NCBI GenBank assembly: GCA_029968055.1
Contig: JASCNX010000001.1
Location: 620,001 to 684,000 of the forward strand
Reading direction: 5' to 3'
Source: Xenophilus aerolatus
Lineage (GTDB): Bacteria > Pseudomonadota > Gammaproteobacteria > Burkholderiales > Burkholderiaceae_C
Length of the DNA: 64,000 nucleotides
In this document: positions 1 through 64,000 of the stretch, one piece after another
How the letters are laid out: each line of letters begins with the position of its first letter
How positions within the stretch are numbered: the first letter of the stretch is position 1
The notes under the pieces: model-generated
Databases searched by the model: none
What the model saw: the letters and a program-made list of their open reading frames with translations, nothing else
Told to the model about the DNA's origin: nothing
Program-made: the position numbers and the translations under genes

Positions 1-321
1 GGTGCCGGCGCGCCAGCGGCCGTCGGGTTCGCGCGCCAGGGTCGACACCTGCTCGCCCAGGTGCATCGGCACCTTGAAGGGCGCAAGTTGCGCGAGCAGC
101 GATTCGGCCAGCCCGCGGCCGGTGGTGGCCGGCGTGCCGGGAATGTCGTAGATGGGTTTGTCGCCGTACAGCTCGACGCACTGGCCGCCCGCATGGGGCA
201 GGGCGTCGACGACGTGGCAGGCGATCTCGAGCAGGCCCAGCTGGAAGGCCTGGAACAGCCCCACCGGACCGGCGCCGACGATCAGCGCGTCGGTCTCGAT
301 CGGGGCTGAAGTGCCGCTCAC
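1..321 (-). CDS. ferredoxin--NADP reductase, flavin (TrxB-like) type, 3' part outside window
   Basis: Only the first 107 residues are in the window; the gene runs off the left edge. After a short leader the protein reads [17 protein letters not shown], an FAD-binding GxGxxG Rossmann motif, followed by [18 protein letters not shown], typical of thioredoxin-reductase-like ferredoxin-NADP reductases. These flavoenzymes pass electrons between NADPH and ferredoxin. The start is a GTG at 321, 10 bp after the stop of fdxA and in the same direction, so redox partner and carrier are probably co-transcribed. This would suit electron supply to the sulfite reductase upstream, which is inference. Family call is firm; exact partner unknown. 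Confidence 0.85.
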
Positions 322-331
322 CGGGGCCGGC

Positions 332-661
332 TTACTTGACGAGCTCGGCGATCTTGCCCGTCTTGTCCTTCCACTCGTCGGCGTCGGGCAGCGCGGGCTT
401 GCGCTTGGTGATGCTCTTCCAGCCGTCGGCCACGGCCAGTTCGGCGTTGAGCTTGATGAAGGCCAGCTGATCGGCCGGGAGGTCTTCCTCGGCGTAGATC
501 GCGTTGACCGGGCACTCGGGGATGCACACGGCGCAGTCGATGCACTCGTCCGGATCGATCACCAGCATGTTCGGCCCCTCGCGGAAGCAGTCCACCGGAC
601 ACACGTCGACGCAATCGGTGTATTTGCAGCGGATGCAGTTCTCGGAGACGACGTGGGTCAT
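332..661 (-). CDS. fdxA: ferredoxin FdxA (7Fe-8S type)
   Basis: A 109-residue ferredoxin. The N-terminus carries [18 protein letters not shown] and a second cluster motif [12 protein letters not shown], the arrangement that binds one 3Fe-4S and one 4Fe-4S cluster. The long C-terminal tail with [18 protein letters not shown] is typical of the FdxA family in proteobacteria. It is a small soluble electron carrier. It lies 42 bp downstream of cysN and 10 bp upstream of the ferredoxin reductase, so it probably belongs to the sulfate assimilation transcript or to its own short unit. Confidence 0.95.
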
Positions 662-703
662 GGCGCTAGGGCTGGTGAGGCGGGTCGGGGAAAACCCGGC
701 ATT

Positions 704-2101
704 TTAAGGGCTCGGCGCAGGCTGTGCCGGCGCGCGGACAAGCACGGCCGCCGAAGTGCGGTGCGAGGCCGTATCGACCAGTACCATCGACCCCAGCGCG
801 CGCGACTGCGTGAAGGGCAGCACGGCCAGCGGTTGCTGCAGCGCGAGCACCACTTCGCCGATGGCGTTGGGTTCGAGCTGCGTGGCGGCCTCGGCGTCCA
901 GCGTGTTGACGTTCAGCCGGTGCGCGATGCGCGCCACCTTGGCCTTGACCCAGCGGTGGCCCTGCAGCGCCCAGTACACGCGGCCCGGCACCAGCGGCTC
1001 GTCGTCGAGCCAGGCCACGGTGGCGGTGATCTCGCGCACGGGCTGGAAGGCGTCGGGCTCGAGCAGCCAGTCGCCACGCGACACGTCGACCTCGCGGTGG
1101 AGCACGATGCCGGCGCTGTGGCCGGCGTGCACGCCATGCTCCTGCCGCGTGTGCGTGAGCACGCGCGCCACGGTCGCATGCTGGCCGCTAGGCAGGATGG
1201 CGATGCGCTGGCCCGGCACCACCTGGCCGCTGGCAACACGGCCCCAGAAGATGCGGCGGCCCTGGCTGGTGTCGGCCGAGCCCGAGAACTTCTCGACCCA
1301 CTGCACCGGGAAGGCGAAGGGCACGGCCTCGTCCTGCGCGGTGACCGGCAGGCCCTCGAGCAGCTCCAGCAGGCTCGGGCCTTCGTAGCCGGCCCAGCCG
1401 GTGCTGCCTTCGCGGTGGCGCGAGGTCACGTTCCAGCCCTTGAGGGCCGACACCGGCACGATGGCCGTGAGCTTCACGCCCGCCTGCTCGGCGAAGGCGT
1501 TGAGTGCGCCGCTGATGCGTTCGAAAGCCAGCTCGGCGTCGTCGATCGCGTCGAGCTTGTTCACGGCAACCACGATCGACTGCACACGCAGCAGGTGCGC
1601 CAGCAGGGTGTGGCGGCGCGTCTGCGGCAGCAGGTCGCGCACCACCACTTCGCCGTCGCCCACCTCGGCCGCCCACTTGAGCTTGGTCGCATCGACCAGC
1701 ACCACGGCGGCATCGGCGCTCGACGCGGCCGTGACCATGTTGCGCGTGTACTGCTCGTGGCCCGGGGCGTCGCCGATGATGAATTTGCGCTTCGCGGTCG
1801 AGAAGTAGCGGTACGCCACGTCGATCGTGATGCCCTGTTCGCGCTCGGCCGAAAGGCCGTCGGTGAGCAGGGCGAGGTCGGTCTCGCCGTTGCGCTGCAC
1901 GCCGGCGAGCTGGTCCTGCAGCACCGTCTTGCTGTCGACCAGAAGGCGGCCGATGAGGGTGCTCTTACCGTCGTCCACGCTGCCGCAGGTGATGAAGCGC
2001 AGCGCGGTGCCGGTGTCGCCCTGGGCGTCGGACTCGGGGCGCAAGGCGGCTGCGGTGCCGCTGGCGCCTGCGGGAACGGCGGTCGAATTCGTAGCAGTCA
2101 T
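704..2101 (-). CDS. cysN: sulfate adenylyltransferase subunit 1 (GTPase)
   Basis: A 465-residue EF-Tu-like GTPase subunit of ATP sulfurylase, which with CysD forms adenosine 5'-phosphosulfate (APS) from sulfate and ATP. Visible GTPase motifs are GSVDDGKSTLIGRLL (P-loop, about residue 40), DAPGHEQYTRN (switch II) and NKLDAID. The protein ends after the beta-barrel domains; there is no C-terminal APS kinase (CysC) domain as in CysNC fusions, and no separate cysC is seen in the window. Its start overlaps the last base of cysD, so translation is probably coupled. Confidence 0.96.
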   Translation of the reverse strand: MTATNSTAVPAGASGTAAALRPESDAQGDTGTALRFITCGSVDDGKSTLIGRLLVDSKTVLQDQLAGVQRNGETDLALLTDGLSAEREQGITIDVAYRYFSTAKRKFIIGDAPGHEQYTRNMVTAASSADAAVVLVDATKLKWAAEVGDGEVVVRDLLPQTRRHTLLAHLLRVQSIVVAVNKLDAIDDAELAFERISGALNAFAEQAGVKLTAIVPVSALKGWNVTSRHREGSTGWAGYEGPSLLELLEGLPVTAQDEAVPFAFPVQWVEKFSGSADTSQGRRIFWGRVASGQVVPGQRIAILPSGQHATVARVLTHTRQEHGVHAGHSAGIVLHREVDVSRGDWLLEPDAFQPVREITATVAWLDDEPLVPGRVYWALQGHRWVKAKVARIAHRLNVNTLDAEAATQLEPNAIGEVVLALQQPLAVLPFTQSRALGSMVLVDTASHRTSAAVLVRAPAQPAPSP

Positions 2102-3060
2102 CAGAAATACCCGTCCTTCTTGCGCTTCTCCATCGAAGCCTCGGATGTCTTGTCGTCCATGCGCGTGGCGCCGCGCTCGCTCACGTCGGCGGCCAGCGTC
2201 TCGATCACCACATCGCCCGCATCGGCGGCCAGGCTCTCGACGGGCGCGGTGCAGGTGATGTCGCCCACGGTACGGAAGCGCACGTTGCGCACTTCGACCT
2301 TCTCGCCGTCGCGCGGCGGGGTCAGCTCGGTCACCGGCATCAGCAGGCCCTTGCGCTCGACCACCTCGCGCTGGTGCGTGTAGTAGATCGACGGCAGCTC
2401 GATCTGCTCACGCTCGATGTACTGCCACACGTCCAGCTCGGTCCAGTTGCTGATCGGGAAGACGCGGAAATGCTCGCCCGGGGCGAGGCGCGTGTTGAAC
2501 AGCGTCCACAGCTCGGGGCGCTGGTCCTTGGGCTGCCACTGGCCGAAGGCATCGCGGTGCGAAAAGATGCGCTCCTTGGCGCGCGCCTTTTCCTCGTCGC
2601 GCCGTGCGCCGCCGATCAGTGCGTCGAAGCGGAATTCCTCGATGGCTTCGAGCAGCGTGACCGACTGGTGCACGTTGCGCGACTCGCCAGGATGCGCCAG
2701 GCGCACCGTGCCGCGCGCCATCGAATCCTCGACGCTGCGCACGATCAGTTCGGCACCCAGCTCTTTCGCACGGTGGTCGCGGAAGGCCGTCACTTCGGGG
2801 AAGTTGTGGCCCGTGTCGATCATCAGCAGCGGGTAGGGCAGGCGGCCAGCGCCGAAGGCCTTCTCGGCGCACTTGAGCAGCACCAGCGAGTCCTTGCCGC
2901 CCGAGAAGAGCAGCGTCGGGCGCTCGAAGGCGGCAGCGACTTCGCGCAGGATGAAGATCGCTTCTTCCTCGAGCGCGTCGAGGTGCGTGTTGGACAGGCG
3001 GGCAGGCGAATGCATCGTCGTAGCGGCTTGCAGCAGGTCGGGTTCGGTGCGGGCGTTCAT
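2101..3060 (-). CDS. cysD: sulfate adenylyltransferase subunit 2
   Basis: A 319-residue ATP sulfurylase catalytic subunit of the PP-loop family. The ATP pyrophosphate-binding motif LLFSGGKDSLVLLK is near residue 51, followed by LMIDTGHNFPE and GGARRDEEKARAKERIFSHRD, both diagnostic for CysD. The C-terminus EKRKKDGYF is the usual one. It works with CysN in the first step of sulfate assimilation. The gene lies 111 bp downstream of cysH, with an imperfect inverted repeat between them, and directly abuts cysN. Confidence 0.96.
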   Translation of the reverse strand: MNARTEPDLLQAATTMHSPARLSNTHLDALEEEAIFILREVAAAFERPTLLFSGGKDSLVLLKCAEKAFGAGRLPYPLLMIDTGHNFPEVTAFRDHRAKELGAELIVRSVEDSMARGTVRLAHPGESRNVHQSVTLLEAIEEFRFDALIGGARRDEEKARAKERIFSHRDAFGQWQPKDQRPELWTLFNTRLAPGEHFRVFPISNWTELDVWQYIEREQIELPSIYYTHQREVVERKGLLMPVTELTPPRDGEKVEVRNVRFRTVGDITCTAPVESLAADAGDVVIETLAADVSERGATRMDDKTSEASMEKRKKDGYF

Positions 3061-3085
3061 GGGGTCGGGGTGCGGATACGGACTA

Positions 3086-3161
3086 CCGGACGCAGAGGGT
3101 TCGCAGAGGTCGCAAAAGAAACCGATCCGAGCAATGACTCTTTTGCGTCCTCTGCGTCCGG
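3086..3161. repeat. imperfect inverted repeat between cysH and cysD
   Basis: The right arm (3139-3161) reads TCTTTTGCGTCCTCTGCG then TCCGG. The left arm (3086-3119) is its complement but carries an extra 11-base unit, so CGCAGAGG occurs twice there. The arms are separated by 19 bases. In RNA this would form a strong hairpin between the cysH and cysD cistrons. It could be a processing or attenuation site or a mobile intergenic repeat; the sequence does not decide which. Confidence 0.7.
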
Positions 3162-3171
3162 CTGTCCGAAT

Positions 3172-3792
3172 TCAATGGCTCAGATGCAGACCGCACTCGC
3201 GGTTGTCTTCGCCCTTGGTCGGGTCCACGTAGTCGAAGTTGTTGGGCAGGCCGTGCTTCTCGCAGTAGTCGTACAGGTCCTTGGAGGACCAGTGCAGCAG
3301 TGGCGCGACTTTGATCAGGCCGTCGGGGTTGAGGCTCACCGGGTCCATCTGCGCGCGCACGGCGGTGTCGGTGGCGCGCAGGGCCGTGAACCAGACCTTG
3401 GGGGCCGTCTCGCGCAGGGCGCGGGCGAAGGGCTCGAGTTTCACTTCCTCGGTGAAGGCGGCATGGCGCGGGTCGTCCAGTGCGGGCGTCGGGCCGTCGA
3501 CGGCCTCGCGGTGCGCGCGGGAGCGTCGCGGCAGGTAGATCTTCAGGTTGAGCCTGAGCTGCTTCGTCACCTCGTCCGCGAAGCGGTAGGTGGCTTCGGT
3601 GTTGTAGCCGTTGTCCATCCACACCACCGGCACCTCGGGCTGCACTCGTGTGACCAAGTGCAGGATCACGGCCTCGAAAGGCCGGAAGTTGGTCGTGACG
3701 ATGGCGGGCTGGCCCAGGCCCAGGGCCCAGTCGACCAGGCCTTCGGCGTTGCGGCCGAGGCGGTCGTTGATGTGTGCGAGGTCGATGCTCAT
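3172..3792 (-). CDS. cysH: phosphoadenylyl/adenylyl-sulfate reductase family protein
   Basis: A 206-residue PAPS/APS reductase-family protein; the start is taken at MSIDLAHINDRLGR, although the frame stays open 16 codons upstream. PP-loop features are TTNFRPFEAVILHL and VVWMDNGYNTEATYRFADE, and the C-terminus carries the catalytic-cysteine motif ECGLH. The only other cysteine is in YDYCEKHG, so the paired CC and CxxC motifs that hold the 4Fe-4S cluster of bacterial APS reductases are absent. This points to a PAPS-type enzyme or a divergent cluster-free variant, yet no APS kinase is seen nearby. It makes sulfite for CysI, and is transcribed from the promoter block at 3851-3940. Confidence 0.88.
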   Translation of the reverse strand: MSIDLAHINDRLGRNAEGLVDWALGLGQPAIVTTNFRPFEAVILHLVTRVQPEVPVVWMDNGYNTEATYRFADEVTKQLRLNLKIYLPRRSRAHREAVDGPTPALDDPRHAAFTEEVKLEPFARALRETAPKVWFTALRATDTAVRAQMDPVSLNPDGLIKVAPLLHWSSKDLYDYCEKHGLPNNFDYVDPTKGEDNRECGLHLSH

Positions 3793-3850
3793 GGGCGAGT
3801 GTTCGGTTGGAGCGGGTCGCCGCGCGACAGGCGCCGGCACCCAAGGCCTG

Positions 3851-3940
3851 CACTTTAGGGAGCGCCCTTATGAAAGCAAACGATCTTTTAGTTCGCGCGT
3901 TATGCGGATAAGCAAATGCACCAGCATCCATGCGGGTTGC
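3851..3940 (-). promoter_or_regulatory. cysH promoter block, copy 1 of a 90-bp repeat
   Basis: This 90-bp block is nearly identical, without gaps, to 6331-6420 in front of cysI. Shared core on the minus strand: GCATNTGCTTATCCGCATAA, then GCGCGAAC and TCGTTTGCTTTCATAAG. GCTTATCCGCATAA contains an inverted repeat TTAT/ATAA, and such AT-rich dyads fit a LysR-type regulator; CysB is the obvious candidate for sulfur genes. The block ends 58 bp upstream of the cysH start. Conservation while surrounding bases diverge argues for a shared promoter plus activator site; the exact -35/-10 is not assignable by eye. Confidence 0.7.
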
Positions 3941-4061
3941 GGCGGGATCTGGCCGCGGATCCGGATAAGGCGACGCGCCGCGTCGCCACGCCCCGGAAAG
4001 CATTCAGCCGCCAGGCCCGTGTGGCGGGCGATGGCGGCCGATGGCGGCTTCTCGGGGCGCT

Positions 4062-4454
4062 TCAGTCGCGCGCGAAAAGCGGCTCCGGCTGCTGCGCGTC
4101 GCCCTGGTAGAAGGCGGCGAAGCGATCGAACTGGCGCTGTGCGGCCGAGGCGTCGACGCCTTCCTTGAGCACCGCACTCGAGAAGCCGGTGCGCTGCATC
4201 TGCACCAGCTGGTCGATCAGCACGTCGCCGGTGGCGCGGATGTCACCGGTGAAGCCCAGGCGCCGGCGCAGCAGGAAGGCCTGGCTGTAGGCGCGGCCGT
4301 CGGTGAATTTCGGGAACACGAGGTCGATGCGCTCCACGTCCTGCAGGCAGTTCTCGATCGCGAGCGGATCGGCGTCGTTGGCGAGCTGCAGCACCTTCGG
4401 GTCGCCGTCGTCGACGTGGTCCTCGGCCGCGAGGATTTTCAACGTCCGGTTCAT
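4062..4454 (-). CDS. DUF934 family protein, sulfite-reductase partner
   Basis: A 130-residue protein matching the DUF934 family, which is regularly encoded next to cysI in proteobacteria. Recognisable parts are LANDADPLAIENCLQDVERIDLVFPKFTDGRAYSQAFLLRRRLGF in the middle and the C-terminal QFDRFAAFYQGD. It has no cofactor motif and no membrane segment, and the biochemical role is not established. Its ATG overlaps the cysI stop by four bases (ATGA), so it is translationally coupled to sulfite reductase, which suggests an assembly or electron-transfer accessory role. Confidence 0.88.
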   Translation of the reverse strand: MNRTLKILAAEDHVDDGDPKVLQLANDADPLAIENCLQDVERIDLVFPKFTDGRAYSQAFLLRRRLGFTGDIRATGDVLIDQLVQMQRTGFSSAVLKEGVDASAAQRQFDRFAAFYQGDAQQPEPLFARD

Positions 4455-6259
4455 GCCGCTGCCTCCTCGGCCTTGAAGCGTGCACCGTTGGCGGCCGCCT
4501 TGAACGGGTCGTGGCCGACGCGGCGCAGCGTGTCAATGAAGGTCTCGCCCGTGTTGCGGGTGTCGCGGTAGGTATTGAGCACCGCCTCGATCACGTCCGG
4601 CACCTCGGCCGCCGAGAACGAGGGACCGACCACCTTGCCGGCCTGCGCCGGGCCGCTGAGGTCGGAGCCGTCGGAGCCGGCCAGGGTGACCTGATACCAC
4701 TCCTTGCCGTCCTTGTCGACGCCGAGGATGCCGATGTGGCCGCTGTGGTGGTGCCCGCAGCTGTTGATGCAGCCGCTGATGTGCAGGTCGATCTCGCCCA
4801 GGTCGTCGAGCTCGTCCAGGTCCTGGTAGCGCTCGGTGATCGCCTCGGCGACGGGAATCGAGCGTGCGTTGGCCAGCGCGCAGAAGTCGCCGCCGGGGCA
4901 GGCGATCATGTCGGTGAGCAGGTGCACGTTGGCGCTGGCGAATCCCGCGGCGCGGGCGGCCAGCCACAGCGCGTGCAGGTCTTCGGCATGCACCCAGGGC
5001 AGGAGCACGTTCTGGTCGTGCGTCACGCGCACCTCGCCGGCCGAGAAGCGGTCGGCCAGCGCGGCGACGGTGTCGAGCTGGTCGGCGTTCGCATCGCCCG
5101 GCGCCTGGCCCAGGCGCTTGAAGGACAGCGTGACGGCACGCAGCGCGGGGTTCTTGTGCGGCGCCACGTTGCGCTGCAGCCAGCGCGCGAACTGCACGTC
5201 GTCGGCGGCCTGCTCGCGCAGGGCGGCGTCGGTGGCTTCGGCGCTCTGGTACACGCGCTGCGCCAGGGCAGGCGGCACGAAGGACGCGGCCACGCGGTCG
5301 AACTCGGCCTGAGTGATGGTGTGCGGCGCGCCGTCGTGCTCGAGGATCTGCTTGTACTCGGCCTCGACGTCGTCGATGTAGCGCTGGCCCTCGGCCTTCA
5401 CCAGGATCTTGACGCGGGCCTTGTAGATGTTGTCGCGGCGGCCGTAGCGGTTGTAGACGCGGATCACGGCCTCCAGGTAGTTCATGATCTGCTGCCAGGG
5501 CAGGAACTCGCGCAGCACCGTGCCCACGATGGGCGTGCGGCCCATGCCGCCGCCCACCTGCACGCGGAAGCCCACATCGCCTGGGGCGATGTTTTGCGAT
5601 GCATCGCCGGTCTCGTGCTTGAGCAGCTTCAGGCCGACGTCGTGCCAGCCGGTGGCGGCGCGGTCCTCGGCGGCACCGGTGATCGCGATCTTGAACTTGC
5701 GCGGCAGGAAGGCGAACTCGGGGTGCAGCGTGCTCCACTGCCGCATGATCTCGGCATAGGGGCGGGGGTCGACCACCTCGTCGACCGCCACGCCGGCGCG
5801 CTCGTCGCTCGTGATGTTGCGGATGCAGTTGCCGCTGGTCTGGATGCCGTGCATGTCGACCGAGGCCAGCAGGTCCATCACGTCGGCCGACTTGGCCAGC
5901 GGGATCCAGTTGTACTGCACGTTCTGGCGCGTGGTGAAGTGGGCGTAGTGCGTGGGAAGCCTGTGCGAGCCCAGCTTGCCCTGGGTCTCGATCGCGTTCT
6001 TGTAGACCTCGGCCTCGGGCTCGTCGTACTCGCGGGCGATCTTCGCGAGCACGCGCAGCTGCCGGCTGCTCAGCTCGCCGTAGGGCACGGCCACGCGCAG
6101 CATCGGGGCGTAGCGTTGAACATACCAGCCGTTTTGCAGGCGCAGCGGGCGGAACTCGTCTTCGGGCAGCTTGCCGGCTTGCCAGCGCTCGAGCTGGTCG
6201 CGGAATTGCGCGGCGCGCAGGCGCACGAACTGGCGGTCGAAATCTGTGTACTGGTACAT
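4451..6259 (-). CDS. cysI: sulfite reductase hemoprotein (nitrite/sulfite reductase family)
   Basis: A 602-residue siroheme/4Fe-4S reductase that reduces sulfite to sulfide. Two half-domains are visible: the first has TTRQNVQYNWIPL and TSGNCIRNITSDE, the second DQNVLLPWV. Near the C-terminus the cluster and siroheme ligands occur as IACPGGDFCALA and HISGCINSCGHH. The short form, without a flavoprotein CysJ beside it, suggests ferredoxin as electron donor; fdxA and a ferredoxin reductase lie in the same region. It is the first gene after the promoter block at 6331-6420 and is coupled to DUF934. Confidence 0.93.
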   Translation of the reverse strand: MYQYTDFDRQFVRLRAAQFRDQLERWQAGKLPEDEFRPLRLQNGWYVQRYAPMLRVAVPYGELSSRQLRVLAKIAREYDEPEAEVYKNAIETQGKLGSHRLPTHYAHFTTRQNVQYNWIPLAKSADVMDLLASVDMHGIQTSGNCIRNITSDERAGVAVDEVVDPRPYAEIMRQWSTLHPEFAFLPRKFKIAITGAAEDRAATGWHDVGLKLLKHETGDASQNIAPGDVGFRVQVGGGMGRTPIVGTVLREFLPWQQIMNYLEAVIRVYNRYGRRDNIYKARVKILVKAEGQRYIDDVEAEYKQILEHDGAPHTITQAEFDRVAASFVPPALAQRVYQSAEATDAALREQAADDVQFARWLQRNVAPHKNPALRAVTLSFKRLGQAPGDANADQLDTVAALADRFSAGEVRVTHDQNVLLPWVHAEDLHALWLAARAAGFASANVHLLTDMIACPGGDFCALANARSIPVAEAITERYQDLDELDDLGEIDLHISGCINSCGHHHSGHIGILGVDKDGKEWYQVTLAGSDGSDLSGPAQAGKVVGPSFSAAEVPDVIEAVLNTYRDTRNTGETFIDTLRRVGHDPFKAAANGARFKAEEAAA

Positions 6260-6330
6260 CGTGTGGCGGTCGGAAGGCCCGTCGGGAGTTGGCGGCGCGG
6301 CCGCAGGCGCCGGCCTTCGGAGGATGGCGG

Positions 6331-6420
6331 AACTCTAGGGGCAGCGCTTATGAAAGCAAACGATTTTCTGGTTCGCGCCTTATGCGGATAAGCATATGCA
6401 CCAGCATCCATGCGGCTTGC
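6331..6420 (-). promoter_or_regulatory. cysI promoter block, copy 2 of a 90-bp repeat
   Basis: Second copy of the block at 3851-3940, aligned base for base at a constant offset of 2480. Here the dyad is extended: CTTATCCGCATAAG, arms CTTAT/ATAAG around four bases. The block ends 71 bp before the cysI start. Two copies in front of two separately transcribed sulfate-reduction genes imply one common regulator, by inference CysB. Confidence 0.7.
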
Positions 6421-6476
6421 AGGCCCTTGGACGCCGTTGGCCGGATAAAGGGCGGCGGGGCGCGGACCCCTCGATT

Positions 6477-8144
6477 CTAGGAAGTGCCGGCCCGCCCCGC
6501 AGGCGTGCCCGCGCCGGCGGAGAGGTCGGCCTGGATCTCTTCCAGCCGGCGCCCGCGCGTCTCGACCCCCGCGAGGCCCAGCAGCAGTGCCGCCACGGCC
6601 ATCGGGACGGCGATGAGCGCGGCCGACAGCGCCAGGTGGCCGAACACGCCCAGCACCCCGAAGCCCGCGCCGAGGATGCCACCGGCCTTGGAGCTTGCCG
6701 CGATCAACCCCGAGCCGGTGCCGCGCAGGTGCACCGGGTAGATCTCGGCGGCGTAGGGAATCAGCATCGCGATCACGCCGCTGGCGCTGAGCAGCAGCAG
6801 CGCGGTGGCGGCCACCACCGCCGCCGGCGACTGCACCCGCAGCACGGCGAGTGCGCCGAACAGGGCCAGCGCGACGGCGGTGAGCGCGATGAAGAGCACC
6901 AGGGCCCGCACGCTGCTCCAGCGGTGGTAGAGCCAGATCACGAGCGCCGTGCCGGGCAGCGCCAGCAGCGCCGAGCGCGCGAGCAGCGCGTTGGCCGCGC
7001 CGGGGTCCATGCCCATCGCGCCCAGGTTGGTCGGCAGCCACAGCAGGAAGCCGAAGTTCGCCAGGCCCCAGGCCAGCCCGCAGACGATCAGGCCCCAGGT
7101 GATGCGCGCATGCGGCCCGCGCAGCAGGGCACGCATGCCGCCGGCCGGCGGCTCGGGCTCCACGACGACGGCCGCCTCGGCCTGCGAGGCGGCCGCCGCG
7201 GCACCCGAGAAGCGCGCCAGCACGGCCCGCGCCGCGTCGGGCAGCCCCGCATTGGCCAGGAAGCGCGGCGACTCGGGGATGTAGCGCCCCAGGAAGATGA
7301 TCAGCAGCCCCGTGGGCAGGCCCAGCAGCCAGAGTGCGCGCCAGCTGAACAGGGGCACCAGCAGGTCGGCCGAGCCCGCCGCCAGGAGGTAGCCGGCCGA
7401 GGTGCCGATGCCGCCCAGCGCCACGAGCAGCCAGCCGCGATGTGCGGCGGGCACCGTCTCGGCCATCAGCGTGAAGGCGATCGGCAGCAGTCCGCCGGCC
7501 GAGGCGCCCATCAGGAAGCACATCGCCAGGTTCCAGCCGAAGGCCGGCATCGCGCCGCAGATGGCCGTGCCGATGAACATCAGCGCCGACAGCAGGATCG
7601 CCGAGCGGCGGCCGAAGACGTCGGCCAGCCGGCCCCAGAGCACCGAGCCGACGGTGGTGCCGGTGAGCGCCACCAGCGCGAGGATGCCCGCCGTCTCCTT
7701 GCTGATGGCGTATTCGCGCGTCATGCCGGGCATGACGAAGCCCAGCGTCGCCGGCTTGAGCACGTCCACCGCCAGCGCCACGACCAGCACGACCACCAGC
7801 TTCCAGTGCTCGGCGTTGAGCGGCACGCCGTCGGCCAGATGGAAGTGAAGCGGCTGTGCGGGGTGCAGGCGGGCGCGCATCTGGGCGATGCGGGGCATCA
7901 GCCCGTAGGCCGCCAGCAGCACGCCCAGCGGAATCATCGCCATGCCGACGAGCATGGGGGCGTCCATCTCCATGCCCACCATTTCGTAGCCCGTATGGCG
8001 GCCCATCAGGAACATGGGCGCATGCGCGAGCACGCCGCCGATGATCGCGAGGCAGCCGGCCCAGAAGGCCAGCGGATGGTGCAGGGAGAAGTCGTTGGGA
8101 GTGCGCAAGGCGGGTCGGGAGGTCGAGGGCAGCGGGGCCTGCAT
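6477..8144 (-). CDS. MFS transporter, probable organic/aromatic acid carrier
   Basis: A 555-residue membrane protein. From about residue 110 it is a standard major facilitator: FVMPGMTREYAI, then GSVLWGRLADVFGRRSAI (the loop 2-3 motif), RGWLLVALGGIGTSAGY, and late EIYPVHLRGTGSG. These resemble the sugar/aromatic-acid-proton symporter branch. Before this core there are two extra hydrophobic stretches (LAFWAGCLAIIGGVL and MLVGMAMIPLGVLLAAYGL), so the topology may be 14 rather than 12 helices. The ATG at 8144 was chosen because it follows the stop of the extensin-like gene by 11 bp. Substrate cannot be told from sequence. Confidence 0.85.
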   Translation of the reverse strand: MQAPLPSTSRPALRTPNDFSLHHPLAFWAGCLAIIGGVLAHAPMFLMGRHTGYEMVGMEMDAPMLVGMAMIPLGVLLAAYGLMPRIAQMRARLHPAQPLHFHLADGVPLNAEHWKLVVVLVVALAVDVLKPATLGFVMPGMTREYAISKETAGILALVALTGTTVGSVLWGRLADVFGRRSAILLSALMFIGTAICGAMPAFGWNLAMCFLMGASAGGLLPIAFTLMAETVPAAHRGWLLVALGGIGTSAGYLLAAGSADLLVPLFSWRALWLLGLPTGLLIIFLGRYIPESPRFLANAGLPDAARAVLARFSGAAAAASQAEAAVVVEPEPPAGGMRALLRGPHARITWGLIVCGLAWGLANFGFLLWLPTNLGAMGMDPGAANALLARSALLALPGTALVIWLYHRWSSVRALVLFIALTAVALALFGALAVLRVQSPAAVVAATALLLLSASGVIAMLIPYAAEIYPVHLRGTGSGLIAASSKAGGILGAGFGVLGVFGHLALSAALIAVPMAVAALLLGLAGVETRGRRLEEIQADLSAGAGTPAGRAGTS

Positions 8145-8155
8145 GCTACGCCGGC

Positions 8156-8923
8156 TCAGCGACACACCGGCCAGCCGCCGACTTCGAGGTGGAAGTGGTC
8201 GGCGTGCACGGCGTTGTAGCCCGGGCCCAGCACGCCGTCGAAGCTGCGGCAGGCGCCGGCCTGCAGGTCGAAGAGGAAGGCCTGCGCCGGGTCGGCGGCG
8301 CCACGCCCGTCGGACCAGGGGCGTGCAGCGTCGCGCCGCACGACGAGCGTGCGCCCGCCCTCGAGCGTGACGCCGGCGACGTCGAGCGCATCGGCGGTGG
8401 CGTGGCGGCTGCGGCGGCCCGTCGCACGTCCGTCGCCGCTGTTGATGTCGCGGCAGGCGTAGCTCCCCAGGTGCTGCACCGACACGGCCGGCCGCCCGAA
8501 ATGCTGGCGCGCCAGCGGCTGCAATTCGTGCCGCTCCCACATCGCGAAGGACAGGGCGGCGCGGCAACTCAGCAGCGTCGGCGTGCCCAGCGCCACTTCG
8601 CGGCCCGCACGCAGGCGCACGGCGTTGTCGAGCCCGCAGCCGCGCTGCAGCGGCCGGTCGGGCACCGGCTCGAAACGCAGGCCCGCGCCCTCCAGCGCCG
8701 ACAGGCACGCGGCGGGGTCGTCGCGCGTGCGCCGCAGCTTCAGCGGCGTGAGCCAGTTGGGGGCTTCGGCGACATCGAGCGGCGCGAAGGGATCGTGGCG
8801 CGGCGGCAGCACGAGCAGGCCCGCTGCGCGCAGCCCCAGCAGCGTGCCCACGGCCGCCGCCGCCAGCGCAAGCACCCACGGCCATCGGCGGCGCGGGCTT
8901 GGCGGGGCGGGGTCGATGGGCAT
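8156..8923 (-). CDS. extensin-like C-terminal domain protein
   Basis: A 255-residue membrane-anchored protein. A proline/arginine-rich start is followed by one hydrophobic segment, [16 protein letters not shown], then a domain matching the bacterial extensin-like C-terminal family: [48 protein letters not shown], and the terminal [11 protein letters not shown]. The D and H residues of the last two motifs resemble the zinc site of peptidoglycan-active peptidases, so envelope hydrolase activity is plausible but not shown. The ATG at 8923 is preferred; a GTG at 8971 would add 16 residues. Confidence 0.82.
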
Positions 8924-9036
8924 GGACGGGGAGAAAAGTGGATGCAGCACCGGCTGCAGCACCCGCGGCACGGGCGGGAAATGCTATCAAAAATGAAGCA
9001 CGGCAGCCGCTGCGGCGCAGCCCGCCACAATGCCGC

Positions 9037-9555
9037 ATGGACCTCGACCTGCGCACGCTGACCCGACGCTTCGCCCAGCCGGGCCGGCTGGAGGCGATCC
9101 ACCTGCGACCCGCGCGGCGTGCCCCGGTGCACACCGTTCGCGAAGCGACCGCCATCGCCGGACGCGGCCTCGACGGCGACCGCAGCGCGCGGTCCGCCGC
9201 CTCGGGCGGCAAGCGGCAGGTCACGCTGCTGCAGGCCGAGCATCTGCCCGTCATCGCCGCGCTGGCAGCGCGACCCGGTGTCGAGTCGGCAGACCTGCGG
9301 CGCAACCTCGTGGTGGCGGGCCTGAACCTGGTGGCCGCGCGGGCGCTGTTCCGCGACCAGCCGATGGTGCTGCGCATCGGCGATGCGGTGGTGCTCGAAC
9401 TCAGCGGCCCGTGCGAGCCCTGTTCGCGCATGGAAGAGCTGTTGGGGCCGGGCGGCTACAACGCGCTGCGAGGCCACGGCGGCATGACCGCGCGCGTGCT
9501 GGCCGGCGGCGTGCTGCGTGCGGGGGACGCCGTGCGCTGCGAGCCGCGTGCCTAG
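9037..9555 (+). CDS. MOSC domain-containing protein
   Basis: A 172-residue protein consisting almost wholly of a MOSC domain (molybdenum-cofactor sulfurase C-terminal). Visible parts are [13 protein letters not shown] near the start, [24 protein letters not shown], and [12 protein letters not shown], whose cysteine is the residue expected to carry sulfur or bind a metal cofactor. The family includes YiiM/YcbX-like enzymes that reduce N-hydroxylated compounds with molybdopterin; the substrate here is unknown. It stands alone on the plus strand and its TAG stop overlaps the stop of the convergent deacetylase gene. Confidence 0.85.
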
Positions 9556-10430
9556 CGGGCGGCCGTGCGTGCGACCCGGTCGAGGTTCTGCATGAAAGGC
9601 GTCTGCGACAACGGACGCAGGTGCAGCTGGACGTCCTCCACCTGGAACGCGGGCTTGAGCAGCGCGAGCGCCGACAGCTCGTGCATGCGCGCCTCGCCCA
9701 CCGCGTCGCCGTCGACCGTGCGCACCGACGGATGGCACATGAGCACGTCGCCATCGCCCGCGTGCACCAGCCAGGCCAGCAGGCGGCGCAGGTAGGCGGT
9801 GGGCCCGCCTTCGAAGCCGTACACGCCGAGCAGGTGCCGGCTCATGGGCAGGCCGCGGCGGCGCGCGAGGGCCTCCAGGCCGCGTCCGCCCAGCGCATGG
9901 ATCAGCCGCTGCTTGGCCGGCACCGCCAGCGGGGCGGGCGTGGGCCGCGTGCTCCGCAGCCACGGTGGCGCCCCGGGATAGCGCGCCGCCAGCGCATCGG
10001 TCAGGACCTCGCGCACGCCGGGCAGCTGGTGCACGTGGCGGTGGCCGTCGACGTGCGCGGGTGCCCGGCCCATCGCCTGCTCGAAAGTGTCGAGTTGCGC
10101 GTCGATCGCGGCGCGCACGGCCGCCAGGTCGAGCTGGCGCGCGAAGCTGCGCGCCACCAGGGCGCCCAGGGAGGCTTCCGCGGCAGAGGCGTCCACCGCC
10201 GTGAGGTCCAGGTGCAGCCCCACGTCGGCCTGCGCCGGCGGCAGCACGCGCAGCCGCCGCGCCCCCGGCAGCCACGCCGCGCGCAGCACCATGCAGCTCG
10301 TCGCGGTGACGGCGCCGCGCTCCATGAGCGCGAGCACCGCCTGGTTGATGCCCTCCGACAGCCCGAAGTCGTCGGCACACACGCACAGCGTCCGGGTGCC
10401 GCCGGCGCCGGGCATGTCGGACGCGCTCAT
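9552..10430 (-). CDS. ChbG/YdjC-family deacetylase, NaxD/LgmC-like
   Basis: A 292-residue carbohydrate deacetylase of the YdjC/ChbG/HpnK family. Metal-site motifs are [13 protein letters not shown] (residues about 16-28) and [11 protein letters not shown]. The family includes NaxD of Francisella and LgmC of Bordetella, which remove the acetyl group from undecaprenyl-phosphate-linked N-acetylhexosamine before it is put on lipid A. This gene is the last of a coupled trio: its ATG overlaps the stop of the ArnT-like transferase by four bases, and that gene overlaps the ArnC-like transferase. HpnK-type or chitooligosaccharide roles are alternatives, but the neighbours favour lipid A. Confidence 0.88.
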
Positions 10431-12025
10431 GCAGGCGCTCCAGCAAGAGGAATGGCGCCGGGCGTGCCGGTGTGCAAGAGGCAGTCCGCCCCTTCACCGG
10501 GCCCGCTGTCGTGGCGCCAGACGGCGATGTGGGCGTTGAAAGTGACCAGCTCCATGCCCAGCACCCACGGTGCCAGGAGCTGGGCGTTCGACGGGCCGAT
10601 GACCCAGGTGCGTCCGCCGCCACACAGCAGGGCCGGCTGGGCCTCGACCGGCTGCAGCAACCGCGTCGCGGCCTCGGGGTCGAAGCGGGCGGCGTCGGCC
10701 AGCTCCTTGCGCCAGTTGTCGCTGGCCTGCGCCACTTCCGGGCGCCAGTCGGCAGCCACCACCACCGGCGCCGACAGGTGCCAGTAGAAGGGCAGTTCGT
10801 AGAAGTACTGGTCGAGCATCACCACCCGGTCGCCCGGCGCCACAGCCTGGCCGGCGGGCAGCCGGAGCGCGGCATCGGGCGGTGTGCCCAGGCGAGCGGC
10901 CAGCACCACGGTGCCCAGGCAGGCCAGGGCGGCAGCACCCACCGTCGCACCCAGCAGCCGGCGGCCGGCCGGCCCGGTGGCGGCCCGGCGGGCCACTTCC
11001 GCGATGCCGGTGGCCAGGGGCGGCAGCGCCGGGAGCACGTAGCCGATCAGCTTGGAGCGCGGCAGCGAGAAGAACAGCACGACCACCGCGGTCCAGGCCA
11101 GCATGAGCAGGTCGACGTCGCCGAGCCGTCGCCGCGCCGCAGCCGGCACGCCCGGCGAGCGGCGCGCGGCGGCCAGCAGCCAGGCCGACCACGGCAGGCA
11201 CAGTCCGAGCAGCACCGGCAGGTAGAACCAGAAGGGGTGTTCGTTGTTGAAGCCGCTGGCCGCGAAGCGCCGGAAATGCTGCGTGATGACGAAGTAGTCG
11301 AAGAAGGCCGGAAAGGTCCGTTGCATGGCGACGAACCACGGCCCCGCGATCGCCAGCAGCAGCAGCCACCCCGGCCACCAGCCCGCCAGCCGCAGCATGC
11401 GCGGCCGGCGGCTGGCGACTGCCCACAGCAGCAGCACCCCGGCCGGCAGCACCACGCCGATCAGTCCCTTGGCCAGCAGCCCCAGCGCGGCGAAGGCGAA
11501 GGCCAGGGCCAGTGCGCCGCGCCACGGCAGGCCGCGCTCATGGGCCAGGGCGGCGTCGGCGGCGGCCAGCACGCAGGCGCTGATGCACCCGGCCACCAGC
11601 ATGTCGAGGTTGGCGAACTGCGCGCCCACGTAGAAGAACGGGGCGCTGCACAGCACCGCGGTCGCGAGCCACGCCTGCGCCCGCGTGCCGTGGCGGCACA
11701 GGAACCAGAACAGCGCGCCGGCTGCCAGCCCGGCCCCCGCCAGCGAGGGCAGACGCGCCACCCACGGATGCGGGCCTGCGACCGCCATGGCCGCGGCACC
11801 GATCCAGTAGAAAAGTGGCGGCTTGTGGAAGAAGGGCAGGCCGTTCAGCCGCGGCACCAGCCAATCGCCCGACTGCAGCATGGCGTAGGCGACACCGGCG
11901 TAGCGTCCCTCGTCGGGCGAAGTCAGGGGGCGCCAGCCGATGCTCAGCATCAGCCAGATGGCCGCGGCGAGCAGGAACACCGCATCCCCGCGCACGCTGC
12001 GCGGTCGAACCGGTGCCGCGGTCAT
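10427..12025 (-). CDS. GT39/83-family lipid-linked sugar transferase, ArnT/LgmB-like
   Basis: A 532-residue multi-pass inner membrane glycosyltransferase. Motifs shared with ArnT are PDEGRYAGVAYAML in the first periplasmic loop (catalytic acidic residues), GLPFFHKPPLFYW, and LPRSKLIGYVLPALPPLA. ArnT-type enzymes move a sugar from undecaprenyl phosphate to lipid A phosphates; LgmB and FlmK do this with glucosamine and galactosamine. The start at 12025 overlaps the preceding glycosyltransferase stop (ATGA), and the stop overlaps the deacetylase start. Placement between a polyprenyl-phosphate glycosyltransferase and a deacetylase supports an amino-sugar donor. Confidence 0.87.
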   Translation of the reverse strand: MTAAPVRPRSVRGDAVFLLAAAIWLMLSIGWRPLTSPDEGRYAGVAYAMLQSGDWLVPRLNGLPFFHKPPLFYWIGAAAMAVAGPHPWVARLPSLAGAGLAAGALFWFLCRHGTRAQAWLATAVLCSAPFFYVGAQFANLDMLVAGCISACVLAAADAALAHERGLPWRGALALAFAFAALGLLAKGLIGVVLPAGVLLLWAVASRRPRMLRLAGWWPGWLLLLAIAGPWFVAMQRTFPAFFDYFVITQHFRRFAASGFNNEHPFWFYLPVLLGLCLPWSAWLLAAARRSPGVPAAARRRLGDVDLLMLAWTAVVVLFFSLPRSKLIGYVLPALPPLATGIAEVARRAATGPAGRRLLGATVGAAALACLGTVVLAARLGTPPDAALRLPAGQAVAPGDRVVMLDQYFYELPFYWHLSAPVVVAADWRPEVAQASDNWRKELADAARFDPEAATRLLQPVEAQPALLCGGGRTWVIGPSNAQLLAPWVLGMELVTFNAHIAVWRHDSGPGEGADCLLHTGTPGAIPLAGAPA

Positions 12026-13098
12026 GGCGCCGGCTCCTCGAGGCCCTGGCCGCTCTCTTCGCTCACCACGAAGAGCGGGCGGCCCTTGACCTCCTCGAAG
12101 ATGCGGCCGACGTACTCGCCCACCACGCCCAGAGACAGCATCTGGATGCCGATGAAGAACATGAGGCTGACGACGATGGTGGTCCAGCCCGGCACCGGGT
12201 TGCCGGCCACCAGGTGGTCGAGCACCAGGTACGCGCCATAGCCCAGGGCCGGCAGCGCCATCACCAGGCCCAGGAAGCTGATCAGCCGCAAGGGCCAGGT
12301 GGTGAAGGAGGTCAGTCCGTCGAGCGCGAGATGGAGCAGGCGCAGCGCCCCGAATCGGCTCTGGCCCTGCGCGCGCGGCGCGGGCGTATAGGGCAGGGCG
12401 ACGGCACGGAAGCCCACCCAGGCGTAGAGGCCCTTCATGAAGCGGCTGCGCTCGGGCAGGGAGAGCAGTGCATCGACCACCTTGCGGTCCATCAGCCGGA
12501 AGTCGCCCGCGTCCTCGGGCAGCGGCACCCGGCTCGCGGCGTTCACGAGGCGGTAGAAGAGGTGGCTGCCCCAGCGCTTGAGCGCGGCTTCGTCGGCGCG
12601 GCTCTCGCGCACCGCGTAGACCACCTCGGCGCCCCCGCGCCAATGGCCCACCATCGACAGGATCAACTGCGGCGCGTGCTGCAGGTCGCCGTCCAGCAGG
12701 ACCACCGCATCACCCCGCGCCGCGGCCAGGCCGGCGCTCAGCGCCGCCTCCTTGCCGAAGTTGCGCGACAGGCTCAGGCAGCGGAAACCCGCGAGCTGGC
12801 ACCACTCGCGCGCCACCTGGGCGGTGGCGTCGGTGCTGCCGTCGTCGACCACGATCACCTCCCAGCGCAGGCCGCTCTGCTCGAGCGTGCTCTCCAGCAG
12901 CGGCAGGAGGTGGCGCAGGTTGGCCGCTTCGTTGAAGCAGGGCACCACGCAGGACAGGCTCGGCGTGTCGGGCGCGCGTGCGGCCTGCGGCACCGGGTCG
13001 GCCGCGACGGCGGCCAGGCGCGGCGAGGGCGCGGGCGCGGGCAGGGTATCCATCGTCGAAGGGCGCTGGCGGAGCATGGCGCCTTGTGCAGGGCTCAT
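12022..13098 (-). CDS. GT2 polyprenyl-phosphate glycosyltransferase, ArnC/LgmA/GtrB-like
   Basis: A 358-residue family-2 glycosyltransferase. The GT-A domain begins LSCVVPCFNEAANL and continues EVIVVDDGSTDAT and VVLLDGDLQHAPQ, with DFRLMDRKVVDAL later. Two C-terminal membrane helices follow (LISFLGLVMALPALGYGAYL and TIVVSLMFFIGIQMLSLGVV), ending in the GEYVGRIFEEVKGRPLFVV tail of the ArnC/GtrB group. It should load a nucleotide sugar onto undecaprenyl phosphate on the cytoplasmic side. The first 45 residues are a disordered Ala/Pro leader; internal ATGs (MLRQRP, MDTLP) are possible starts. The chosen ATG overlaps the PAP2 stop. Confidence 0.88.
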   Translation of the reverse strand: MSPAQGAMLRQRPSTMDTLPAPAPSPRLAAVAADPVPQAARAPDTPSLSCVVPCFNEAANLRHLLPLLESTLEQSGLRWEVIVVDDGSTDATAQVAREWCQLAGFRCLSLSRNFGKEAALSAGLAAARGDAVVLLDGDLQHAPQLILSMVGHWRGGAEVVYAVRESRADEAALKRWGSHLFYRLVNAASRVPLPEDAGDFRLMDRKVVDALLSLPERSRFMKGLYAWVGFRAVALPYTPAPRAQGQSRFGALRLLHLALDGLTSFTTWPLRLISFLGLVMALPALGYGAYLVLDHLVAGNPVPGWTTIVVSLMFFIGIQMLSLGVVGEYVGRIFEEVKGRPLFVVSEESGQGLEEPAP

Positions 13099-13676
13099 CG
13101 CGTGCGCCCCTGCGTCGGACCGGTGCCCTGCTGGATGCGTGCGAAGGCGGGCGCCACGCGCCGCGTGGCCAGCCACTGCAGCGCCATGAACAGGCCCTGG
13201 ACCGCCAACGCAAGCACCAGGCCCGCAGCGATGTCGGAGGGGAAATGCATCCCGGCATACACCCGGGCCCAGCCGGTGGCGAGCGCAAGCAGCGCCGCCG
13301 CCGGTGCCCAGCGCCGCAGGCTGGGTCGGGCGGCCAGGGCCAGCGCGACGAAGAACATCACGGTGGCGTGGGTGCTCGGCATGGCGGCACTGGGGCCATG
13401 CGCGATGTGGGCGGGTGCCAGGCCCAGCACGAAGGGGCGCGGCAGGCCGATCCTCTCGGCGAGCGCATGCGCCAGGAAGGAAGCGACGCCAGCCATCGCC
13501 AGCGCCGCCAGCAGGTAGCTGCGGTCGCGCGGCTGGCGCCAGGCGGCCCAGCCCATCAGGACGGCGCACAGCCAGGCGCCGCCTTCGGCCAATGCAGAGG
13601 CGACGGGCAACAGCCAGGGTGCAGGTGAGGGGCCAGCGGTCATCAGCAGAAACAGGGCGGTGTCGGGGTGCGTCAT
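13095..13676 (-). CDS. PAP2-family membrane phosphatase
   Basis: A 193-residue membrane protein with the three PAP2 acid-phosphatase motifs: ERIGLPRPFV, AAMPSTHATVMF and RVYAGMHFPSDIAAG. Five or so hydrophobic segments surround them, as in undecaprenyl-diphosphatase BcrC/YbjG and lipid A phosphatases LpxE/F. The start is the ATG at 13676 (MTHPDTALF); the longer open frame upstream has atypical arginine-rich content. The gene overlaps the ArnC-like transferase by four bases, so it could recycle undecaprenyl pyrophosphate or trim lipid A phosphates for the downstream enzymes. Confidence 0.85.
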   Translation of the reverse strand: MTHPDTALFLLMTAGPSPAPWLLPVASALAEGGAWLCAVLMGWAAWRQPRDRSYLLAALAMAGVASFLAHALAERIGLPRPFVLGLAPAHIAHGPSAAMPSTHATVMFFVALALAARPSLRRWAPAAALLALATGWARVYAGMHFPSDIAAGLVLALAVQGLFMALQWLATRRVAPAFARIQQGTGPTQGRTR

Positions 13677-13809
13677 GCGCGGCCTCGCGCAAGGCGATCG
13701 CGCATCACCCCTGGGAGTGAAGGAGAAAAAGGGTTCATGGTCGGCTCCGGCAGAAACGATCGTCCGTCGCGGCAGGCCGCGACGGGGCCGGCGGCGCAGC
13801 GCGCCGCGT

Positions 13810-14265
13810 TCAGCAGGAGACCGGGGGCGGGGCGAACGCGGGTGGGTGCGCCCGCCAGGGTGCCGAGGGCGGTGGCGGCCCGCCGCGCATGCACGGGCGC
13901 GGATTTGGAGGGGTGGTCGCAAGGCGCAGTGCGGGCACGGCCTTCAGCACCGCAAGGGGCAGGGCCAGTGCCAGCAGCGCAGCGAAGGCGCCGAGGGCAT
14001 CGCCCAGCGCGTGCGCGGCCTGCACGCCGGCGCCCAGCGGCACGAAGAGCGTCGTCTCGTGGTCGCGGGCGTGTTCGAGCCGGTCGTCCCGCTCGAACTG
14101 GGTCGTCTGGCTCATCGGCCGGATGCGGAAACCGGGCTCGTCCTCCCAGCCGTCGCTGCGGAAATGCACCGCGATGAAGGGCTGCAGCGCCGACAGCAGC
14201 AGCGCCCCGATCCACCAGACCAGGCACCGGGTGGACAGCAGGCGACGCAGGCGCGCGGTGGACAT
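13810..14265 (-). CDS. hypothetical small membrane protein
   Basis: A 151-residue reading frame with no family I recognise. It has an N-terminal hydrophobic segment (CLVWWIGALLLSALQPFIAV), a polar middle (EDEPGFRIRPMSQTTQFERDDRLEHARDHETTLFVPLG) that looks like an extracytoplasmic loop, a second hydrophobic segment (LGAFAALLALALPLAVL), and a proline-rich tail. It lies 62 bp after the ketosynthase and 133 bp before the PAP2 gene in the same direction. Composition of the middle part is protein-like, but the proline-rich end is less convincing. Confidence 0.55.
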   Translation of the reverse strand: MSTARLRRLLSTRCLVWWIGALLLSALQPFIAVHFRSDGWEDEPGFRIRPMSQTTQFERDDRLEHARDHETTLFVPLGAGVQAAHALGDALGAFAALLALALPLAVLKAVPALRLATTPPNPRPCMRGGPPPPSAPWRAHPPAFAPPPVSC

Positions 14266-14327
14266 GCGCAGATGCTAGGTGCGACGCGTGAACATCGACT
14301 GACTGTGGCGTTCAGGGTCGGGCAAGG

Positions 14328-15560
14328 TCACGCGGCCCGGCTCGCGACCAGCACGGCATTGGTGCCGCCGAAGGCGAAGGAGTTCGACATCACGTGCCGC
14401 GGCGGCGGCAGCGCGCGCGGCGACGGCCCGTGTACCAGGTCGATGCCCAGCGCTTCGGCCGGGGCGCCCGCGCAGGCCGGCATCCGTGCCGTCTGCATCG
14501 CATGCAGTGCGCAGATCAGCTCCACCGCGCCGCCCGCGCCCATCAGGTGGCCGTGCAGGGCCTTGGTCGCGCTGACCGGCACGCCGCGCACGCCGAACAC
14601 CTCGGCCAGCGAGCCGGCTTCGGCGACGTCGCCGGCGAGCGTGCCGGTGCCGTGCGCATTGACGTGCCCGATGTCGCCCGGCGCCAGGCCGGCGTCGGCC
14701 AGGGCCGCCTTCATGGCGCGCACCTGGCCTGCGCTGTCCGGCGTGCTGATGTGGGCGGCGTCGCAGCTGGTGCCGTAGCCTGAGAGCAGCGCGAGCACCG
14801 GCGCACCGCGCCGGCGCGCGGACGCCACCGATTCGATGACCAGTGCCGCCGCGCCCTCGCCGAGTGCGAAGCCGGCCCGGTCGTCGGCGAACGGCCGGCA
14901 CACCGTGCGCGGGTCGCGGTCGGCCGGGGCCAGCACCTTCATCGCCTGCCAACTCGCGATCACGCCCGGCGACAGCAGCGCCTCGTGGCCGCCGACGACG
15001 GCCATGTCGACCCAGCCGGCGCGGATCGCACGCATGGCCTCACCGATCGCCACGGCCGACGAGGCACAGGCGCAGGCATAGCCCATCGAGGCGGCACGCG
15101 CCCCGAAGGCCATCGACAGCTCGGCCGCCGCCGCATTGGGCATCGTGGTCAGCACAGTGGTGGGGCGCAGGCGCCGGTGGCGGGCATAGAGCTGCTCGGT
15201 GCTCTGGTCGAAGCTGGACGCGCCGCCCATGCCGGCGCCCCAGTACACGCCCAGGCGCTCGGCCTCCACGGGGCGAGCATCGGCAGCCAGGCCGGCCTGC
15301 GTCGCGGCCTCGCGCGCGGCCATGAGCGCCAGCGCGGTGCCGCGGTCGAGGGCCACGCCCGAGGGGCCGCGCACCTGCCGCTCCTCGAAGCCGGCGCAGG
15401 CGGCGGCGCCGAAGGTGAAGCGTTCCACGCCCTCGATCACCACCTCGCGTGGCGCCACGGCGCACAGGTTGTCGGACAGTGTGTCGTGCAGGGCACGCAC
15501 ACTGGCGCCCAGCGGCGTCACCGCGCCGAGGCCGGTGATGGCCAGCGGTTCACCGGTCAT
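14328..15560 (-). CDS. beta-ketoacyl-ACP synthase (FabF-like)
   Basis: A 410-residue ketosynthase of the thiolase fold. The catalytic set is complete: Cys165 in YACACASSAVA, His in HVNAHGTGT, and His in KALHGHLMGAGG; the glycine-rich end SFAFGGTNAVLV is normal. These enzymes condense an acyl chain with malonyl-ACP. The ATG at 15560 is preferred because TGAGG lies 8 bases upstream; an in-frame ATG at 15578 lacks a ribosome site. It follows the acyl carrier protein by 10 bp and belongs to the envelope cluster, so it is a dedicated synthase rather than the housekeeping FabF. No reductase or dehydratase accompanies it. Confidence 0.9.
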   Translation of the reverse strand: MTGEPLAITGLGAVTPLGASVRALHDTLSDNLCAVAPREVVIEGVERFTFGAAACAGFEERQVRGPSGVALDRGTALALMAAREAATQAGLAADARPVEAERLGVYWGAGMGGASSFDQSTEQLYARHRRLRPTTVLTTMPNAAAAELSMAFGARAASMGYACACASSAVAIGEAMRAIRAGWVDMAVVGGHEALLSPGVIASWQAMKVLAPADRDPRTVCRPFADDRAGFALGEGAAALVIESVASARRRGAPVLALLSGYGTSCDAAHISTPDSAGQVRAMKAALADAGLAPGDIGHVNAHGTGTLAGDVAEAGSLAEVFGVRGVPVSATKALHGHLMGAGGAVELICALHAMQTARMPACAGAPAEALGIDLVHGPSPRALPPPRHVMSNSFAFGGTNAVLVASRAA

Positions 15561-15570
15561 GGTGCGGGCC

Positions 15571-15861
15571 TCAGGCATGCGCCGGCGCGGGGCGGGCAGG
15601 GTCCGTGGCCTGCTCCTCGGCCAGGCGCGCATCGATCGCATCGCACAGGTCGCCGAGCGTGATGCCGGCTTCGCGCGGGTCCAGCCTGTCCTCGGGCAGG
15701 CGCAGGTGGAAGGCATCCTCCACCGAGAAGATGAATTCCATGAGCGCCAGCGAGTCCAGGCCCAGGTCGGCCAGGGGCACGTCGCGGCGGATCAGGGCCG
15801 GATCGCAGGCATGCTCTTCCTGCACGATGCGGGAGATGGTGGCGAAGGTGGGTGTGGACAT
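15571..15861 (-). CDS. acyl carrier protein
   Basis: A 96-residue acyl carrier protein. The phosphopantetheine site is Ser37 in DLGLDSLALMEF, and the helix pattern around it (RRDVPLADLG before, VEDAFHLRLPED after) is standard. It is longer than housekeeping AcpP because of an Ala/Pro-rich tail. It lies 4 bp after the hydrolase and 10 bp before the ketosynthase, so it most likely carries the intermediates of that synthase. Confidence 0.92.
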   Translation of the reverse strand: MSTPTFATISRIVQEEHACDPALIRRDVPLADLGLDSLALMEFIFSVEDAFHLRLPEDRLDPREAGITLGDLCDAIDARLAEEQATDPARPAPAHA

Positions 15862-15865
15862 GGCC

Positions 15866-16711
15866 TCAGCTTTCGACAGGGGAAGAAAGGCGATGGCCGT
15901 CGGCCACCGCGCGGGCGAAGTCGATCGTTTCCTGCGCCACCTGGCGGCGGTCGTTGTCGATCGAGATCATGTGGTAGCTGTTCTCCAGCACCACGGTGTG
16001 GAGCGGCGCCTGCGTGAGGCCGCGGGCCAGCAGGTCGACGTTCGACAGGCTGGCCACCTCGTCGTGGCGCGCATGCAGGGCCAGCACCGGGCAGCGGATC
16101 TGCGAGAGGCTGCGGCGCACGGCGCGGCGCAGGCGGTCGTACTCGCGCAGATGGCCCACGCCGATGGCGGCACAGCCGGCGCGCGAGATGCGGCGCTGCT
16201 TGAGTTCCTGCTCGATCCAGGCGCGCACGCGCTCGTTCTTCACGCCGTAGGGCGTGCGTTCGCGGTAGCGCCACAGCCGGCCCAGCGGCGTGTAGAGCGC
16301 CAGCGGCAGCAGCCAGCCGCCGCGCCGGGCCGACCAGCCGTCCATGCGCAGCGTGGTCGACATCAGCACCAGGCCGTCGGCACGCAGGCCCAGCCGCGCC
16401 ACCGCGGCCAGGGCCAGCGAGGCGCCCGCCGAGATGCCCGCGAGCAGCACGGTGCCGTACTGCCGGCGCAGCTTCAGGAACTCCTCGCAGACATGCTCGA
16501 CCCAGTCGGAGAAGCGGCCCGCGACCTGGCGCTGGCGCGAGGCATCGAAGGAGTAGCCCTCGATGTGCGGCGTGCTGAAGGCCCAGCCGGCGCGGCGCAG
16601 GGCGGACTGCAGGTGCAGCAGCTCGTCGGCGGTGCTGCACAGGCCCGGCAGCAGGAGGACCGCGCCCATGGGGGCGGGGCGCGCTGGGGCGGAGAAGGGC
16701 GTTTCGATCAT
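15866..16711 (-). CDS. alpha/beta hydrolase (thioesterase/esterase-like)
   Basis: A 281-residue alpha/beta hydrolase. The nucleophile is Ser94 in LLAGISAGASLAL; a later HARHDEVAS supplies the acid and NSYHMISIDND the histidine, the order of carboxylesterase/monoacylglycerol-lipase-like enzymes. The oxyanion region is LLLPGLCSTADEL. Being first in the operon with an acyl carrier protein and ketosynthase, it may release or transfer the acyl product. Start ATG at 16711; the longer open frame upstream runs antisense into the response regulator gene and is rejected. Confidence 0.85.
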   Translation of the reverse strand: MIETPFSAPARPAPMGAVLLLPGLCSTADELLHLQSALRRAGWAFSTPHIEGYSFDASRQRQVAGRFSDWVEHVCEEFLKLRRQYGTVLLAGISAGASLALAAVARLGLRADGLVLMSTTLRMDGWSARRGGWLLPLALYTPLGRLWRYRERTPYGVKNERVRAWIEQELKQRRISRAGCAAIGVGHLREYDRLRRAVRRSLSQIRCPVLALHARHDEVASLSNVDLLARGLTQAPLHTVVLENSYHMISIDNDRRQVAQETIDFARAVADGHRLSSPVES

Positions 16712-16774
16712 GGAGGCCAGGGGTGCCGCACCGTGGGGACGAAGCTGTTGGAGCCCGCACCTTAGCCGCCCGAG

Positions 16775-16814
16775 CCTGAAGAAAGCCCCAAGAAATCCTG
16801 AAGAGTTCTTCAGG
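16775..16814. promoter_or_regulatory. 11-bp periodic repeat, probable response-regulator binding site
   Basis: Three 11-base units stand head to tail: CCTGAAGAAAG, CCCCAAGAAAT, CCTGAAGAGTT. The last continues to CTTCAGG, so 16797-16814 is also a perfect inverted repeat CCTGAAGA-GT-TCTTCAGG. Eleven-base direct repeats are the usual target of OmpR-family dimers. The site lies between the divergent hydrolase (start 16711) and response regulator (start 16877), so it could control the lipid cluster and the regulator itself. Confidence 0.65.
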
Positions 16815-16876
16815 CCTGCACAGCCGTCGAACAGGCATACTTTCCGCCCCGTCCCCCTGGTCAGCGGCCTCCATCC

Positions 16877-17550
<674 letters not shown>

Positions 17551-17554
<4 letters not shown>

Positions 17555-18960
17555 AGGTGCTCAGCTTCCGGCGCCGGCTGGCGCTGGTGCACTTCCTGGT
17601 CGTCGCCTTGGTGATGGCCGTGGCCGTGGCGGTGGGCACCTGGGCCTTCTCGAAGAACCTGCGCGGCGAACTCGACGATGCGCTGCTCGCGCTGGCCGAG
17701 GTGGAGGCGGGCCTGCTGGCGATGTCCGAACCCGGCTCCGGGCTCGTGGTCCACGAGACGCCGCGCGCCCGCACGCCGACCTACGCGCGGGTCGACCGGC
17801 TGGTGCAGATCGTCGACAGCGACGGCGCGGTGGCCGCCCGCAGCGCCAACCTGGGCACCGGCTCGCTGCCGGTGCCGGCCGACCTGCGCGAGCGCCTGGC
17901 CGCCGGCGGCCCGGTGTTCACGCTGCTGCAGCGCTATGCGGGCGAGCCCACGCGCATGGTGTCGGTGTCGGTGCCCAACCGGCCCGACGTGCTGGCCGTG
18001 CAGGTCGCGGCGTCGCTGGACGACGTCAACCATGCGGTGACCAGCGCGGGCGTGATGCTGGTGCTGCTCGCGCTGGTGCTCATGCTGGCCCTGGGCGTGG
18101 CGGGCGAACTGCTGACGCGCCGGGTCTTCGGGGCCATCGACGACATCGTCGACCAGGCCCGGCGCATCGGCCAGCGCAACCTCGCCGGGCGGCTGCCGCA
18201 CCCCGGCACGCCGGACGAGATCGGGCGGCTGGTCGACACGCTCAACGACATGCTCGACCGCCTCGAGCACGGCATCGAGGCACAGCGGCATTTCACGGCC
18301 GACGCCTCGCACGAGCTGCGCTCGCCGCTGTCGCGGCTGCGCGCCGAGCTGGAGATCGCGCTGCGCCGCCCGCGCGATGCCGCGGCCTACGTCGACACGC
18401 TGCGCTCGGCACTCGACGAGGTCGAGTCGCTCACGTTGCTGGTGGAAGAGCTGCTGGTGCTGGCGCGCCTGGATGCCGGCCAGGAGCGCGGCGAGCTCGA
18501 GCGCCTGCCGCTGCGCCAACTGGTGGAGGAAACGCTGCGCCGGATGGAGCCGGTGGCCCTGCAGCGCGGCGTGAGCCTGTCGCTCGCCGGCGACCGGGGC
18601 GTGGTCGCGGTGTCGGCGCGCGTCGCGGTGCAACTGGCGCTGACCAACCTGCTGGACAACGCCATCAAGTACTCGCCGGCCGGCGGCGCCGTGTCGGTCA
18701 ACCTGCTGGCCGACCTGCCGGCGCAGCAGGCCATCGTGCGCGTGGCCGATGCGGGCCCCGGCATCGACGCGGGCGAGCTGCCGCACCTGTTCGAACGCTT
18801 CTACCGCGGCGCGCGGGCGCGCGAGCAGGCGTCGGGCCTGGGGCTGGGCCTGTCGCTGGCGCAGGCGGTGATGCAGGCGCACGGGGCCAGCCTCACGGCC
18901 GGCAACGAGCCCGGCGGCGGCGCGCGCTTCGACCTGCACCTGCCGCTGGCACCGGCCTGA
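17551..18960 (+). CDS. two-component sensor histidine kinase
   Basis: A 469-residue membrane kinase. A first helix (ALVHFLVVALVMAVAVAVGTW) and a second (VMLVLLALVLMLALGVAGELL, about residues 168-188) enclose a periplasmic sensor region of about 130 residues. HAMP follows, then the dimerisation helix with His254 in FTADASHELRSPLSRLR, and the ATPase motifs NLLDNAIKYSP, VADAGPGID and GLGLGLSLAQ. It should phosphorylate the adjacent regulator. Signal unknown; the envelope cluster opposite suggests membrane stress or cationic peptides. Confidence 0.93.
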
Positions 18961-18969
18961 GCGCGCCGC

Positions 18970-19449
18970 TCAGCGGTCCAGCGGCAGCGCCAGGGTCTCC
19001 TTGATCTCCTCCATCACCACGTAGCTGCGCGAGTCGGCGGCGGCAGAGGCGGGCATCTTCTGCAGGATGTTGCCCAGCAGGTGGCGGTATTCGCCCATGC
19101 CGCGCAGGCGGGCCTTCACGAGGTAGTCGAAGTCGCCCGACACCAGGTGGCATTCGAGCACTTCGGGCATGTGCAGCAGCTCGTTGCGCACCTTGTCGAA
19201 CACCTCGCCCGACTTGGCCGAGAGCTTGATCTCCACGAAGACCAGCAGCGTCTTGCCCACCGCCTCGGGCGACACGCGGGCGTGGTAGCCGGTGATCACG
19301 CCGCTCTTCTCCAGCCGCTTCACGCGCTCGGAGCAGGGCGACGTCGACAGGCCCACGCGCTGCGCGAGCTCGGTGATGGCGATGCGGCCCTCGCGCTGGA
19401 GGATGTCGAGGATCCGGCGGTCGGTGCGGTCGAGGCTGGCAGCGGTCAT
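18970..19449 (-). CDS. Lrp/AsnC-family transcriptional regulator (DadR-like)
   Basis: A 159-residue Lrp/AsnC regulator: N-terminal helix-turn-helix (LDRTDRRILDILQREGRIAITELAQRVGLSTSPCSERVKRLEKSGVI) and C-terminal RAM ligand domain (VFVEIKL, HLVSGDFDYLVKARL). It lies divergently from dadA with 153 bp between, the usual place for the regulator of D-amino acid dehydrogenase. It probably binds alanine and activates dadA. It ends 10 bp from the convergent kinase gene. Confidence 0.92.
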   Translation of the reverse strand: MTAASLDRTDRRILDILQREGRIAITELAQRVGLSTSPCSERVKRLEKSGVITGYHARVSPEAVGKTLLVFVEIKLSAKSGEVFDKVRNELLHMPEVLECHLVSGDFDYLVKARLRGMGEYRHLLGNILQKMPASAAADSRSYVVMEEIKETLALPLDR

Positions 19450-19539
19450 GGCATGGCCTGAAAAGCGGTGTTCTTCCGGGTCAGATGCCCGGGTGCACTG
19501 ATTTGGCCAGTGGATTTTGCTGCAATTCACCAAAAGAAC

Positions 19540-19553
19540 CAGCAAATCTGCTG
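19540..19553. promoter_or_regulatory. candidate Lrp-family operator upstream of dadA
   Basis: CAGCAAATCTGCTG is an inverted repeat CAGCA/TGCTG around four bases, and a related half, GATTTTGCTG, lies about 20 bp upstream at 19513-19522. The dyad is 50 bp before dadA and 91 bp before the regulator start. Lrp-type proteins bind AT-centred dyads of this size; the match is by eye only. Confidence 0.45.
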
Positions 19554-19602
19554 ATCGAGTCTGCCTACAGTCCGCACATTCCTTCCTTGGAGCGGATTTG
19601 CC

Positions 19603-20913
19603 ATGAAAGTGATCGTTCTCGGCGGCGGCGTCATCGGTGTCACCACGGCCTGGTACCTGGCCAAGTCCGGTGCGAGCGTCACGGTGCTCGACCGCCAGGA
19701 CGGTGCCGCCCAGGAAACGAGCTTCGGCAACGCGGGCCAGGTGTCGCCCGGCTACTCCACGCCCTGGGCCGCGCCCGGCATTCCGCTCAAGGCCCTGAAG
19801 TGGATGTTCCAGAAGCACGCGCCCCTGGCCATCCGCGCCGACGGCTCGCTGTTCCAGCTGCGCTGGATGGCGCAGATGCTGCGCAACTGCTCGCCCGAGC
19901 GCTATGCGGTCAACAAGGAACGCATGATGCGCGTGGCCGAGTACAGCCGCGACTGCCTGCGCGCCCTGCGCGCCGAGACCGGCCTGGACTACGAGCAGCG
20001 CACCGGCGGCACGCTGCAGGTCTTTCGCACGCAGCAGCAGATGGAGGGCGTGCAGCGCGACATCGCCGTGCTGCAGGAATGCGGCGTGCCCTTCGAACTG
20101 CTCGACCGCGAAGGCCTGGCCGATGTCGAACCCGCGCTGGCCCGCACCGGCGGCGGCCTGGTCGGCGGCCTGCGTTTGCCCAATGACGAAACCGGCGACT
20201 GCCACCTTTTCACCCGCCGCCTGGCGGAAATGGCCAAGGGCCTGGGCGTGCAGTTCCGCTTCGGCGTGCGCGTCGACGAGCTGCTGACCGAAGGCGGCGC
20301 CGTGCGCGGCGTGCGCGTCGGCCAGGACGGCGCCGGCGAGGTGCTCACCGCCGACCGCTACGTGATGGCCTTCGGCAGCTACTCGCGCGCCGCGCTGACC
20401 GCCATCGGGCTCGACATCCCGGTGTACCCGGTCAAGGGCTACTCGCTCACCGTCCCGCTGGTCGACGCCTCGCTGGCACCGCAGTCCACCGTGCTGGACG
20501 AAACCTACAAGATCGCTGTCACACGATTCGACGACCGCATCCGCGTCGGGGGCATGGCCGAACTGGGCGGCTTCGACCTGCGCCTGAACCCGGCCCGACG
20601 AGACACCCTCGAGAAGGTGGTGGGCGAGCTGTTCCCGGGCGGCGACCTGCCGGCCGCCAGCTTCTGGACCGGGCTGCGCCCCATGACGCCGGACAGCACG
20701 CCCATCGTCGGCGCCACGCCGCTGGCCAACCTGTTCCTCAACACCGGCCACGGCACGCTGGGCTGGACCATGGCCTGCGGCAGCGGCAAGCTGGTGTCGG
20801 ACCTGGTCACCGGCCAGCGCCCGGAGATCCGCACCGACGGCCTGGCGATGGACCGCTACGTCCGCCAGCCCGGCGCGGCGGCGGGCGGCCTGCGCCCCGC
20901 GCACGCGGCCTGA
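19603..20913 (+). CDS. dadA: D-amino acid dehydrogenase small subunit
   Basis: A 436-residue flavoprotein that oxidises D-amino acids (mainly D-alanine) to 2-oxo acids and passes electrons to the respiratory chain. The FAD motif [21 protein letters not shown] starts at residue 3, followed by [27 protein letters not shown], the DadA signature. The C-terminal [39 protein letters not shown] is also diagnostic. GGAG precedes the ATG. No alanine racemase gene (dadX) is adjacent. A perfect 9-bp inverted repeat lies just downstream. Confidence 0.95.
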
Positions 20914-20933
20914 GCGGCACGCCGCCAGCGGCC

Positions 20934-20969
20934 GCATCGGCCGCGTTGCATAGGCCGTGAGGCCGATGC
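20934..20969 (+). terminator. hairpin downstream of dadA
   Basis: GCATCGGCC at 20934-20942 pairs perfectly with GGCCGATGC at 20961-20969 across an 18-base loop, starting 21 bp after the dadA stop. There is no T-run, so it would slow or protect the transcript end rather than act as a classical intrinsic terminator. Confidence 0.45.
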
Positions 20970-21026
20970 CATCGCACTTCGTGACGGCGCACGATCCGGG
21001 TCTGGCGATCTGGAGTGTTCCCAGCG

Positions 21027-21941
21027 GTGAAGTGCGTACTACAGTTCCTGGCCGCCCTGTGCGGGCTGGCCGGGGCCCTGGCCGTCCATGCGGCGCAGGT
21101 GCCCGTGCTCGCGTCCATCCTCGACGGCGAGGCCACGCTGCTGCGCGACAGCGGCCGTTTCGCCGTCGCCGAAGGCGTGCGCCTGGACAGCGGCGACATC
21201 GTGGAGACGGGCGCACAGCTGCGGCTGCTGCGGCTGGAGTTTGCCGACGGCACCATCGTCGACCTCGGGCCCGCCACGCGCGCGCTGGTGGCCCCGCGGC
21301 TCGCGGGCAAGGGCATGCCAGCCCAGGCGCCGCACCTCTACGTGCTGCAAGGCTGGTTCAAGCTCATCACGCCGGCGGGCGAGAAGGCCGCGCCGGCGGC
21401 GACCGTCCTCACGCCCACCGATGCCCTGTCGGAGCCCAGCGGCCAGCAGGTCGTGTCCAGCGAGCCGGCGGGCCTGCAGCTTTTCTGCGAAGCCGGCGCG
21501 GCCACGCTGCAGGAGCGCATCGCCAAGGCGCCCGCGCCGGTGCGGCTGAAGGCCGGCGAGTACTTCTCGCGCCTGGGCAGCGACAAGGCGGCCGTGAAGC
21601 CGCGGCCCGGGCCGGCCTTCATCCAGGCCGTGCCGCGCAGCTTCCTGGACCCGCTGCCTTCGCGCGCGGCGCTGTTCAAGGGCCGCGAGGTGGCGCCCAA
21701 GCGCATGGCCGATCTGGCCTACGACGACGTGGCCGCCTGGCTGGCGGCCGAGCCCGCGCTGCGCAGCCACTTCGCCACGCGCTGGCGCCCGCTCGCGCTC
21801 CGGCCGGACTTCCGCGCCGGCCTGGTGGCCCACATGCGCAGCCACCCGGAGTGGGACCGCATCGTCTTTCCCGAGAAGTACCTGCCCAGGCGGCCCGCCG
21901 CGCCCCCGGCCGCGCCGCGGCCCGCCACCTCCACCCCCTGA
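21027..21941 (+). CDS. FecR-domain secreted protein
   Basis: A 304-residue exported protein. A signal peptide (VLQFLAALCGLAGALAVHAA) is followed by a FecR-like beta domain: GEATLLRDSGRFAVAEGVRLDSGDIVETG, LRLEFADGTIVDLGPATRALV, LQGWFKLITPAG. The remainder, with RMADLAYDDVAAWLAAEP and GLVAHMRSHPEWDRIVFP, is of unknown function. The GTG at 21027 has TGGAG upstream; a GTG at 21015 is also possible. It is followed after 15 bp by a heme-type membrane sensor and then a Ser/Thr kinase, so it probably senses or scaffolds in the periplasm for that set. Confidence 0.8.
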   Translation: MKCVLQFLAALCGLAGALAVHAAQVPVLASILDGEATLLRDSGRFAVAEGVRLDSGDIVETGAQLRLLRLEFADGTIVDLGPATRALVAPRLAGKGMPAQAPHLYVLQGWFKLITPAGEKAAPAATVLTPTDALSEPSGQQVVSSEPAGLQLFCEAGAATLQERIAKAPAPVRLKAGEYFSRLGSDKAAVKPRPGPAFIQAVPRSFLDPLPSRAALFKGREVAPKRMADLAYDDVAAWLAAEPALRSHFATRWRPLALRPDFRAGLVAHMRSHPEWDRIVFPEKYLPRRPAAPPAAPRPATSTP

Positions 21942-21956
21942 GATCGAGCCCTCCCG

Positions 21957-22829
21957 ATGAAGCTGCTGCTCAAGTTCAACCTGGTCTTCCTGCTGGTCTT
22001 CGCGCTCGGGCTGGCGGGTGCGGGCTACCTCGCCCGCAACATGCTGCAGCAGGGTGCGCACGACGAGGTACTGGACCGGGCCCGCCTCCTCATGGAAAGC
22101 GCCGCCGCCGTCAGCACCTACACGGCCACGCAGATCCAGCCGCTGCTGCAGACGCAGATGAAGTACACCTTCCTGCCGCAGTCGGTGCCGGCCTATTCGT
22201 CGACCGAGATGATCAACGCGCTGCGCACCAAGCATCCCGAGTACTCGTACAAGCCGGCCATGCTCAATCCCACCAACCCGCGCGACCGCGCGCAGGACTG
22301 GGAGGAGGACGTGATCGCCCGGTTCTCGCAGCAAGCGGAGCTGGCCGAGTTCGTCGGCCGGCGCGACACCGCGTCCGGCCCCGCGCTGTACATCGCCCGC
22401 CCGATCCGCATCAGCAACCCGGTCTGCCTGAGCTGCCACAGCACGCCCGGCGCCGCCCCGGCGCCGATGCTCGAGAAGTACGGCCCGTCCAACGGCTTCG
22501 GCTGGAAGCTCAACGAGGTGCTGGGCGCGCAGGTCGTGTCGGTGCCCATGTCGGTGCCCTTCGATCGGGCCGACAAGGCCTTCGGCGTGGTGATGGCCTC
22601 GCTCGCGGGCGTGTTCGTGCTGATCGGGCTCACGCTCAACCTCATGCTATGGAAGCTCGTGATCCAGCCCGTGACGCGGCTGTCGGCCCTCACCGACCGG
22701 GTGAGCATGGGCGAGCTCGATGCGCCGGAGTTCACCGTCCGCACGAAGGACGAGATCGGCGTGCTGTCGGACTCCTTCGCACGCATGCGCAAGAGCCTCG
22801 TGCATGCCATGAAGCTGCTGGACGCCTGA
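21957..22829 (+). CDS. Tll0287-like (DUF3365) heme sensor with HAMP domain
   Basis: A 290-residue membrane protein. After an N-terminal helix (FNLVFLLVFALGLAGAGYLA) comes a periplasmic domain of the Tll0287/DUF3365 type, with NPTNPRDRAQDWEEDVIARF and a CxxCH heme-attachment motif (Cys157-His161 in VCLSCHSTPG). A second helix (ASLAGVFVLIGLTLNLMLW) leads into a HAMP linker (PVTRLSALTDRVSMGELDAPEF). It stops there: no kinase or cyclase output domain is attached. The next gene, 18 bp downstream, is a Ser/Thr kinase that could be the output. Redox or gas sensing is the natural guess. Confidence 0.85.
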   Translation: MKLLLKFNLVFLLVFALGLAGAGYLARNMLQQGAHDEVLDRARLLMESAAAVSTYTATQIQPLLQTQMKYTFLPQSVPAYSSTEMINALRTKHPEYSYKPAMLNPTNPRDRAQDWEEDVIARFSQQAELAEFVGRRDTASGPALYIARPIRISNPVCLSCHSTPGAAPAPMLEKYGPSNGFGWKLNEVLGAQVVSVPMSVPFDRADKAFGVVMASLAGVFVLIGLTLNLMLWKLVIQPVTRLSALTDRVSMGELDAPEFTVRTKDEIGVLSDSFARMRKSLVHAMKLLDA

Positions 22830-22847
22830 GTCTTTCCGATCGCCACC

Positions 22848-24272
22848 ATGGAGCACCCGAAGCGCCTGGGCAAGTACGACATCGTCCAGGTGCTGGGCGA
22901 GGGCGCCATGGGCGTGGTCTACAAGGGCCACGACCCCGGCATCGACCGGCCGGTGGCGATCAAGACCATCCGCAAGGCGCTGCTGCAGTCCGACGGCGGC
23001 ATCGACCTGGCGGCGCGCTTTCGCAACGAGGCCAAGGCGGTGGGGCGGCTGTCGCACCCCGGCATCGTCGCCATCTACGAATACGGCGAGGACGAGACCA
23101 CCGCCTTCATCGCCATGGAGTACGTGCAGGGCCGCGACCTCGCACAGGTGCTGGGGGCCACGCCGCGCCTGCCTGAGGGCACCGCCATCCGCTTCATGCA
23201 GCAGCTGCTGGATGCGCTCACCTGCGCGCACCGCGCCGGCGTTTGGCACCGTGACATCAAGCCGGCCAACCTGGTCGTCACCACCGACGGGCTGCTCAAG
23301 GTGACGGACTTCGGCATCGCGCGCATCGAATCCGCCGCGCTCACGCAGGTGGCCGCCACCATCGGTACGCCCGGCTACATGGCGCCGGAGCAGTACCTGG
23401 GCGAGGCCATCGACCACCGCATCGACCTCTTCGCCGCCGGTGTGCTGCTCTACCGCATGCTCACCGGCCGCTCGCCCTTCGCGGCGGAGTCGGCCGAAGC
23501 CGTGATGTACCGGGTGCTGAACAAGGAGCCCGAGCTGCCGTCGCAGATACCGGGGCTGTCGGTGCCGGCGTCCTTCGACCCCATCGTGGCGCGCGCGCTG
23601 GCCAAGGCGCCGCAGTCGCGCTTCGCCAGTGCGCAGGAGTTCCGCGATGCGCTGGCCGAGCGCAGCGCGCTGCACATCGGCACGGCGGCTGACGACGCGA
23701 CGGTGGTCGCTTCGCTGCACCTGCCGCTGCGGCGGGCGGAGGGCCATTCGCCTTCGGGCGCCGCCAGCCGGCCGGGTTCGGCCGCGCCGTCGCGCTGGGA
23801 CGCGGCCAGCCTCGCGCCGATGGAGGCGGCGCTCACGCGATTCATGGGCCCGCTGGCGCGTGTGCTGGTGCGCGAGGCGGCACGCACCGCCACCGACCTC
23901 GGTGCCCTGCAGGACGCGCTGAGCCAGCACATTCCCGATGCGGCCGATCGGGCGCGCTTCATCACCTTGCTCGGCGGGCCGGGCAGCGGTGCCGGCAGCT
24001 CGGCCCGGTCCACCGGCGCAAGCGCGGGTTCGGGCGCCGGCGGCGCGGCCGTCGCCTCGGTCGCCGTGCAGGCCGCCATCGGTGCGGAGGTGGTCGAGCA
24101 TGCACGCCTGACCCTCTCGCGCGAACTCGGTCCCATTGCGAGGTTCATGCTCAAGAAAGCGCTGGCCGAGGCGCGCTCGCCGCAGCATCTGCACGAACTG
24201 CTGGCGCAGCAGCTCGACGACCCGGCGCAGCGGGCGCGGCTGCTGGACGCATTGCGGCGCAGGCCGGGGTGA
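22848..24272 (+). CDS. Ser/Thr protein kinase with duplicated C-terminal helical domain
   Basis: A 474-residue Hanks-type kinase. Catalytic parts are complete: GEGAMGVVYKG, Lys39 in VAIKTI, Asp136 in WHRDIKPANLV, DFGIARIE, GTPGYMAPEQYLG and DLFAAGVLLYRML. After residue 275 there is a low-complexity linker and two copies of a helical unit of about 50 residues (EAALTRFMGPLARVLVREAA and RLTLSRELGPIARFMLKKAL), separated by a Gly/Ser/Ala stretch. No membrane helix is present, unlike PknB. It should phosphorylate cytoplasmic targets under control of the upstream FecR and heme-sensor proteins (inferred). Confidence 0.9.
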   Translation: MEHPKRLGKYDIVQVLGEGAMGVVYKGHDPGIDRPVAIKTIRKALLQSDGGIDLAARFRNEAKAVGRLSHPGIVAIYEYGEDETTAFIAMEYVQGRDLAQVLGATPRLPEGTAIRFMQQLLDALTCAHRAGVWHRDIKPANLVVTTDGLLKVTDFGIARIESAALTQVAATIGTPGYMAPEQYLGEAIDHRIDLFAAGVLLYRMLTGRSPFAAESAEAVMYRVLNKEPELPSQIPGLSVPASFDPIVARALAKAPQSRFASAQEFRDALAERSALHIGTAADDATVVASLHLPLRRAEGHSPSGAASRPGSAAPSRWDAASLAPMEAALTRFMGPLARVLVREAARTATDLGALQDALSQHIPDAADRARFITLLGGPGSGAGSSARSTGASAGSGAGGAAVASVAVQAAIGAEVVEHARLTLSRELGPIARFMLKKALAEARSPQHLHELLAQQLDDPAQRARLLDALRRRPG

Positions 24273-24407
24273 TCCGCAAGCTTCGGCTTCCGAGCCGGTC
24301 GCACTGCGCGAACTGCTGCCGGTTGGGCGATCCTCGCTACACGCCCTGGATGCCCCAGCGCGAGGCCGGTCTCGCGGCGCCGCCGCGGCGACCGGGCCGC
24401 CGCACGC

Positions 24408-26168
24408 TCAGCGCACGCGGATCGCCGTGCGCTGCAGGTCGGCGTCGAAGACCCGCCGCGAGGGCCAGGCGGGCCAGGCCTTGCCCGGACCCTCGTCGTT
24501 CGGGTCGCCGCGCCGCGCGAAGGCGCCGAGGCTGCGCATCATGGCGTCCGACAGCGCCAGCCGGCCTGGCGCGTTGGCACGCGTGACCATGAAGCGCGCG
24601 TACAGCGACGGCCCGAAGTTGCCGAAGACGAAGGGCAGGTCGAAGGTGTGGGCGGCGCCGAAGATGCGGTCCAGAGGCGGTGGCAGCCGGTCCCACTCGA
24701 ATTCGTAGGCCCAGACGGCGTCCTGCCGCATGCGCAGCGCGTCGAGCATGTCGTCGCGGATGGCCGAGAACCACAGCGCATCGAGCTGGCGGGCCCGCGC
24801 GTCGAAGCCGGTGCCGGGCGTGTCGACCGGCAGGTAGGCGGGCGGGATCCACTGCGCGAGCGTGGTCTGCGGCGGTGCCTCGGGGTCGTAGCGCGCCGCG
24901 AGCGAGAACACGGCCCCGTCGTCGAGCAGGCGACCGCTGGTGCCGCCCAGCGCGGGGCTCAGGGCGAAGAGCTGCGGAAAGAGCTTGGTCTCGTCGCGCG
25001 TGTGGCCGGCCAGCACGGGCATGCGCAGGTAGCGGCCTGCGCGCACGGCGGCGATCGGGTCCTGCGCGAGCACCCAGCCGTCGGGGATGGGGTTGCTCGC
25101 CGCCATGCCCCGTGCCGCGAGCCGGGTGAGCACCACCTGCAGCAGGGCGTTGGCCGGCTGGCTGCGCAGCCAGACCGCGGTGCGCCCGGGTCCGGCACCG
25201 GCCTCCCACTGCGCGGCTTGCGTGGCGTCGACAGCCTCGCGGGCGGCGACCAGCGATTCGTGCACCAGCGCCTCGCCGCGGGCGGCCCACACCGCGGCGG
25301 GCAACACCGCCGGAATGCCGCCGGGCGGCAAGGTTGCCGCGGTCGACAGCCCACCGCTCAGTGCGGCCAGCCGCTGGAACAGCGGGCGGTCGCGGGCCAC
25401 GAGCATCGGCGAGCTGAGCAGCGCGTACACGTTGACCGCGCCGGCCGACTGGCCCATCAGCGTCACCCGCTGCGGATCGCCGCCGAATGCGGGCGCGTTG
25501 GCGGCCACGAACTCCAGCGCCTTCACGATGTCCAGCAGCGCGAAGTTGCCGGAGTCGTCCTCGCGCTGTCCGGTCTTGAGCGCCTTGGCATCGAGGAAGC
25601 CGAAGATGCCGAGCCGGTAGTTCACCGTGACGACCACCGCATCCTCGTGCCTCGCGAGCGCCGCGCCGTCGTAGACCGGATCGGCGGTGTACCCCGTGAT
25701 GTTGCTGCCGCCGTGCACGAACACGATCACCGGCCGCGGCGCCGCGGGTCGCGAGGCGGGGGTCCAGATGTTGAGGTACAGGCAGTCCTCGTCGCCCACG
25801 GTGCGGCCCAGCGAACTGCCGACCGTTTCGTCGTAGCGGTTGTTCAGACCCGGGCCGTACAGGCGCTGGGTCTGCACGCAGGCAGGCGCGAAGGCACGCG
25901 CGGAGCGGGGCGTGGACCAGGGCTTCGGATCGCGCGGCGCGCGCCAGCGCAGATCGCCGACCGGCGCCTGGGCGTACGGAACGCCCTTCCAGCTCCACGT
26001 GCCGGTGGATGCGTCATCGTCGCTGCCCAGCACGGGCCCCCAGGTGGTCTGGCGCTGCATCGCCGTCTCGCCCGCGCCGGGCGCCGCGCAGCCGGCCAGG
26101 CAGAGCGTGAGCATCGCGGCACACAGGGCGGGCCAGGCGCGGCCCTTGCGGTCGAGCGGGCCCATCAT
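24408..26168 (-). CDS. type B carboxylesterase, lipoprotein
   Basis: A 586-residue esterase of the acetylcholinesterase/type B family. The N-terminus ALCAAMLTLCLAGCAAPG is a lipoprotein signal with the lipobox LAGC. Catalytic features: oxyanion motif VFVHGGSNITGY, nucleophile Ser in MGQSAGAVNVYAL, YRLGIFGFLDA and DEDCLYLNIW. It hydrolyses carboxylic esters, in the periplasm or at the outer membrane. Its ATGATG start overlaps the stop of the Bug receptor gene, so it is the last gene of an operon with that receptor, a DUF1254 protein and a CoA-transferase. Confidence 0.9.
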   Translation of the reverse strand: MMGPLDRKGRAWPALCAAMLTLCLAGCAAPGAGETAMQRQTTWGPVLGSDDDASTGTWSWKGVPYAQAPVGDLRWRAPRDPKPWSTPRSARAFAPACVQTQRLYGPGLNNRYDETVGSSLGRTVGDEDCLYLNIWTPASRPAAPRPVIVFVHGGSNITGYTADPVYDGAALARHEDAVVVTVNYRLGIFGFLDAKALKTGQREDDSGNFALLDIVKALEFVAANAPAFGGDPQRVTLMGQSAGAVNVYALLSSPMLVARDRPLFQRLAALSGGLSTAATLPPGGIPAVLPAAVWAARGEALVHESLVAAREAVDATQAAQWEAGAGPGRTAVWLRSQPANALLQVVLTRLAARGMAASNPIPDGWVLAQDPIAAVRAGRYLRMPVLAGHTRDETKLFPQLFALSPALGGTSGRLLDDGAVFSLAARYDPEAPPQTTLAQWIPPAYLPVDTPGTGFDARARQLDALWFSAIRDDMLDALRMRQDAVWAYEFEWDRLPPPLDRIFGAAHTFDLPFVFGNFGPSLYARFMVTRANAPGRLALSDAMMRSLGAFARRGDPNDEGPGKAWPAWPSRRVFDADLQRTAIRVR

Positions 26169-27142
26169 TCCGCCGAGATGTGCGCGGCCTGGATGATCTG
26201 CGCCCACTTGCGCGTTTCGCTCGCAATGAAGGCGCTGAACTCGGCCGGCGTGCCGCCGCGCAGCTGCAGTCCGGCGGCTTCGGCCTTGCGCCGCACGTCG
26301 AGGTCGGCCAGGGCCGCCTGGAGCTCGGTGTGGATGCGCGCCACCACCTCGGGGGGCGTGCCCGCCGGCGCCAGCATGCCGTACCAGCCGTAGCCGACCA
26401 CGGTGGGCAGGCCCTGTTCGCGCAGCGTCGGGGCCTCGGGGTACAGCGGCGTGCGCTCCTCGTTCGCCACGCCCAGCACGCGCAGCTTGCCGGCCTGGAT
26501 GTGCGGCACGGCCGTCGAGATGGCCGTCAGCGTGGCGTCGATGCGGCCGGCCAGCAGCTCGGTGTAGGCCGGCGCGTCGCCCCGGTACTGCACCACGATG
26601 CCCTTGGCGCCGGCGGCGCGCAGCAGCAGCTCGGCCGTGAGGTGCGGCGCCGACCCGGCCCCGGGCGAGCCGAAGGTCGCGCCCTTGGCGCTGGCCTTGG
26701 CGTACTGGATGAACTCGGCCAGCGTCTTGTACGGCGCCTGCGCATTGACCACCAGGAACAGCGGCGCGATGGCCGTGCTGCCGATGGCCGCGAAGCTCTT
26801 GTGCACGTCGTAGGGCAGGTCCTTGTACAGCGCCTCGCCGATGGCGATGGGCGCGGCCGCGTGCAGCAGCGTGTAGCCGTCGGGCGCGGCCTTGGCGACG
26901 TAGTCGTTGGCGATGCGCGTGCCCGCGCCGGCCTTGTTCTCCACCACCACGCTCTGCCCCAGCCGGCGCGAGAGGAAGTCGCCCAGCACCCGGGTGAGGA
27001 TGTCGTTCGATCCCCCGGCGCCGTAGGGCGACACGAGGCGGATCGGCCGCGCGGGCCAGGCCTGCGCCGAGGCGGGCAGGCCCCAGGGCAGGGCCAGCCC
27101 GGCGGCGGCCGAGGCAAGCAGGTGGCGTCGGTTCATGTGCAT
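26165..27142 (-). CDS. Bug/TctC-family periplasmic receptor
   Basis: A 325-residue tripartite-tricarboxylate-transporter receptor. A twin-arginine-like leader (NRRHLLASAAAGLALPWGLPASAQA) precedes RPIRLVSPYGAGGSNDILTR and VVENKAGAGTRIANDYVAKAAPDGYTLLHA, the Bug family hallmarks. No TctA/TctB membrane subunits are nearby, as is usual for this expanded family. It should bind a carboxylate, possibly the ester or its acid handled by the adjacent esterase. The GGAGACAAAAGACC leader supports ATG 27142; ATG 27136 is an alternative. Confidence 0.92.
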   Translation of the reverse strand: MHMNRRHLLASAAAGLALPWGLPASAQAWPARPIRLVSPYGAGGSNDILTRVLGDFLSRRLGQSVVVENKAGAGTRIANDYVAKAAPDGYTLLHAAAPIAIGEALYKDLPYDVHKSFAAIGSTAIAPLFLVVNAQAPYKTLAEFIQYAKASAKGATFGSPGAGSAPHLTAELLLRAAGAKGIVVQYRGDAPAYTELLAGRIDATLTAISTAVPHIQAGKLRVLGVANEERTPLYPEAPTLREQGLPTVVGYGWYGMLAPAGTPPEVVARIHTELQAALADLDVRRKAEAAGLQLRGGTPAEFSAFIASETRKWAQIIQAAHISAE

Positions 27143-27175
27143 GGTCTTTTGTCTCCGTCTTGTTGAAATCGTGCC

Positions 27176-28447
27176 TCAGACCGGCCGGATCGGCGGGTAG
27201 TCGAATCGCAGTTCGAGGTGCTCGGCCCGCGGCTGGTACAGCCGAAGCACCACATAGAACAGCTCGCCGGCCGGCGCGGGCAGCCAGTTGGCGTCCGGAC
27301 CGGGGTCATCGGCCTGCAGCCGGATCACCAGGCTGCCGTCGGCTTCGGTGCGCAGGCCCGGGGTGCGGTCGCCGATCGAGTAGCGGTCGATCGGGTTGGC
27401 GACGAACAGGCAGTCGCTGCGCCGGTACATCGTGAGCGACCAGAAGGCGTCGACGCGCGGGCCGCGGCCCGGCGCGAAGCGCAGTTCGTAGCGCCCGGAG
27501 CCGTTCAGGGGCCGCCCCTCGGCATCGACCTCCGCCGTCGGATACATCGCTTCGTCCACACCCAGTGCGCCGATGAAGTTGCGCGCGATGCGGGCCCGCG
27601 TGAGGTGGTCGTCGCCCCAGTGCGTGCGCACCATGACCGGGATGGCCCAACCACCACCGAGCGCATGCGGCTGCCCGGCGTTGCGCAGGCGTTCGTACAC
27701 CGCCGGGAGGGCCGCCGCCAGCGCATCGTCGTCCGGCGGCCAGGCGAGCGACTCGCCCTCGGGCGGTGGATTGCCGCGCAGCGCCGCGTCCACGGTGCTG
27801 CGGTACAGCTGCGCCGACGGGACGCGCGTGTCGCGCCCGTCGAGGGCCGTGTCCACACGCATCGCCGCGTCGCGCCTATCAAGGCGCCGCATGCGCAGGG
27901 CCTGCTGCAGCGAGCGCACCCGCTCGGCATCCGGGCCGTCGTCGTCGACCAGGAAGCGGCCGATCAGCCACACGTCGTGACCGGGCGCCGCGATGGTGTG
28001 CGTCACGCCGGCCGGCACCTCGCCGCGCCAGCCCGGTCCGTGGACCAGCGTGCGCTGCGGACGGTTGCCGGTGGTGCGCCGGCCGACGTAGGCGAAGGGG
28101 TTGGTCCACGCATCGAGCAGGCCCAGCGTCCAGTAGCGCTCGCCCATGTCCGGCGACTCGATCAGCACCGGGCCTTCGGACAGGTCGATCCATGCGTTGC
28201 TGTAGACCGTGTCGTTGTTCGGGCTCACGACCTCGCGATCCTCCGGGCCGAGGCGGCGGTGGGTGTGGGTGAACTGGTTGACCCAGCGCCAGGACGAGCC
28301 GGGCTCGTCGGAGGCGAAGCCCAGGGCCGGATGGCGGCGCGCCGTGGTGGCGGCGCGCATGCGCATCATCTCGAACAGGGGCAGGGTCTGGACCACGGCG
28401 GCTTCGGCGGCCGTCGTGTCGGAGCGGGAGGGGGTGTCGAGGGTCAT
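27176..28447 (-). CDS. DUF1254/DUF1214 domain protein
   Basis: A 423-residue protein with the DUF1254 part first (VVSPNNDTVYSNAWIDLSEGPVLIESPDMGERYWTLGLLDAWTNPFAYVG) and the DUF1214 part at the end (FWSLTMYRRSDCLFVANPIDRYSIGDRT, then APAGELFYVVLRLY). No signal peptide is seen. Such proteins are common in Burkholderiales and mycobacteria, and their activity is unknown. It lies between the CoA-transferase (27 bp) and the Bug receptor (33 bp), so it is likely part of the same pathway. Confidence 0.85.
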   Translation of the reverse strand: MTLDTPSRSDTTAAEAAVVQTLPLFEMMRMRAATTARRHPALGFASDEPGSSWRWVNQFTHTHRRLGPEDREVVSPNNDTVYSNAWIDLSEGPVLIESPDMGERYWTLGLLDAWTNPFAYVGRRTTGNRPQRTLVHGPGWRGEVPAGVTHTIAAPGHDVWLIGRFLVDDDGPDAERVRSLQQALRMRRLDRRDAAMRVDTALDGRDTRVPSAQLYRSTVDAALRGNPPPEGESLAWPPDDDALAAALPAVYERLRNAGQPHALGGGWAIPVMVRTHWGDDHLTRARIARNFIGALGVDEAMYPTAEVDAEGRPLNGSGRYELRFAPGRGPRVDAFWSLTMYRRSDCLFVANPIDRYSIGDRTPGLRTEADGSLVIRLQADDPGPDANWLPAPAGELFYVVLRLYQPRAEHLELRFDYPPIRPV

Positions 28448-28474
28448 CGGGGGTGGCAGCTGCGCAAGAGCGCG

Positions 28475-29698
28475 TCAGGCAACGGCACGCTGCTCGCGCA
28501 GCCGGGCGATCTCGTCGGCGCCGAAGCCCAGCGCGGCGAGCACCGCGTCGGTGTCGGCGCCGCAGGACGGTGCCGCCGGCGGCGTGGCACGCGGCGCGTC
28601 GCCGAGGGTGTAGGGCAGGGCCAGCGCCGCATGGCGGGCGCCGTCAGCGCGAATGGCGTCGATCAGCATGCCGCTGGCCTGCACGTCGGGGCTTTGCAGC
28701 ACCTGCGCATAGCTGCGCACGGCCCCGACCACGATCTGGTTGCGGCTGAGCAGCGACACGCATTCCTCGCTGGTCATCGCCGAGAGGCAATCGCGCAGCA
28801 CGGCCCGCAATTCGGTGCGGTGCTGCACGCGCAGCGCGTTGCTGCAAAAGCGCGGGTCGGCGATCAGGTCCTCGCGCCCGACGACGCGGCAGAAGCGCGC
28901 CCAGTGTTCTTCGGCATATGCCGACAGCACGATGTGGCCGTCCCGCGTGGGCAGCACCTCGGCAGCGGGTGCGTTGTTGGGCTGGCCGTCGCCGATGCGC
29001 GAGGGTTCGGGCGCGCCGCCCAGGTAGTCGCACCAGGTGGTGGCCTGCAGGTGCATTGCCACCTCGAGCAGCGAGGTGCGCAGCGTCTCGCCGCGGCCGG
29101 TGCGGCTGCGGCCGAACAGCGCGGCCAGCACGGCCTGCGCGCCCAGGTGCGCGGCGGCGGCGTCGATGATCGGCACGCCCACCTTCTGCGGCAGGCGATC
29201 CGCCTCGCCCGTGACCGACATGAGGCCGCTCTCGGCCTGCGCCGCGATGTCGTAGCCCGGCCGCCCGCTCGACGGGCCTTGGTGGCCGAAGCCCGAGATC
29301 GAGAGGTACACCAGGGCGGGAAAACGCTCGCGCACCGCCTCGGGCCCGAAGCCCAATGCCTCCACGGCGCCGGGCCGCAGGTTCTGGATCAGCACGTCGC
29401 TCTCGCCGATCAGCCGCCAGGCGATCTCGCGCCCGGCCCCGCTCTTGAGGTCGAGGGCGATGGACTGCTTGCCGCGGCTGTAGGCGCGGATCATCGATTC
29501 GCCATAGCTGCCGATGTGCCGGGCCTGGTCGCCGGCCAGGGGCTCGACCTTGACGACCCGGGCACCGAGTTCGGCCAGCACCATCGCCGCACCGGGGCCG
29601 GCGATGTACTGCCCCAGGTCGAGCACGCGCACGCCTTCGAGGGGCGCGGCGGGCTTCGGTGTCGTCTCTTCGTTCTGAAAGCGCATGGACGCAACCAT
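28475..29698 (-). CDS. CaiB/BaiF-family (class III) CoA-transferase
   Basis: A 407-residue class III CoA-transferase. Family features: LEGVRVLDLGQYIAGPGAAMVLAELGARVVKVEPL, RGKQSIALDLKSGAGREIAWRLIGESDVLIQNLRPGAVEALGFG, with the catalytic Asp expected near DYLG/GYDIAAQAESG. It moves CoA between carboxylic acids, activating the substrate for degradation. It is first in the minus-strand operon and faces a LysR gene across a dyad operator. ATG 29698 is used; ATG 29686 is equally possible. Confidence 0.9.
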   Translation of the reverse strand: MVASMRFQNEETTPKPAAPLEGVRVLDLGQYIAGPGAAMVLAELGARVVKVEPLAGDQARHIGSYGESMIRAYSRGKQSIALDLKSGAGREIAWRLIGESDVLIQNLRPGAVEALGFGPEAVRERFPALVYLSISGFGHQGPSSGRPGYDIAAQAESGLMSVTGEADRLPQKVGVPIIDAAAAHLGAQAVLAALFGRSRTGRGETLRTSLLEVAMHLQATTWCDYLGGAPEPSRIGDGQPNNAPAAEVLPTRDGHIVLSAYAEEHWARFCRVVGREDLIADPRFCSNALRVQHRTELRAVLRDCLSAMTSEECVSLLSRNQIVVGAVRSYAQVLQSPDVQASGMLIDAIRADGARHAALALPYTLGDAPRATPPAAPSCGADTDAVLAALGFGADEIARLREQRAVA

Positions 29699-29729
29699 AG
29701 CCAGTCCGGCGATTCTTGAAAATTCGATA

Positions 29730-29751
29730 ATCGTGAGGGAGTGATCACGAT
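29730..29751. promoter_or_regulatory. LysR-type operator between CoA-transferase and lysR
   Basis: ATCGTGA and TCACGAT form a perfect 7-bp inverted repeat around eight bases, containing a T-N11-A element. The dyad lies 31 bp from the CoA-transferase start and 24 bp from the LysR start, the classical place for divergent LysR control. Confidence 0.7.
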
Positions 29752-29775
29752 TGGATATCGAAGCAGGAGGCCCTG

Positions 29776-30747
29776 ATGGACGCCGTGACCGGCCGGCTCG
29801 TGCGCAAGCTGCGGCTGCGCCACCTCGAACTGCTGGCCGTGCTGGCCGAGGCGGACACGATGCGCAGTGCGTCCGCACGGCTGCACCTGAGCCAGCCGGC
29901 CATCAGCAAGATGCTCGGCGAGATCGAGGCCTGCTTCGGTGCGCGCCTCTTCGAGCGCAGCCACCAGGGCATCCACCCGAACGCACTGGGCGCCGGCGCG
30001 GTGTTCCACGCCAGGGCGGTGCTGAACCAGCTGGCGCGCGCCACCGAAGACGTCGGCGCCATGCAGCAGGGGGCGCAAGCCGTGCTGCGGGTGGGCGCGC
30101 CTTCCGTCACGGCCACCGTGCCCGCGGCCATCGCGCGGCTGCGCACGCGCCTGCCCGGCGCCGCGGTGCAGATCCGCGAAGGGCGCGTGCAGGAGCTCAT
30201 CCAGCGCCTGCTGGCCGGCGAGCTCGACTGCGTCTACGGCGCCGTGACGCCCGAGCTGCTCACCGCCGACATCACGCCGCTGCTGGAGCCCGTGGCGATG
30301 CTCAAGGACGAGCTGTGCGTGCTGGCCTCGGCGCCGCCCCAGGGCGCCGGCCACCCCCGGAAACGCCTGCGCTGGCGCGACCTGGGTGCCGCACCGTGGC
30401 TGCTGCCGCCCAAGGACACGCTGGTGCGCCAGGCCTTCATGACGGCCTTCCTGAACGACGGCGCCACGCCGCCGGTGCCGGTCATCGAGGCGATCTCGTC
30501 CGTCACCATCGGGGCGCTCATGCGGCAGGACGCCTCGCTGCTGTGCGCGGTGCGGCTGGAGCATGCCGTGGACGAGATCGCGCGCGGCGGCGTGCACCGG
30601 ATCGAGGTCGCGCCCAGGGTGCCGCTGCCGTCCTTCGGCCTGTTCTTCCGGCGCGACGGCATGGAACGACCGCCGGTGCTGCTGGCCTTCGCCGATGCGG
30701 TGAAGGCCGCCGCCGCAAGGCTCAGCGTGCCGCGCCGTAGGGCGTGA
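29776..30747 (+). CDS. LysR-family transcriptional regulator
   Basis: A 323-residue LysR regulator: helix-turn-helix in LELLAVLAEADTMRSASARLHLSQPAISKMLGEIEACFGARLFER, then a two-lobed ligand domain. An AGGAGG ribosome site stands 8 bp before the ATG. It diverges from the CoA-transferase operon and probably controls it through the dyad at 29730-29751. Its 3' end overlaps the convergent ScfR-type gene by 26 bp. Confidence 0.92.
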   Translation: MDAVTGRLVRKLRLRHLELLAVLAEADTMRSASARLHLSQPAISKMLGEIEACFGARLFERSHQGIHPNALGAGAVFHARAVLNQLARATEDVGAMQQGAQAVLRVGAPSVTATVPAAIARLRTRLPGAAVQIREGRVQELIQRLLAGELDCVYGAVTPELLTADITPLLEPVAMLKDELCVLASAPPQGAGHPRKRLRWRDLGAAPWLLPPKDTLVRQAFMTAFLNDGATPPVPVIEAISSVTIGALMRQDASLLCAVRLEHAVDEIARGGVHRIEVAPRVPLPSFGLFFRRDGMERPPVLLAFADAVKAAAARLSVPRRRA

Positions 30748-32134
30748 ATCGGCTCTGGTGCTCGTCGACCTGCAGCGGCCGGCCGACGAAGGGGAAGGCG
30801 CGCTGCGGGCAGTCGGCACGTTCGCAGACCTTGCAGCCCATGCCGATGGGCGTGGCCGCCTCCGGGTCGCCGAGATCGAGCCCCTTGGCATAGACCAGGC
30901 GCGGCGCGTGCCGGATGTCGCAGCCCAGGCCGATGGAGAACACGCGCTGCGGCGCGCCGTAGCCCGCCGGGCCGCTGGCCACCGTGCGGGCCACCCACAG
31001 GTAGCAGCGGCCGTCGGGCATGCGGGCCAGCTGCGGCAGGATGCGCCCCGGCTGCGTGAAGGCCTCGTACACGTTCCACAGTGGGCAGGTGCCGCCCGTG
31101 CGGCTGAAGTGGAAGTGCGTGGCCGATTGGCGCTTGGAGATGTTGCCCGCGCGGTCCACCCGCACGAAGAAGAAGGGCACGCCCGGGGCGTCCGCCCGCT
31201 GGAGCGTGCTCAGGCGGTGGCAGACCGTCTCGAAGCCGACGCCGAAGCGCTCGCCGAGCCGGTCGATGTCGTAGTGCAGGCTTTCGGCCGCCTGCAGGAA
31301 GCGACCGTAGGGCAGCAGCAGGGCGCCGGCGAAGTAGTTGGCCAGGCCGATGCGCGCGAGCCGGCGCGAGGCCGCGTCGTCCTGCAGCGGCGGCGCGGCC
31401 ACCTGCGCATCGATGAGCGCGGCGTGTTCGACCAGCGCCAGCTGCGTGGCGAGCTGGAAGACCTGCTGCGCAGGCCCCAGCCGTGCCGACAGCCGCAGCG
31501 TGCGGCGCGCCGGGTCAAAGTGGCGCTTGCCGTCCTGCGCGTCGGATGCGGTCTCGACGCGCACGCCGTGGCGCCGGTGCAGCCGGTCGATGAGCCAGTG
31601 GACGAGCAGCGGGCCCTCGACCGCCGCTTCGGCGGCCAGGGCCTCGGCCTGCCGGTCGACCTCGTCGAAGTGGTTGCGATGCGCAAAGAAGAAGTCGCGC
31701 ACCACCTCGAAGGGCATGGCCGGCGCGGTGGCGGCCTCGGCCCGGTCGTCGCCCAGGCGCAGCGCCATGGTCTCGAGCTGGTCCTGCAAGGCGAGCTTGC
31801 GCCGGTGCAGCGCGACCAGGGCGCGGCCCAGCGCGGGCATCTGGCTGGCCGCTTCCTGCAGTTCCGGGAGTGCTACCGGGTCGGGCGCGTCGGCCAGGGC
31901 CTCGCGCATGCCCGCGACCAGCCGCGCTTCCTCGTCTTCCGAGAACTGCTGGATGTCGATGCCCAACGCCCGATGGATCCTGAGCAGCACCGGCACGGTG
32001 AGCGGGCGCTGGTTCTGCTCCAACTGGTTGAGGTAGCTCGGCGACAGGCCCAGCGCCTGCGCCAGCGCGATCTGGGTCATGCCGCGCTCGGCGCGCAGCT
32101 TGCGCAGGCGCACGCCCATGAAGGTCTTCTTCAT
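30722..32134 (-). CDS. short-chain fatty acyl-CoA regulator (ScfR/RamB-like XRE)
   Basis: A 470-residue regulator. N-terminal XRE helix-turn-helix (VRLRKLRAERGMTQIALAQALGLSPSYLNQLEQNQRPLTVPVLLRI), a middle ImmA/IrrE-like region, and a C-terminal zinc-ribbon-like domain (HFSRTGGTCPLWNVYEAF, CDIRHAPRLVYAKGLDL, IGMGCKVCERADCPQRAFPF). This architecture is the short-chain fatty acyl-CoA-responsive regulator family that controls prp and glyoxylate genes. It faces prpC across an array of ATTCGCAA sites, which it very probably binds. Confidence 0.9.
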   Translation of the reverse strand: MKKTFMGVRLRKLRAERGMTQIALAQALGLSPSYLNQLEQNQRPLTVPVLLRIHRALGIDIQQFSEDEEARLVAGMREALADAPDPVALPELQEAASQMPALGRALVALHRRKLALQDQLETMALRLGDDRAEAATAPAMPFEVVRDFFFAHRNHFDEVDRQAEALAAEAAVEGPLLVHWLIDRLHRRHGVRVETASDAQDGKRHFDPARRTLRLSARLGPAQQVFQLATQLALVEHAALIDAQVAAPPLQDDAASRRLARIGLANYFAGALLLPYGRFLQAAESLHYDIDRLGERFGVGFETVCHRLSTLQRADAPGVPFFFVRVDRAGNISKRQSATHFHFSRTGGTCPLWNVYEAFTQPGRILPQLARMPDGRCYLWVARTVASGPAGYGAPQRVFSIGLGCDIRHAPRLVYAKGLDLGDPEAATPIGMGCKVCERADCPQRAFPFVGRPLQVDEHQSRFTPYGAAR

Positions 32135-32154
32135 GGGCGAGAGCCTCGCTCGTG

Positions 32155-32246
32155 ATTCGCAAGATTCGCAATTTCGAGTTGATTCATTCGCAACGATTCG
32201 CCATTTCAGCCATGGGCAGCGACCCGCATTTTGCGTAGATTGCGAA
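32155..32246. promoter_or_regulatory. ATTCGCAA operator array between scfR-like gene and prpC
   Basis: ATTCGCAA occurs at 32155, 32164 and 32186, with ATTCGCCA at 32196 and the inverted ATTGCGAA at 32239-32246. The first two are 9 bp apart, the third and fourth 10 bp. The inverted copy ends two bases before the prpC start codon. RamB/ScfR-family regulators bind TTGCAAA-like half sites, so this is the likely operator set for both genes. Confidence 0.7.
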
Positions 32247-32248
32247 GC

Positions 32249-33406
32249 ATGACAACACCGATTGCAACGCCCGCGTTCAAGCCGAAGAAATCCGTCGCGC
32301 TGTCCGGCGTCATGGCGGGCAACACCGCGCTGTGCACGGTCGGGCGCACCGGCAACGACCTGCACTACCGCGGCTACGACATCCTGGACATCGCCGAGGT
32401 CTGCGAGTTCGAGGAGATTGCGCACCTGCTGGTGCACGGCAAGCTGCCCACGCGCGCCGAACTGCGCGCCTACAAGGCCCGCCTGAAAGCCATGCGCGGC
32501 CTGCCGGCGAGCGTGAAGGACGCGCTGGAGAGCCTGCCGGCGAGCGCCCACCCCATGGACGTCATGCGCACCGGCGTCTCGGCCCTGGGCTGCGTGCTGC
32601 CCGAGAAGGACGACCACAACACCGCCGGTGCGCGCGACATCGCCGACCGCCTGATGGCTTCGCTCGGCTCCATGCTGCTGTACTGGTACCACTGGAGCAC
32701 CGCCGGCCGGCGCATCGAGGTCGAGACCGACGACGACAGCATCGGCGGCCACTTCCTGCACCTGCTGCACGGGCGCAGGCCTTCGCAGGCCTGGGTGGGC
32801 GCGATGCACACCTCGCTGAACCTCTATGCCGAACACGAGTTCAACGCATCGACCTTCACGGCGCGGGTGATCGCCGGCACGGGCAGCGACATGTACTCGT
32901 CCATCGCCGGCGCCATCGGCGCGTTGCGCGGCCCCAAGCACGGCGGTGCCAACGAGGTGGCCTTAGAGATCCAGAAGCGCTACGACAACCCCGACGAGGC
33001 CGAGGCCGACATTCGCCGCCGCATCGAGGCGAAGGAGGTGGTGATCGGCTTCGGCCACCCGGTGTACACGGTGAGCGATCCGCGCAACGTGGTCATCAAG
33101 GGCGTGGCCAAGCGCCTGTCGCAGGACGCGGGCTCGGCACGCATGTTCGACATCGCCGAGCGGCTGGAGTCGGTCATGTGGGACGCCAAGCGGATGTTCC
33201 CCAACCTCGACTGGTTCAGCGCCGTGAGCTACCACCTGATGGGCGTGCCGACGGCGATGTTCACGCCGCTCTTCGTCATCGCGCGCACCAGCGGCTGGGC
33301 CGCCCATGTGATCGAGCAGCGCATCGACAACAAGATCATCCGGCCGAGCGCGAACTACACCGGGCCGCAAGACCTGGCTTTCGTGCCGATCGATGCGCGG
33401 TGCTGA
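32249..33406 (+). CDS. prpC: 2-methylcitrate synthase
   Basis: A 385-residue citrate-synthase-family enzyme that condenses propionyl-CoA with oxaloacetate. PrpC-type features: [34 protein letters not shown] at the N-terminus, [43 protein letters not shown] and [14 protein letters not shown], carrying the catalytic His residues. The ATG at 32249 (MTTPIAT) is used; the frame stays open 6 codons upstream into the operator array. It opens the methylcitrate operon. Confidence 0.95.
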
Positions 33407-33481
33407 GGCGCGAAAGGGGCGGGCGCCAAAGCTGAACGATTGGTCAGGAAGCGCTGGTGCGCGGGGCTAGGATGCGCCGCG

Positions 33482-33503
33482 AGGCCGCACGCAGAGGCGG
33501 CCT
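33482..33503 (+). terminator. hairpin between prpC and the Bug receptor gene
   Basis: AGGCCGC at 33482-33488 pairs with GCGGCCT at 33497-33503 over an 8-base loop and is followed by a TTT. It lies 28 bp before the next ATG. It may act as a partial terminator or set relative levels of prpC and the genes after it. Confidence 0.45.
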
Positions 33504-33530
33504 TTCAACCACAACACCAGGAGCCTCGCC

Positions 33531-34511
33531 ATGACCCTCGATCGCCGCACCTTCTCCGCCGCCCTGGCCGCGCTCGGCCTGCCGCTGCCCTTCGCAGCCT
33601 CGGCGCAGGACGACTTTCCGAACAAGCCGATCCGCATCGTGTGCCCCTTCGCGCCGGGCGGGGGGTCGGACTTCATCGCCCGCGTCGGTGCCGACCTGCT
33701 GGGCAAGAACATCGGGCAGTCGGTGATCGTCGACAACCGCCCCGGTGCGGGCGGCACGCTGGGCAGCGACTATGCGCTGCACCAGCCGGCCGACGGCTAC
33801 ACGCTGCTGCTGGTGGCGGGCAGCTACACGGTCAACCCGTCGCTGTACAAGCTCAAGTTCGACTCGGCCAAGGACATGACGCCGGTGATCCAGCTGTCCA
33901 AGGGCGCCTACGTGGTGTGCGTCAATCCGGCCAAGGTGCAGGCGAAGAACCTGGCCGAGCTGCTGGAGTACGGCCGCAACAACCCCGGCAAGCTCAGCTT
34001 CGCCTCGGCGGGCAACGGCAGCCACCTGCACATCGCGACCGAATACATGTTCGGCATGGCCAAGGTCAAGGCCACGCACATTCCCTACAAGGGCACCGGC
34101 CCGGCCATCACCGACCTGATCGCCGGCAACGTCGACATGCTGGTGGCCGGCACCGAGGGCCTGATGCCGCACGTCAAGGCGGGCAAGCTGCGCGCGCTGG
34201 CGGTGACCACGGCGCAGCGCCAGGCGGCCTACCCGGACATCCCGACCGTGGCCGAGGCGGGCAAGCTGCCCGACTACGAAGTGGTCGCCTGGCACGGCCT
34301 GATCGCGCCGAAGAACCTGCCGGCCCCGGTGCTGGCGAAGATCAACGCGGCGATCAACACCGGGTTGAAGGCGCCCGAACTGGTCGCCAGGCTGGAGCCG
34401 ACCGGGGTCTCGCCGGCCGGCGGCACGCCCGAGCAGTTCGGCCAGCTGATCCGCGTCGAGATCCCGCGCTACGCCAAGGTCGTGCAGGACAACCACATTC
34501 AAACCCAGTGA
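33531..34511 (+). CDS. Bug/TctC-family periplasmic receptor in the prp operon
   Basis: A 326-residue receptor. Leader LDRRTFSAALAALGLPLPFAASAQ, then KPIRIVCPFAPGGGSDFIARVGADLLGKNIGQSVIVDNRPGAGGTLGSDYALHQPADGYTLL, the Bug signature. It sits between prpC (124 bp) and acnD (34 bp), an uncommon place, so its ligand may be a tricarboxylate or another precursor of propionyl-CoA. No TctAB subunits are nearby. Confidence 0.92.
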   Translation: MTLDRRTFSAALAALGLPLPFAASAQDDFPNKPIRIVCPFAPGGGSDFIARVGADLLGKNIGQSVIVDNRPGAGGTLGSDYALHQPADGYTLLLVAGSYTVNPSLYKLKFDSAKDMTPVIQLSKGAYVVCVNPAKVQAKNLAELLEYGRNNPGKLSFASAGNGSHLHIATEYMFGMAKVKATHIPYKGTGPAITDLIAGNVDMLVAGTEGLMPHVKAGKLRALAVTTAQRQAAYPDIPTVAEAGKLPDYEVVAWHGLIAPKNLPAPVLAKINAAINTGLKAPELVARLEPTGVSPAGGTPEQFGQLIRVEIPRYAKVVQDNHIQTQ

Positions 34512-34545
34512 GCGCCGCCGCCCGCGCGAGCGGCGGCACCCCGTG

Positions 34546-37185
34546 ATGAACCGTTCGTACCGCCACCCCCTGCCAGGCACCGGCCTGGACTACTTCGATG
34601 CCCGCGCCGCCGTGGAATCCCTGCAGCCCGGCGCCTGGGCCGGCCTGCCCTACACGGCGCGGGTGCATGCCGAGAACCTGGTGCGGCGCGCCGACCCGGC
34701 GCGCCTGGAGGACTACCTGCGCCAGATCGTCGAGCGCCGCCGCGACCTGGACTTTCCCTGGTACCCGGTGCGCGTGGTGTGCCACGACATCCTGGGGCAG
34801 ACCGCGCTGGTCGACCTGGCCGGGCTGCGCGACGCGATCGCCAAGGAAGGCGGCGACCCGGCGGCCGTGAACCCGGTGGTGCCGGTGCAGCTCATCGTCG
34901 ACCATTCGCTGGCGGTGGAGTGCGGCGGCTTCGACCCCGACGCGTTCGCGAAGAACCGCGCCATCGAGGACCGCCGCAACGAGGACCGCTTCCACTTCAT
35001 CGAGTGGACGAAGAAGGCCTTCGACAACGTCGATGTGATCCCCGCGGGCAACGGGATCATGCACCAGATCAACCTGGAGAAGATGTCGCCCGTCGTCGCC
35101 GTGCGCGAGGGCGTGGCCTTCCCCGACACCTGCGTGGGCACCGACAGCCACACGCCGCACGTCGATGCGCTGGGCGTGATCGCCGTGGGCGTTGGCGGCC
35201 TGGAGGCCGAGAACGTGATGCTCGGCCGCGCCTCGTGGATGCGCCTGCCCGACATCGTGGGCGTGGAACTCGCGGGGCGCCGCCAGCCGGGCATCACGGC
35301 CACCGACATCGTGCTCGCGCTCACCGAGTTCCTGCGGCAGCAGAAGGTGGTCGGTGCGTACGTCGAGTTCTTCGGCGAGGGCGCGCGCAGCCTCACGATC
35401 GGCGACCGCGCCACCGTCTCCAACATGTGCCCCGAATACGGCGCCACGGCGGCGCTGTTCTCGATCGACGCGCAGACGCTCGAGTACCTGAGGCTCACCG
35501 GCCGCAGCGACGCGCAGGTGAAGCTGGTCGAGACCTACGCGAAGGCGGCGGGCCTGTGGGCCGACGACCTGGCGGCGACGCAGTACGAGCGCGTGCTGCG
35601 CTTCGACCTGTCGACCGTCGTGCGCAACATGGCCGGCCCGTCGAACCCGCACCGCCGCCTGCCGGTGAGCGCGCTGGCCGAGCGCGGGATCGCCGACCGG
35701 GCGAAGCTGGCCGCAGGCCGGGCCGAGGAGGCGCAAGGCCTGCTGCCCGACGGCGCGGTGATCATCGCCGCCATCACCAGCTGCACCAACACGAGCAACC
35801 CGCGCAACGTGATCGCGGCAGCGCTGCTCGCGCGCAATGCCAACGCGCGCGGCCTCGCGCGCAAGCCCTGGGTCAAGAGCTCGCTGGCGCCGGGGTCCCG
35901 CGCGGTGGAGCTGTACCTGCGCGAGGCGCAACTGCTGGGCGAGCTGGAACGGCTGGGCTTCGGCATCGTCGGCTTCGCCTGCACCACCTGCAACGGCATG
36001 AGCGGCGCGCTCGACCCGGCGATCCAGCAGGAGATCGCCCGGCGCGACCTGTACGCCACGGCGGTGCTCTCGGGCAACCGCAACTTCGACGGCCGCATCC
36101 ATCCGTATGCCAGGCAGGCCTTTCTCGCCTCGCCGCCGCTGGTGGTGGCCTACGCCATCGCGGGCACGGTGCGCTTCGACATCGAGCAGGACGTGCTGGG
36201 CATCGACCGCGAAGGCCGCGAGGTGCGCCTGAAGGACCTCTGGCCGAGCGACGAGGAGATCGACGCCATCGTCGCGGCCAGCGTCAAGCCCGCGCAGTTC
36301 CGTGCCGTGTACGAACCGATGTTCGCGATCCGCGCCGACGACGGCGAACAAGTCGGCCCGCAATACGACTGGCGCCCGCAGTCCACCTACATCCGACGGC
36401 CGCCGTACTGGGACACCGAGGGCGTCGGCGCCCTGGCGGCCACGCCGCGCACCCTGCGCGGCATGCGCCCGCTGGCGATCCTGCCGGACAACATCACGAC
36501 CGACCACCTGTCGCCGTCGAACGCGATCCTCATGGACTCGGCGGCCGGCGAATATCTGCACCGCATGGGCCTGCCGGAGGAGGACTTCAACTCCTACGCC
36601 ACGCACCGCGGCGACCACCTCACGGCCATGCGTGCGACCTTCGCCAACCCCCAGCTCGTGAACGAGATGGCGGTGGTGGACGGCGTGGTGAAGAAAGGTT
36701 CCCTGGCGCGCATCGAGCCCGAGGGCCGGGTGGTGCGCATGTGGGAGGCCATCGAGACCTACCTCGATCGCCGCCAGCCGCTCATCGTCATCGCCGGCGC
36801 CGACTACGGCCAGGGCTCCAGCCGCGACTGGGCGGCCAAGGGCGTGCGCCTGGCGGGCGTGGAGACGGTGGTGGCCGAGGGCTTCGAGCGCATCCACCGC
36901 ACCAACCTGATCGGCATGGGCGTGCTGCCGCTGGAGTTCAGGCCGGGCACGAATCGCCTCACGCTGCAGCTGGATGGCACCGAGACCTACGATGTGGAGG
37001 GCGCACGCACGCCGGGTGCCGCGCTGGTGCTGGTCGTGCACCGCCGCGACGGCAGCGCGCTGCACGTGCCGGTGACCTGCCGGCTCGACACGGCCGAGGA
37101 GGTGTCGGTGTACGAGGCGGGCGGCGTGCTGCAGCGCTTCGCACAGGATTTTCTCGCGTCCAACCCGGCCGCGGCGCCCGTCTGA
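34546..37185 (+). CDS. acnD: Fe/S-dependent 2-methylcitrate dehydratase
   Basis: An 879-residue aconitase-family enzyme that dehydrates 2-methylcitrate to 2-methylaconitate. The 4Fe-4S ligands are in AITSCTNTSNPRN and FACTTCNGMSG; GTDSHTPHVDALGV and DYGQGSSRDWAAKG are the active-site motifs. Length and YRHPLPGTGLDYFDARAAVE start match AcnD rather than AcnA. It requires PrpF, encoded 46 bp downstream. ATG 34546 is chosen; GTG 34543 is adjacent. The stop codon lies inside a perfect 10-bp inverted repeat at 37173-37193. Confidence 0.95.
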   Translation: MNRSYRHPLPGTGLDYFDARAAVESLQPGAWAGLPYTARVHAENLVRRADPARLEDYLRQIVERRRDLDFPWYPVRVVCHDILGQTALVDLAGLRDAIAKEGGDPAAVNPVVPVQLIVDHSLAVECGGFDPDAFAKNRAIEDRRNEDRFHFIEWTKKAFDNVDVIPAGNGIMHQINLEKMSPVVAVREGVAFPDTCVGTDSHTPHVDALGVIAVGVGGLEAENVMLGRASWMRLPDIVGVELAGRRQPGITATDIVLALTEFLRQQKVVGAYVEFFGEGARSLTIGDRATVSNMCPEYGATAALFSIDAQTLEYLRLTGRSDAQVKLVETYAKAAGLWADDLAATQYERVLRFDLSTVVRNMAGPSNPHRRLPVSALAERGIADRAKLAAGRAEEAQGLLPDGAVIIAAITSCTNTSNPRNVIAAALLARNANARGLARKPWVKSSLAPGSRAVELYLREAQLLGELERLGFGIVGFACTTCNGMSGALDPAIQQEIARRDLYATAVLSGNRNFDGRIHPYARQAFLASPPLVVAYAIAGTVRFDIEQDVLGIDREGREVRLKDLWPSDEEIDAIVAASVKPAQFRAVYEPMFAIRADDGEQVGPQYDWRPQSTYIRRPPYWDTEGVGALAATPRTLRGMRPLAILPDNITTDHLSPSNAILMDSAAGEYLHRMGLPEEDFNSYATHRGDHLTAMRATFANPQLVNEMAVVDGVVKKGSLARIEPEGRVVRMWEAIETYLDRRQPLIVIAGADYGQGSSRDWAAKGVRLAGVETVVAEGFERIHRTNLIGMGVLPLEFRPGTNRLTLQLDGTETYDVEGARTPGAALVLVVHRRDGSALHVPVTCRLDTAEEVSVYEAGGVLQRFAQDFLASNPAAAPV

Positions 37186-37193
37186 CGGGCGCC
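37173..37193 (+). repeat. inverted repeat across the acnD stop codon
   Basis: GGCGCCCGTC and GACGGGCGCC are perfect complements around one T, so the acnD stop codon TGA lies at the centre. The dyad could form a strong hairpin between acnD and prpF. With such a tight centre it may instead be a protein-binding dyad. Confidence 0.5.
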
Positions 37194-37231
37194 CACAGGC
37201 AACACGCAACAGGCATCAGACCGACAGCAAC

Positions 37232-38437
37232 ATGACCGCCCGCACCTTCGCCCCGCAGATCCGCATTCCCGCCACGTACATGCGCGGCGGCACCAGCAAA
37301 GGGGTGTTCTTCCGTCTGCAGGACCTGCCCGAGGCCGCGCGCCGGCCCGGTGCGGCGCGCGACCGGCTGCTGCTGCGCGTCATCGGCAGCCCCGACCCCT
37401 ACGGCAAGCAGACCGACGGCATGGGCGGCGCCACCTCGAGCACCAGCAAGGCCGTCATCCTCTGCGCCAGCGAGCGGCCCGGGCACGACGTCGACTACCT
37501 CTTCGGCCAGGTCGCGATCGACAAGGCCTTCGTGGACTGGTCCGGCAACTGCGGCAACCTCTCGGCCGCGGTCGGCCCCTTCGCCATCACCAACGGCCTG
37601 CTGCCGCCGGAGCGCATCCCGCGCGACGGCATCTGCACCGTGCGCATCTGGCAGGCCAACATCGGCAAGACCATCGTGGCCCACGTGCCGATCACGAACG
37701 GCGCGGTGCAGGAGACGGGCGACTTCGAACTCGACGGCGTGACCTTTCCCGCGGCCGAGGTGCCGCTGGAATTCATGGACCCGGCGGAAGAGGGCGGGGA
37801 GGGCGAGGGGGGCGGCGCCATGTTCCCCACGGGCAACGTGGTCGACACGCTCGACGTGCCCGGCATCGGCAGCTTCAACGCCACGCTCATCAACGCCGGC
37901 ATCCCGACGATCTTTTTGAATGCGGCCGAACTCGGCTACACCGGCACCGAGCTGCAGCCGGCCATCAACGGCGACAAGGTGGCCCTGGCCCGCTTCGAGA
38001 CCCTCCGCGCCTGGGGCGCCGTGAAAATGGGCCTCATCGGCGAAGTGGCCGAAGCGGCAGGGCGCCAGCACACGCCCAAGATCGCCTTCGTCGCGCCGCC
38101 GCAGGGCTACCTGGCATCCAGCGGCAAGTCGGTGCAGGCGGCCGACGTGGACCTGCTGGTGCGCGCGCTGTCGATGGGCCAGCTGCACCACGCGATGATG
38201 GGCACCGCCGCAGTCGCGATCGGCGTGGCCGCCGCGGTACCGGGTACGCTCGTCAACCGGGCGGCCGGCGGCGGCGAGCGCACATCGGTGCGCTTCGGCC
38301 ATCCTTCCGGCACGCTGCGCGTGGGCGCCGAGGCCATCCAGTCCGGCGGCCGGTGGACGGTGACCAAGGCCCTGATGAGCCGCAGCGCGCGCGTGCTGAT
38401 GGAGGGCTTCGTGCGCGTGCCCGGCGACAGTTTCTGA
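37232..38437 (+). CDS. prpF: 2-methylaconitate cis-trans isomerase PrpF
   Basis: A 401-residue PrpF-family protein, the partner of AcnD that isomerises trans- to cis-2-methylaconitate. Signature regions are RIPATYMRGGTSKGVFFRLQDLPEAA, GKQTDGMGGATSSTSKAVIL, VDWSGNCGNLSAAVGPFAI and FLNAAELGYTGTELQP. The fold is diaminopimelate-epimerase-like. It lies between acnD and the lyase gene (25 bp), all on one strand. Confidence 0.95.
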   Translation: MTARTFAPQIRIPATYMRGGTSKGVFFRLQDLPEAARRPGAARDRLLLRVIGSPDPYGKQTDGMGGATSSTSKAVILCASERPGHDVDYLFGQVAIDKAFVDWSGNCGNLSAAVGPFAITNGLLPPERIPRDGICTVRIWQANIGKTIVAHVPITNGAVQETGDFELDGVTFPAAEVPLEFMDPAEEGGEGEGGGAMFPTGNVVDTLDVPGIGSFNATLINAGIPTIFLNAAELGYTGTELQPAINGDKVALARFETLRAWGAVKMGLIGEVAEAAGRQHTPKIAFVAPPQGYLASSGKSVQAADVDLLVRALSMGQLHHAMMGTAAVAIGVAAAVPGTLVNRAAGGGERTSVRFGHPSGTLRVGAEAIQSGGRWTVTKALMSRSARVLMEGFVRVPGDSF

Positions 38438-38462
38438 GATCCCTTTTCCCCGAGAGCGAACC

Positions 38463-39323
38463 ATGTCCACCCGCCAGCAACTCAAGGCCCTCGTCGAAGC
38501 CCGCCGCGGCGTCATCGTGCCGGGCGCCTTCAACGCCCTGTCGGCCCGCGTCATCGAAGACCTGGGCTACCCCGCCATCTACATCACCGGTGCCGGCGTG
38601 ACCAACATGTGGTTCGGCCTGCCCGACCAGGGCTTCATGGGCCTGGCCGAGATCGCCGACCACACGGCGCGCATCCGCGACGCCGTGAGCGTGCCGCTGA
38701 TCGTCGATGCCGACACGGGCTTCGGCAATGCCCTGAACGTTCGCCACACGGTGCGCACGCTGGAGCGTGCCGGCGCCGACTGCATCCAGTTCGAGGACCA
38801 GGTCGCGCCCAAGCGCTGCGGCCACTTTTCGGGCAAGGACGTCATCCCGACCGACGAGGCGGTGAGCAAGATCAAGGCGGCCGTCGACGCGAGGCAGGAC
38901 CCGGACCTGCTCATCCTGGCCCGCACCGATGCGTGCGCCACGCAGGGCTTCGAGGCCGCCGTCGAGCGCGCGCAGAAGTTCGCCGAGGCCGGTGCCGACA
39001 TCCTCTTCGTCGAGGCGGTCACGAAGGAGGACGAGGTGCGCGCGCTGCCGCAGCGCCTGGCCAAGCCGCAGCTCATGAACATGGTCATCGGCGGGCGCAC
39101 GCCGATCTTCAATGCGAAACAGCTGGGCGAGCTGGGCTACGGCATCGTGCTGTATGCCAACGCGGCCCTGCAGGGTGCGGTGGCCGGCATGCAGAAGGCG
39201 CTGACGGTGCTGCGCGACGAGCAGGAGGTGCAGGAGTCGAGCGGGCTGGTCACGCCCTTCGCCGAGCGGCAGCGGCTGGTGGGCAAGCCGGAGTGGGATG
39301 CGCTGGAGAAGCGCTATTCCTGA
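38463..39323 (+). CDS. isocitrate lyase/PEP mutase-family lyase, candidate 2-methylisocitrate lyase
   Basis: A 286-residue TIM-barrel lyase. The signature KRCGH (with catalytic Cys) is in IQFEDQVAPKRCGHFSGKDV; DADTGFGNALNVRHTV holds the metal-binding acid and LILARTDACATQGFEAAVERA is typical. It belongs to the broad isocitrate lyase/phosphonomutase family that includes PrpB, oxaloacetate decarboxylase and dimethylmalate lyase. Its N-terminal part (VTNMWFGLPDQGFMGLAE) differs from standard PrpB. Being last in the prpC-acnD-prpF unit, it is the best candidate for the lyase that yields pyruvate and succinate, unless a true prpB lies elsewhere. Confidence 0.85.
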   Translation: MSTRQQLKALVEARRGVIVPGAFNALSARVIEDLGYPAIYITGAGVTNMWFGLPDQGFMGLAEIADHTARIRDAVSVPLIVDADTGFGNALNVRHTVRTLERAGADCIQFEDQVAPKRCGHFSGKDVIPTDEAVSKIKAAVDARQDPDLLILARTDACATQGFEAAVERAQKFAEAGADILFVEAVTKEDEVRALPQRLAKPQLMNMVIGGRTPIFNAKQLGELGYGIVLYANAALQGAVAGMQKALTVLRDEQEVQESSGLVTPFAERQRLVGKPEWDALEKRYS

Positions 39324-39365
39324 TCTACGAAGTGCTCGGCGGGCGGCAGTCGGATCCTGCCCCAC

Positions 39366-39425
39366 CCGTTCACGCTGAGCCTGTCGAAGCGCGGCACTAG
39401 GCTTCGACAGGCTCAGCCCGAACGG
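39366..39425. repeat. REP-like hairpin, copy A
   Basis: CCGTTCACGCTGAGCCTGTC then GAAGC at 39366-39390 pairs with GCTTCGACAGGCTCAGCCCG then AACGG at 39401-39425, around a 10-base loop. The unit matches copies B and C in this window. It lies between the convergent lyase and metR genes, where it could serve as a two-way terminator. Confidence 0.8.
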
Positions 39426-39438
39426 TTGTGATTGACTG

Positions 39439-39488
39439 GGCTTCGACCCTTCGACAGGCTCAGGACAGGCCAAGCTCAGCCCGAACGG
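39439..39488. repeat. REP-like element, copy B (degenerate)
   Basis: GGCTTCGACCCTTCGACAGG then CTCAGGACAGGCCAAGCTCA and GCCCGAACGG. The end GCTCAGCCCGAACGG is identical to copy A, which stops 13 bp before. The two form a small cluster typical of intergenic REP/BIME elements. Confidence 0.7.
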
Positions 39489-39507
39489 CGGTGGCGGTGC
39501 GAGGGCC

Positions 39508-40410
39508 TCATGCAGCGGCCGGCGGCGCCGGCCCGCGCCGCGCCAGGTCGACGAAGGCCTTCAGATAGTCGATGTGCGTCTCGGACTCGCGGGCGCCCAG
39601 GTAGATGTGCTTGTGGATGCCGCGGGCACCGAGCCGCACCGGCACCACATCCATCCGGCCTGCGTACTCCTCGACCAGCCAGCGCGGCAGGGCGGCCACG
39701 CCGCGGCCGCTGGCCACCATCTGCAGCATGATGTCCGTGGTCTCGATGGTCTTGTGGCGTTTCGGCGTGATGCCGGCAGGCATGAGGAACTGGTTGTAGA
39801 TGTCGAGCCGGTCGGTCTCGACCGGGTAGGTCACCAGCACCTCGCGCGTCAGGTCCTTGGGCTTCACATGGGCGGCGTTGGCCAGCGCGTGGCCGCGTGC
39901 CACCACGAGCACCTGTTCGTAGTCGAACACCGGCTCGAAAGCCAGGCCGGGCTTGTGGAGCGGGTCGGGCGTGACCAGCAGGTCGATCTCGTAGCCGAAG
40001 AGCGCGCCGATGCCGCCGAACTGGAATTTCTGCTTCACGTCCACGTCCACGTCGGGCCAGGCCGCGAGGTAGGGCGAGACGACCTTCAGCAGCCACTGGT
40101 AGCAGGGGTGGCATTCCATGCCGATGCGCAGCGCGCCGCGTTCGCCCTGCGCGAACTGCAACAGCCGCTCCTGCGCCAGGTCCAGCTGCGGAATCACCCG
40201 GTTGGCCACCGCCAGCAGGTACTGGCCCGCCTGCGTGAGGCGCAGGCTGCGGCCGTCGCGCAGCCAGATGTCGGTGCCCAGCTGCTGCTCGAGTTTGCGC
40301 ATGCTGTGGCTCAAGGCGGACTGCGTCACGTGCAGCACCGTCGCCGCCGCGGTCAGCGAGCCCTGGCGTTCGACTTCACGAACGATGGCGAGGTGGATGC
40401 GCTCCAGCAC
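39508..40410 (-). CDS. metR: LysR-family regulator MetR
   Basis: A 300-residue LysR regulator of the MetR branch: MLERIHLAIVREVERQGSLTAAATVLHVTQSALSHSMRKLEQQLG, then GMECHPCYQWLLKVVSPYL, the typical MetR start of the ligand domain, which responds to homocysteine. It diverges from mesX-mesD. An exact TGAA-N5-TTCA box lies 6 bp upstream of its GTG start; an in-frame stop just upstream rules out a longer form. It should activate methionine synthesis and repress itself. Confidence 0.9.
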   Translation of the reverse strand: MLERIHLAIVREVERQGSLTAAATVLHVTQSALSHSMRKLEQQLGTDIWLRDGRSLRLTQAGQYLLAVANRVIPQLDLAQERLLQFAQGERGALRIGMECHPCYQWLLKVVSPYLAAWPDVDVDVKQKFQFGGIGALFGYEIDLLVTPDPLHKPGLAFEPVFDYEQVLVVARGHALANAAHVKPKDLTREVLVTYPVETDRLDIYNQFLMPAGITPKRHKTIETTDIMLQMVASGRGVAALPRWLVEEYAGRMDVVPVRLGARGIHKHIYLGARESETHIDYLKAFVDLARRGPAPPAAA

Positions 40411-40415
40411 GGGTG

Positions 40416-40428
40416 TGAAGGAAATTCA
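40416..40428. promoter_or_regulatory. MetR box
   Basis: TGAAGGAAATTCA matches the MetR consensus TGAA-N5-TTCA exactly. It lies 6 bp before the metR start codon and about 110 bp before mesX, fitting autorepression of metR and activation of mesX-mesD. Confidence 0.8.
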
Positions 40429-40442
40429 TGGATGGATGAGAT

Positions 40443-40466
40443 ATGACCATTTTACTTCATGGTCAT
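40443..40466. promoter_or_regulatory. perfect 8-8-8 dyad in the metR-mesX intergenic region
   Basis: ATGACCAT and ATGGTCAT are perfect complements around eight bases. This does not match the MetR consensus, so it may bind a second regulator or form a leader hairpin in the metR or mesX transcript. Confidence 0.6.
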
Positions 40467-40538
40467 CGGTCTCTAGCATTCGCCCTCCGGCTTCCATGCG
40501 GAACGCTTTTCCTTCCAACCCTTCGCCCTCCGGACTCG

Positions 40539-41522
40539 ATGACCCGAGAACCCCGCTTCAGCCTCCAGCGCACCCGCTTCGATGAGAACTACCAGCCATC
40601 GGACGGCACGCGCATCACCACCAACTTCGCCAACCTGGCCCGGGGCCGCAGCCGGCAGCAGAACCTGCGCAACACGCTGAAGATGATCGACAACCGCTTC
40701 AACGCGCTGGCGCATTGGGACAACCCGAGGGGCGATCGCTACGGCGTCGAGCTCGAGATCGTCTCCGTCGGGATGTGCATCGACGGCGGGGACGACGCGC
40801 CCGCGCTGCCCCTGATCGAGATGCTCCAGACCTGCATTCACGACCGGAAGGCCGACACGCGCATCGCCGGCATCGTGGGGAACAACTTCTCCTCCTACGT
40901 GCGCGACTACGACTTCAGCGTCCTGCTGCCGGGCTACAACGCCAATCGCGCGGAATTCGGCATGCCCGAGGACTTCGGCGACCTGCATGGCAGGCTGTTC
41001 AGGCAATTCGTCGGCTCGCGCCTCTACTGCGCGCAGTTCGGCAAGGCGCCGGTGATCTGCATCAGCGCGGCCACCAGCAGGACCTACCAGCGCAACGGCA
41101 ACCGCCATCCCGTGCTGGGTGTGGAGTACCTGCAGGACGAGCCCTCGTCGACCGACCGCTACTTCGCGAAGATGGGCCTGCAGGTCCGCTTCTTCATGCC
41201 ACCCGGTGGCGTCGCACCGCTGGCGTTCTACTTCTGCGGTGACCTGCTGGCCGACTACACCCACCTCGAACTGATCGGCACCATCAGCACCATGGAGACG
41301 TTCCAGAAGATCTACCGGCCCGAGATCTACAACGCCAATTCGGCGGCCGGCAGCGTCTTTCGCCCGAGCCTGGAGAACCAGGACTTTTCGTCGACACAGA
41401 TCGTCTACGACAGGCACGAGCGCAGCCAGCTCGCCGTGACGCAGGGAAAATTCGCCGAAGAGCACGTGATCAAGCCGTATGGGCGCATGCTCGAACACTG
41501 GGCGGCCGGCGCAGCGCCCTGA
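40539..41522 (+). CDS. mesX: MesX (DUF1852), accessory protein of folate-independent methionine synthase
   Basis: A 327-residue DUF1852 protein, starting TREPRFSLQRTRFDENYQPSDGTRITTNFANLARG and carrying RYGVELEIVSVGMCIDGG, LLPGYNANRAEFGMPEDFGDLHG and FMPPGGVAPLAFYFCGDLLADY. DUF1852 has been named MesX, required together with MesD for methionine synthesis that needs oxygen rather than methyl-folate. The ATG at 40539 is used; the open frame 32 codons upstream passes through the promoter dyads. mesD follows after 54 bp. Confidence 0.93.
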   Translation: MTREPRFSLQRTRFDENYQPSDGTRITTNFANLARGRSRQQNLRNTLKMIDNRFNALAHWDNPRGDRYGVELEIVSVGMCIDGGDDAPALPLIEMLQTCIHDRKADTRIAGIVGNNFSSYVRDYDFSVLLPGYNANRAEFGMPEDFGDLHGRLFRQFVGSRLYCAQFGKAPVICISAATSRTYQRNGNRHPVLGVEYLQDEPSSTDRYFAKMGLQVRFFMPPGGVAPLAFYFCGDLLADYTHLELIGTISTMETFQKIYRPEIYNANSAAGSVFRPSLENQDFSSTQIVYDRHERSQLAVTQGKFAEEHVIKPYGRMLEHWAAGAAP

Positions 41523-41576
41523 GCGCCCGGCTGCTGCCTCCCCATCGATCTTTGCCCGAAGAAATAGGAACCCTCC

Positions 41577-42602
41577 ATGTTCGAAACCTCCATCGCCGGC
41601 AGCCTGCCCAAGCCCGCCTGGCTCGCCGAAACCCACAAGCTCTGGCCGCAGTGGCGGGCTGAAGGCGAGGCGCTGCGCCAGGCCAAGGCCGACGCGACCC
41701 TGCTGTGGATCAAAGCCCAGGAAGACGCGGGCCTGGACATCGTGTGCGACGGCGAGCAGTCGCGCCAGCACTTCGTGCACGGCTTCCTGGAGCAGGTCGA
41801 GGGCATCGACTTCGAGCACAAGGTGAAGATGGGCATCCGCGACAACCGCTACGACGCGATGGTGCCGCAGGTGGTCTCGGCCCTGCGCCTGAAGGGCCGG
41901 GTGCACGCCTTCGAGGCCCAGCTGGCCCGCGCGCACACCAAGAAGAAGCTGAAGTTCACCTTGCCCGGTCCCATGACCATCGTCGACACCGTGGCCGACC
42001 GCTTCTATGGCGACAAGGTCAAGATGGCGTTCGCCTTCGCGGAGCTGCTCAACCAGGAAGCGCTCGCGCTGCAGGCCGACGGCGTCGACATCATCCAGTT
42101 CGACGAACCGGCCTTCAACGTCTACATGAAGGAGGCCGCCGATTGGGGCGTGAAGGCCCTGGAGCGCGCGGCCGAGGGGCTCACGTGCACGACGGCCGTG
42201 CACATCTGCTACGGCTACGGCATCAAGGCCAACACCGACTGGAAGCAGACGCTGGGCGATGAATGGCGCCAGTACGAGGCGGTGTTCCCGGCGCTGGCGA
42301 AGAGCAGCATCGACCAGGTCAGCCTGGAGTGCATCCACTCGCACGTGCCGCCTGACCTGATGAAGCTGCTGGCCGGCAAGGACGTGATGGTCGGCGTGAT
42401 CGATGTGGCCAGCGACGTGGTCGAGACGCCCGAAGAGGTGGCGGCAACCATCGGCCGTGCGCTGGAGTTCGTGCCGAAGGAGCGGCTGTTCCCCTGCACG
42501 AATTGCGGCCTGGCCCCGATGGGCCGGGACGTCGCGTGGCGCAAGCTGCAGGCGCTGGCCGAAGGCACTCGGCTGGCCCGGGAGCGGCTCGCTGCTGCGT
42601 GA
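41577..42602 (+). CDS. mesD: MesD, core-MetE methionine synthase
   Basis: A 341-residue protein equivalent to the C-terminal catalytic half of MetE, without the N-terminal folate-binding half. Zinc and homocysteine-site residues are seen in TAVHICYGYG, SLECIHSHVP and PCTNCGLAPMG; IQFDEPAFN is the substrate-side motif. With DUF1852 (MesX) directly upstream it belongs to the MesD family. It makes methionine from homocysteine with a methyl donor that is not methyl-tetrahydrofolate. Controlled by MetR by context. Confidence 0.93.
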   Translation: MFETSIAGSLPKPAWLAETHKLWPQWRAEGEALRQAKADATLLWIKAQEDAGLDIVCDGEQSRQHFVHGFLEQVEGIDFEHKVKMGIRDNRYDAMVPQVVSALRLKGRVHAFEAQLARAHTKKKLKFTLPGPMTIVDTVADRFYGDKVKMAFAFAELLNQEALALQADGVDIIQFDEPAFNVYMKEAADWGVKALERAAEGLTCTTAVHICYGYGIKANTDWKQTLGDEWRQYEAVFPALAKSSIDQVSLECIHSHVPPDLMKLLAGKDVMVGVIDVASDVVETPEEVAATIGRALEFVPKERLFPCTNCGLAPMGRDVAWRKLQALAEGTRLARERLAAA

Positions 42603-42620
42603 CACCCGCCAGTTGCCGGG

Positions 42621-42651
42621 CCGGGGCAGGGCGGTCCGCCTCCTGCCCCGG
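42621..42651. terminator. two-way terminator hairpin between mesD and the D-aminoacylase gene
   Basis: CCGGGGCAGG (42621-42630) and CCTGCCCCGG (42642-42651) are perfect 10-bp complements; the loop GCGGTCCGCCT can itself pair. It lies 18 bp after the mesD stop and 44 bp after the convergent D-aminoacylase gene's end. Confidence 0.65.
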
Positions 42652-42695
42652 ACGCGGCGCGGGCGTTCAGCGCCCGGCCGCGGGGCCGTCCGCGC

Positions 42696-44165
42696 TCACG
42701 CCGCGCCAGCCCTGCGGGTGATGACCTGCCCGTTGCGGGCGCCGCTGTGGGCGCCGTGCTCCCAGGTCACGGCCCCGTTGACGATGACGGTGTCGATGCC
42801 CTCCGCGGGGCGCGTGGGCGTCGCGTAGTCGGCCGCGTCGCGCACCGTGCCGGCGTCGAAGACGACGATGTCCGCGTGGTGGCCGACCTTCAGCGTGCCG
42901 CGCTCGTGCAGGCCGAAGTTGCGGGCCGTGAGCCCGGTCATCTTCCACACCGCGGTTTCGAGCGGGAACAGCCCGACATCGCGGCTGTAGTGGCCCAGCA
43001 CGCGCGGGAAGGTGCCCCACAGCCGCGGATGCGGCTTCTCGCCGACGGGGATGCCGTCGGAGCCGATCATGGTCTCGTCGAAGGCGAGGATGCGCTGCAC
43101 GTCGTCCTCGTCCATCTGGAAGTAGATGGCGCTGCCCGGCTGCAGCCGCCGTGCCGCCTCTTCCTTGTCGACACCCCATTCGCGTGCGATGTCGGCCAGG
43201 TCGCGGCCGGCGCATTCGGGGTGCGGCTCACTGCCGGCGATGAGCACCCGGCCATCGAGCATGCCGCGGTCGGTGCGGATCATGGTCGAGCCGGCCGTGT
43301 AGGGGTAGCAGTCGAGGCCGATGCACTGGTGCTTCATCGCGTCGCGGATGAAGGGCAGGGTGATGCGGGTCTTTCCGAAATTGGGCTCGCGCTGCACCTT
43401 GTGGTGCGACACGACCACCGGCACGTCGAGCGCGCGGCCGATGTGGAAGGTCTCTTCCAGCGAGTCCATGACCTTCTCGGCCTCGTCGCGCATGTGGGTG
43501 ACGTACAGGGCCTTGCGCGCGCTCAGCGGCCGGCACACCTCGATGATCTCCTCGGTCGTGGCCTTGACGGCCGGCGGGTAGAAGGTGCCGGTGGACAGGC
43601 CGATCGCACCGGCCTGCATGGCCTCCTCGACCAGCGCCTGCATGGCGGCGATCTCGTCGTCGTTCGCGACGCGGTCGAGGTCCTGCATCGTGACAGCGCG
43701 CAAGGTCGAGTGGCCGACCATCGCCGCGACGTTGACCGACGACGGCGTGGCGCGCAGGGCGTCGAGGTAGGCGCGGAAGGTGGTGAAGCGGCCCTTGGGT
43801 GGCGTGTCGATGAGGCTCAGCGGCATGGGCAGGTCCATGTCCTCGCGCAGCGGTGCGGCGCTGATGCCGCAGTTGCCCGCCACCACGGTGGTGACGCCCT
43901 GCGACACCTTGAAGGGCATGGTCGCCTGCGAGAGCACGGCTTGGTCGTCGTGCGTGTGCGAGTCGATGAAGCCGGGGGCGACGATGCGGCCGGTGGCGTC
44001 GATGGTGCGCTCGGCCGTGTGGCCCGCGAGCGCGCCGATGGCGGCGATGCGGTCGCCCACGATGCCGACGTCGGCCGCGAAGCGCGGCGCCTTGCTGCCG
44101 TCGATGACCGTGCCGCCGCGGATCAGCAGGTCGTAGTGGGTGGTGGATGTGGGGGTGTCGGACAT
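42696..44165 (-). CDS. D-aminoacylase (N-acyl-D-amino-acid deacylase)
   Basis: A 489-residue amidohydrolase of the D-aminoacylase family. N-terminal YDLLIRGGTVIDGSKAPRFAADVGI and DATGRIVAPGFIDSHTHDDQAVLS (metal ligands), NCGISAAPLR, VVVSHHKVQREPNFGKT, and ETMIGSDGIP are family marks. It hydrolyses N-acyl-D-amino acids to D-amino acid and carboxylate. It is the last gene of a minus-strand operon with a Dpp-type importer, an M81 peptidase and an FAD oxidase, and should supply free D-amino acids. Confidence 0.93.
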   Translation of the reverse strand: MSDTPTSTTHYDLLIRGGTVIDGSKAPRFAADVGIVGDRIAAIGALAGHTAERTIDATGRIVAPGFIDSHTHDDQAVLSQATMPFKVSQGVTTVVAGNCGISAAPLREDMDLPMPLSLIDTPPKGRFTTFRAYLDALRATPSSVNVAAMVGHSTLRAVTMQDLDRVANDDEIAAMQALVEEAMQAGAIGLSTGTFYPPAVKATTEEIIEVCRPLSARKALYVTHMRDEAEKVMDSLEETFHIGRALDVPVVVSHHKVQREPNFGKTRITLPFIRDAMKHQCIGLDCYPYTAGSTMIRTDRGMLDGRVLIAGSEPHPECAGRDLADIAREWGVDKEEAARRLQPGSAIYFQMDEDDVQRILAFDETMIGSDGIPVGEKPHPRLWGTFPRVLGHYSRDVGLFPLETAVWKMTGLTARNFGLHERGTLKVGHHADIVVFDAGTVRDAADYATPTRPAEGIDTVIVNGAVTWEHGAHSGARNGQVITRRAGAA

Positions 44166-44196
44166 GGCTTCCTTCGTGGCGGATGGGCGGACGGCC

Positions 44197-45200
44197 TCAG
44201 CGGAAATGGCAGGCGACCTGATGGCCCGCGGGCGAATCGGACGGCCGGGGCGAGAGGGCCGGCGCCTCGGTCTTGCACACCGGCTGGGCCAGCGGGCAGC
44301 GCGTGTGGAAGCGGCAGCCGCTCGGCGGGTTGGCCGGGCTGGGCGGGTCGCCCTGCAGCAGCATCCGCTTCGACGGCGTGCGCGGGTTGGGCACCGGCAC
44401 CGCGGACAGGAGGATCTCGGTGTAGGGATGGCGCGGCGCCGAGAACAGCGTGTCGCGGTCCGCAACCTCGACGATGCGGCCCAGGTACATCACCGCCACC
44501 CGGTGGCTGATGTGCCGCACCACCGCCAGGTCGTGCGCGACGAAGAGGTAGGCGATGCCGAACTCGGCCTGCAGGTCCATCAGCAGGTTGACCACCTGCG
44601 CCTGCACCGACACGTCCAGCGCCGAGACCGGCTCGTCGCACACGATCAGTTTTGGGTTGAGGGCCAGCGCGCGGGCGATGCCCAGGCGCTGGCGCTGCCC
44701 GCCCGAGAACTCGTGCGGGTACTTGCGGGTCGCCTCGGGCCGCAGGCCGACCTTGCCGAAGAGCCAGTCGACGCGCTCGCGGCGCTCGCGCGCTGAACTC
44801 ATGCCGAAGTTCTTCAGCGGCTCGGCCACGATCTCGCCAGCCGGCAGGCGCGGGCTCAGCGAGGCGTACGGGTCCTGGAAGATGATCTGCACGTCGCGCC
44901 GGCGCAGGCGCATCTGCTCGGCGCCCAGCGTGGTCAGCTCCTCGCCGTCGAGCTGCACCGAGCCCGAGGTCGGCTCGATCAGGCGCATGACCGACTTCGC
45001 GGTGGTGGTCTTGCCGCAGCCGGACTCGCCCACGAGGGACAGCGTCTCGCCGCGTGCGACCTCGAAGGAGACGTCGTCCACCGCCTGGATGGGCGGCCTG
45101 GCCGGCGCGAGCCAGCGCTTGGGCACCGTGTAGTGCTTGCGCAGGCTGGACACCTTGAGCAGCGTGGCGGAGCCGGGCAGGGCCGTGCTCTGGGACGGGT

Positions 45201-45204
<4 letters not shown>
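44197..45204 (-). CDS. dipeptide/oligopeptide ABC transporter ATP-binding protein (DppF-like)
   Basis: A 335-residue ATPase: Walker [15 protein letters not shown], signature [15 protein letters not shown], Walker [15 protein letters not shown]. The C-terminal oligopeptide domain has the cysteine motif [19 protein letters not shown]. It pairs with the DppD-like subunit, whose gene overlaps it by four bases, to drive import through DppBC. Confidence 0.95.
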
Positions 45205-46241
<1,037 letters not shown>

Positions 46242-46251
46242 GTTCCTGCTT

Positions 46252-47145
46252 TCAGAGCTGGCGCGCCAGGCGCGGGTCGAGCGCGTCGCGCAGCCCGTCG
46301 CCGAGCATGTTGATCGCCAGCACGGTGATCGCGAGCAGGATGCCGGGGTACAGGATGATGTGGAAGGCCACGGCCACGAAGTTGCGCCCCTCGGCCATCA
46401 TGTTGCCCCAGCTCGGCGTCTGCGCGGGCACGCCCACCCCGAGGAAGGAGAGCGCGGCCTCGGTCAGCACGGCCGCCGCGGCGACGAAGGTGGCCTGCAC
46501 GATCAGCGGCGCCACCATGTTGGGCAGCACATGCCGCACGAGGATCACCGGCAGCCGCGTGCCCACGGCATGCGCGGCCTCGACGAAGAGCTGCTCGCGC
46601 AGGGTGAGGGCCAGCGAGCGCACCAGCCGCGTCACGCGCGGAATCTCCGGCACCGTGATCGCCACGATCACCGTGGTCAGGCTGGCCTGGGTGACCGCCA
46701 TCAGGGCGATGGCCAGCAGGATGCCCGGGATCGCCATCAGGCCGTCCATGATCCGCATCACGAAGGCGTCGGCCCGGCGCACGAAGCCCGCGAACAGCCC
46801 GAGGAGGATGCCCAGCGCGGTCGCGAGCGCGCCGACGGACAGGCCGACGATCATCGACACGCGCCCGCCCCACACGGCGCGGCTGAACACGTCGCGGCCG
46901 AGCGCGTCGGTGCCGAACCAGTGCTCCGCGGAGGGCGGCTGCATGCGGGCGAGCACGTCCATGTCCTGCGGGTCGTGGGTGGCGATCCAGGGCGCGAGCA
47001 GCGACAGCGCCGCCACGGCGATCAGGAGCAGTGCGCCGGCGATCAGCGTCGGGTGCTTGCGCGCCCAGCGAAAGCGCGGCAGCACGAAGGGCACGTCGTC
47101 CGGCGGCGCGGACACCGGCGTCGTCGTCGTGGGCAGGGCGGACAT
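46252..47145 (-). CDS. dipeptide/oligopeptide ABC transporter permease (DppC-like)
   Basis: A 297-residue inner membrane permease. Six hydrophobic segments and the DppC N-terminal part [25 protein letters not shown], then [24 protein letters not shown], and the ATPase-contact motif [21 protein letters not shown]. The start is the ATG at 47145, 2 bp after the DppB stop. Confidence 0.93.
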
Positions 47146-47147
47146 GG

Positions 47148-48083
47148 TCAGTACTGGATGCGGGGATCGAAGAGCCGGTAGCTCAGGTCGATCAGTAGGT
47201 TGATGAGCACGTAGACGCCTGCCGAGATGAGCAGCACGCTCTGGATGACCGGGTAGTCGTGCCGCTGCACCGAATCGATCACCAGCCGGCCGACGCCGGG
47301 GATGGCGAACACCGTTTCGGTGACCACCACGCCGCCGATCAGCAGCGCGATGCCGACGCCCACCGTGGTGGCGATGGGGATGGCGGCGTTGCGCAGCGCG
47401 TGGCCCAGCACGGGCAGCACGCCCAGGCCCTTGGCGCGCGCGGTGCGGATGTAGTCCTCGTTCAGCACCTCGAGCACCGTGGCGCGGGTCATGCGTGTCA
47501 CGAGGGCGATGTACACCAGCGCCAGGTTCACGCAGGGCAGCACCAGGCCCCGCAGCCAGGCGCCGGGGCCGTCGGCGAAGCGGGTGTAGCCCTGCACCGG
47601 GAACCAGGGCAGCTGGATGGCGAAGGCGTAGACCAGCAGGTAGCCGACCAGGAACACCGGCATCGAGAACGCGAGCACCGCGAAGAGCATCACCAGGCGG
47701 TCGACCCAGGTGCCCGCGCGGTACGCCGCCAGGGTGCCCAGCGGCACTGCCACCAGCAGCGTCAGCAGCATCGTGAGGGCGGCGATGGACACCGTCGGCT
47801 CCAGGCGCTGGCCGAGCAGCTGCGACACCGGCACCTGCGTGAAGATCGAGGTGCCCAGGTCGCCCGTCGCCAGGCGGCCCAGCCAGAGCATGAACTGCTC
47901 CCACAAGGGTTTGTCCAGGCCCAGCGCGATGCGCAGCCTGGCGATGTCCTCGCCGGTCGCCAGGTCGCCGGCGATGAGCGCGGCCGGGTCGCCGGGCGAA
48001 AGGTGGATCAGCAGGAAGACGACCACGGCCACCACGGCCATCACGGGCAGCGTGGCCGCCAGTCGTCGCAGGAGGTAGCCCAT
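47148..48083 (-). CDS. dipeptide/oligopeptide ABC transporter permease (DppB-like)
   Basis: A 311-residue permease. The N-terminus GYLLRRLAATLPVMAVVAVVVFLLIHLSPGDPAALI is the DppB pattern; the EAA loop is EDYIRTARAKGLGVLPVLGHALRNAAIP. It forms the channel with DppC. It lies 34 bp after the binding-protein gene. Confidence 0.94.
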   Translation of the reverse strand: MGYLLRRLAATLPVMAVVAVVVFLLIHLSPGDPAALIAGDLATGEDIARLRIALGLDKPLWEQFMLWLGRLATGDLGTSIFTQVPVSQLLGQRLEPTVSIAALTMLLTLLVAVPLGTLAAYRAGTWVDRLVMLFAVLAFSMPVFLVGYLLVYAFAIQLPWFPVQGYTRFADGPGAWLRGLVLPCVNLALVYIALVTRMTRATVLEVLNEDYIRTARAKGLGVLPVLGHALRNAAIPIATTVGVGIALLIGGVVVTETVFAIPGVGRLVIDSVQRHDYPVIQSVLLISAGVYVLINLLIDLSYRLFDPRIQY

Positions 48084-48117
48084 GGCGTCGTGGACCTCGT
48101 TGCCGGCCGGCCGCGCG

Positions 48118-49695
48118 CTACTTGTCCAGCGCCCAGACCACCGGCATGCCCGACCACAGCTTGTCCAGGCCCTTCAGGCTCGCACGCGCGGCGTAGGCGG
48201 CCGAGTACTGGCCGGCGTTGACGTAGGGAATGGCCTCGTAGGCCCGCGTCTGGAACGCGTCGAGCAGTTCCTTGCGCCTGGCGGGATTGGTCTCCTTGAT
48301 CCAGGCCGTGCGCAACTCGTCGAGTTGCTTGTCGCAGGGCCAGCCGGGCAGGCTGTTGCCGCAGGCGGCACTCAGGTAGGCATTGCTGATCGGGGAGTTG
48401 ACGTCGAACTCGCCGGCCACCGTGACGTACATGTTCCAGCCGCCCGACTCGGGCGCGTCCTTCTTGGCGCGACGAGCGCCGATGGAGGCCCAGTCGGAGT
48501 TCTGCATGTCGACGTTGATGCCGATGCTGCGCATGGTCTGCGCGGCCACCAGCGCCTCGGCGTTGAGGTAGGTCACGTCGGTGGGCACCAGAAGCACCAC
48601 CTTCTCGCCCTTGTAGCCCGACTCGGCCAACAGCGCCTTGGCCTTGGCGATGTCGGGCTTGCGGTAGGGCTCGGCGCCCGCGGCGGTCTCGTTCGGCCCG
48701 CCGCAGATGAAGTACGTGGCGCAGTAGGTCACGCGCATGTCCAGCGGGTAGCCCATGCCCGCGGTGAACTTGTCCTGGCTCGTGGCCATGGCCAGGGCCT
48801 GGCGCGCCTTCGCGTTGTTGAAGGGCGGGAACAGGTGGTTGAGCACCAGGAAGCCCTGGTAGGCCCCGCCCGACCCCACCTTGATGTTGCTGTCGGTGCG
48901 CAGCGGTGCGATGTAGTCCGGCGGAAGCTGCTCGATGATGTCGACCTCGCCGCGCTTGAGCGCCGCGATCGCGCTGTTCGAGTCGGGCAGGTACAGCCAT
49001 TCGACGCGGTCGAAGTTGCTCTTCTTGCTGCCGGCCAGCCCGCTGGGCGGCTCGCTGCGCGGCAGGTAGTTCGGGTTGCGCACGAACACCGCCTTGTTGC
49101 CGGGCACCCATTCGTCGCGCTTGAAGACGAAGGGGCCGGAGCCCAGCACCTCGGGCAGCGGGGCGGTTGCGGGCATTTTGGCCAGGCGCTCGGGCAGCAC
49201 CACGGGCGGGAAGCCGGAGGGCTTGGCCAGCGCATCCAGCACCATGCCGAAGGGCTCGTTGAGCGTGAGCGAGAAGGTGCGGGCGTCCACCGCCTTCCAC
49301 TCGGCGCCGGCACCCGTCATCGCACGGCCCAGGCTGTCGCGCGCGGCCCAGCGCTGCAGCGACGCCACCGCGTCGGCCGCGGTGACCGGGCTGCCGTCGG
49401 AGAACTTGAGGCCGGGGCGCAGCGTGATGGTCCATTGCTTGCCGTCCTTGGAGCTCGTGTGCTTCTCCACCATCTGCGGCTGCGGCTTGCCCGTCGCGTC
49501 CTGCGCGTAGAGCGTGTCGTAGACCATGTAGCCGAAGTTGCGCGAGATGTAGGCGGTGGTGAAGGTCGGGTCGAGGATCTTCACGTCGGCATGCGCCACG
49601 ACGCGCAGCGTCTTGGTCTGTGCGGCCGCGGGCAGGTGGGCTGCCGAGACGGCGAGGGTGCCCAGGGCGAGGGCGGTGAGCAGGCGTCGGGTCAT
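48118..49695 (-). CDS. peptide ABC transporter substrate-binding protein (family 5)
   Basis: A 525-residue periplasmic binding protein with signal peptide TRRLLTALALGTLAVSAAHLPAAAQ. SBP family 5 marks: LRVVAHADVKILDPTFTT, WTITLRPGLKFSDGSPVTAADAVASLQRW, and NPYL-type FVRNPNYLPRSEPP. It should capture the peptide or acyl-amino acid for DppBCDF. Start chosen at MTRRLLTALA; the frame stays open 29 codons upstream without a signal. Confidence 0.93.
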   Translation of the reverse strand: MTRRLLTALALGTLAVSAAHLPAAAQTKTLRVVAHADVKILDPTFTTAYISRNFGYMVYDTLYAQDATGKPQPQMVEKHTSSKDGKQWTITLRPGLKFSDGSPVTAADAVASLQRWAARDSLGRAMTGAGAEWKAVDARTFSLTLNEPFGMVLDALAKPSGFPPVVLPERLAKMPATAPLPEVLGSGPFVFKRDEWVPGNKAVFVRNPNYLPRSEPPSGLAGSKKSNFDRVEWLYLPDSNSAIAALKRGEVDIIEQLPPDYIAPLRTDSNIKVGSGGAYQGFLVLNHLFPPFNNAKARQALAMATSQDKFTAGMGYPLDMRVTYCATYFICGGPNETAAGAEPYRKPDIAKAKALLAESGYKGEKVVLLVPTDVTYLNAEALVAAQTMRSIGINVDMQNSDWASIGARRAKKDAPESGGWNMYVTVAGEFDVNSPISNAYLSAACGNSLPGWPCDKQLDELRTAWIKETNPARRKELLDAFQTRAYEAIPYVNAGQYSAAYAARASLKGLDKLWSGMPVVWALDK

Positions 49696-49745
49696 CTTCG
49701 GTTCTCCGGAAGAGCGGGTGGCGATGGGGGCGGTGCGATCGGCGT

Positions 49746-51209
49746 TCAGGCGGCGGCGCCCGCGGTGGCCCCGATGGGCCATTTGGGCAGCCGTGCCTTG
49801 CGGTAGGGCAAGGTGCCGAGATCCAGCGTCACGGCGCCCGGCGCGCCGGCGTAGATGACGTGCTTGGCGACCTTCGAGAACGAGGCGTAGAAGTGCTGGG
49901 ACGACTTGACCACGATGATCTTCCTGCTAGCAAGATCGCAGCCAAGCTGGGTGAAGACGTCGGTGCCCATGGCCTGGTTGCGCAGCGTGATCAGCACCAT
50001 CTCGATGCCCTGGGCTTCCACCAGCGCGCAGTCGCCCAGGGCCACGGGCGTGTCGGCCAGGCCCGTCATCACCATGTCGCGGTGCAGGGCCTTCACGTGG
50101 CACATCAGGTCCATGGGCTGGCCCGAGAGCGGGCTGATCTTGCCGCCGATGCGCATGGGCAGGCGTGCGCCTTCGCCGGCCTCGAAGGCGATGCGCACCG
50201 CGATGGGGTCCCACAGCGGGCCGATGGCGGCGTCGCGGATGCCGCGCTCGACCATGCGGCGCAGGATGAAGGTGCTGTCGCTGGCCGCGCCGCCGCCGGG
50301 GTTGTCGGCGCCGTCGGCCAGTACCACGGGCCCGCCGTCGAAGGCCAGCGCCTCGTCCAGCGATGCGTCGATGTCGGGGTAGCGCACGGTGAGCGCCTCG
50401 CGCATGGCGATGAGCTCGTCGGCCAGCTGGCGCGCCAGCGCATCGGCCTGCGCCTGGTTGCCGTCGGTGTAGACCAGCAGCTTGGTGCCCATCTCGGGCA
50501 CGTCGCCCCACGGGAAGCCGTGGGCGATGGAGATCGACAGCACCCCGTCCCTGCCTTCCAGCGACTGGATGCGGTCGACGAAGCCGCGTGCCGGCGCGCG
50601 CGAGGTGTGCATGGTCACCACCATCTCGCAGTCGACCACGGCCACGGTCGGCCGCACCTTCTTCTCGACCTGCGCGGCGCACAGGTCCACGAGCTCCAGC
50701 CCGCGCTCGAGCACGTCGGTGTGCGGGTACTCCTTGAAGGCGATCAGCATGTCGGCCTGGCCGACCATCAGCGGCGTGAGGTGGCTGTGCGGGTCGAGCT
50801 CGGCGCCCACCACCACGTCGGGCCCGACGATGGCGCGCACGCGCTCGAGCAGGTCGCCCTCGCAGTCGTCGTAGCCGTCGGCCACCATGGCGCCGTGCAG
50901 GCCGAGCACGACCATGTCCACCGGCAGCGCGGCGCGCAGGTCGGCCAGCAGTTCCTCGCGCAGCGTCTCGTAGGCGTGGCGCGTGGTGGTGCCGCTGGGC
51001 TGCGCGCCGGCGACCATGCCCTCGACCAGGTCCCAGCCGTGCTCCTTGCCGCGCAGGCGCGCGGCCCACAGCGGTCCGGAGAAGAAGGTCATCTTGTCCG
51101 GGTGCCGGCCGGCCGCGAAGTAGCCGCGGTCGCGGAAGGACGCGATGCCTGTGGGCATCGGGCCGAAGGTGTTGGTCTCGGTGGCGAGGGATCCGCTGAA
51201 GACGCGCAT
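49746..51209 (-). CDS. M81 family metallopeptidase (MlrC-like)
   Basis: A 487-residue M81 peptidase. Family features: RVFSGSLATETNTFGPMPTGIASF, LGLHGAMVADGYDDCEGDLLERVR, GAELDPHSHLTPLMV (metal ligands), and DGADNPGGGAASDSTFILRRMVE. The founding member MlrC cleaves the linear tetrapeptide from microcystin, which holds D- and modified residues; most relatives are uncharacterised. It lies between the binding-protein and FAD-oxidase genes, which suggests cleavage of imported peptides with D-residues. Confidence 0.9.
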   Translation of the reverse strand: MRVFSGSLATETNTFGPMPTGIASFRDRGYFAAGRHPDKMTFFSGPLWAARLRGKEHGWDLVEGMVAGAQPSGTTTRHAYETLREELLADLRAALPVDMVVLGLHGAMVADGYDDCEGDLLERVRAIVGPDVVVGAELDPHSHLTPLMVGQADMLIAFKEYPHTDVLERGLELVDLCAAQVEKKVRPTVAVVDCEMVVTMHTSRAPARGFVDRIQSLEGRDGVLSISIAHGFPWGDVPEMGTKLLVYTDGNQAQADALARQLADELIAMREALTVRYPDIDASLDEALAFDGGPVVLADGADNPGGGAASDSTFILRRMVERGIRDAAIGPLWDPIAVRIAFEAGEGARLPMRIGGKISPLSGQPMDLMCHVKALHRDMVMTGLADTPVALGDCALVEAQGIEMVLITLRNQAMGTDVFTQLGCDLASRKIIVVKSSQHFYASFSKVAKHVIYAGAPGAVTLDLGTLPYRKARLPKWPIGATAGAAA

Positions 51210-51257
51210 CGTGGGTTCTCCGTATGGGGGCCGGAAGGCGGGCGTTTCGAAAGAGGG

Positions 51258-52427
51258 TCAGTGCGCGGGCTGTGCATCGGCCGGTGCCGTCGCGGCCGGC
51301 GTGCGCAGCCGCGCCGGCGACAGCATCCCGGCCGTGAGCCCGAAGCTGGCGCTGTGCGGGGGCACGGGCAGGCCGCGCGCCAGGGCGGCGCAGGTCTCGC
51401 CCATGGCGGCGGAGGTCTGGATGCCGTAGCCGCCCTGGGCCGCGACCCAGAAGAAGCCCGGCAGCCGGTCGTCGAAGCCGCCGACCAGGTCGCCGTCGGC
51501 CACGAAGGAGCGCAGGCCGGCCCAGGTGCGCGTGGGTCGGCGGATGACGAGGGTGCTGACTTCCTCGAGCTTGTGGATCGCCATCGCGATGTCGAGCTCC
51601 TCGGGCTGCACGTCCTGCGGCGGCACGGGATCGGCGTTGGCGGGCGAGCCGAGCATCATCCCGGCGTCGGGCTTGAAGTACCAGTCCTCGTCGGCGCCGA
51701 TGGCCATGGGCCAGCCGGCCGATCCGATCTCCGGCTGCGGCTCGAAGACGAAGGCGGAGCGCCGGCGCGGCTCGATGCCCAGCGGCTCGGCGCCGGCGAG
51801 CTTGGCGATGGTGTCCACCCAGGCGCCGGCGGCGTTGAGGACGACCGGCGCCTCGTAGGTGGCGTCGCCCGCGTCGACGCGCCATCCGGCGGGGGTGCGC
51901 GCCATGGCACGCACCTCGGCATCGCAGACGAGCCGCCCGCCGTGGCGGCGCATGCCGCGCAGGTAGCCCTGGTGGATGGCGTGCACGTCCATGTCCGCTG
52001 CGTCGGGCTCGTACACGCCGCCGATCAGCAGTTCCGGCCGCAGCACCGGCAGCATCGCGTGCGTCTGCTGCGGGCTGAGGCGCTGCGCGCGCTCGGTCAC
52101 GCTGCGCAGCACGTCCCAGTGCTTGTCCAGCAAGGCCTCCTGCCCGCGCGTGCCGACGAACACGGCGCCACGCGGCGAGAGCAGGGGGTGCTCGCTGAAG
52201 CCCTCGGGCGGGGCCTGCAGGAAGGCGCGGCTGGCCATCGTGAGCGCGCGCACCTGGGCGGTGCCGTAGCTTTCCATGAAGAGCGCCGCCGAGCGCCCGG
52301 TGGAGTGGTAGCCCGGCTGGCTCTCGCGCTCCAGCAGGACGACGCGGCCGTGGGGCGCCAGCCAGTAGGCGACCGAGGCGCCGGCGATGCCGGCCCCGAT
52401 GATCAGGAAATCGACGTTCTTGGTCAT
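51258..52427 (-). CDS. FAD-dependent oxidoreductase (DAO family)
   Basis: A 389-residue flavoprotein. The FAD motif FLIIGAGIAGASVAYWLAPHG lies at residue 7, with GYHSTGRSAALFMESYGT next, and a C-terminal WAGLRSFVADGDLVGGFDDRLPGFFWVAAQGGYGIQTSAAMGE. It belongs to the DadA/glycine-oxidase-like DAO family and probably oxidises the D-amino acid released by the operon. It is the first gene of the operon and faces the XRE-cupin gene. Confidence 0.9.
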   Translation of the reverse strand: MTKNVDFLIIGAGIAGASVAYWLAPHGRVVLLERESQPGYHSTGRSAALFMESYGTAQVRALTMASRAFLQAPPEGFSEHPLLSPRGAVFVGTRGQEALLDKHWDVLRSVTERAQRLSPQQTHAMLPVLRPELLIGGVYEPDAADMDVHAIHQGYLRGMRRHGGRLVCDAEVRAMARTPAGWRVDAGDATYEAPVVLNAAGAWVDTIAKLAGAEPLGIEPRRRSAFVFEPQPEIGSAGWPMAIGADEDWYFKPDAGMMLGSPANADPVPPQDVQPEELDIAMAIHKLEEVSTLVIRRPTRTWAGLRSFVADGDLVGGFDDRLPGFFWVAAQGGYGIQTSAAMGETCAALARGLPVPPHSASFGLTAGMLSPARLRTPAATAPADAQPAH

Positions 52428-52487
52428 GGTGCTTGCGTGGCTCGGTGTCGGTGCGTGGGCTGGCGTTCGCCGCGCAGTCTATTCATG

Positions 52488-52585
52488 AATTTGCAGATAC
52501 GCAAAACTTTCGCGTCATCCCGATTCGGGGTTTTCACTCTTCCTTTTGGTGCATTTGCGTTTTTGCAATTTGCGGATACGCAAAG
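52488..52585. promoter_or_regulatory. twin operators between DAO gene and XRE-cupin regulator
   Basis: AATTTGCAGATACGCAAAA at 52488-52506 and AATTTGCGGATACGCAAAG at 52567-52585 are almost identical, 79 bp apart, each with arms TTTGC/GCAAA. A further run TTTGCGTTTTTGCAA lies just before the second. The region is AT-rich against its surroundings and probably holds both divergent promoters. Confidence 0.65.
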
Positions 52586-52659
52586 TCCGGGCCAGACCGG
52601 CGCATCGGAAGCGCGGCCGCGCAACTTCCGCTGGCAGAATCCGCGCAAACGCGCCGACC

Positions 52660-53370
52660 ATGACCAGCTCCCGGAAAACCTCATCCAAAGCCGCGGCAGG
52701 CGCCGAGCCGTCCGACGCCAACACGCTGGACCGCGTGGCTTTCGGCAAGCGCCTGCGGGCGGCGAGAAAGCAGTTCGGCTGGACGCTGGCGCAGGTGGCC
52801 GAGCAGTCGGGCGTGTCGATCACCACGATCTCGCGCGCGGAGCGCGGCCAGCTGGCACTGAGCTACGAGAAGTTCTCGGCGCTGGGCCGCACGCTGCGCA
52901 TGGACATGGGCGCCATGTTCGCCCAGGCCGGCACGCAGGCGCACCGGCTCGACCGCCCGATCGTCACGCGGGCGGGGCAGGGCGTGACCTACCGGGGCCT
53001 GGCCTTCTCCTACCAGTTCCTCGGCACGCAGGCCATCGGCAAGCAGATGAGCCCGATCGTGGGCACGGTGCACGCCCGCAGCATCAACGGGCCGGAGGAC
53101 TACGCGCGCCACGACGGCGAGGAGTTCGTCTACGTGCTGGGCGGCGAGGTGGAAGTGCACTTCGAGGACGGCGAGGTGGTGCGCCTCGCGCGCGGCGACA
53201 TGCTGTACTTCGACAGCCGCATCGGCCATGCCTATGTCACGGTCAGCCGCCAGCTGGCCCGCGTGATCGGGGTGTGCACGAGCGAAAGCAACCTGATGCT
53301 GTCCGCGCGTGCCGGCGGCGTCGTCGAGGCCCCGGCCGTTGCCGGGCCTGCCAGGCGCGGCAAGCGCTGA
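52660..53370 (+). CDS. XRE-cupin transcriptional regulator
   Basis: A 236-residue regulator: N-terminal helix-turn-helix (FGKRLRAARKQFGWTLAQVAEQSGVSITTISRAERGQLALSYEKF) and C-terminal cupin (HDGEEFVYVLGGEVEVHFEDGEVVRLARGDMLYFDSRIGHAYVTV). Such proteins sense a small amine or amino acid with the cupin. It diverges from the D-peptide operon and probably acts on the twin operators between them. ATG 52660 is used. Confidence 0.9.
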   Translation: MTSSRKTSSKAAAGAEPSDANTLDRVAFGKRLRAARKQFGWTLAQVAEQSGVSITTISRAERGQLALSYEKFSALGRTLRMDMGAMFAQAGTQAHRLDRPIVTRAGQGVTYRGLAFSYQFLGTQAIGKQMSPIVGTVHARSINGPEDYARHDGEEFVYVLGGEVEVHFEDGEVVRLARGDMLYFDSRIGHAYVTVSRQLARVIGVCTSESNLMLSARAGGVVEAPAVAGPARRGKR

Positions 53371-53391
53371 GCGCGCGCCGCGCCGCGAACG

Positions 53392-53670
53392 TCAGCCCTT
53401 GGGCGGGTGCACCAGCGGGTCGAGCAACTGCCGCGTCTGCTTCAGGCTCGCATTCAGCAGGCTGTCCGCCGCCGCGGCGCGGTCGCTCGCACCCTCGATC
53501 GCCGGACGCAGTGCGTTCGCCAGCGCGACGTTGACCGCGCCGACCACCGAGGGCAGCAGTTCGCGCAGCGGGAGCTCGCCCAGCGCCTCCATGCGGTGGA
53601 CGATGAGTTCGAAGGCCTCGTGGCCGACATCGTTGACGAACTGGTGGCGGTCTTCGGTGGGGATGGTCAT
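53392..53670 (-). CDS. conserved hypothetical protein, 92 residues
   Basis: A small soluble, mostly helical protein (TIPTEDRHQFVNDVGHEAFELIVHRMEALGELPLRELLPSVVGAVNVALANALRPAIEG). I do not recognise the family. The start at MTIPTEDRH is preferred over the open frame 16 codons upstream. It lies 44 bp downstream of the transglutaminase gene on the same strand. Confidence 0.65.
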   Translation of the reverse strand: MTIPTEDRHQFVNDVGHEAFELIVHRMEALGELPLRELLPSVVGAVNVALANALRPAIEGASDRAAAADSLLNASLKQTRQLLDPLVHPPKG

Positions 53671-53714
53671 GGGTGTGTCCTTGTGGATGAGGGGGCGCCG
53701 GTGCATGGCGCCGG

Positions 53715-54614
53715 TCATTTGCGGCGGCGGCGCGTGACCTTCACCACCACGTGCATGCCCTCGTAGGCGTCGGCCTCGCCGAACCAGCTGCCGCTGATCG
53801 GTGGCGCGAAGGCCGGGTCGCGCGCGACGCCGACGCGGATCAGGCGCCCGCTGCCCATGAGGTTGTTGGTGGGATCGAAGGCGACCCAGCCTGCGCCGGG
53901 CAGGTAGGCCTGCAGCCAGGCATGCGTGGCACCGGCGCCGACGATGCTCTCGCCCGGCTCCTGCACACCGGTGTCGAGCATCGCGTCGTAGAGGTAGCCC
54001 GACACGAAGCGCGTGGCGATGCCCAGCCGGCGTGCGGCCTCCATCATCAGCAGCGCGTAGTCGCGGCAGCTGCCGCCGCCCACGGCGAGGGTTTCCAGCG
54101 GTGTCTGCGTGCCTTCCTCGTCGCGCGCCTGGTAGGTGAGGCTCTGGTTGATGTGGGCGTTCATGCGCGTGAGCGTCTCGCGCGTGCTGTTGGGCTGGTC
54201 GCTGTGCAGGAACTGGTGCGCCCAGCGGATCAGGGTGCCGTCGGGGTCGTCGTGGTGCGGGCGCAGGTAGTGCTCCAGGTCCAGCCGTTCCTGCATCGAG
54301 TAGGCGAAGGGCAGGAACTCGGCGGCCGGGTCGAGCTGCAGTTCGTCCTCGGGCGAAGGGACGTGCTCGATGGTGAACGAGCAGGCGATGGTGAGTTCGG
54401 TGGCCTGGCCCTGCGGCTGCACCAGCGCCACCGAATTGGAGTGCGGGTCCTGGATCATGCGCACGTGTGCCTGCGGACTGACCCGCAGGTCGGTGGCGAG
54501 CACACGCAGGTCGTGGCTGTCACGCGGGCGGAACATCACCCGGTGCTGCCCGAAGCTCACCGGCTCCCGATAGCGGTAGGTGGTGGTGTGCAGGATGTCG
54601 TAGTGGGTCGCCAT
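53715..54614 (-). CDS. transglutaminase-like cysteine protease family protein
   Basis: A 299-residue protein with the bacterial transglutaminase N-terminal beta domain (YDILHTTTYRYREPVSFGQHRVMFRPRDSHD) and core. The catalytic triad is visible: Cys in VGGGSCRDYALLMMEAARRLGI, His in GATHAWLQAYLPGAGW and Asp in VAFDPTNN. Members act as peptidases or amide hydrolases; the substrate is unknown. The start is the ATG at 54614. Confidence 0.9.
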   Translation of the reverse strand: MATHYDILHTTTYRYREPVSFGQHRVMFRPRDSHDLRVLATDLRVSPQAHVRMIQDPHSNSVALVQPQGQATELTIACSFTIEHVPSPEDELQLDPAAEFLPFAYSMQERLDLEHYLRPHHDDPDGTLIRWAHQFLHSDQPNSTRETLTRMNAHINQSLTYQARDEEGTQTPLETLAVGGGSCRDYALLMMEAARRLGIATRFVSGYLYDAMLDTGVQEPGESIVGAGATHAWLQAYLPGAGWVAFDPTNNLMGSGRLIRVGVARDPAFAPPISGSWFGEADAYEGMHVVVKVTRRRRK

Positions 54615-54654
54615 GGCAGGGATTGTCGTCGGCTGCCGTGCAGCGCCGCTTTGT

Positions 54655-56529
54655 TCAGGCGCGCACGCGCGAGGTGTCGAGCGCGCGCGCCAGGTTGGCG
54701 GCCACCGGCAGCGGCTCGCCATGCCAGCGCGCGGCCAGCAGTTCGGCGCACAGCGCCGCGAAGCTCAGGCCGCGCGAGCCCATCGCGGTGCTGACCCACA
54801 GGCCCGGGGCGGCGCCGGGCACCGGACCGACCAGCGGGCGCCGGTCGGCCGAGGCGCATCGCACGCCGGCCCAGGCCTGCAGCTCGCCGCGCACGGCCTG
54901 CTGGCGCGCCAGGGCGGCCACGGCGGGATGCAGGCGCTCCAGGCGCTCGAGGTTGAATTCGGTGTCGTCCGGGCGCAGCGCGCGGTCCTCGTCGCCGGGC
55001 GAAAAGGTCGAGCCGCTGAGCCAGCGCCGGCCGCCCCCGGGCAGCGGCACGTCGGGTACCAGGTGGCCGTCGCCGTTGAGCGGCACGGTGGGCAGGCCGA
55101 CGCGGTCGCCGCTCGCCGGCATCGGTCCGTGCACGAGCTGGCCGCGCACCGGTTGCAGGGGCAGCGTGCCGACCAGCAGCGAGCGCGTGCCGTGGCCGCC
55201 CGCGAGCACCAGGCGATCGCCCTCGGCCAGGAGGGTGCCCTGCGCATCGAGGGCCTGCCAGCGGCCCGCCGCCGTCGAGGCCACCCGCGCGATGCCGGCG
55301 TTGCCGACGAAGCGCACGCCCGGTGTTCCCAGCCAGGCCGCCACCAGCGCGGCCGGGCGCACCCAGCCGGCGTGCGTGTGCCAGAGGGCGGGCGTGTCCG
55401 GGGGCAGGGCGGCGCGGGCGCACTGCGCGCCATCGACGGTCCACGAGTCGTTGGGGCCGTCCGCCTGCCAACCGGGCGGCAGGCGCAGCGCGGCGGCGCC
55501 GGCGCGACGCTCCAGCACGCCCTCGCACTGCCAGTCGGTGCCGGCGCCGTCGGCCAGCAGCGACTGCACCTGCTGCCAGCCCAGCCGTGCGCCCGCACGG
55601 GTCAGGCGCGAGAGCAGGGCATCGTCGGGCGACACATGCGGCGCCAGCACGGCCGCGGGAGCGCCCGATGCGCCGGCGGCCGGATGCGCCGCCGCGTCGA
55701 GCACGGTCACGCGCCAGCCGCGTCGTGCCAGGCTGGCGGCCACGGCCGCACCGGCGAGGCCCGCGCCGACCACCACGCACTCACCGGGCGCCGCCGCGCG
55801 GTGTGGATCGGCTGGCGGCCGGCGCGGCTGCCAGGCCGGCGCGTAGCGGCCGCGCAGGCAGTCGCGCTTCGGCGGCAGGCCGGGGGCCTTCTCGACCACG
55901 AAGCCCAGCGGTGCCAGCGCATCGCGCACGGCACGCGCGATGGTCCAGGTGGCGACGCCGGTGCCCGGGCGCGCGAACCGGGCGACGGCCTTGAGCACCT
56001 CGGGCGTCCACATCCGAGGATTCTTCTGCGGGCTGAAGCCGTCGAGGAAGATGCTGTCGGCGTCGAAGGGCTGCATCGCGCGCAAGGTCGGCTGCACCTC
56101 GCCCACGCACAGCGTGAGCATCACCCGGCCTTGGTCGAACACCAGCCGGTGGCAGCCCGGCAGCAGCCCGTGCCACTGCGCGGCCAGCTCGGCGCCCAGG
56201 GCGGCCAGCGCCGGTCCCTGCGCAGCAACGGCGCGCAGGAGGTCGGCCGCCGAGACCGGGAAAGCCTCGATCGAGACGAAGTGCAGCAGGCCCGGCCGCG
56301 CGGGGTCGTCGCGCCAGGCCTGCCAGCTTGTCAGGAAATTGAGGCCCAGGCCAAACCCTGTTTCGAGAATCCGCCATTGCGGCGCATTCGCCCACGCGCC
56401 CGGCAGCCCGCAGCCACCGAGGAACACATGCCGTGCCTGCGCGACGGCGCCGGCTTCGGAGTGATAACCCTCCTGGAAACGGGCGCTGAACGGGCGTCCG
56501 TCAGGCTGCCATTCGACGGGTTCGGTCAT
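54655..56529 (-). CDS. mnmC: bifunctional tRNA mnm5s2U biosynthesis protein MnmC
   Basis: A 624-residue two-domain enzyme for the last steps of 5-methylaminomethyl-2-thiouridine in tRNA wobble positions. N-terminal methyltransferase domain: PVEWQPDGRPFSARFQEGYHS, GFGLGLNFLTSWQAW and FLDGFSPQKNPRMWTPE. C-terminal FAD domain from about residue 245: ECVVVGAGLAGAAVAASLARRG, and the end GLWVSTAMGSRGLSFAALCAELLAA. Start at MTEPVEW; 17 more codons are open upstream. Confidence 0.94.
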   Translation of the reverse strand: MTEPVEWQPDGRPFSARFQEGYHSEAGAVAQARHVFLGGCGLPGAWANAPQWRILETGFGLGLNFLTSWQAWRDDPARPGLLHFVSIEAFPVSAADLLRAVAAQGPALAALGAELAAQWHGLLPGCHRLVFDQGRVMLTLCVGEVQPTLRAMQPFDADSIFLDGFSPQKNPRMWTPEVLKAVARFARPGTGVATWTIARAVRDALAPLGFVVEKAPGLPPKRDCLRGRYAPAWQPRRPPADPHRAAAPGECVVVGAGLAGAAVAASLARRGWRVTVLDAAAHPAAGASGAPAAVLAPHVSPDDALLSRLTRAGARLGWQQVQSLLADGAGTDWQCEGVLERRAGAAALRLPPGWQADGPNDSWTVDGAQCARAALPPDTPALWHTHAGWVRPAALVAAWLGTPGVRFVGNAGIARVASTAAGRWQALDAQGTLLAEGDRLVLAGGHGTRSLLVGTLPLQPVRGQLVHGPMPASGDRVGLPTVPLNGDGHLVPDVPLPGGGRRWLSGSTFSPGDEDRALRPDDTEFNLERLERLHPAVAALARQQAVRGELQAWAGVRCASADRRPLVGPVPGAAPGLWVSTAMGSRGLSFAALCAELLAARWHGEPLPVAANLARALDTSRVRA

Positions 56530-56617
56530 CGGAACGAGGAGGAGGCGAGGCGCCGGCAGTGCTCGCGGCGCGGCCGTCAAGGCGCCGGCGCACAGAGAAC
56601 GCGCGCCGGCTCGGGCG

Positions 56618-56896
56618 TCAGGCGCTCGGCGGCACGTACCCCTGCGCCACGTCGGCGCCCTCGCCGAAGAAGTGCTTCTCCATCTGCCGCGCCAGGTACT
56701 GGCGGGCGCGCTGGTCCGCCAGGTTCAGGCGGTTCTCGTTGACCAGCATGGTCTGCTGCTTGAGCCAGGCGGCCCAGGCTTCCTTGCTGACGTTTTCCCA
56801 GATGCGCTTGCCCAGCTCGGTGTGGGGCGGGTAGGGGGGGAGATCGAGCCCTTCGGCCTCTCGGCCGAGCTTGATGCAGTGGACCATGCGTGCCAT
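56618..56896 (-). CDS. Fe(2+)-trafficking / oxidative damage protection protein (YggX)
   Basis: A 92-residue YggX-family protein: [55 protein letters not shown]. It protects iron-sulfur proteins from oxidation and helps move iron. It lies alone between mnmC and the divergent sulfate-binding protein gene. Confidence 0.95.
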
Positions 56897-56997
56897 GCGG
56901 TGCCTCTTCGGTGTGGGTGGCGCGGCGGGCGCTGGGCCGCCGCCTTAGTTGATTTCGCTATTTAGAACTGAAAACTCGGTCGTTCCAGATTCTTTAT

Positions 56998-57013
56998 GCG
57001 TTCTTGAGAATGC
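56998..57013. promoter_or_regulatory. AT-rich region with a dyad upstream of the sulfate-binding protein gene
   Basis: The 56945-57048 stretch is the most AT-rich part of the neighbourhood and should hold the promoter. GCGTTCTTGAGAATGC at 56998-57013 is an inverted repeat with one mismatch. TTTATGCG just before it recalls the TTATGCG of the cysH and cysI blocks, so CysB control is possible but weakly supported. Confidence 0.35.
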
Positions 57014-57048
57014 AAGGCATCGACGTTATGCCTTTTTCGAGCACAAAC

Positions 57049-58092
57049 ATGAACCTCCGCCGCGACTTTATCAAGCTTTCCCTGGTGGCCGCAGCGGCCT
57101 CGGGCCTGACCCTGGCGGCGTCGTTGCCGGCCGTGGCGCAGGTGCAGGGCAATACCGTCAACCTGCTCAACGTGTCGTACGACCCGACGCGCGAGCTCTA
57201 CGTCGACTACAACAAGGCCTTCGCCAAGTACTGGAAGGGCAAGACCGGCCAGGATGTGGTGGTCAAGCAGTCGCACGGCGGCTCGGGCAAGCAGGCGCGC
57301 TCGATCATCGACGGGCTGGAAGCCGACGTCGCCACGCTGGCCCTGGCCGGCGACACCGATGCCCTGGTCAGCCACGGCGGCCTGGTCAAGCCCGACTGGC
57401 AGAAGCGCCTGCCGCACAACAGCTCGCCCTACACCTCGACCATCGTGTTCCTGGTGAAGAAGGGCAACCCCAAGGGCCTGAAGGACTGGGACGACCTGGT
57501 CAAGCCGGGCGTGCAGGTCATCACCCCCAACCCCAAGACCTCGGGCGGCGCGCGCTGGAACTACCTGGCCGCCTGGGAATTCGCCAAGCGCAAGTACGGC
57601 GGCGATGCCAAGGCGAAGGACTTCGTCGGCAACCTCTACAAGAACGTCCCGGTGCTCGACACCGGCGCGCGCGGCAGCACGATCACCTTCGTGCAGCGTG
57701 GCGTGGGCGACGTGCTGCTGGCCTGGGAGAACGAGGCCTTCCTCGCGATCAAGGAATTCGGACCGGACAAGTTCGACATCGTCGTGCCCTCGATCTCCAT
57801 CCTGGCCGAGCCGGCCGTGACGGTGGTCGACAAGGTCGCCGACAAGCACGGCACCCGCGCCGTGGCCGAGGAATACCTCAAGTACTGGTACACCGACGAA
57901 GGCCAGGACATCGCCGGCCGCAACTATTACCGCCCGACCGCCGACAAGGCCAAGGCGAAATACGCCAACCAGTTCCCCAAGCTGGCGCTCTTCACCATCG
58001 ACGAGGCCTTCGGCGGCTGGACGCAGGCCGACAAGGCGCACTTCGCCGACGGCGGCAGCTTCGACCAGATCTACACCAACAAGCAGAAGTGA
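57049..58092 (+). CDS. sulfate ABC transporter substrate-binding protein
   Basis: A 347-residue Sbp/CysP-family protein. Signal peptide [28 protein letters not shown]; then [57 protein letters not shown] and [16 protein letters not shown], the sulfate-binding signatures. It binds sulfate in the periplasm. The matching permease and ATPase genes (cysTWA) are not in the window; it heads the ssu region instead. ATG 57049 gives the best signal peptide; ATG 57028 is possible. Confidence 0.92.
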
Positions 58093-58105
58093 ACCTCGGC
58101 ACGCA

Positions 58106-58122
58106 GAGGTCCCCGGGACCTC
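58106..58122 (+). repeat. tight palindrome after the sulfate-binding protein gene
   Basis: GAGGTCCC-C-GGGACCTC is a perfect 8-bp inverted repeat with one central base, 14 bp after the stop and 85 bp before ssuE. It might separate the two transcripts or be a protein site. Confidence 0.4.
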
Positions 58123-58206
58123 CGCGGGGGCCTGTCCATGGCGGGTGGCGCCCGAACGGCGTGCGCTGCAAGCCGGTCTCCTCTTCCATTTTCCTGAGAG
58201 CGTCCG

Positions 58207-58794
58207 ATGTCTGTGCTGTTGCTGGCGGGTAGCCCGTCCTCGCCGTCGCGGTCCGCCGCGCTGCTCGACGCCGTGGCCGACCGGCTGGCGCGCCGCGGCG
58301 TGGGCACCGACGTCCTGGCCGTGCGCGACCTGCCGGCCGCGGCCCTGCTGGCGGCCGACACCAGCCACCACACCGTGCAGCTGGCGGTCGACCGCATCGC
58401 GAAGGCGCAGGCCATCGTGGTGGCCACGCCGGTCTACAAGGCGGCCTACAGCGGGCTGCTGAAGGTCTTCCTCGACCTGTTGCCGCAGACCGCCCTGCGC
58501 GGCAAGGCGGTGCTGCCACTGGCCACGGGCGGCAGCCCGCACCACATGCTGGCGCTCGATTACGCGCTGCGGCCGGTGCTCAATGCGCTGGGCGCGCGCC
58601 ACATCCTGCCCGGCGTCTACGCGAGCGATGCCCAGGTCACGCTCACGCCCGAAGGGGCCTACCAGCTGCAGGTCGATCTGTTCGACCGCCTGGCCGAAGC
58701 CGTCGACACGCTGGCCGTGGAGGGTCTGGCGCTCGGCCCGCGCGCAGGCGCCTTCGCGCCGGTGCACTTCTCGCAGGTGCGATGTAGCGTCTGA
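58207..58794 (+). CDS. ssuE: NADPH-dependent FMN reductase
   Basis: A 195-residue flavodoxin-fold FMN reductase: LLAGSPSSPSRSAALLDAVAD (phosphate loop), IVVATPVYKAAYSGLLKVFLDLLPQTALRGKAVLPLATGGSPHHMLALDYALRPVLNALGA. It supplies reduced FMN to the sulfonate monooxygenase SsuD, whose gene lies downstream on the same strand. Confidence 0.93.
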   Translation: MSVLLLAGSPSSPSRSAALLDAVADRLARRGVGTDVLAVRDLPAAALLAADTSHHTVQLAVDRIAKAQAIVVATPVYKAAYSGLLKVFLDLLPQTALRGKAVLPLATGGSPHHMLALDYALRPVLNALGARHILPGVYASDAQVTLTPEGAYQLQVDLFDRLAEAVDTLAVEGLALGPRAGAFAPVHFSQVRCSV

Positions 58795-58899
58795 CGCCGT
58801 CGCCCAAACCCAACCTCCCACCCGCCGTTTTCTTCCCAACCGCGCCGCCGCAAGGCGCGGGACGGGCGGAGCCTTGCCCGAAACACGCCAGGACCTGTC

Positions 58900-59034
58900 A
58901 TGCCTCCCATCCTCACCGACCACCTTCCCGCCGCGCAGCCGCGGTCCCGCCTGCACGCGACCGCCGATGCCCTGGCGGGCCTGCTGTTCGTCGCCGTCCT
59001 CGCGTTCGTCGGCCCCCTGGGCGCATTGGCCTGA
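58900..59034 (+). CDS. small membrane protein in the ssu operon, 44 residues
   Basis: A 44-residue frame starting PPILTDHLPAAQPRSRLH and ending in a single hydrophobic helix (ALAGLLFVAVLAFVGPLGAL). AGGA lies 6 bp upstream of the ATG, third codon positions are nearly all G or C, and the stop is 13 bp before ssuA. I know no family for it. It could be an accessory membrane peptide of the sulfonate system. Confidence 0.6.
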   Translation: MPPILTDHLPAAQPRSRLHATADALAGLLFVAVLAFVGPLGALA

Positions 59035-59047
59035 AGGCCAGCCGACG

Positions 59048-60025
59048 ATGAACGAGGTACATGCCATGGTCTCGACCCCTTCGCTGTCCCGCCGCCGCCT
59101 GCTGCGCGCGGCCGCGGCCCTTCCGGTCATCGCAGGCGCCCCGGCCTTCGCCCAGGGCGCGGCGCGCACGCTGCGCATCGGCAACCAGAAGGGCTACCTC
59201 AGCCTGTTGAAAGGCCGCGGCACGCTGGAGCAGCGCCTCGCCCCGCTGAAGGTGTCGGTCAAATGGACCGAGTTCACCGCCGGCCCGGTGCAGCTGGAGG
59301 CGCTGAACGTCGGTTCGATCGACTTCGGTGATGTCGGCGAGGCGCCGCCGATCTTCGCGCAGGCCGCCGGCGCACCGCTGGCCTACGTGGCCGCGACGGT
59401 GCCGCGCCCGCAGTCCGAGGCGGTGCTCGTGCCCAAGGGGTCGGCCATCCGCAGCGTCGCTGACCTGAAGGGCAAGAAGGTCGCCTTCAACAAGGGCAGC
59501 AACGTCCACTACTTCCTGGTCAAGCTGCTGCAAAAGCATGGCTTGCAGTACGCCGACGTGAACGCCGTCTTTTTGCCGCCGGCCGACGCGCGCGCCGCCT
59601 TCGAGAAGGGCTCGATCGACGCCTGGGTCATCTGGGACCCGTTCCTCGCCGCGGCCGAAAAGTCGCTCGACGCCAGGGTGCTGGCCGACGCCACGGGCGT
59701 GGTCGGCAACCGGGCCTACTACTTCTCGTCGCTCGACTACGCGTCCAGGAACGCCGACATGATCAAGGTGCTGATCGAAGAGCTCGACAAGATCGACCAG
59801 TGGGGCAAGGACCACCGCGGCGAACTCGCGGGCGAGCTGGCGCAGATCTGGGGCCTGCCCAGGCCGGTGGTCGACCTGACGATCGGGCGTTCGCAGTTCG
59901 GCACCGGCCCGATCACCCGGGCCATCCTGGGCGAGCAGCAGCAGATCGCCGAGACCTTCTTCGATCTCAAGCTGATTCCCAAGCGCATCAACGTGCTCGA
60001 GGCGGCAGCGCCCGGCCTGGCCTGA
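59048..60025 (+). CDS. ssuA: aliphatic sulfonate ABC transporter substrate-binding protein 1
   Basis: A 325-residue SsuA-family protein. A twin-arginine-type leader ([25 protein letters not shown]) is followed by [61 protein letters not shown] and [17 protein letters not shown], the SsuA marks. It binds alkanesulfonates. ATG 59066 is an alternative start. A second paralogue lies at 62396. Confidence 0.93.
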
Positions 60026-60037
60026 GGAGAGGTCGGC

Positions 60038-60250
60038 GTGGGTTCCCGTTTCGTGGTCCCTTCCTCGCCCGCCCAGCAGGCACTGCGCGTGCTGGGCGTC
60101 ACCGTGGTCGCCTGGGGCATCAAGCTGCCCTCGGCCCATGCCGTGGCCCGGCGAGCGCCGCACGGCTACGTGCCGGTGCGCGCGCTGCGCCGGCTCGGCG
60201 CGGCGACCACCATCGCGCCCCCGACGCGTTTTCTGGCGCACTCCTGGTAG
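60038..60250 (+). CDS. hypothetical protein in the ssu operon, 70 residues
   Basis: A 70-residue frame between ssuA and ssuD (12 and 19 bp gaps), starting GTG with GAGGAGAGG upstream. Sequence [27 protein letters not shown] is hydrophobic at first and arginine-rich later. Codon third positions are almost all G or C as in true genes here. No family recognised. Confidence 0.55.
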
Positions 60251-60269
60251 GCGCAAAGGATTTCTTCCC

Positions 60270-61439
60270 ATGCAGATCTTCTGGTTTCTTCCCACCCACG
60301 GCGACAGCCGCTACCTCGGCAGCACCGAGGGCGCGCGCCCGGTCGATCTGGCCTACCTGCAGCAGGTGGCCGGCGCGGCCGACACGCTCGGCTACGAGGG
60401 CGTGCTGATCCCCACGGGGCGCTCCTGCGAAGACCCGTGGGTGATCGCGTCCAGCCTGATCGCCGCGACCCGCAGGCTCAAGTTCCTGGTCGCGGTACGG
60501 CCCGGCCTGCACCAGCCGGCGCTGGCCGCGCGCATGGCCGCGACCTTCGACCGGCTGTCGGGCGGACGCCTGCTGGTCAACCTCGTCACCGGCGGCGACC
60601 GCGCGGAGCTGGAGGGCGACGGCGTGTTCCTCGACCATGCGGCACGCTACGAGCAGTCGGCCGAATTCATCCGCATCTGGCGCGAGGTCATCGCGCGCAG
60701 CCACGACGGGCAGGCCTTCGATTACGACGGCCGGCACCTGCAGGTCAAGGGCGCGAAGCTGCTGTTCCCGCCGGTGCAGAAGCCGCACCCGCCGGTGTGG
60801 TTCGGCGGTTCGTCCGCGGCCGCGCACGACCTCGCGGCCGAGCAGGTCGACCGCTACCTGACCTGGGGCGAGACGCCCGACGAGGTGGCCAAGAAGATCG
60901 CCGACGTGCGGGCGAGGGCGGAGGGCAAGGGCCGTCGCGTCGAGTTCGGCATCCGCCTGCATGTGATCGTGCGCGAGACCGAGCAGGAGGCCTGGCAGGC
61001 CGCCGATTCGCTCATCAGCCGGGTCGACGATTCCACGGTGATTCGCGCGCAAGCGGCCTTCGCCAACATGGATTCCGAAGGACAGCGCCGCATGGCCGCG
61101 CTGCACCGTGGGGGCGCCAACCGCAGCCGCGAGGCGCTGGAGATCAGCCCCAACCTGTGGGCCGGCGTGGGCCTGGTGCGCGGCGGCGCCGGCACGGCGC
61201 TGGTCGGCAGTCCCGAGCAGGTCGCGGCCCGCATCGAGGAATACGCCGAGCTGGGCATCGACGCCTTCATCCTCTCGGGCTACCCCCATCTGGAAGAGGC
61301 CTACCGCTTCGCCGAGCTCGTGTTCCCGCTGCTGCCGCGACGCGTGCAGCAGCGCCTGTCGGGCGGCTCGCTCACTGGCCCCTTCGGCGAAGTCGTCGCC
61401 AACGTCGACGCCCCTTCGCGCCTGCGCGCCCAAAGTTGA
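60270..61439 (+). CDS. ssuD: FMNH2-dependent alkanesulfonate monooxygenase
   Basis: A 389-residue luciferase-like monooxygenase that splits alkanesulfonates to aldehyde and sulfite. SsuD marks: [33 protein letters not shown] at the start, [37 protein letters not shown], and [23 protein letters not shown]. It uses FMNH2 from SsuE. The ATG at 60270 is the conserved start. The sulfite made can feed CysI. Confidence 0.95.
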
Positions 61440-61463
61440 TGAAGCACCCGTGGCCATACCCCG

Positions 61464-61524
61464 CCGTTCGCGCTGAGCTTGTCGAAGCGCCGCACCCCGG
61501 CTTCGACAAGCTCAGCCCGAACGG
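61464..61524. repeat. REP-like hairpin, copy C, inside the ssu operon
   Basis: CCGTTCGCGCTGAGCTTGTC then GAAGC at 61464-61488 pairs with GCTTCGACAAGCTCAGCCCG then AACGG at 61500-61524 over an 11-base loop. It is the same element as copy A near 39400. Its place between ssuD and ssuC may lower expression of the transporter part. Confidence 0.8.
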
Positions 61525-61554
61525 CTTGTCGTCCTGAACACCTTCGCGTTTCAC

Positions 61555-62385
61555 ATGACCGAACAAGTCCAACCCGTGCCCCTGAGCACACCCTCCCTCG
61601 GCGGGGCCAAGGCCTTCGTGGCCCAGATCGGCCACCGCCTCGTGCCCTGGCTCGTGCCCATCGGCCTCATCGTCGCCTGGCAGATCGCCTCGTCGCTCGG
61701 CTGGCTGTCCACCCGTGTTCTGCCGGCGCCCGTCGACGTGGTCAAGGCGGCGTGGTCGCTCACCGTGTCGGGCGAGCTGTGGACCCACGTCAAGGTCAGT
61801 GCCGGCCGTGCGCTGCTGGGCCTGGCCATCGGCGGTGGCGCCGGGCTGACGCTGGGCCTGCTTACCGGCTCGGTGAAGTTCTTCGAGACGCTGCTCGACT
61901 CCACCATCCAGATGGTGCGCAACATCCCGGCGCTGGCCCTCATCCCGCTGGTGATCCTGTGGTTCGGCATCGATGAGACGGCCAAGCTGTTCCTCATCAG
62001 CGTGTCGGTGTTCTTCCCGATCTACCTCAACACCTTCCACGGCATCCGCAACGTCGACCCGCAGCTCATCGAGATGGGCCGCACCTACGGCCTCACGCGC
62101 TGGCAGCTGTATCGCGACGTGATCCTGCCCGGCGCGCTGTCGTCCATCCTGGTGGGCCTGCGCTTCTCGCTCGGGCTGATGTGGGTGATCCTGATCGTGG
62201 CCGAAACCATCTCGGCGCAGGCCGGCATCGGCTACCTGACGATGAACGCCCGCGAGTTCCTGCAGACCGACGTGGTGCTGGTCGGCATCCTGCTCTACGC
62301 GCTGCTGGGCAAGCTGGCCGACGTGTTCGCCCGTGCCCTGGAGCATTGGTGGCTGCGCTGGCATCCGGGCTACCAGGCGAAGTGA
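61555..62385 (+). CDS. ssuC: aliphatic sulfonate ABC transporter permease
   Basis: A 276-residue permease with about six hydrophobic segments (LVPWLVPIGLIVAWQIA, ALLGLAIGGGAGLTLGLL, LIPLVILWFGI, LFLISVSVFFPIYLN). The EAA loop is LIEMGRTYGLTRWQLYRDVILPGALSSILVGLR. It forms the channel for sulfonates with ATPase SsuB. ssuA2 follows after 10 bp. Confidence 0.94.
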   Translation: MTEQVQPVPLSTPSLGGAKAFVAQIGHRLVPWLVPIGLIVAWQIASSLGWLSTRVLPAPVDVVKAAWSLTVSGELWTHVKVSAGRALLGLAIGGGAGLTLGLLTGSVKFFETLLDSTIQMVRNIPALALIPLVILWFGIDETAKLFLISVSVFFPIYLNTFHGIRNVDPQLIEMGRTYGLTRWQLYRDVILPGALSSILVGLRFSLGLMWVILIVAETISAQAGIGYLTMNAREFLQTDVVLVGILLYALLGKLADVFARALEHWWLRWHPGYQAK

Positions 62386-62395
62386 GGGCGCAGCC

Positions 62396-63361
62396 ATGAA
62401 GAACATCCTTCGACCCACCCGCCGCGAGGCGCTCGGCATGGCCGCGGCGCTGGCCACCGGAGCCGCCTGGGCGCAGGGCGCCGCCGCGCAGACCGTGCGC
62501 ATCGGCTACCAGAAGTCGTCCACGCTGATCGCGGTGCTCAAGATCCAGGGCACGCTCGAGAAGCAGCTCGCACCGCTGGGCGTCAAGCCGAGCTGGCACG
62601 AGTTCACCAGCGGCCTGCCGCTGCTGGAGGCCCTGAACCTGGACAACGTGGACGTCAGCGCCGACGTGGCCGACACCGTGCCCGTGTTCGCACAGGCCGC
62701 GGGCGCCAAGCTCACCTTCGTCGCGCAGGAGGCGCCGTCGCCGACGGCGCAGGCCATCCTGGTCAAGGCCGACTCGCCGCTGAAGACACTGGCCGACCTG
62801 AAGGGCCGCAAGGTGGGGTTCGCCAAGGCGGCCGGCGTGCATTACCTGCTGCTGGCCGCGCTGGAGAAGGCCGGCCTGTCTTTCAAGGACATCGAGCCGG
62901 CCTATCTCACGCCGGCCGACGGCCGGGCCGCCTTCGAGCGCGGCGCCATCGACGCCTGGGTGGTGTGGGACCCCTTCCTGTCGGCCGCCGAGCGCCAGTC
63001 GGGTGCCCGCGTGCTGGCCGACGGCACGGGCCTCGCCTCGTACCAGCGCTACTACCTGGCCAGCACCCGTTTCGCGCGCCTGCAGCCGCAGGTGCTCGGC
63101 GTGCTGTACGCCGAGCTCGAGAAGACCGGCCGCTGGGTCAAGCAGAACCCGCGCGAAGCGGCAGCGCTGCTTGCCCCGTTCTGGGGCCTGGACGCGGCCA
63201 TCGTCGAGCAGGCCAACGCCCGACGCAGCTACGCCGTGCGGCCCGCCACCCGCGAGCTGATCGGCGAGCAGCAGCGCATCGCCGACGCCTTCTTTGCCGA
63301 GAAGCTGTTGCCCAAGAAGGTCGACGCGCTCGACATCGACCTGTTCAAGCCGCCGGCCTGA
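62396..63361 (+). CDS. aliphatic sulfonate ABC transporter substrate-binding protein 2
   Basis: A 321-residue SsuA paralogue: leader [21 protein letters not shown], then [70 protein letters not shown] and [17 protein letters not shown]. It shares the same layout as the protein at 59048 but differs in the ligand-side loop ([14 protein letters not shown] against [13 protein letters not shown]), so it may bind other sulfonates or a nitrate/taurine-like ligand. Confidence 0.92.
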
Positions 63362-63456
63362 TTGCCATGAAACCCGCCACCCGCCACCTGCGCGCCCTGT
63401 CGCTCTTCACCGAGTACGGCGCCTGGGAGGCGGCGGCCACCTGGAGTCCCGAACCC

Positions 63457-64000
63457 ATGAGCGCTGTCATCGACACCCCTGCCGTCCCCGACACGAGCGC
63501 CTTGCCGATCGCCGGCGGCGTGAAGCTGGAGGCGCGCCACCTCGTCAAGCGCTATGGCGAGCGCGAGGTGCTGCGCGACACCCAGCTGTCCATCGCACCC
63601 GGCGAGTTCATCGCCATCGTCGGCCGCAGCGGCTGCGGCAAGAGCACGCTGCTGCGCCTGATCGCGGGCCTGGAAGCGGCCAGCGGCGGCCAGCTCGCCA
63701 CCGACGGCAAGCCCGTCGACGGGCTGCACGACGACACCCGCATCATGTTCCAGGAGGCGCGCCTGCTGCCCTGGAAGCGCGTGCTCGACAACGTCACCCT
63801 GGGCCTGCCGGCCGAGGCGCGGGGGCGCGGGCGCAAGGTGCTGGCCCAGGTCGGCCTGGCCGATCGCGAAGACGAATGGCCGGCGCGCCTGTCGGGCGGC
63901 CAGCGCCAGCGCGTGGCCCTGGCGCGCGCGCTCGTGCATCACCCGCGACTGCTGCTGCTCGACGAGCCGCTGGGCGCACTCGATGCGCTCACCCGCATCG
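63457..64000 (+). CDS. ssuB: aliphatic sulfonate ABC transporter ATP-binding protein, 3' part outside window
   Basis: The first 181 residues of an ABC ATPase: Walker [21 protein letters not shown]-loop [16 protein letters not shown], signature [16 protein letters not shown], Walker [17 protein letters not shown]. This is the SsuB/TauB type. It energises SsuC. ATG 63457 has GGAG upstream; an ATG at 63367 would add 30 residues without a ribosome site. Confidence 0.93.

Follow-up and report, generated by a model that had tools for sequence, protein, structure and literature searches.

The Bordetella lgm locus (lgmA-D), which furnishes lipid A with GlcN, and the Francisella FlmF2/FlmK/NaxD system, in which the sugar is galactosamine, are the closest described counterparts of the operon analyzed here. 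FlmF2 and FlmK have activities like those expected of the GT2 and ArnT-like proteins of our locus, and the likeness to Francisella is one of activity, not of sequence comparison. NaxD, whose activity as described in a review is similar to that proposed here for a YdjC-family protein, deacetylates GalNAc linked to undecaprenyl phosphate (C55-P) (PMC11279074). In B. parapertussis, deletion of the lgm locus abolishes the +161 m/z GlcN species (PMC11895810). Gtr O-antigen systems (GtrA/GtrB/GT-C) also resemble the locus in pairing a GtrB-type GT2 with a GT-C enzyme, and most relatives of the locus carry GtrA. They differ from it in that our locus has a deacetylase, a GT-C enzyme of the ArnT kind, and no GtrA.

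The window, that is, the whole 64,000-nucleotide stretch of Xenophilus aerolatus DNA that was analyzed, carries four consecutive genes in the order PAP2, GT2, ArnT-like, and YdjC (Table 1). This operon is probably an Lgm-type lipid A hexosamine system. The first-pass annotation had described GT2, ArnT-like, and YdjC genes overlapping by 4 bases as a complete trio. The three genes are as claimed, their Pfam matches bear this out, and both junctions among them show the 4-base overlap in the window gene calls, but the operon's fourth gene, PAP2, had been overlooked. It too overlaps its neighbor, GT2, by 4 bases. The trio follows the same order as in the Bordetella lgm locus, and the 4-base GT2/ArnT overlap recurs in Bordetella pseudohinzii (L172).

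Table 1. Genes of the operon, with positions in the window and the supporting Pfam matches
Feature	Positions	Strand	Evidence and place
YdjC-family deacetylase (LgmC/NaxD-like)	9552..10430	minus	PF04794 164.5 bits; last gene of operon
ArnT-like GT-C transferase (LgmB-like)	10427..12025	minus	PMT families PF13231/PF02366 41.3/38.2 bits
GT2, probable polyprenyl-phosphate sugar synthase (LgmA-like, GtrB type)	12022..13098	minus	PF00535 119.8 bits
PAP2-family membrane phosphatase	13095..13676	minus	PF01569 60.7 bits (protein scanned with 16 extra N-terminal residues); first gene of operon

The PAP2, GT2, ArnT-like, and YdjC genes are one unit, and the other nearby genes are neighbors in one sub-clade. 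In same-genus loci of other genomes, the GT2/ArnT and ArnT/YdjC overlaps of 4 bases are kept in 11/11 cases and the PAP2/GT2 overlap in 10/11; the remaining locus (L082) scored an overlap of 106 because the script picked a different GT2 start. The four genes are presumably co-expressed. Across 160 loci (L072-L231), 80 chosen as sites of close ArnT or YdjC matches and 80 taken from an ArnT scan, all three trio genes lie within 7 kb in 103, and their co-occurrence is thus above chance. These 103 loci are not independent, since L084 and L175 are one contig (of the same length, 491743) taken twice with overlapping ranges, and L074 and L075 are near-copies. A YdjC match is present in 12 of the 15 genomes of the genus, the window's included; at E ≤ 1e-20 it is missing from G589, G590, and G599. 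A different set of 47 loci among L085-L230, some near contig ends, holds ArnT relatives without GT2 and/or YdjC. Their neighbors show no common theme, the most widely shared family besides ArnT being found in 12 loci.

Judged by sequence, the GT2 and ArnT-like proteins are akin to those of the lgm locus. Compared with B. pseudohinzii, the window GT2 is 61% identical over 305 aligned columns, the ArnT-like protein 43% over 519 columns, and the YdjC protein 47% over 225 aligned columns. When named genomes were scanned with the ArnT alignment, the trio lay within 7 kb at 47/80 retained loci, many of which are Bordetella and Achromobacter loci with the trio in the window's gene order. For the B. 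holmesii lgm locus, one report prints an ArnT length of 1590 bases and places ArnT 1043 bases after the start of the locus (PMC5454989). In L172, GT2 starts at 5901 and ArnT spans 6944-8533, so that both lengths equal the printed geometry; the printed locus end lies ∼413 bases short of the L172 YdjC end, if the locus starts at GT2.

Phylogenies point the same way. They are quick ML trees with SH-aLRT support alone, built from chosen rows rather than from every locus. The window ArnT falls inside a group of 52 of the 76 rows (SH-aLRT 98) that holds all 10 lgm rows, and 11/11 ordinary ArnT rows lie beyond a branch of support 97. The window GT2 likewise falls, together with all 10 lgm rows, inside a group of 34 of the 63 rows (98); all 16 other GT2 rows, which include two pairs of identical rows, are outside that group. 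In the YdjC tree, six same-genus rows form one group (100) and the deep forks are open. The likeness to LgmABC proposed in the first-pass annotation is therefore borne out by gene order, by sequence, and by the GT2 and ArnT trees; for the YdjC protein, the support is its place in the gene order and its identity to the Bordetella protein. Kinship of ArnT alone is not proof of function, because 18/18 rows drawn from loci that lack GT2 and/or YdjC sit inside the 52-row group, and 13 rows from trio loci with two other gene arrangements sit outside it.

Profile and structure comparisons bear on what these enzymes might do. The PDEGRYAG stretch noticed earlier is indeed present in the ArnT-like protein (SPDEGRYAGVAY), and PDEGRY is invariant in 13/13 aligned ArnT-like sequences, the window's included. 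The sole solved relative of this protein at E ≤ 0.01 is ArnT (CmArnT 5EZM, 143 bits), and its own genome contains no other match to it at E ≤ 0.001. A canonical L-Ara4N pathway would fit the fact that ArnT and ArnC profiles match at all (186.5 and 171.6 bits), but both scores are far under their cut-offs (567 and 529), a YdjC enzyme occupies the place expected for ArnD, and the window ArnT is apart from the ordinary ArnT rows in the tree; we regard this pathway as extremely improbable. In the YdjC protein, residues D23/D24, H73, and H131/H133 (L087 numbering) are invariant in 13/13 sequences. Its match to HpnK (TIGR03473) at 63 bits could suggest a YdjC-led modification of hopanoids instead of lipid A. 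That reading, already disfavored, is very improbable: the score is below the cut-off of 232.6 bits, none of the ten proteins scanned was recognized as a hopanoid gene product, and the Bordetella YdjC, scanned without its first residues, is likewise a weak HpnK match (34.3 bits).

A broader alternative is that the same enzymes serve another acceptor, placing a hexosamine on LPS core, O-antigen, or another envelope glycan in a Gtr-like system with an added deacetylase. The window GT2 is of the GtrB type, matching sll0501, which we take to be a GtrB enzyme, at 294.4 bits versus 165.7 for ArnC, and scoring 248.6 bits with the PgfS profile versus 171.6 with that of ArnC. Greater closeness to Gtr than to Arn had been put forward as a refuting test of the lipid A assignment. 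Run on the GT2, this test was dropped: the Bordetella lgm GT2 gives the same answer (PgfS 252.8 versus ArnC 168.6 bits), and GtrB-versus-ArnC closeness of the window GT2 thus cannot decide the matter. Also in line with another acceptor is a GtrA-family gene at 86/103 trio loci, as in Gtr systems (PMC7389260, PMC11127046). However, published work links Bordetella loci bearing this trio to lipid A (PMC11895810, PMC5454989), a lipid A transferase is the one relative of solved structure that was found for the GT-C protein, and no O-antigen gene was recognized among the neighbors, either by a general Pfam scan or by eye. Transfer to such another acceptor is in our judgment unlikely, and lipid A would be the acceptor of the hexosamine.

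The PAP2-for-GtrA arrangement of the operon is new, whereas the trio itself is ordinary; literature searches by keyword found no description of the arrangement. Unlike the window, which has PAP2 in front, the Bordetella and Achromobacter trio loci carry a small antisense gene between ArnT and YdjC. This gene belongs to the GtrA family PF04138 (70.7 bits in L170, 81.2 bits in L099). By iterated profile, GtrA alone accompanies the trio at 84 of the 103 loci in L072-L231, PAP2 alone at 12, both at 2, and neither at 5 (L089, L103, L111, L121, and L123). The window's gene order is found in 75 of these loci, and there GtrA, present in 61, is always antisense between ArnT and YdjC. With other gene orders it is present in 25/28 loci (11 between ArnT and YdjC, 11 between ArnT and GT2, and 3 outside). 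The 12 loci with PAP2 and without GtrA come from 11 same-genus genomes, not counting the window's, and from one genome of another genus (L096, G453). PAP2 overlaps GT2 in these loci, and the window presents the same picture. L110 and L120, where GtrA is present, have weak PAP2 matches within 1.5 kb (40.1 and 25.8 bits).

The exchange is local. A GtrA gene occurs somewhere in 17/17 other genomes searched (11 of the genus, G453, and the 5 with neither gene at the locus), and the window genome has one GtrA match, which lies at G000:C2:32282-32629 on another contig, beside another GT2. The swap is thus confined to the locus and does not extend to the genome as a whole. L096 stands apart from the genus in the GT2 tree (support 93), and its place in the PAP2 tree is open. 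The case for mutual exclusion of GtrA and PAP2 comes from two PAP2 lineages, of which one is represented by a single locus. At L282 5746-9332 (G545), a second, paralogous pair of GT2 and ArnT-like (GT-C) genes precedes a PAP2 gene whose product shares 58% identity with that of the window, and the locus has no YdjC or GtrA match. Its PAP2 is nested among the operon PAP2s (92/91 and 93/81) and, being nested among those of the genus (93/81), is not a third lineage.

PAP2 matches occur in 46/299 genomes of the window's family at E ≤ 1e-12. In a search of 399 genomes of the order (E ≤ 1e-25, flanks ≤1.5 kb; G453 was not among its matches), PAP2 stood beside GT2 or ArnT at 0/22 loci outside the window's own two. 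A response regulator gene like that of the window was within 1.5 kb of PAP2 at 7 of the 22 (L289, L290, L291, L294, L297, L298, and L302), so relatives of the window PAP2 often adjoin such regulators. Two further clusters deserve mention. L097 1408-5706 (G338) has PAP2, an ArnT-like gene, a gene that looks by eye like DedA, a response regulator, and a kinase in a row, in a stretch that includes a few unread bases. L287 6093-13730 (G599, one of the same-genus genomes without a YdjC match noted above) brings together GT2, GtrA, ACP, and KAS with two genes that resemble GT-C and one that resembles PAP2, the GT-C and PAP2 labels having been given by eye.

In the PAP2 protein, the motifs RP, PSxH, and RxxxxxHxxxD are invariant in 6/6 aligned rows. 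The first PAP2 motif is KxxxxxxRP, and its lysine position is alanine in 6/6 rows. Undecaprenyl-diphosphate phosphatase (YbjG type, NF008813) is the best NCBIfam family, at 60 bits versus a cut-off of 229, and 6/6 members match it. The likeliest role of PAP2 would be that of a C55-PP phosphatase supplying C55-P, to which we give about an even chance; a lipid A phosphatase comes next. PAP2 proteins are described as dephosphorylating C55-PP outside the cytoplasm (PMC12826051). The same source has L-Ara4N transfer yielding C55-P, not C55-PP, and a pathway of that kind therefore does not strictly require a C55-PP phosphatase.

If PAP2 were instead a lipid A phosphatase of the LpxE/F kind, one lipid A phosphate would be removed and the other capped, as in Francisella, whose lipid A is reported to lack the 4′ phosphate (PMC8149597). 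LpxE is the best PDB sequence match (35.4 bits, with YodM/PgpB at 34.8) and comes second by fold. An AlphaFold2 model built on a 6-row alignment, with a mean pLDDT of 83.2, has as its nearest folds B. subtilis PgpB 5jki (E 0.0011) and LpxE 6ebu (E 0.0033). However, fold cannot discriminate here, since none of the 94 matches at E ≤ 10 reaches E ≤ 0.001, and the NCBIfam score for undecaprenyl-diphosphate phosphatase exceeds that for LpxE (NF007159), which is 18.6 bits versus a cut-off of 177. A lipid A phosphatase is a possible but minority reading for this protein. There is also a likeness in name to the PAP2 beside mcr-1 (NF028536), in that a PAP2 gene adjoins one that modifies lipid A phosphate, as MCR-1 does; with 16.5 bits versus a cut-off of 475, the window PAP2 is not a member of that family.

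Taking the Lgm-type reading together with a C55-PP phosphatase, the pathway might run as follows. On the cytoplasmic side, GT2 would make C55-P-N-acetylhexosamine from a UDP-sugar, and the YdjC enzyme would take off the acetyl group. The C55-P-hexosamine would then reach the periplasmic side, where the ArnT-like enzyme could move the positively charged sugar onto a lipid A phosphate, freeing C55-P. PAP2, encoded in GtrA's stead, would most likely feed the C55-P pool for GT2 as a C55-PP phosphatase, and a flippase for the C55-P-sugar would act from elsewhere in the genome. A bolder proposal is that PAP2 takes over GtrA's task at the locus, linking translocation of the C55-P-sugar to C55-P release or turnover, as its appearance in two lineages, and again at L282, might hint; we consider this unlikely. 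The antisense GtrA-family gene of the Bordetella and Achromobacter loci is probably lgmD, and lgmD has been reported as non-essential (PMC4993483). If so, loss of GtrA may need no stand-in.

These loci may be useful beyond the present case. It is not settled how sugars linked to C55-P get across the membrane, and GtrA proteins are only proposed flippases in the sources cited for them (PMC7389260, PMC11127046). Lgm-like loci with GtrA, without GtrA, and with PAP2 in its place offer a natural set of strains for asking about the role of GtrA and whether PAP2 stands in for it. Lgm-type modification of lipid A has been studied in Bordetella, and our analysis points to it in the window's family: an ArnT-type match is present in 105/299 genomes of the family at E ≤ 1e-30, ordinary ArnT included, and many of the loci fetched from those family genomes carry the trio.

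Finally, the surroundings of the operon fall into two patterns. In sub-clade 1 (the window and L073-L076), it lies downstream of genes for a small membrane protein, KAS, ACP, and a hydrolase. The response regulator gene there is divergent, and a kinase gene is seen in those stretches that extend to it; L072 meets a contig edge before these upstream neighbors. In sub-clade 2 (L077-L082), the same four operon genes sit among different neighbors. The upstream acyl-chain genes for hydrolase, ACP, and KAS (14328-16756) and the two-component system were considered as operon members and rejected, being absent from the stretch fetched around the operon in the six L077-L082 genomes; the KAS gene of sub-clade 2 is on another contig or ∼100 kb away. 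At window 14328-18960, a two-component system, together with the hydrolase, ACP, and FabF-like KAS genes from which it diverges, is a separate conserved unit. The response regulator, hydrolase, ACP, and KAS genes are together in 10/10 same-genus loci checked (L314-L323), and in sub-clade 2 this cluster sits elsewhere in the genome (L318-L323).

A promoter scan of 9400-17000 found none, and the same interval has five terminator-like sites versus 1.4 expected, none of them just before PAP2. A hairpin at 13730-13810 has a z of −1.47, with 16/200 shuffles equally good. Upstream of PAP2 in L077 and L079-L082, a CTGAA-N6-CTGAA direct repeat is present in 4/5, the second half in L081 being GTGAA; L078 was not aligned. 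Farther off, in the interval that separates the response regulator gene from the divergently oriented hydrolase gene, window 16775-16814 contains direct repeats spaced 11 bases apart (CCTGAAGAAA / CCCAAGAAAT / CCTGAAGAG, plus strand) with an inverted copy at the end. The block looks like an OmpR-family operator, and it is nearly unchanged in 5/5 aligned sub-clade 1 sequences, which include the window and the near-copies L074 and L075.
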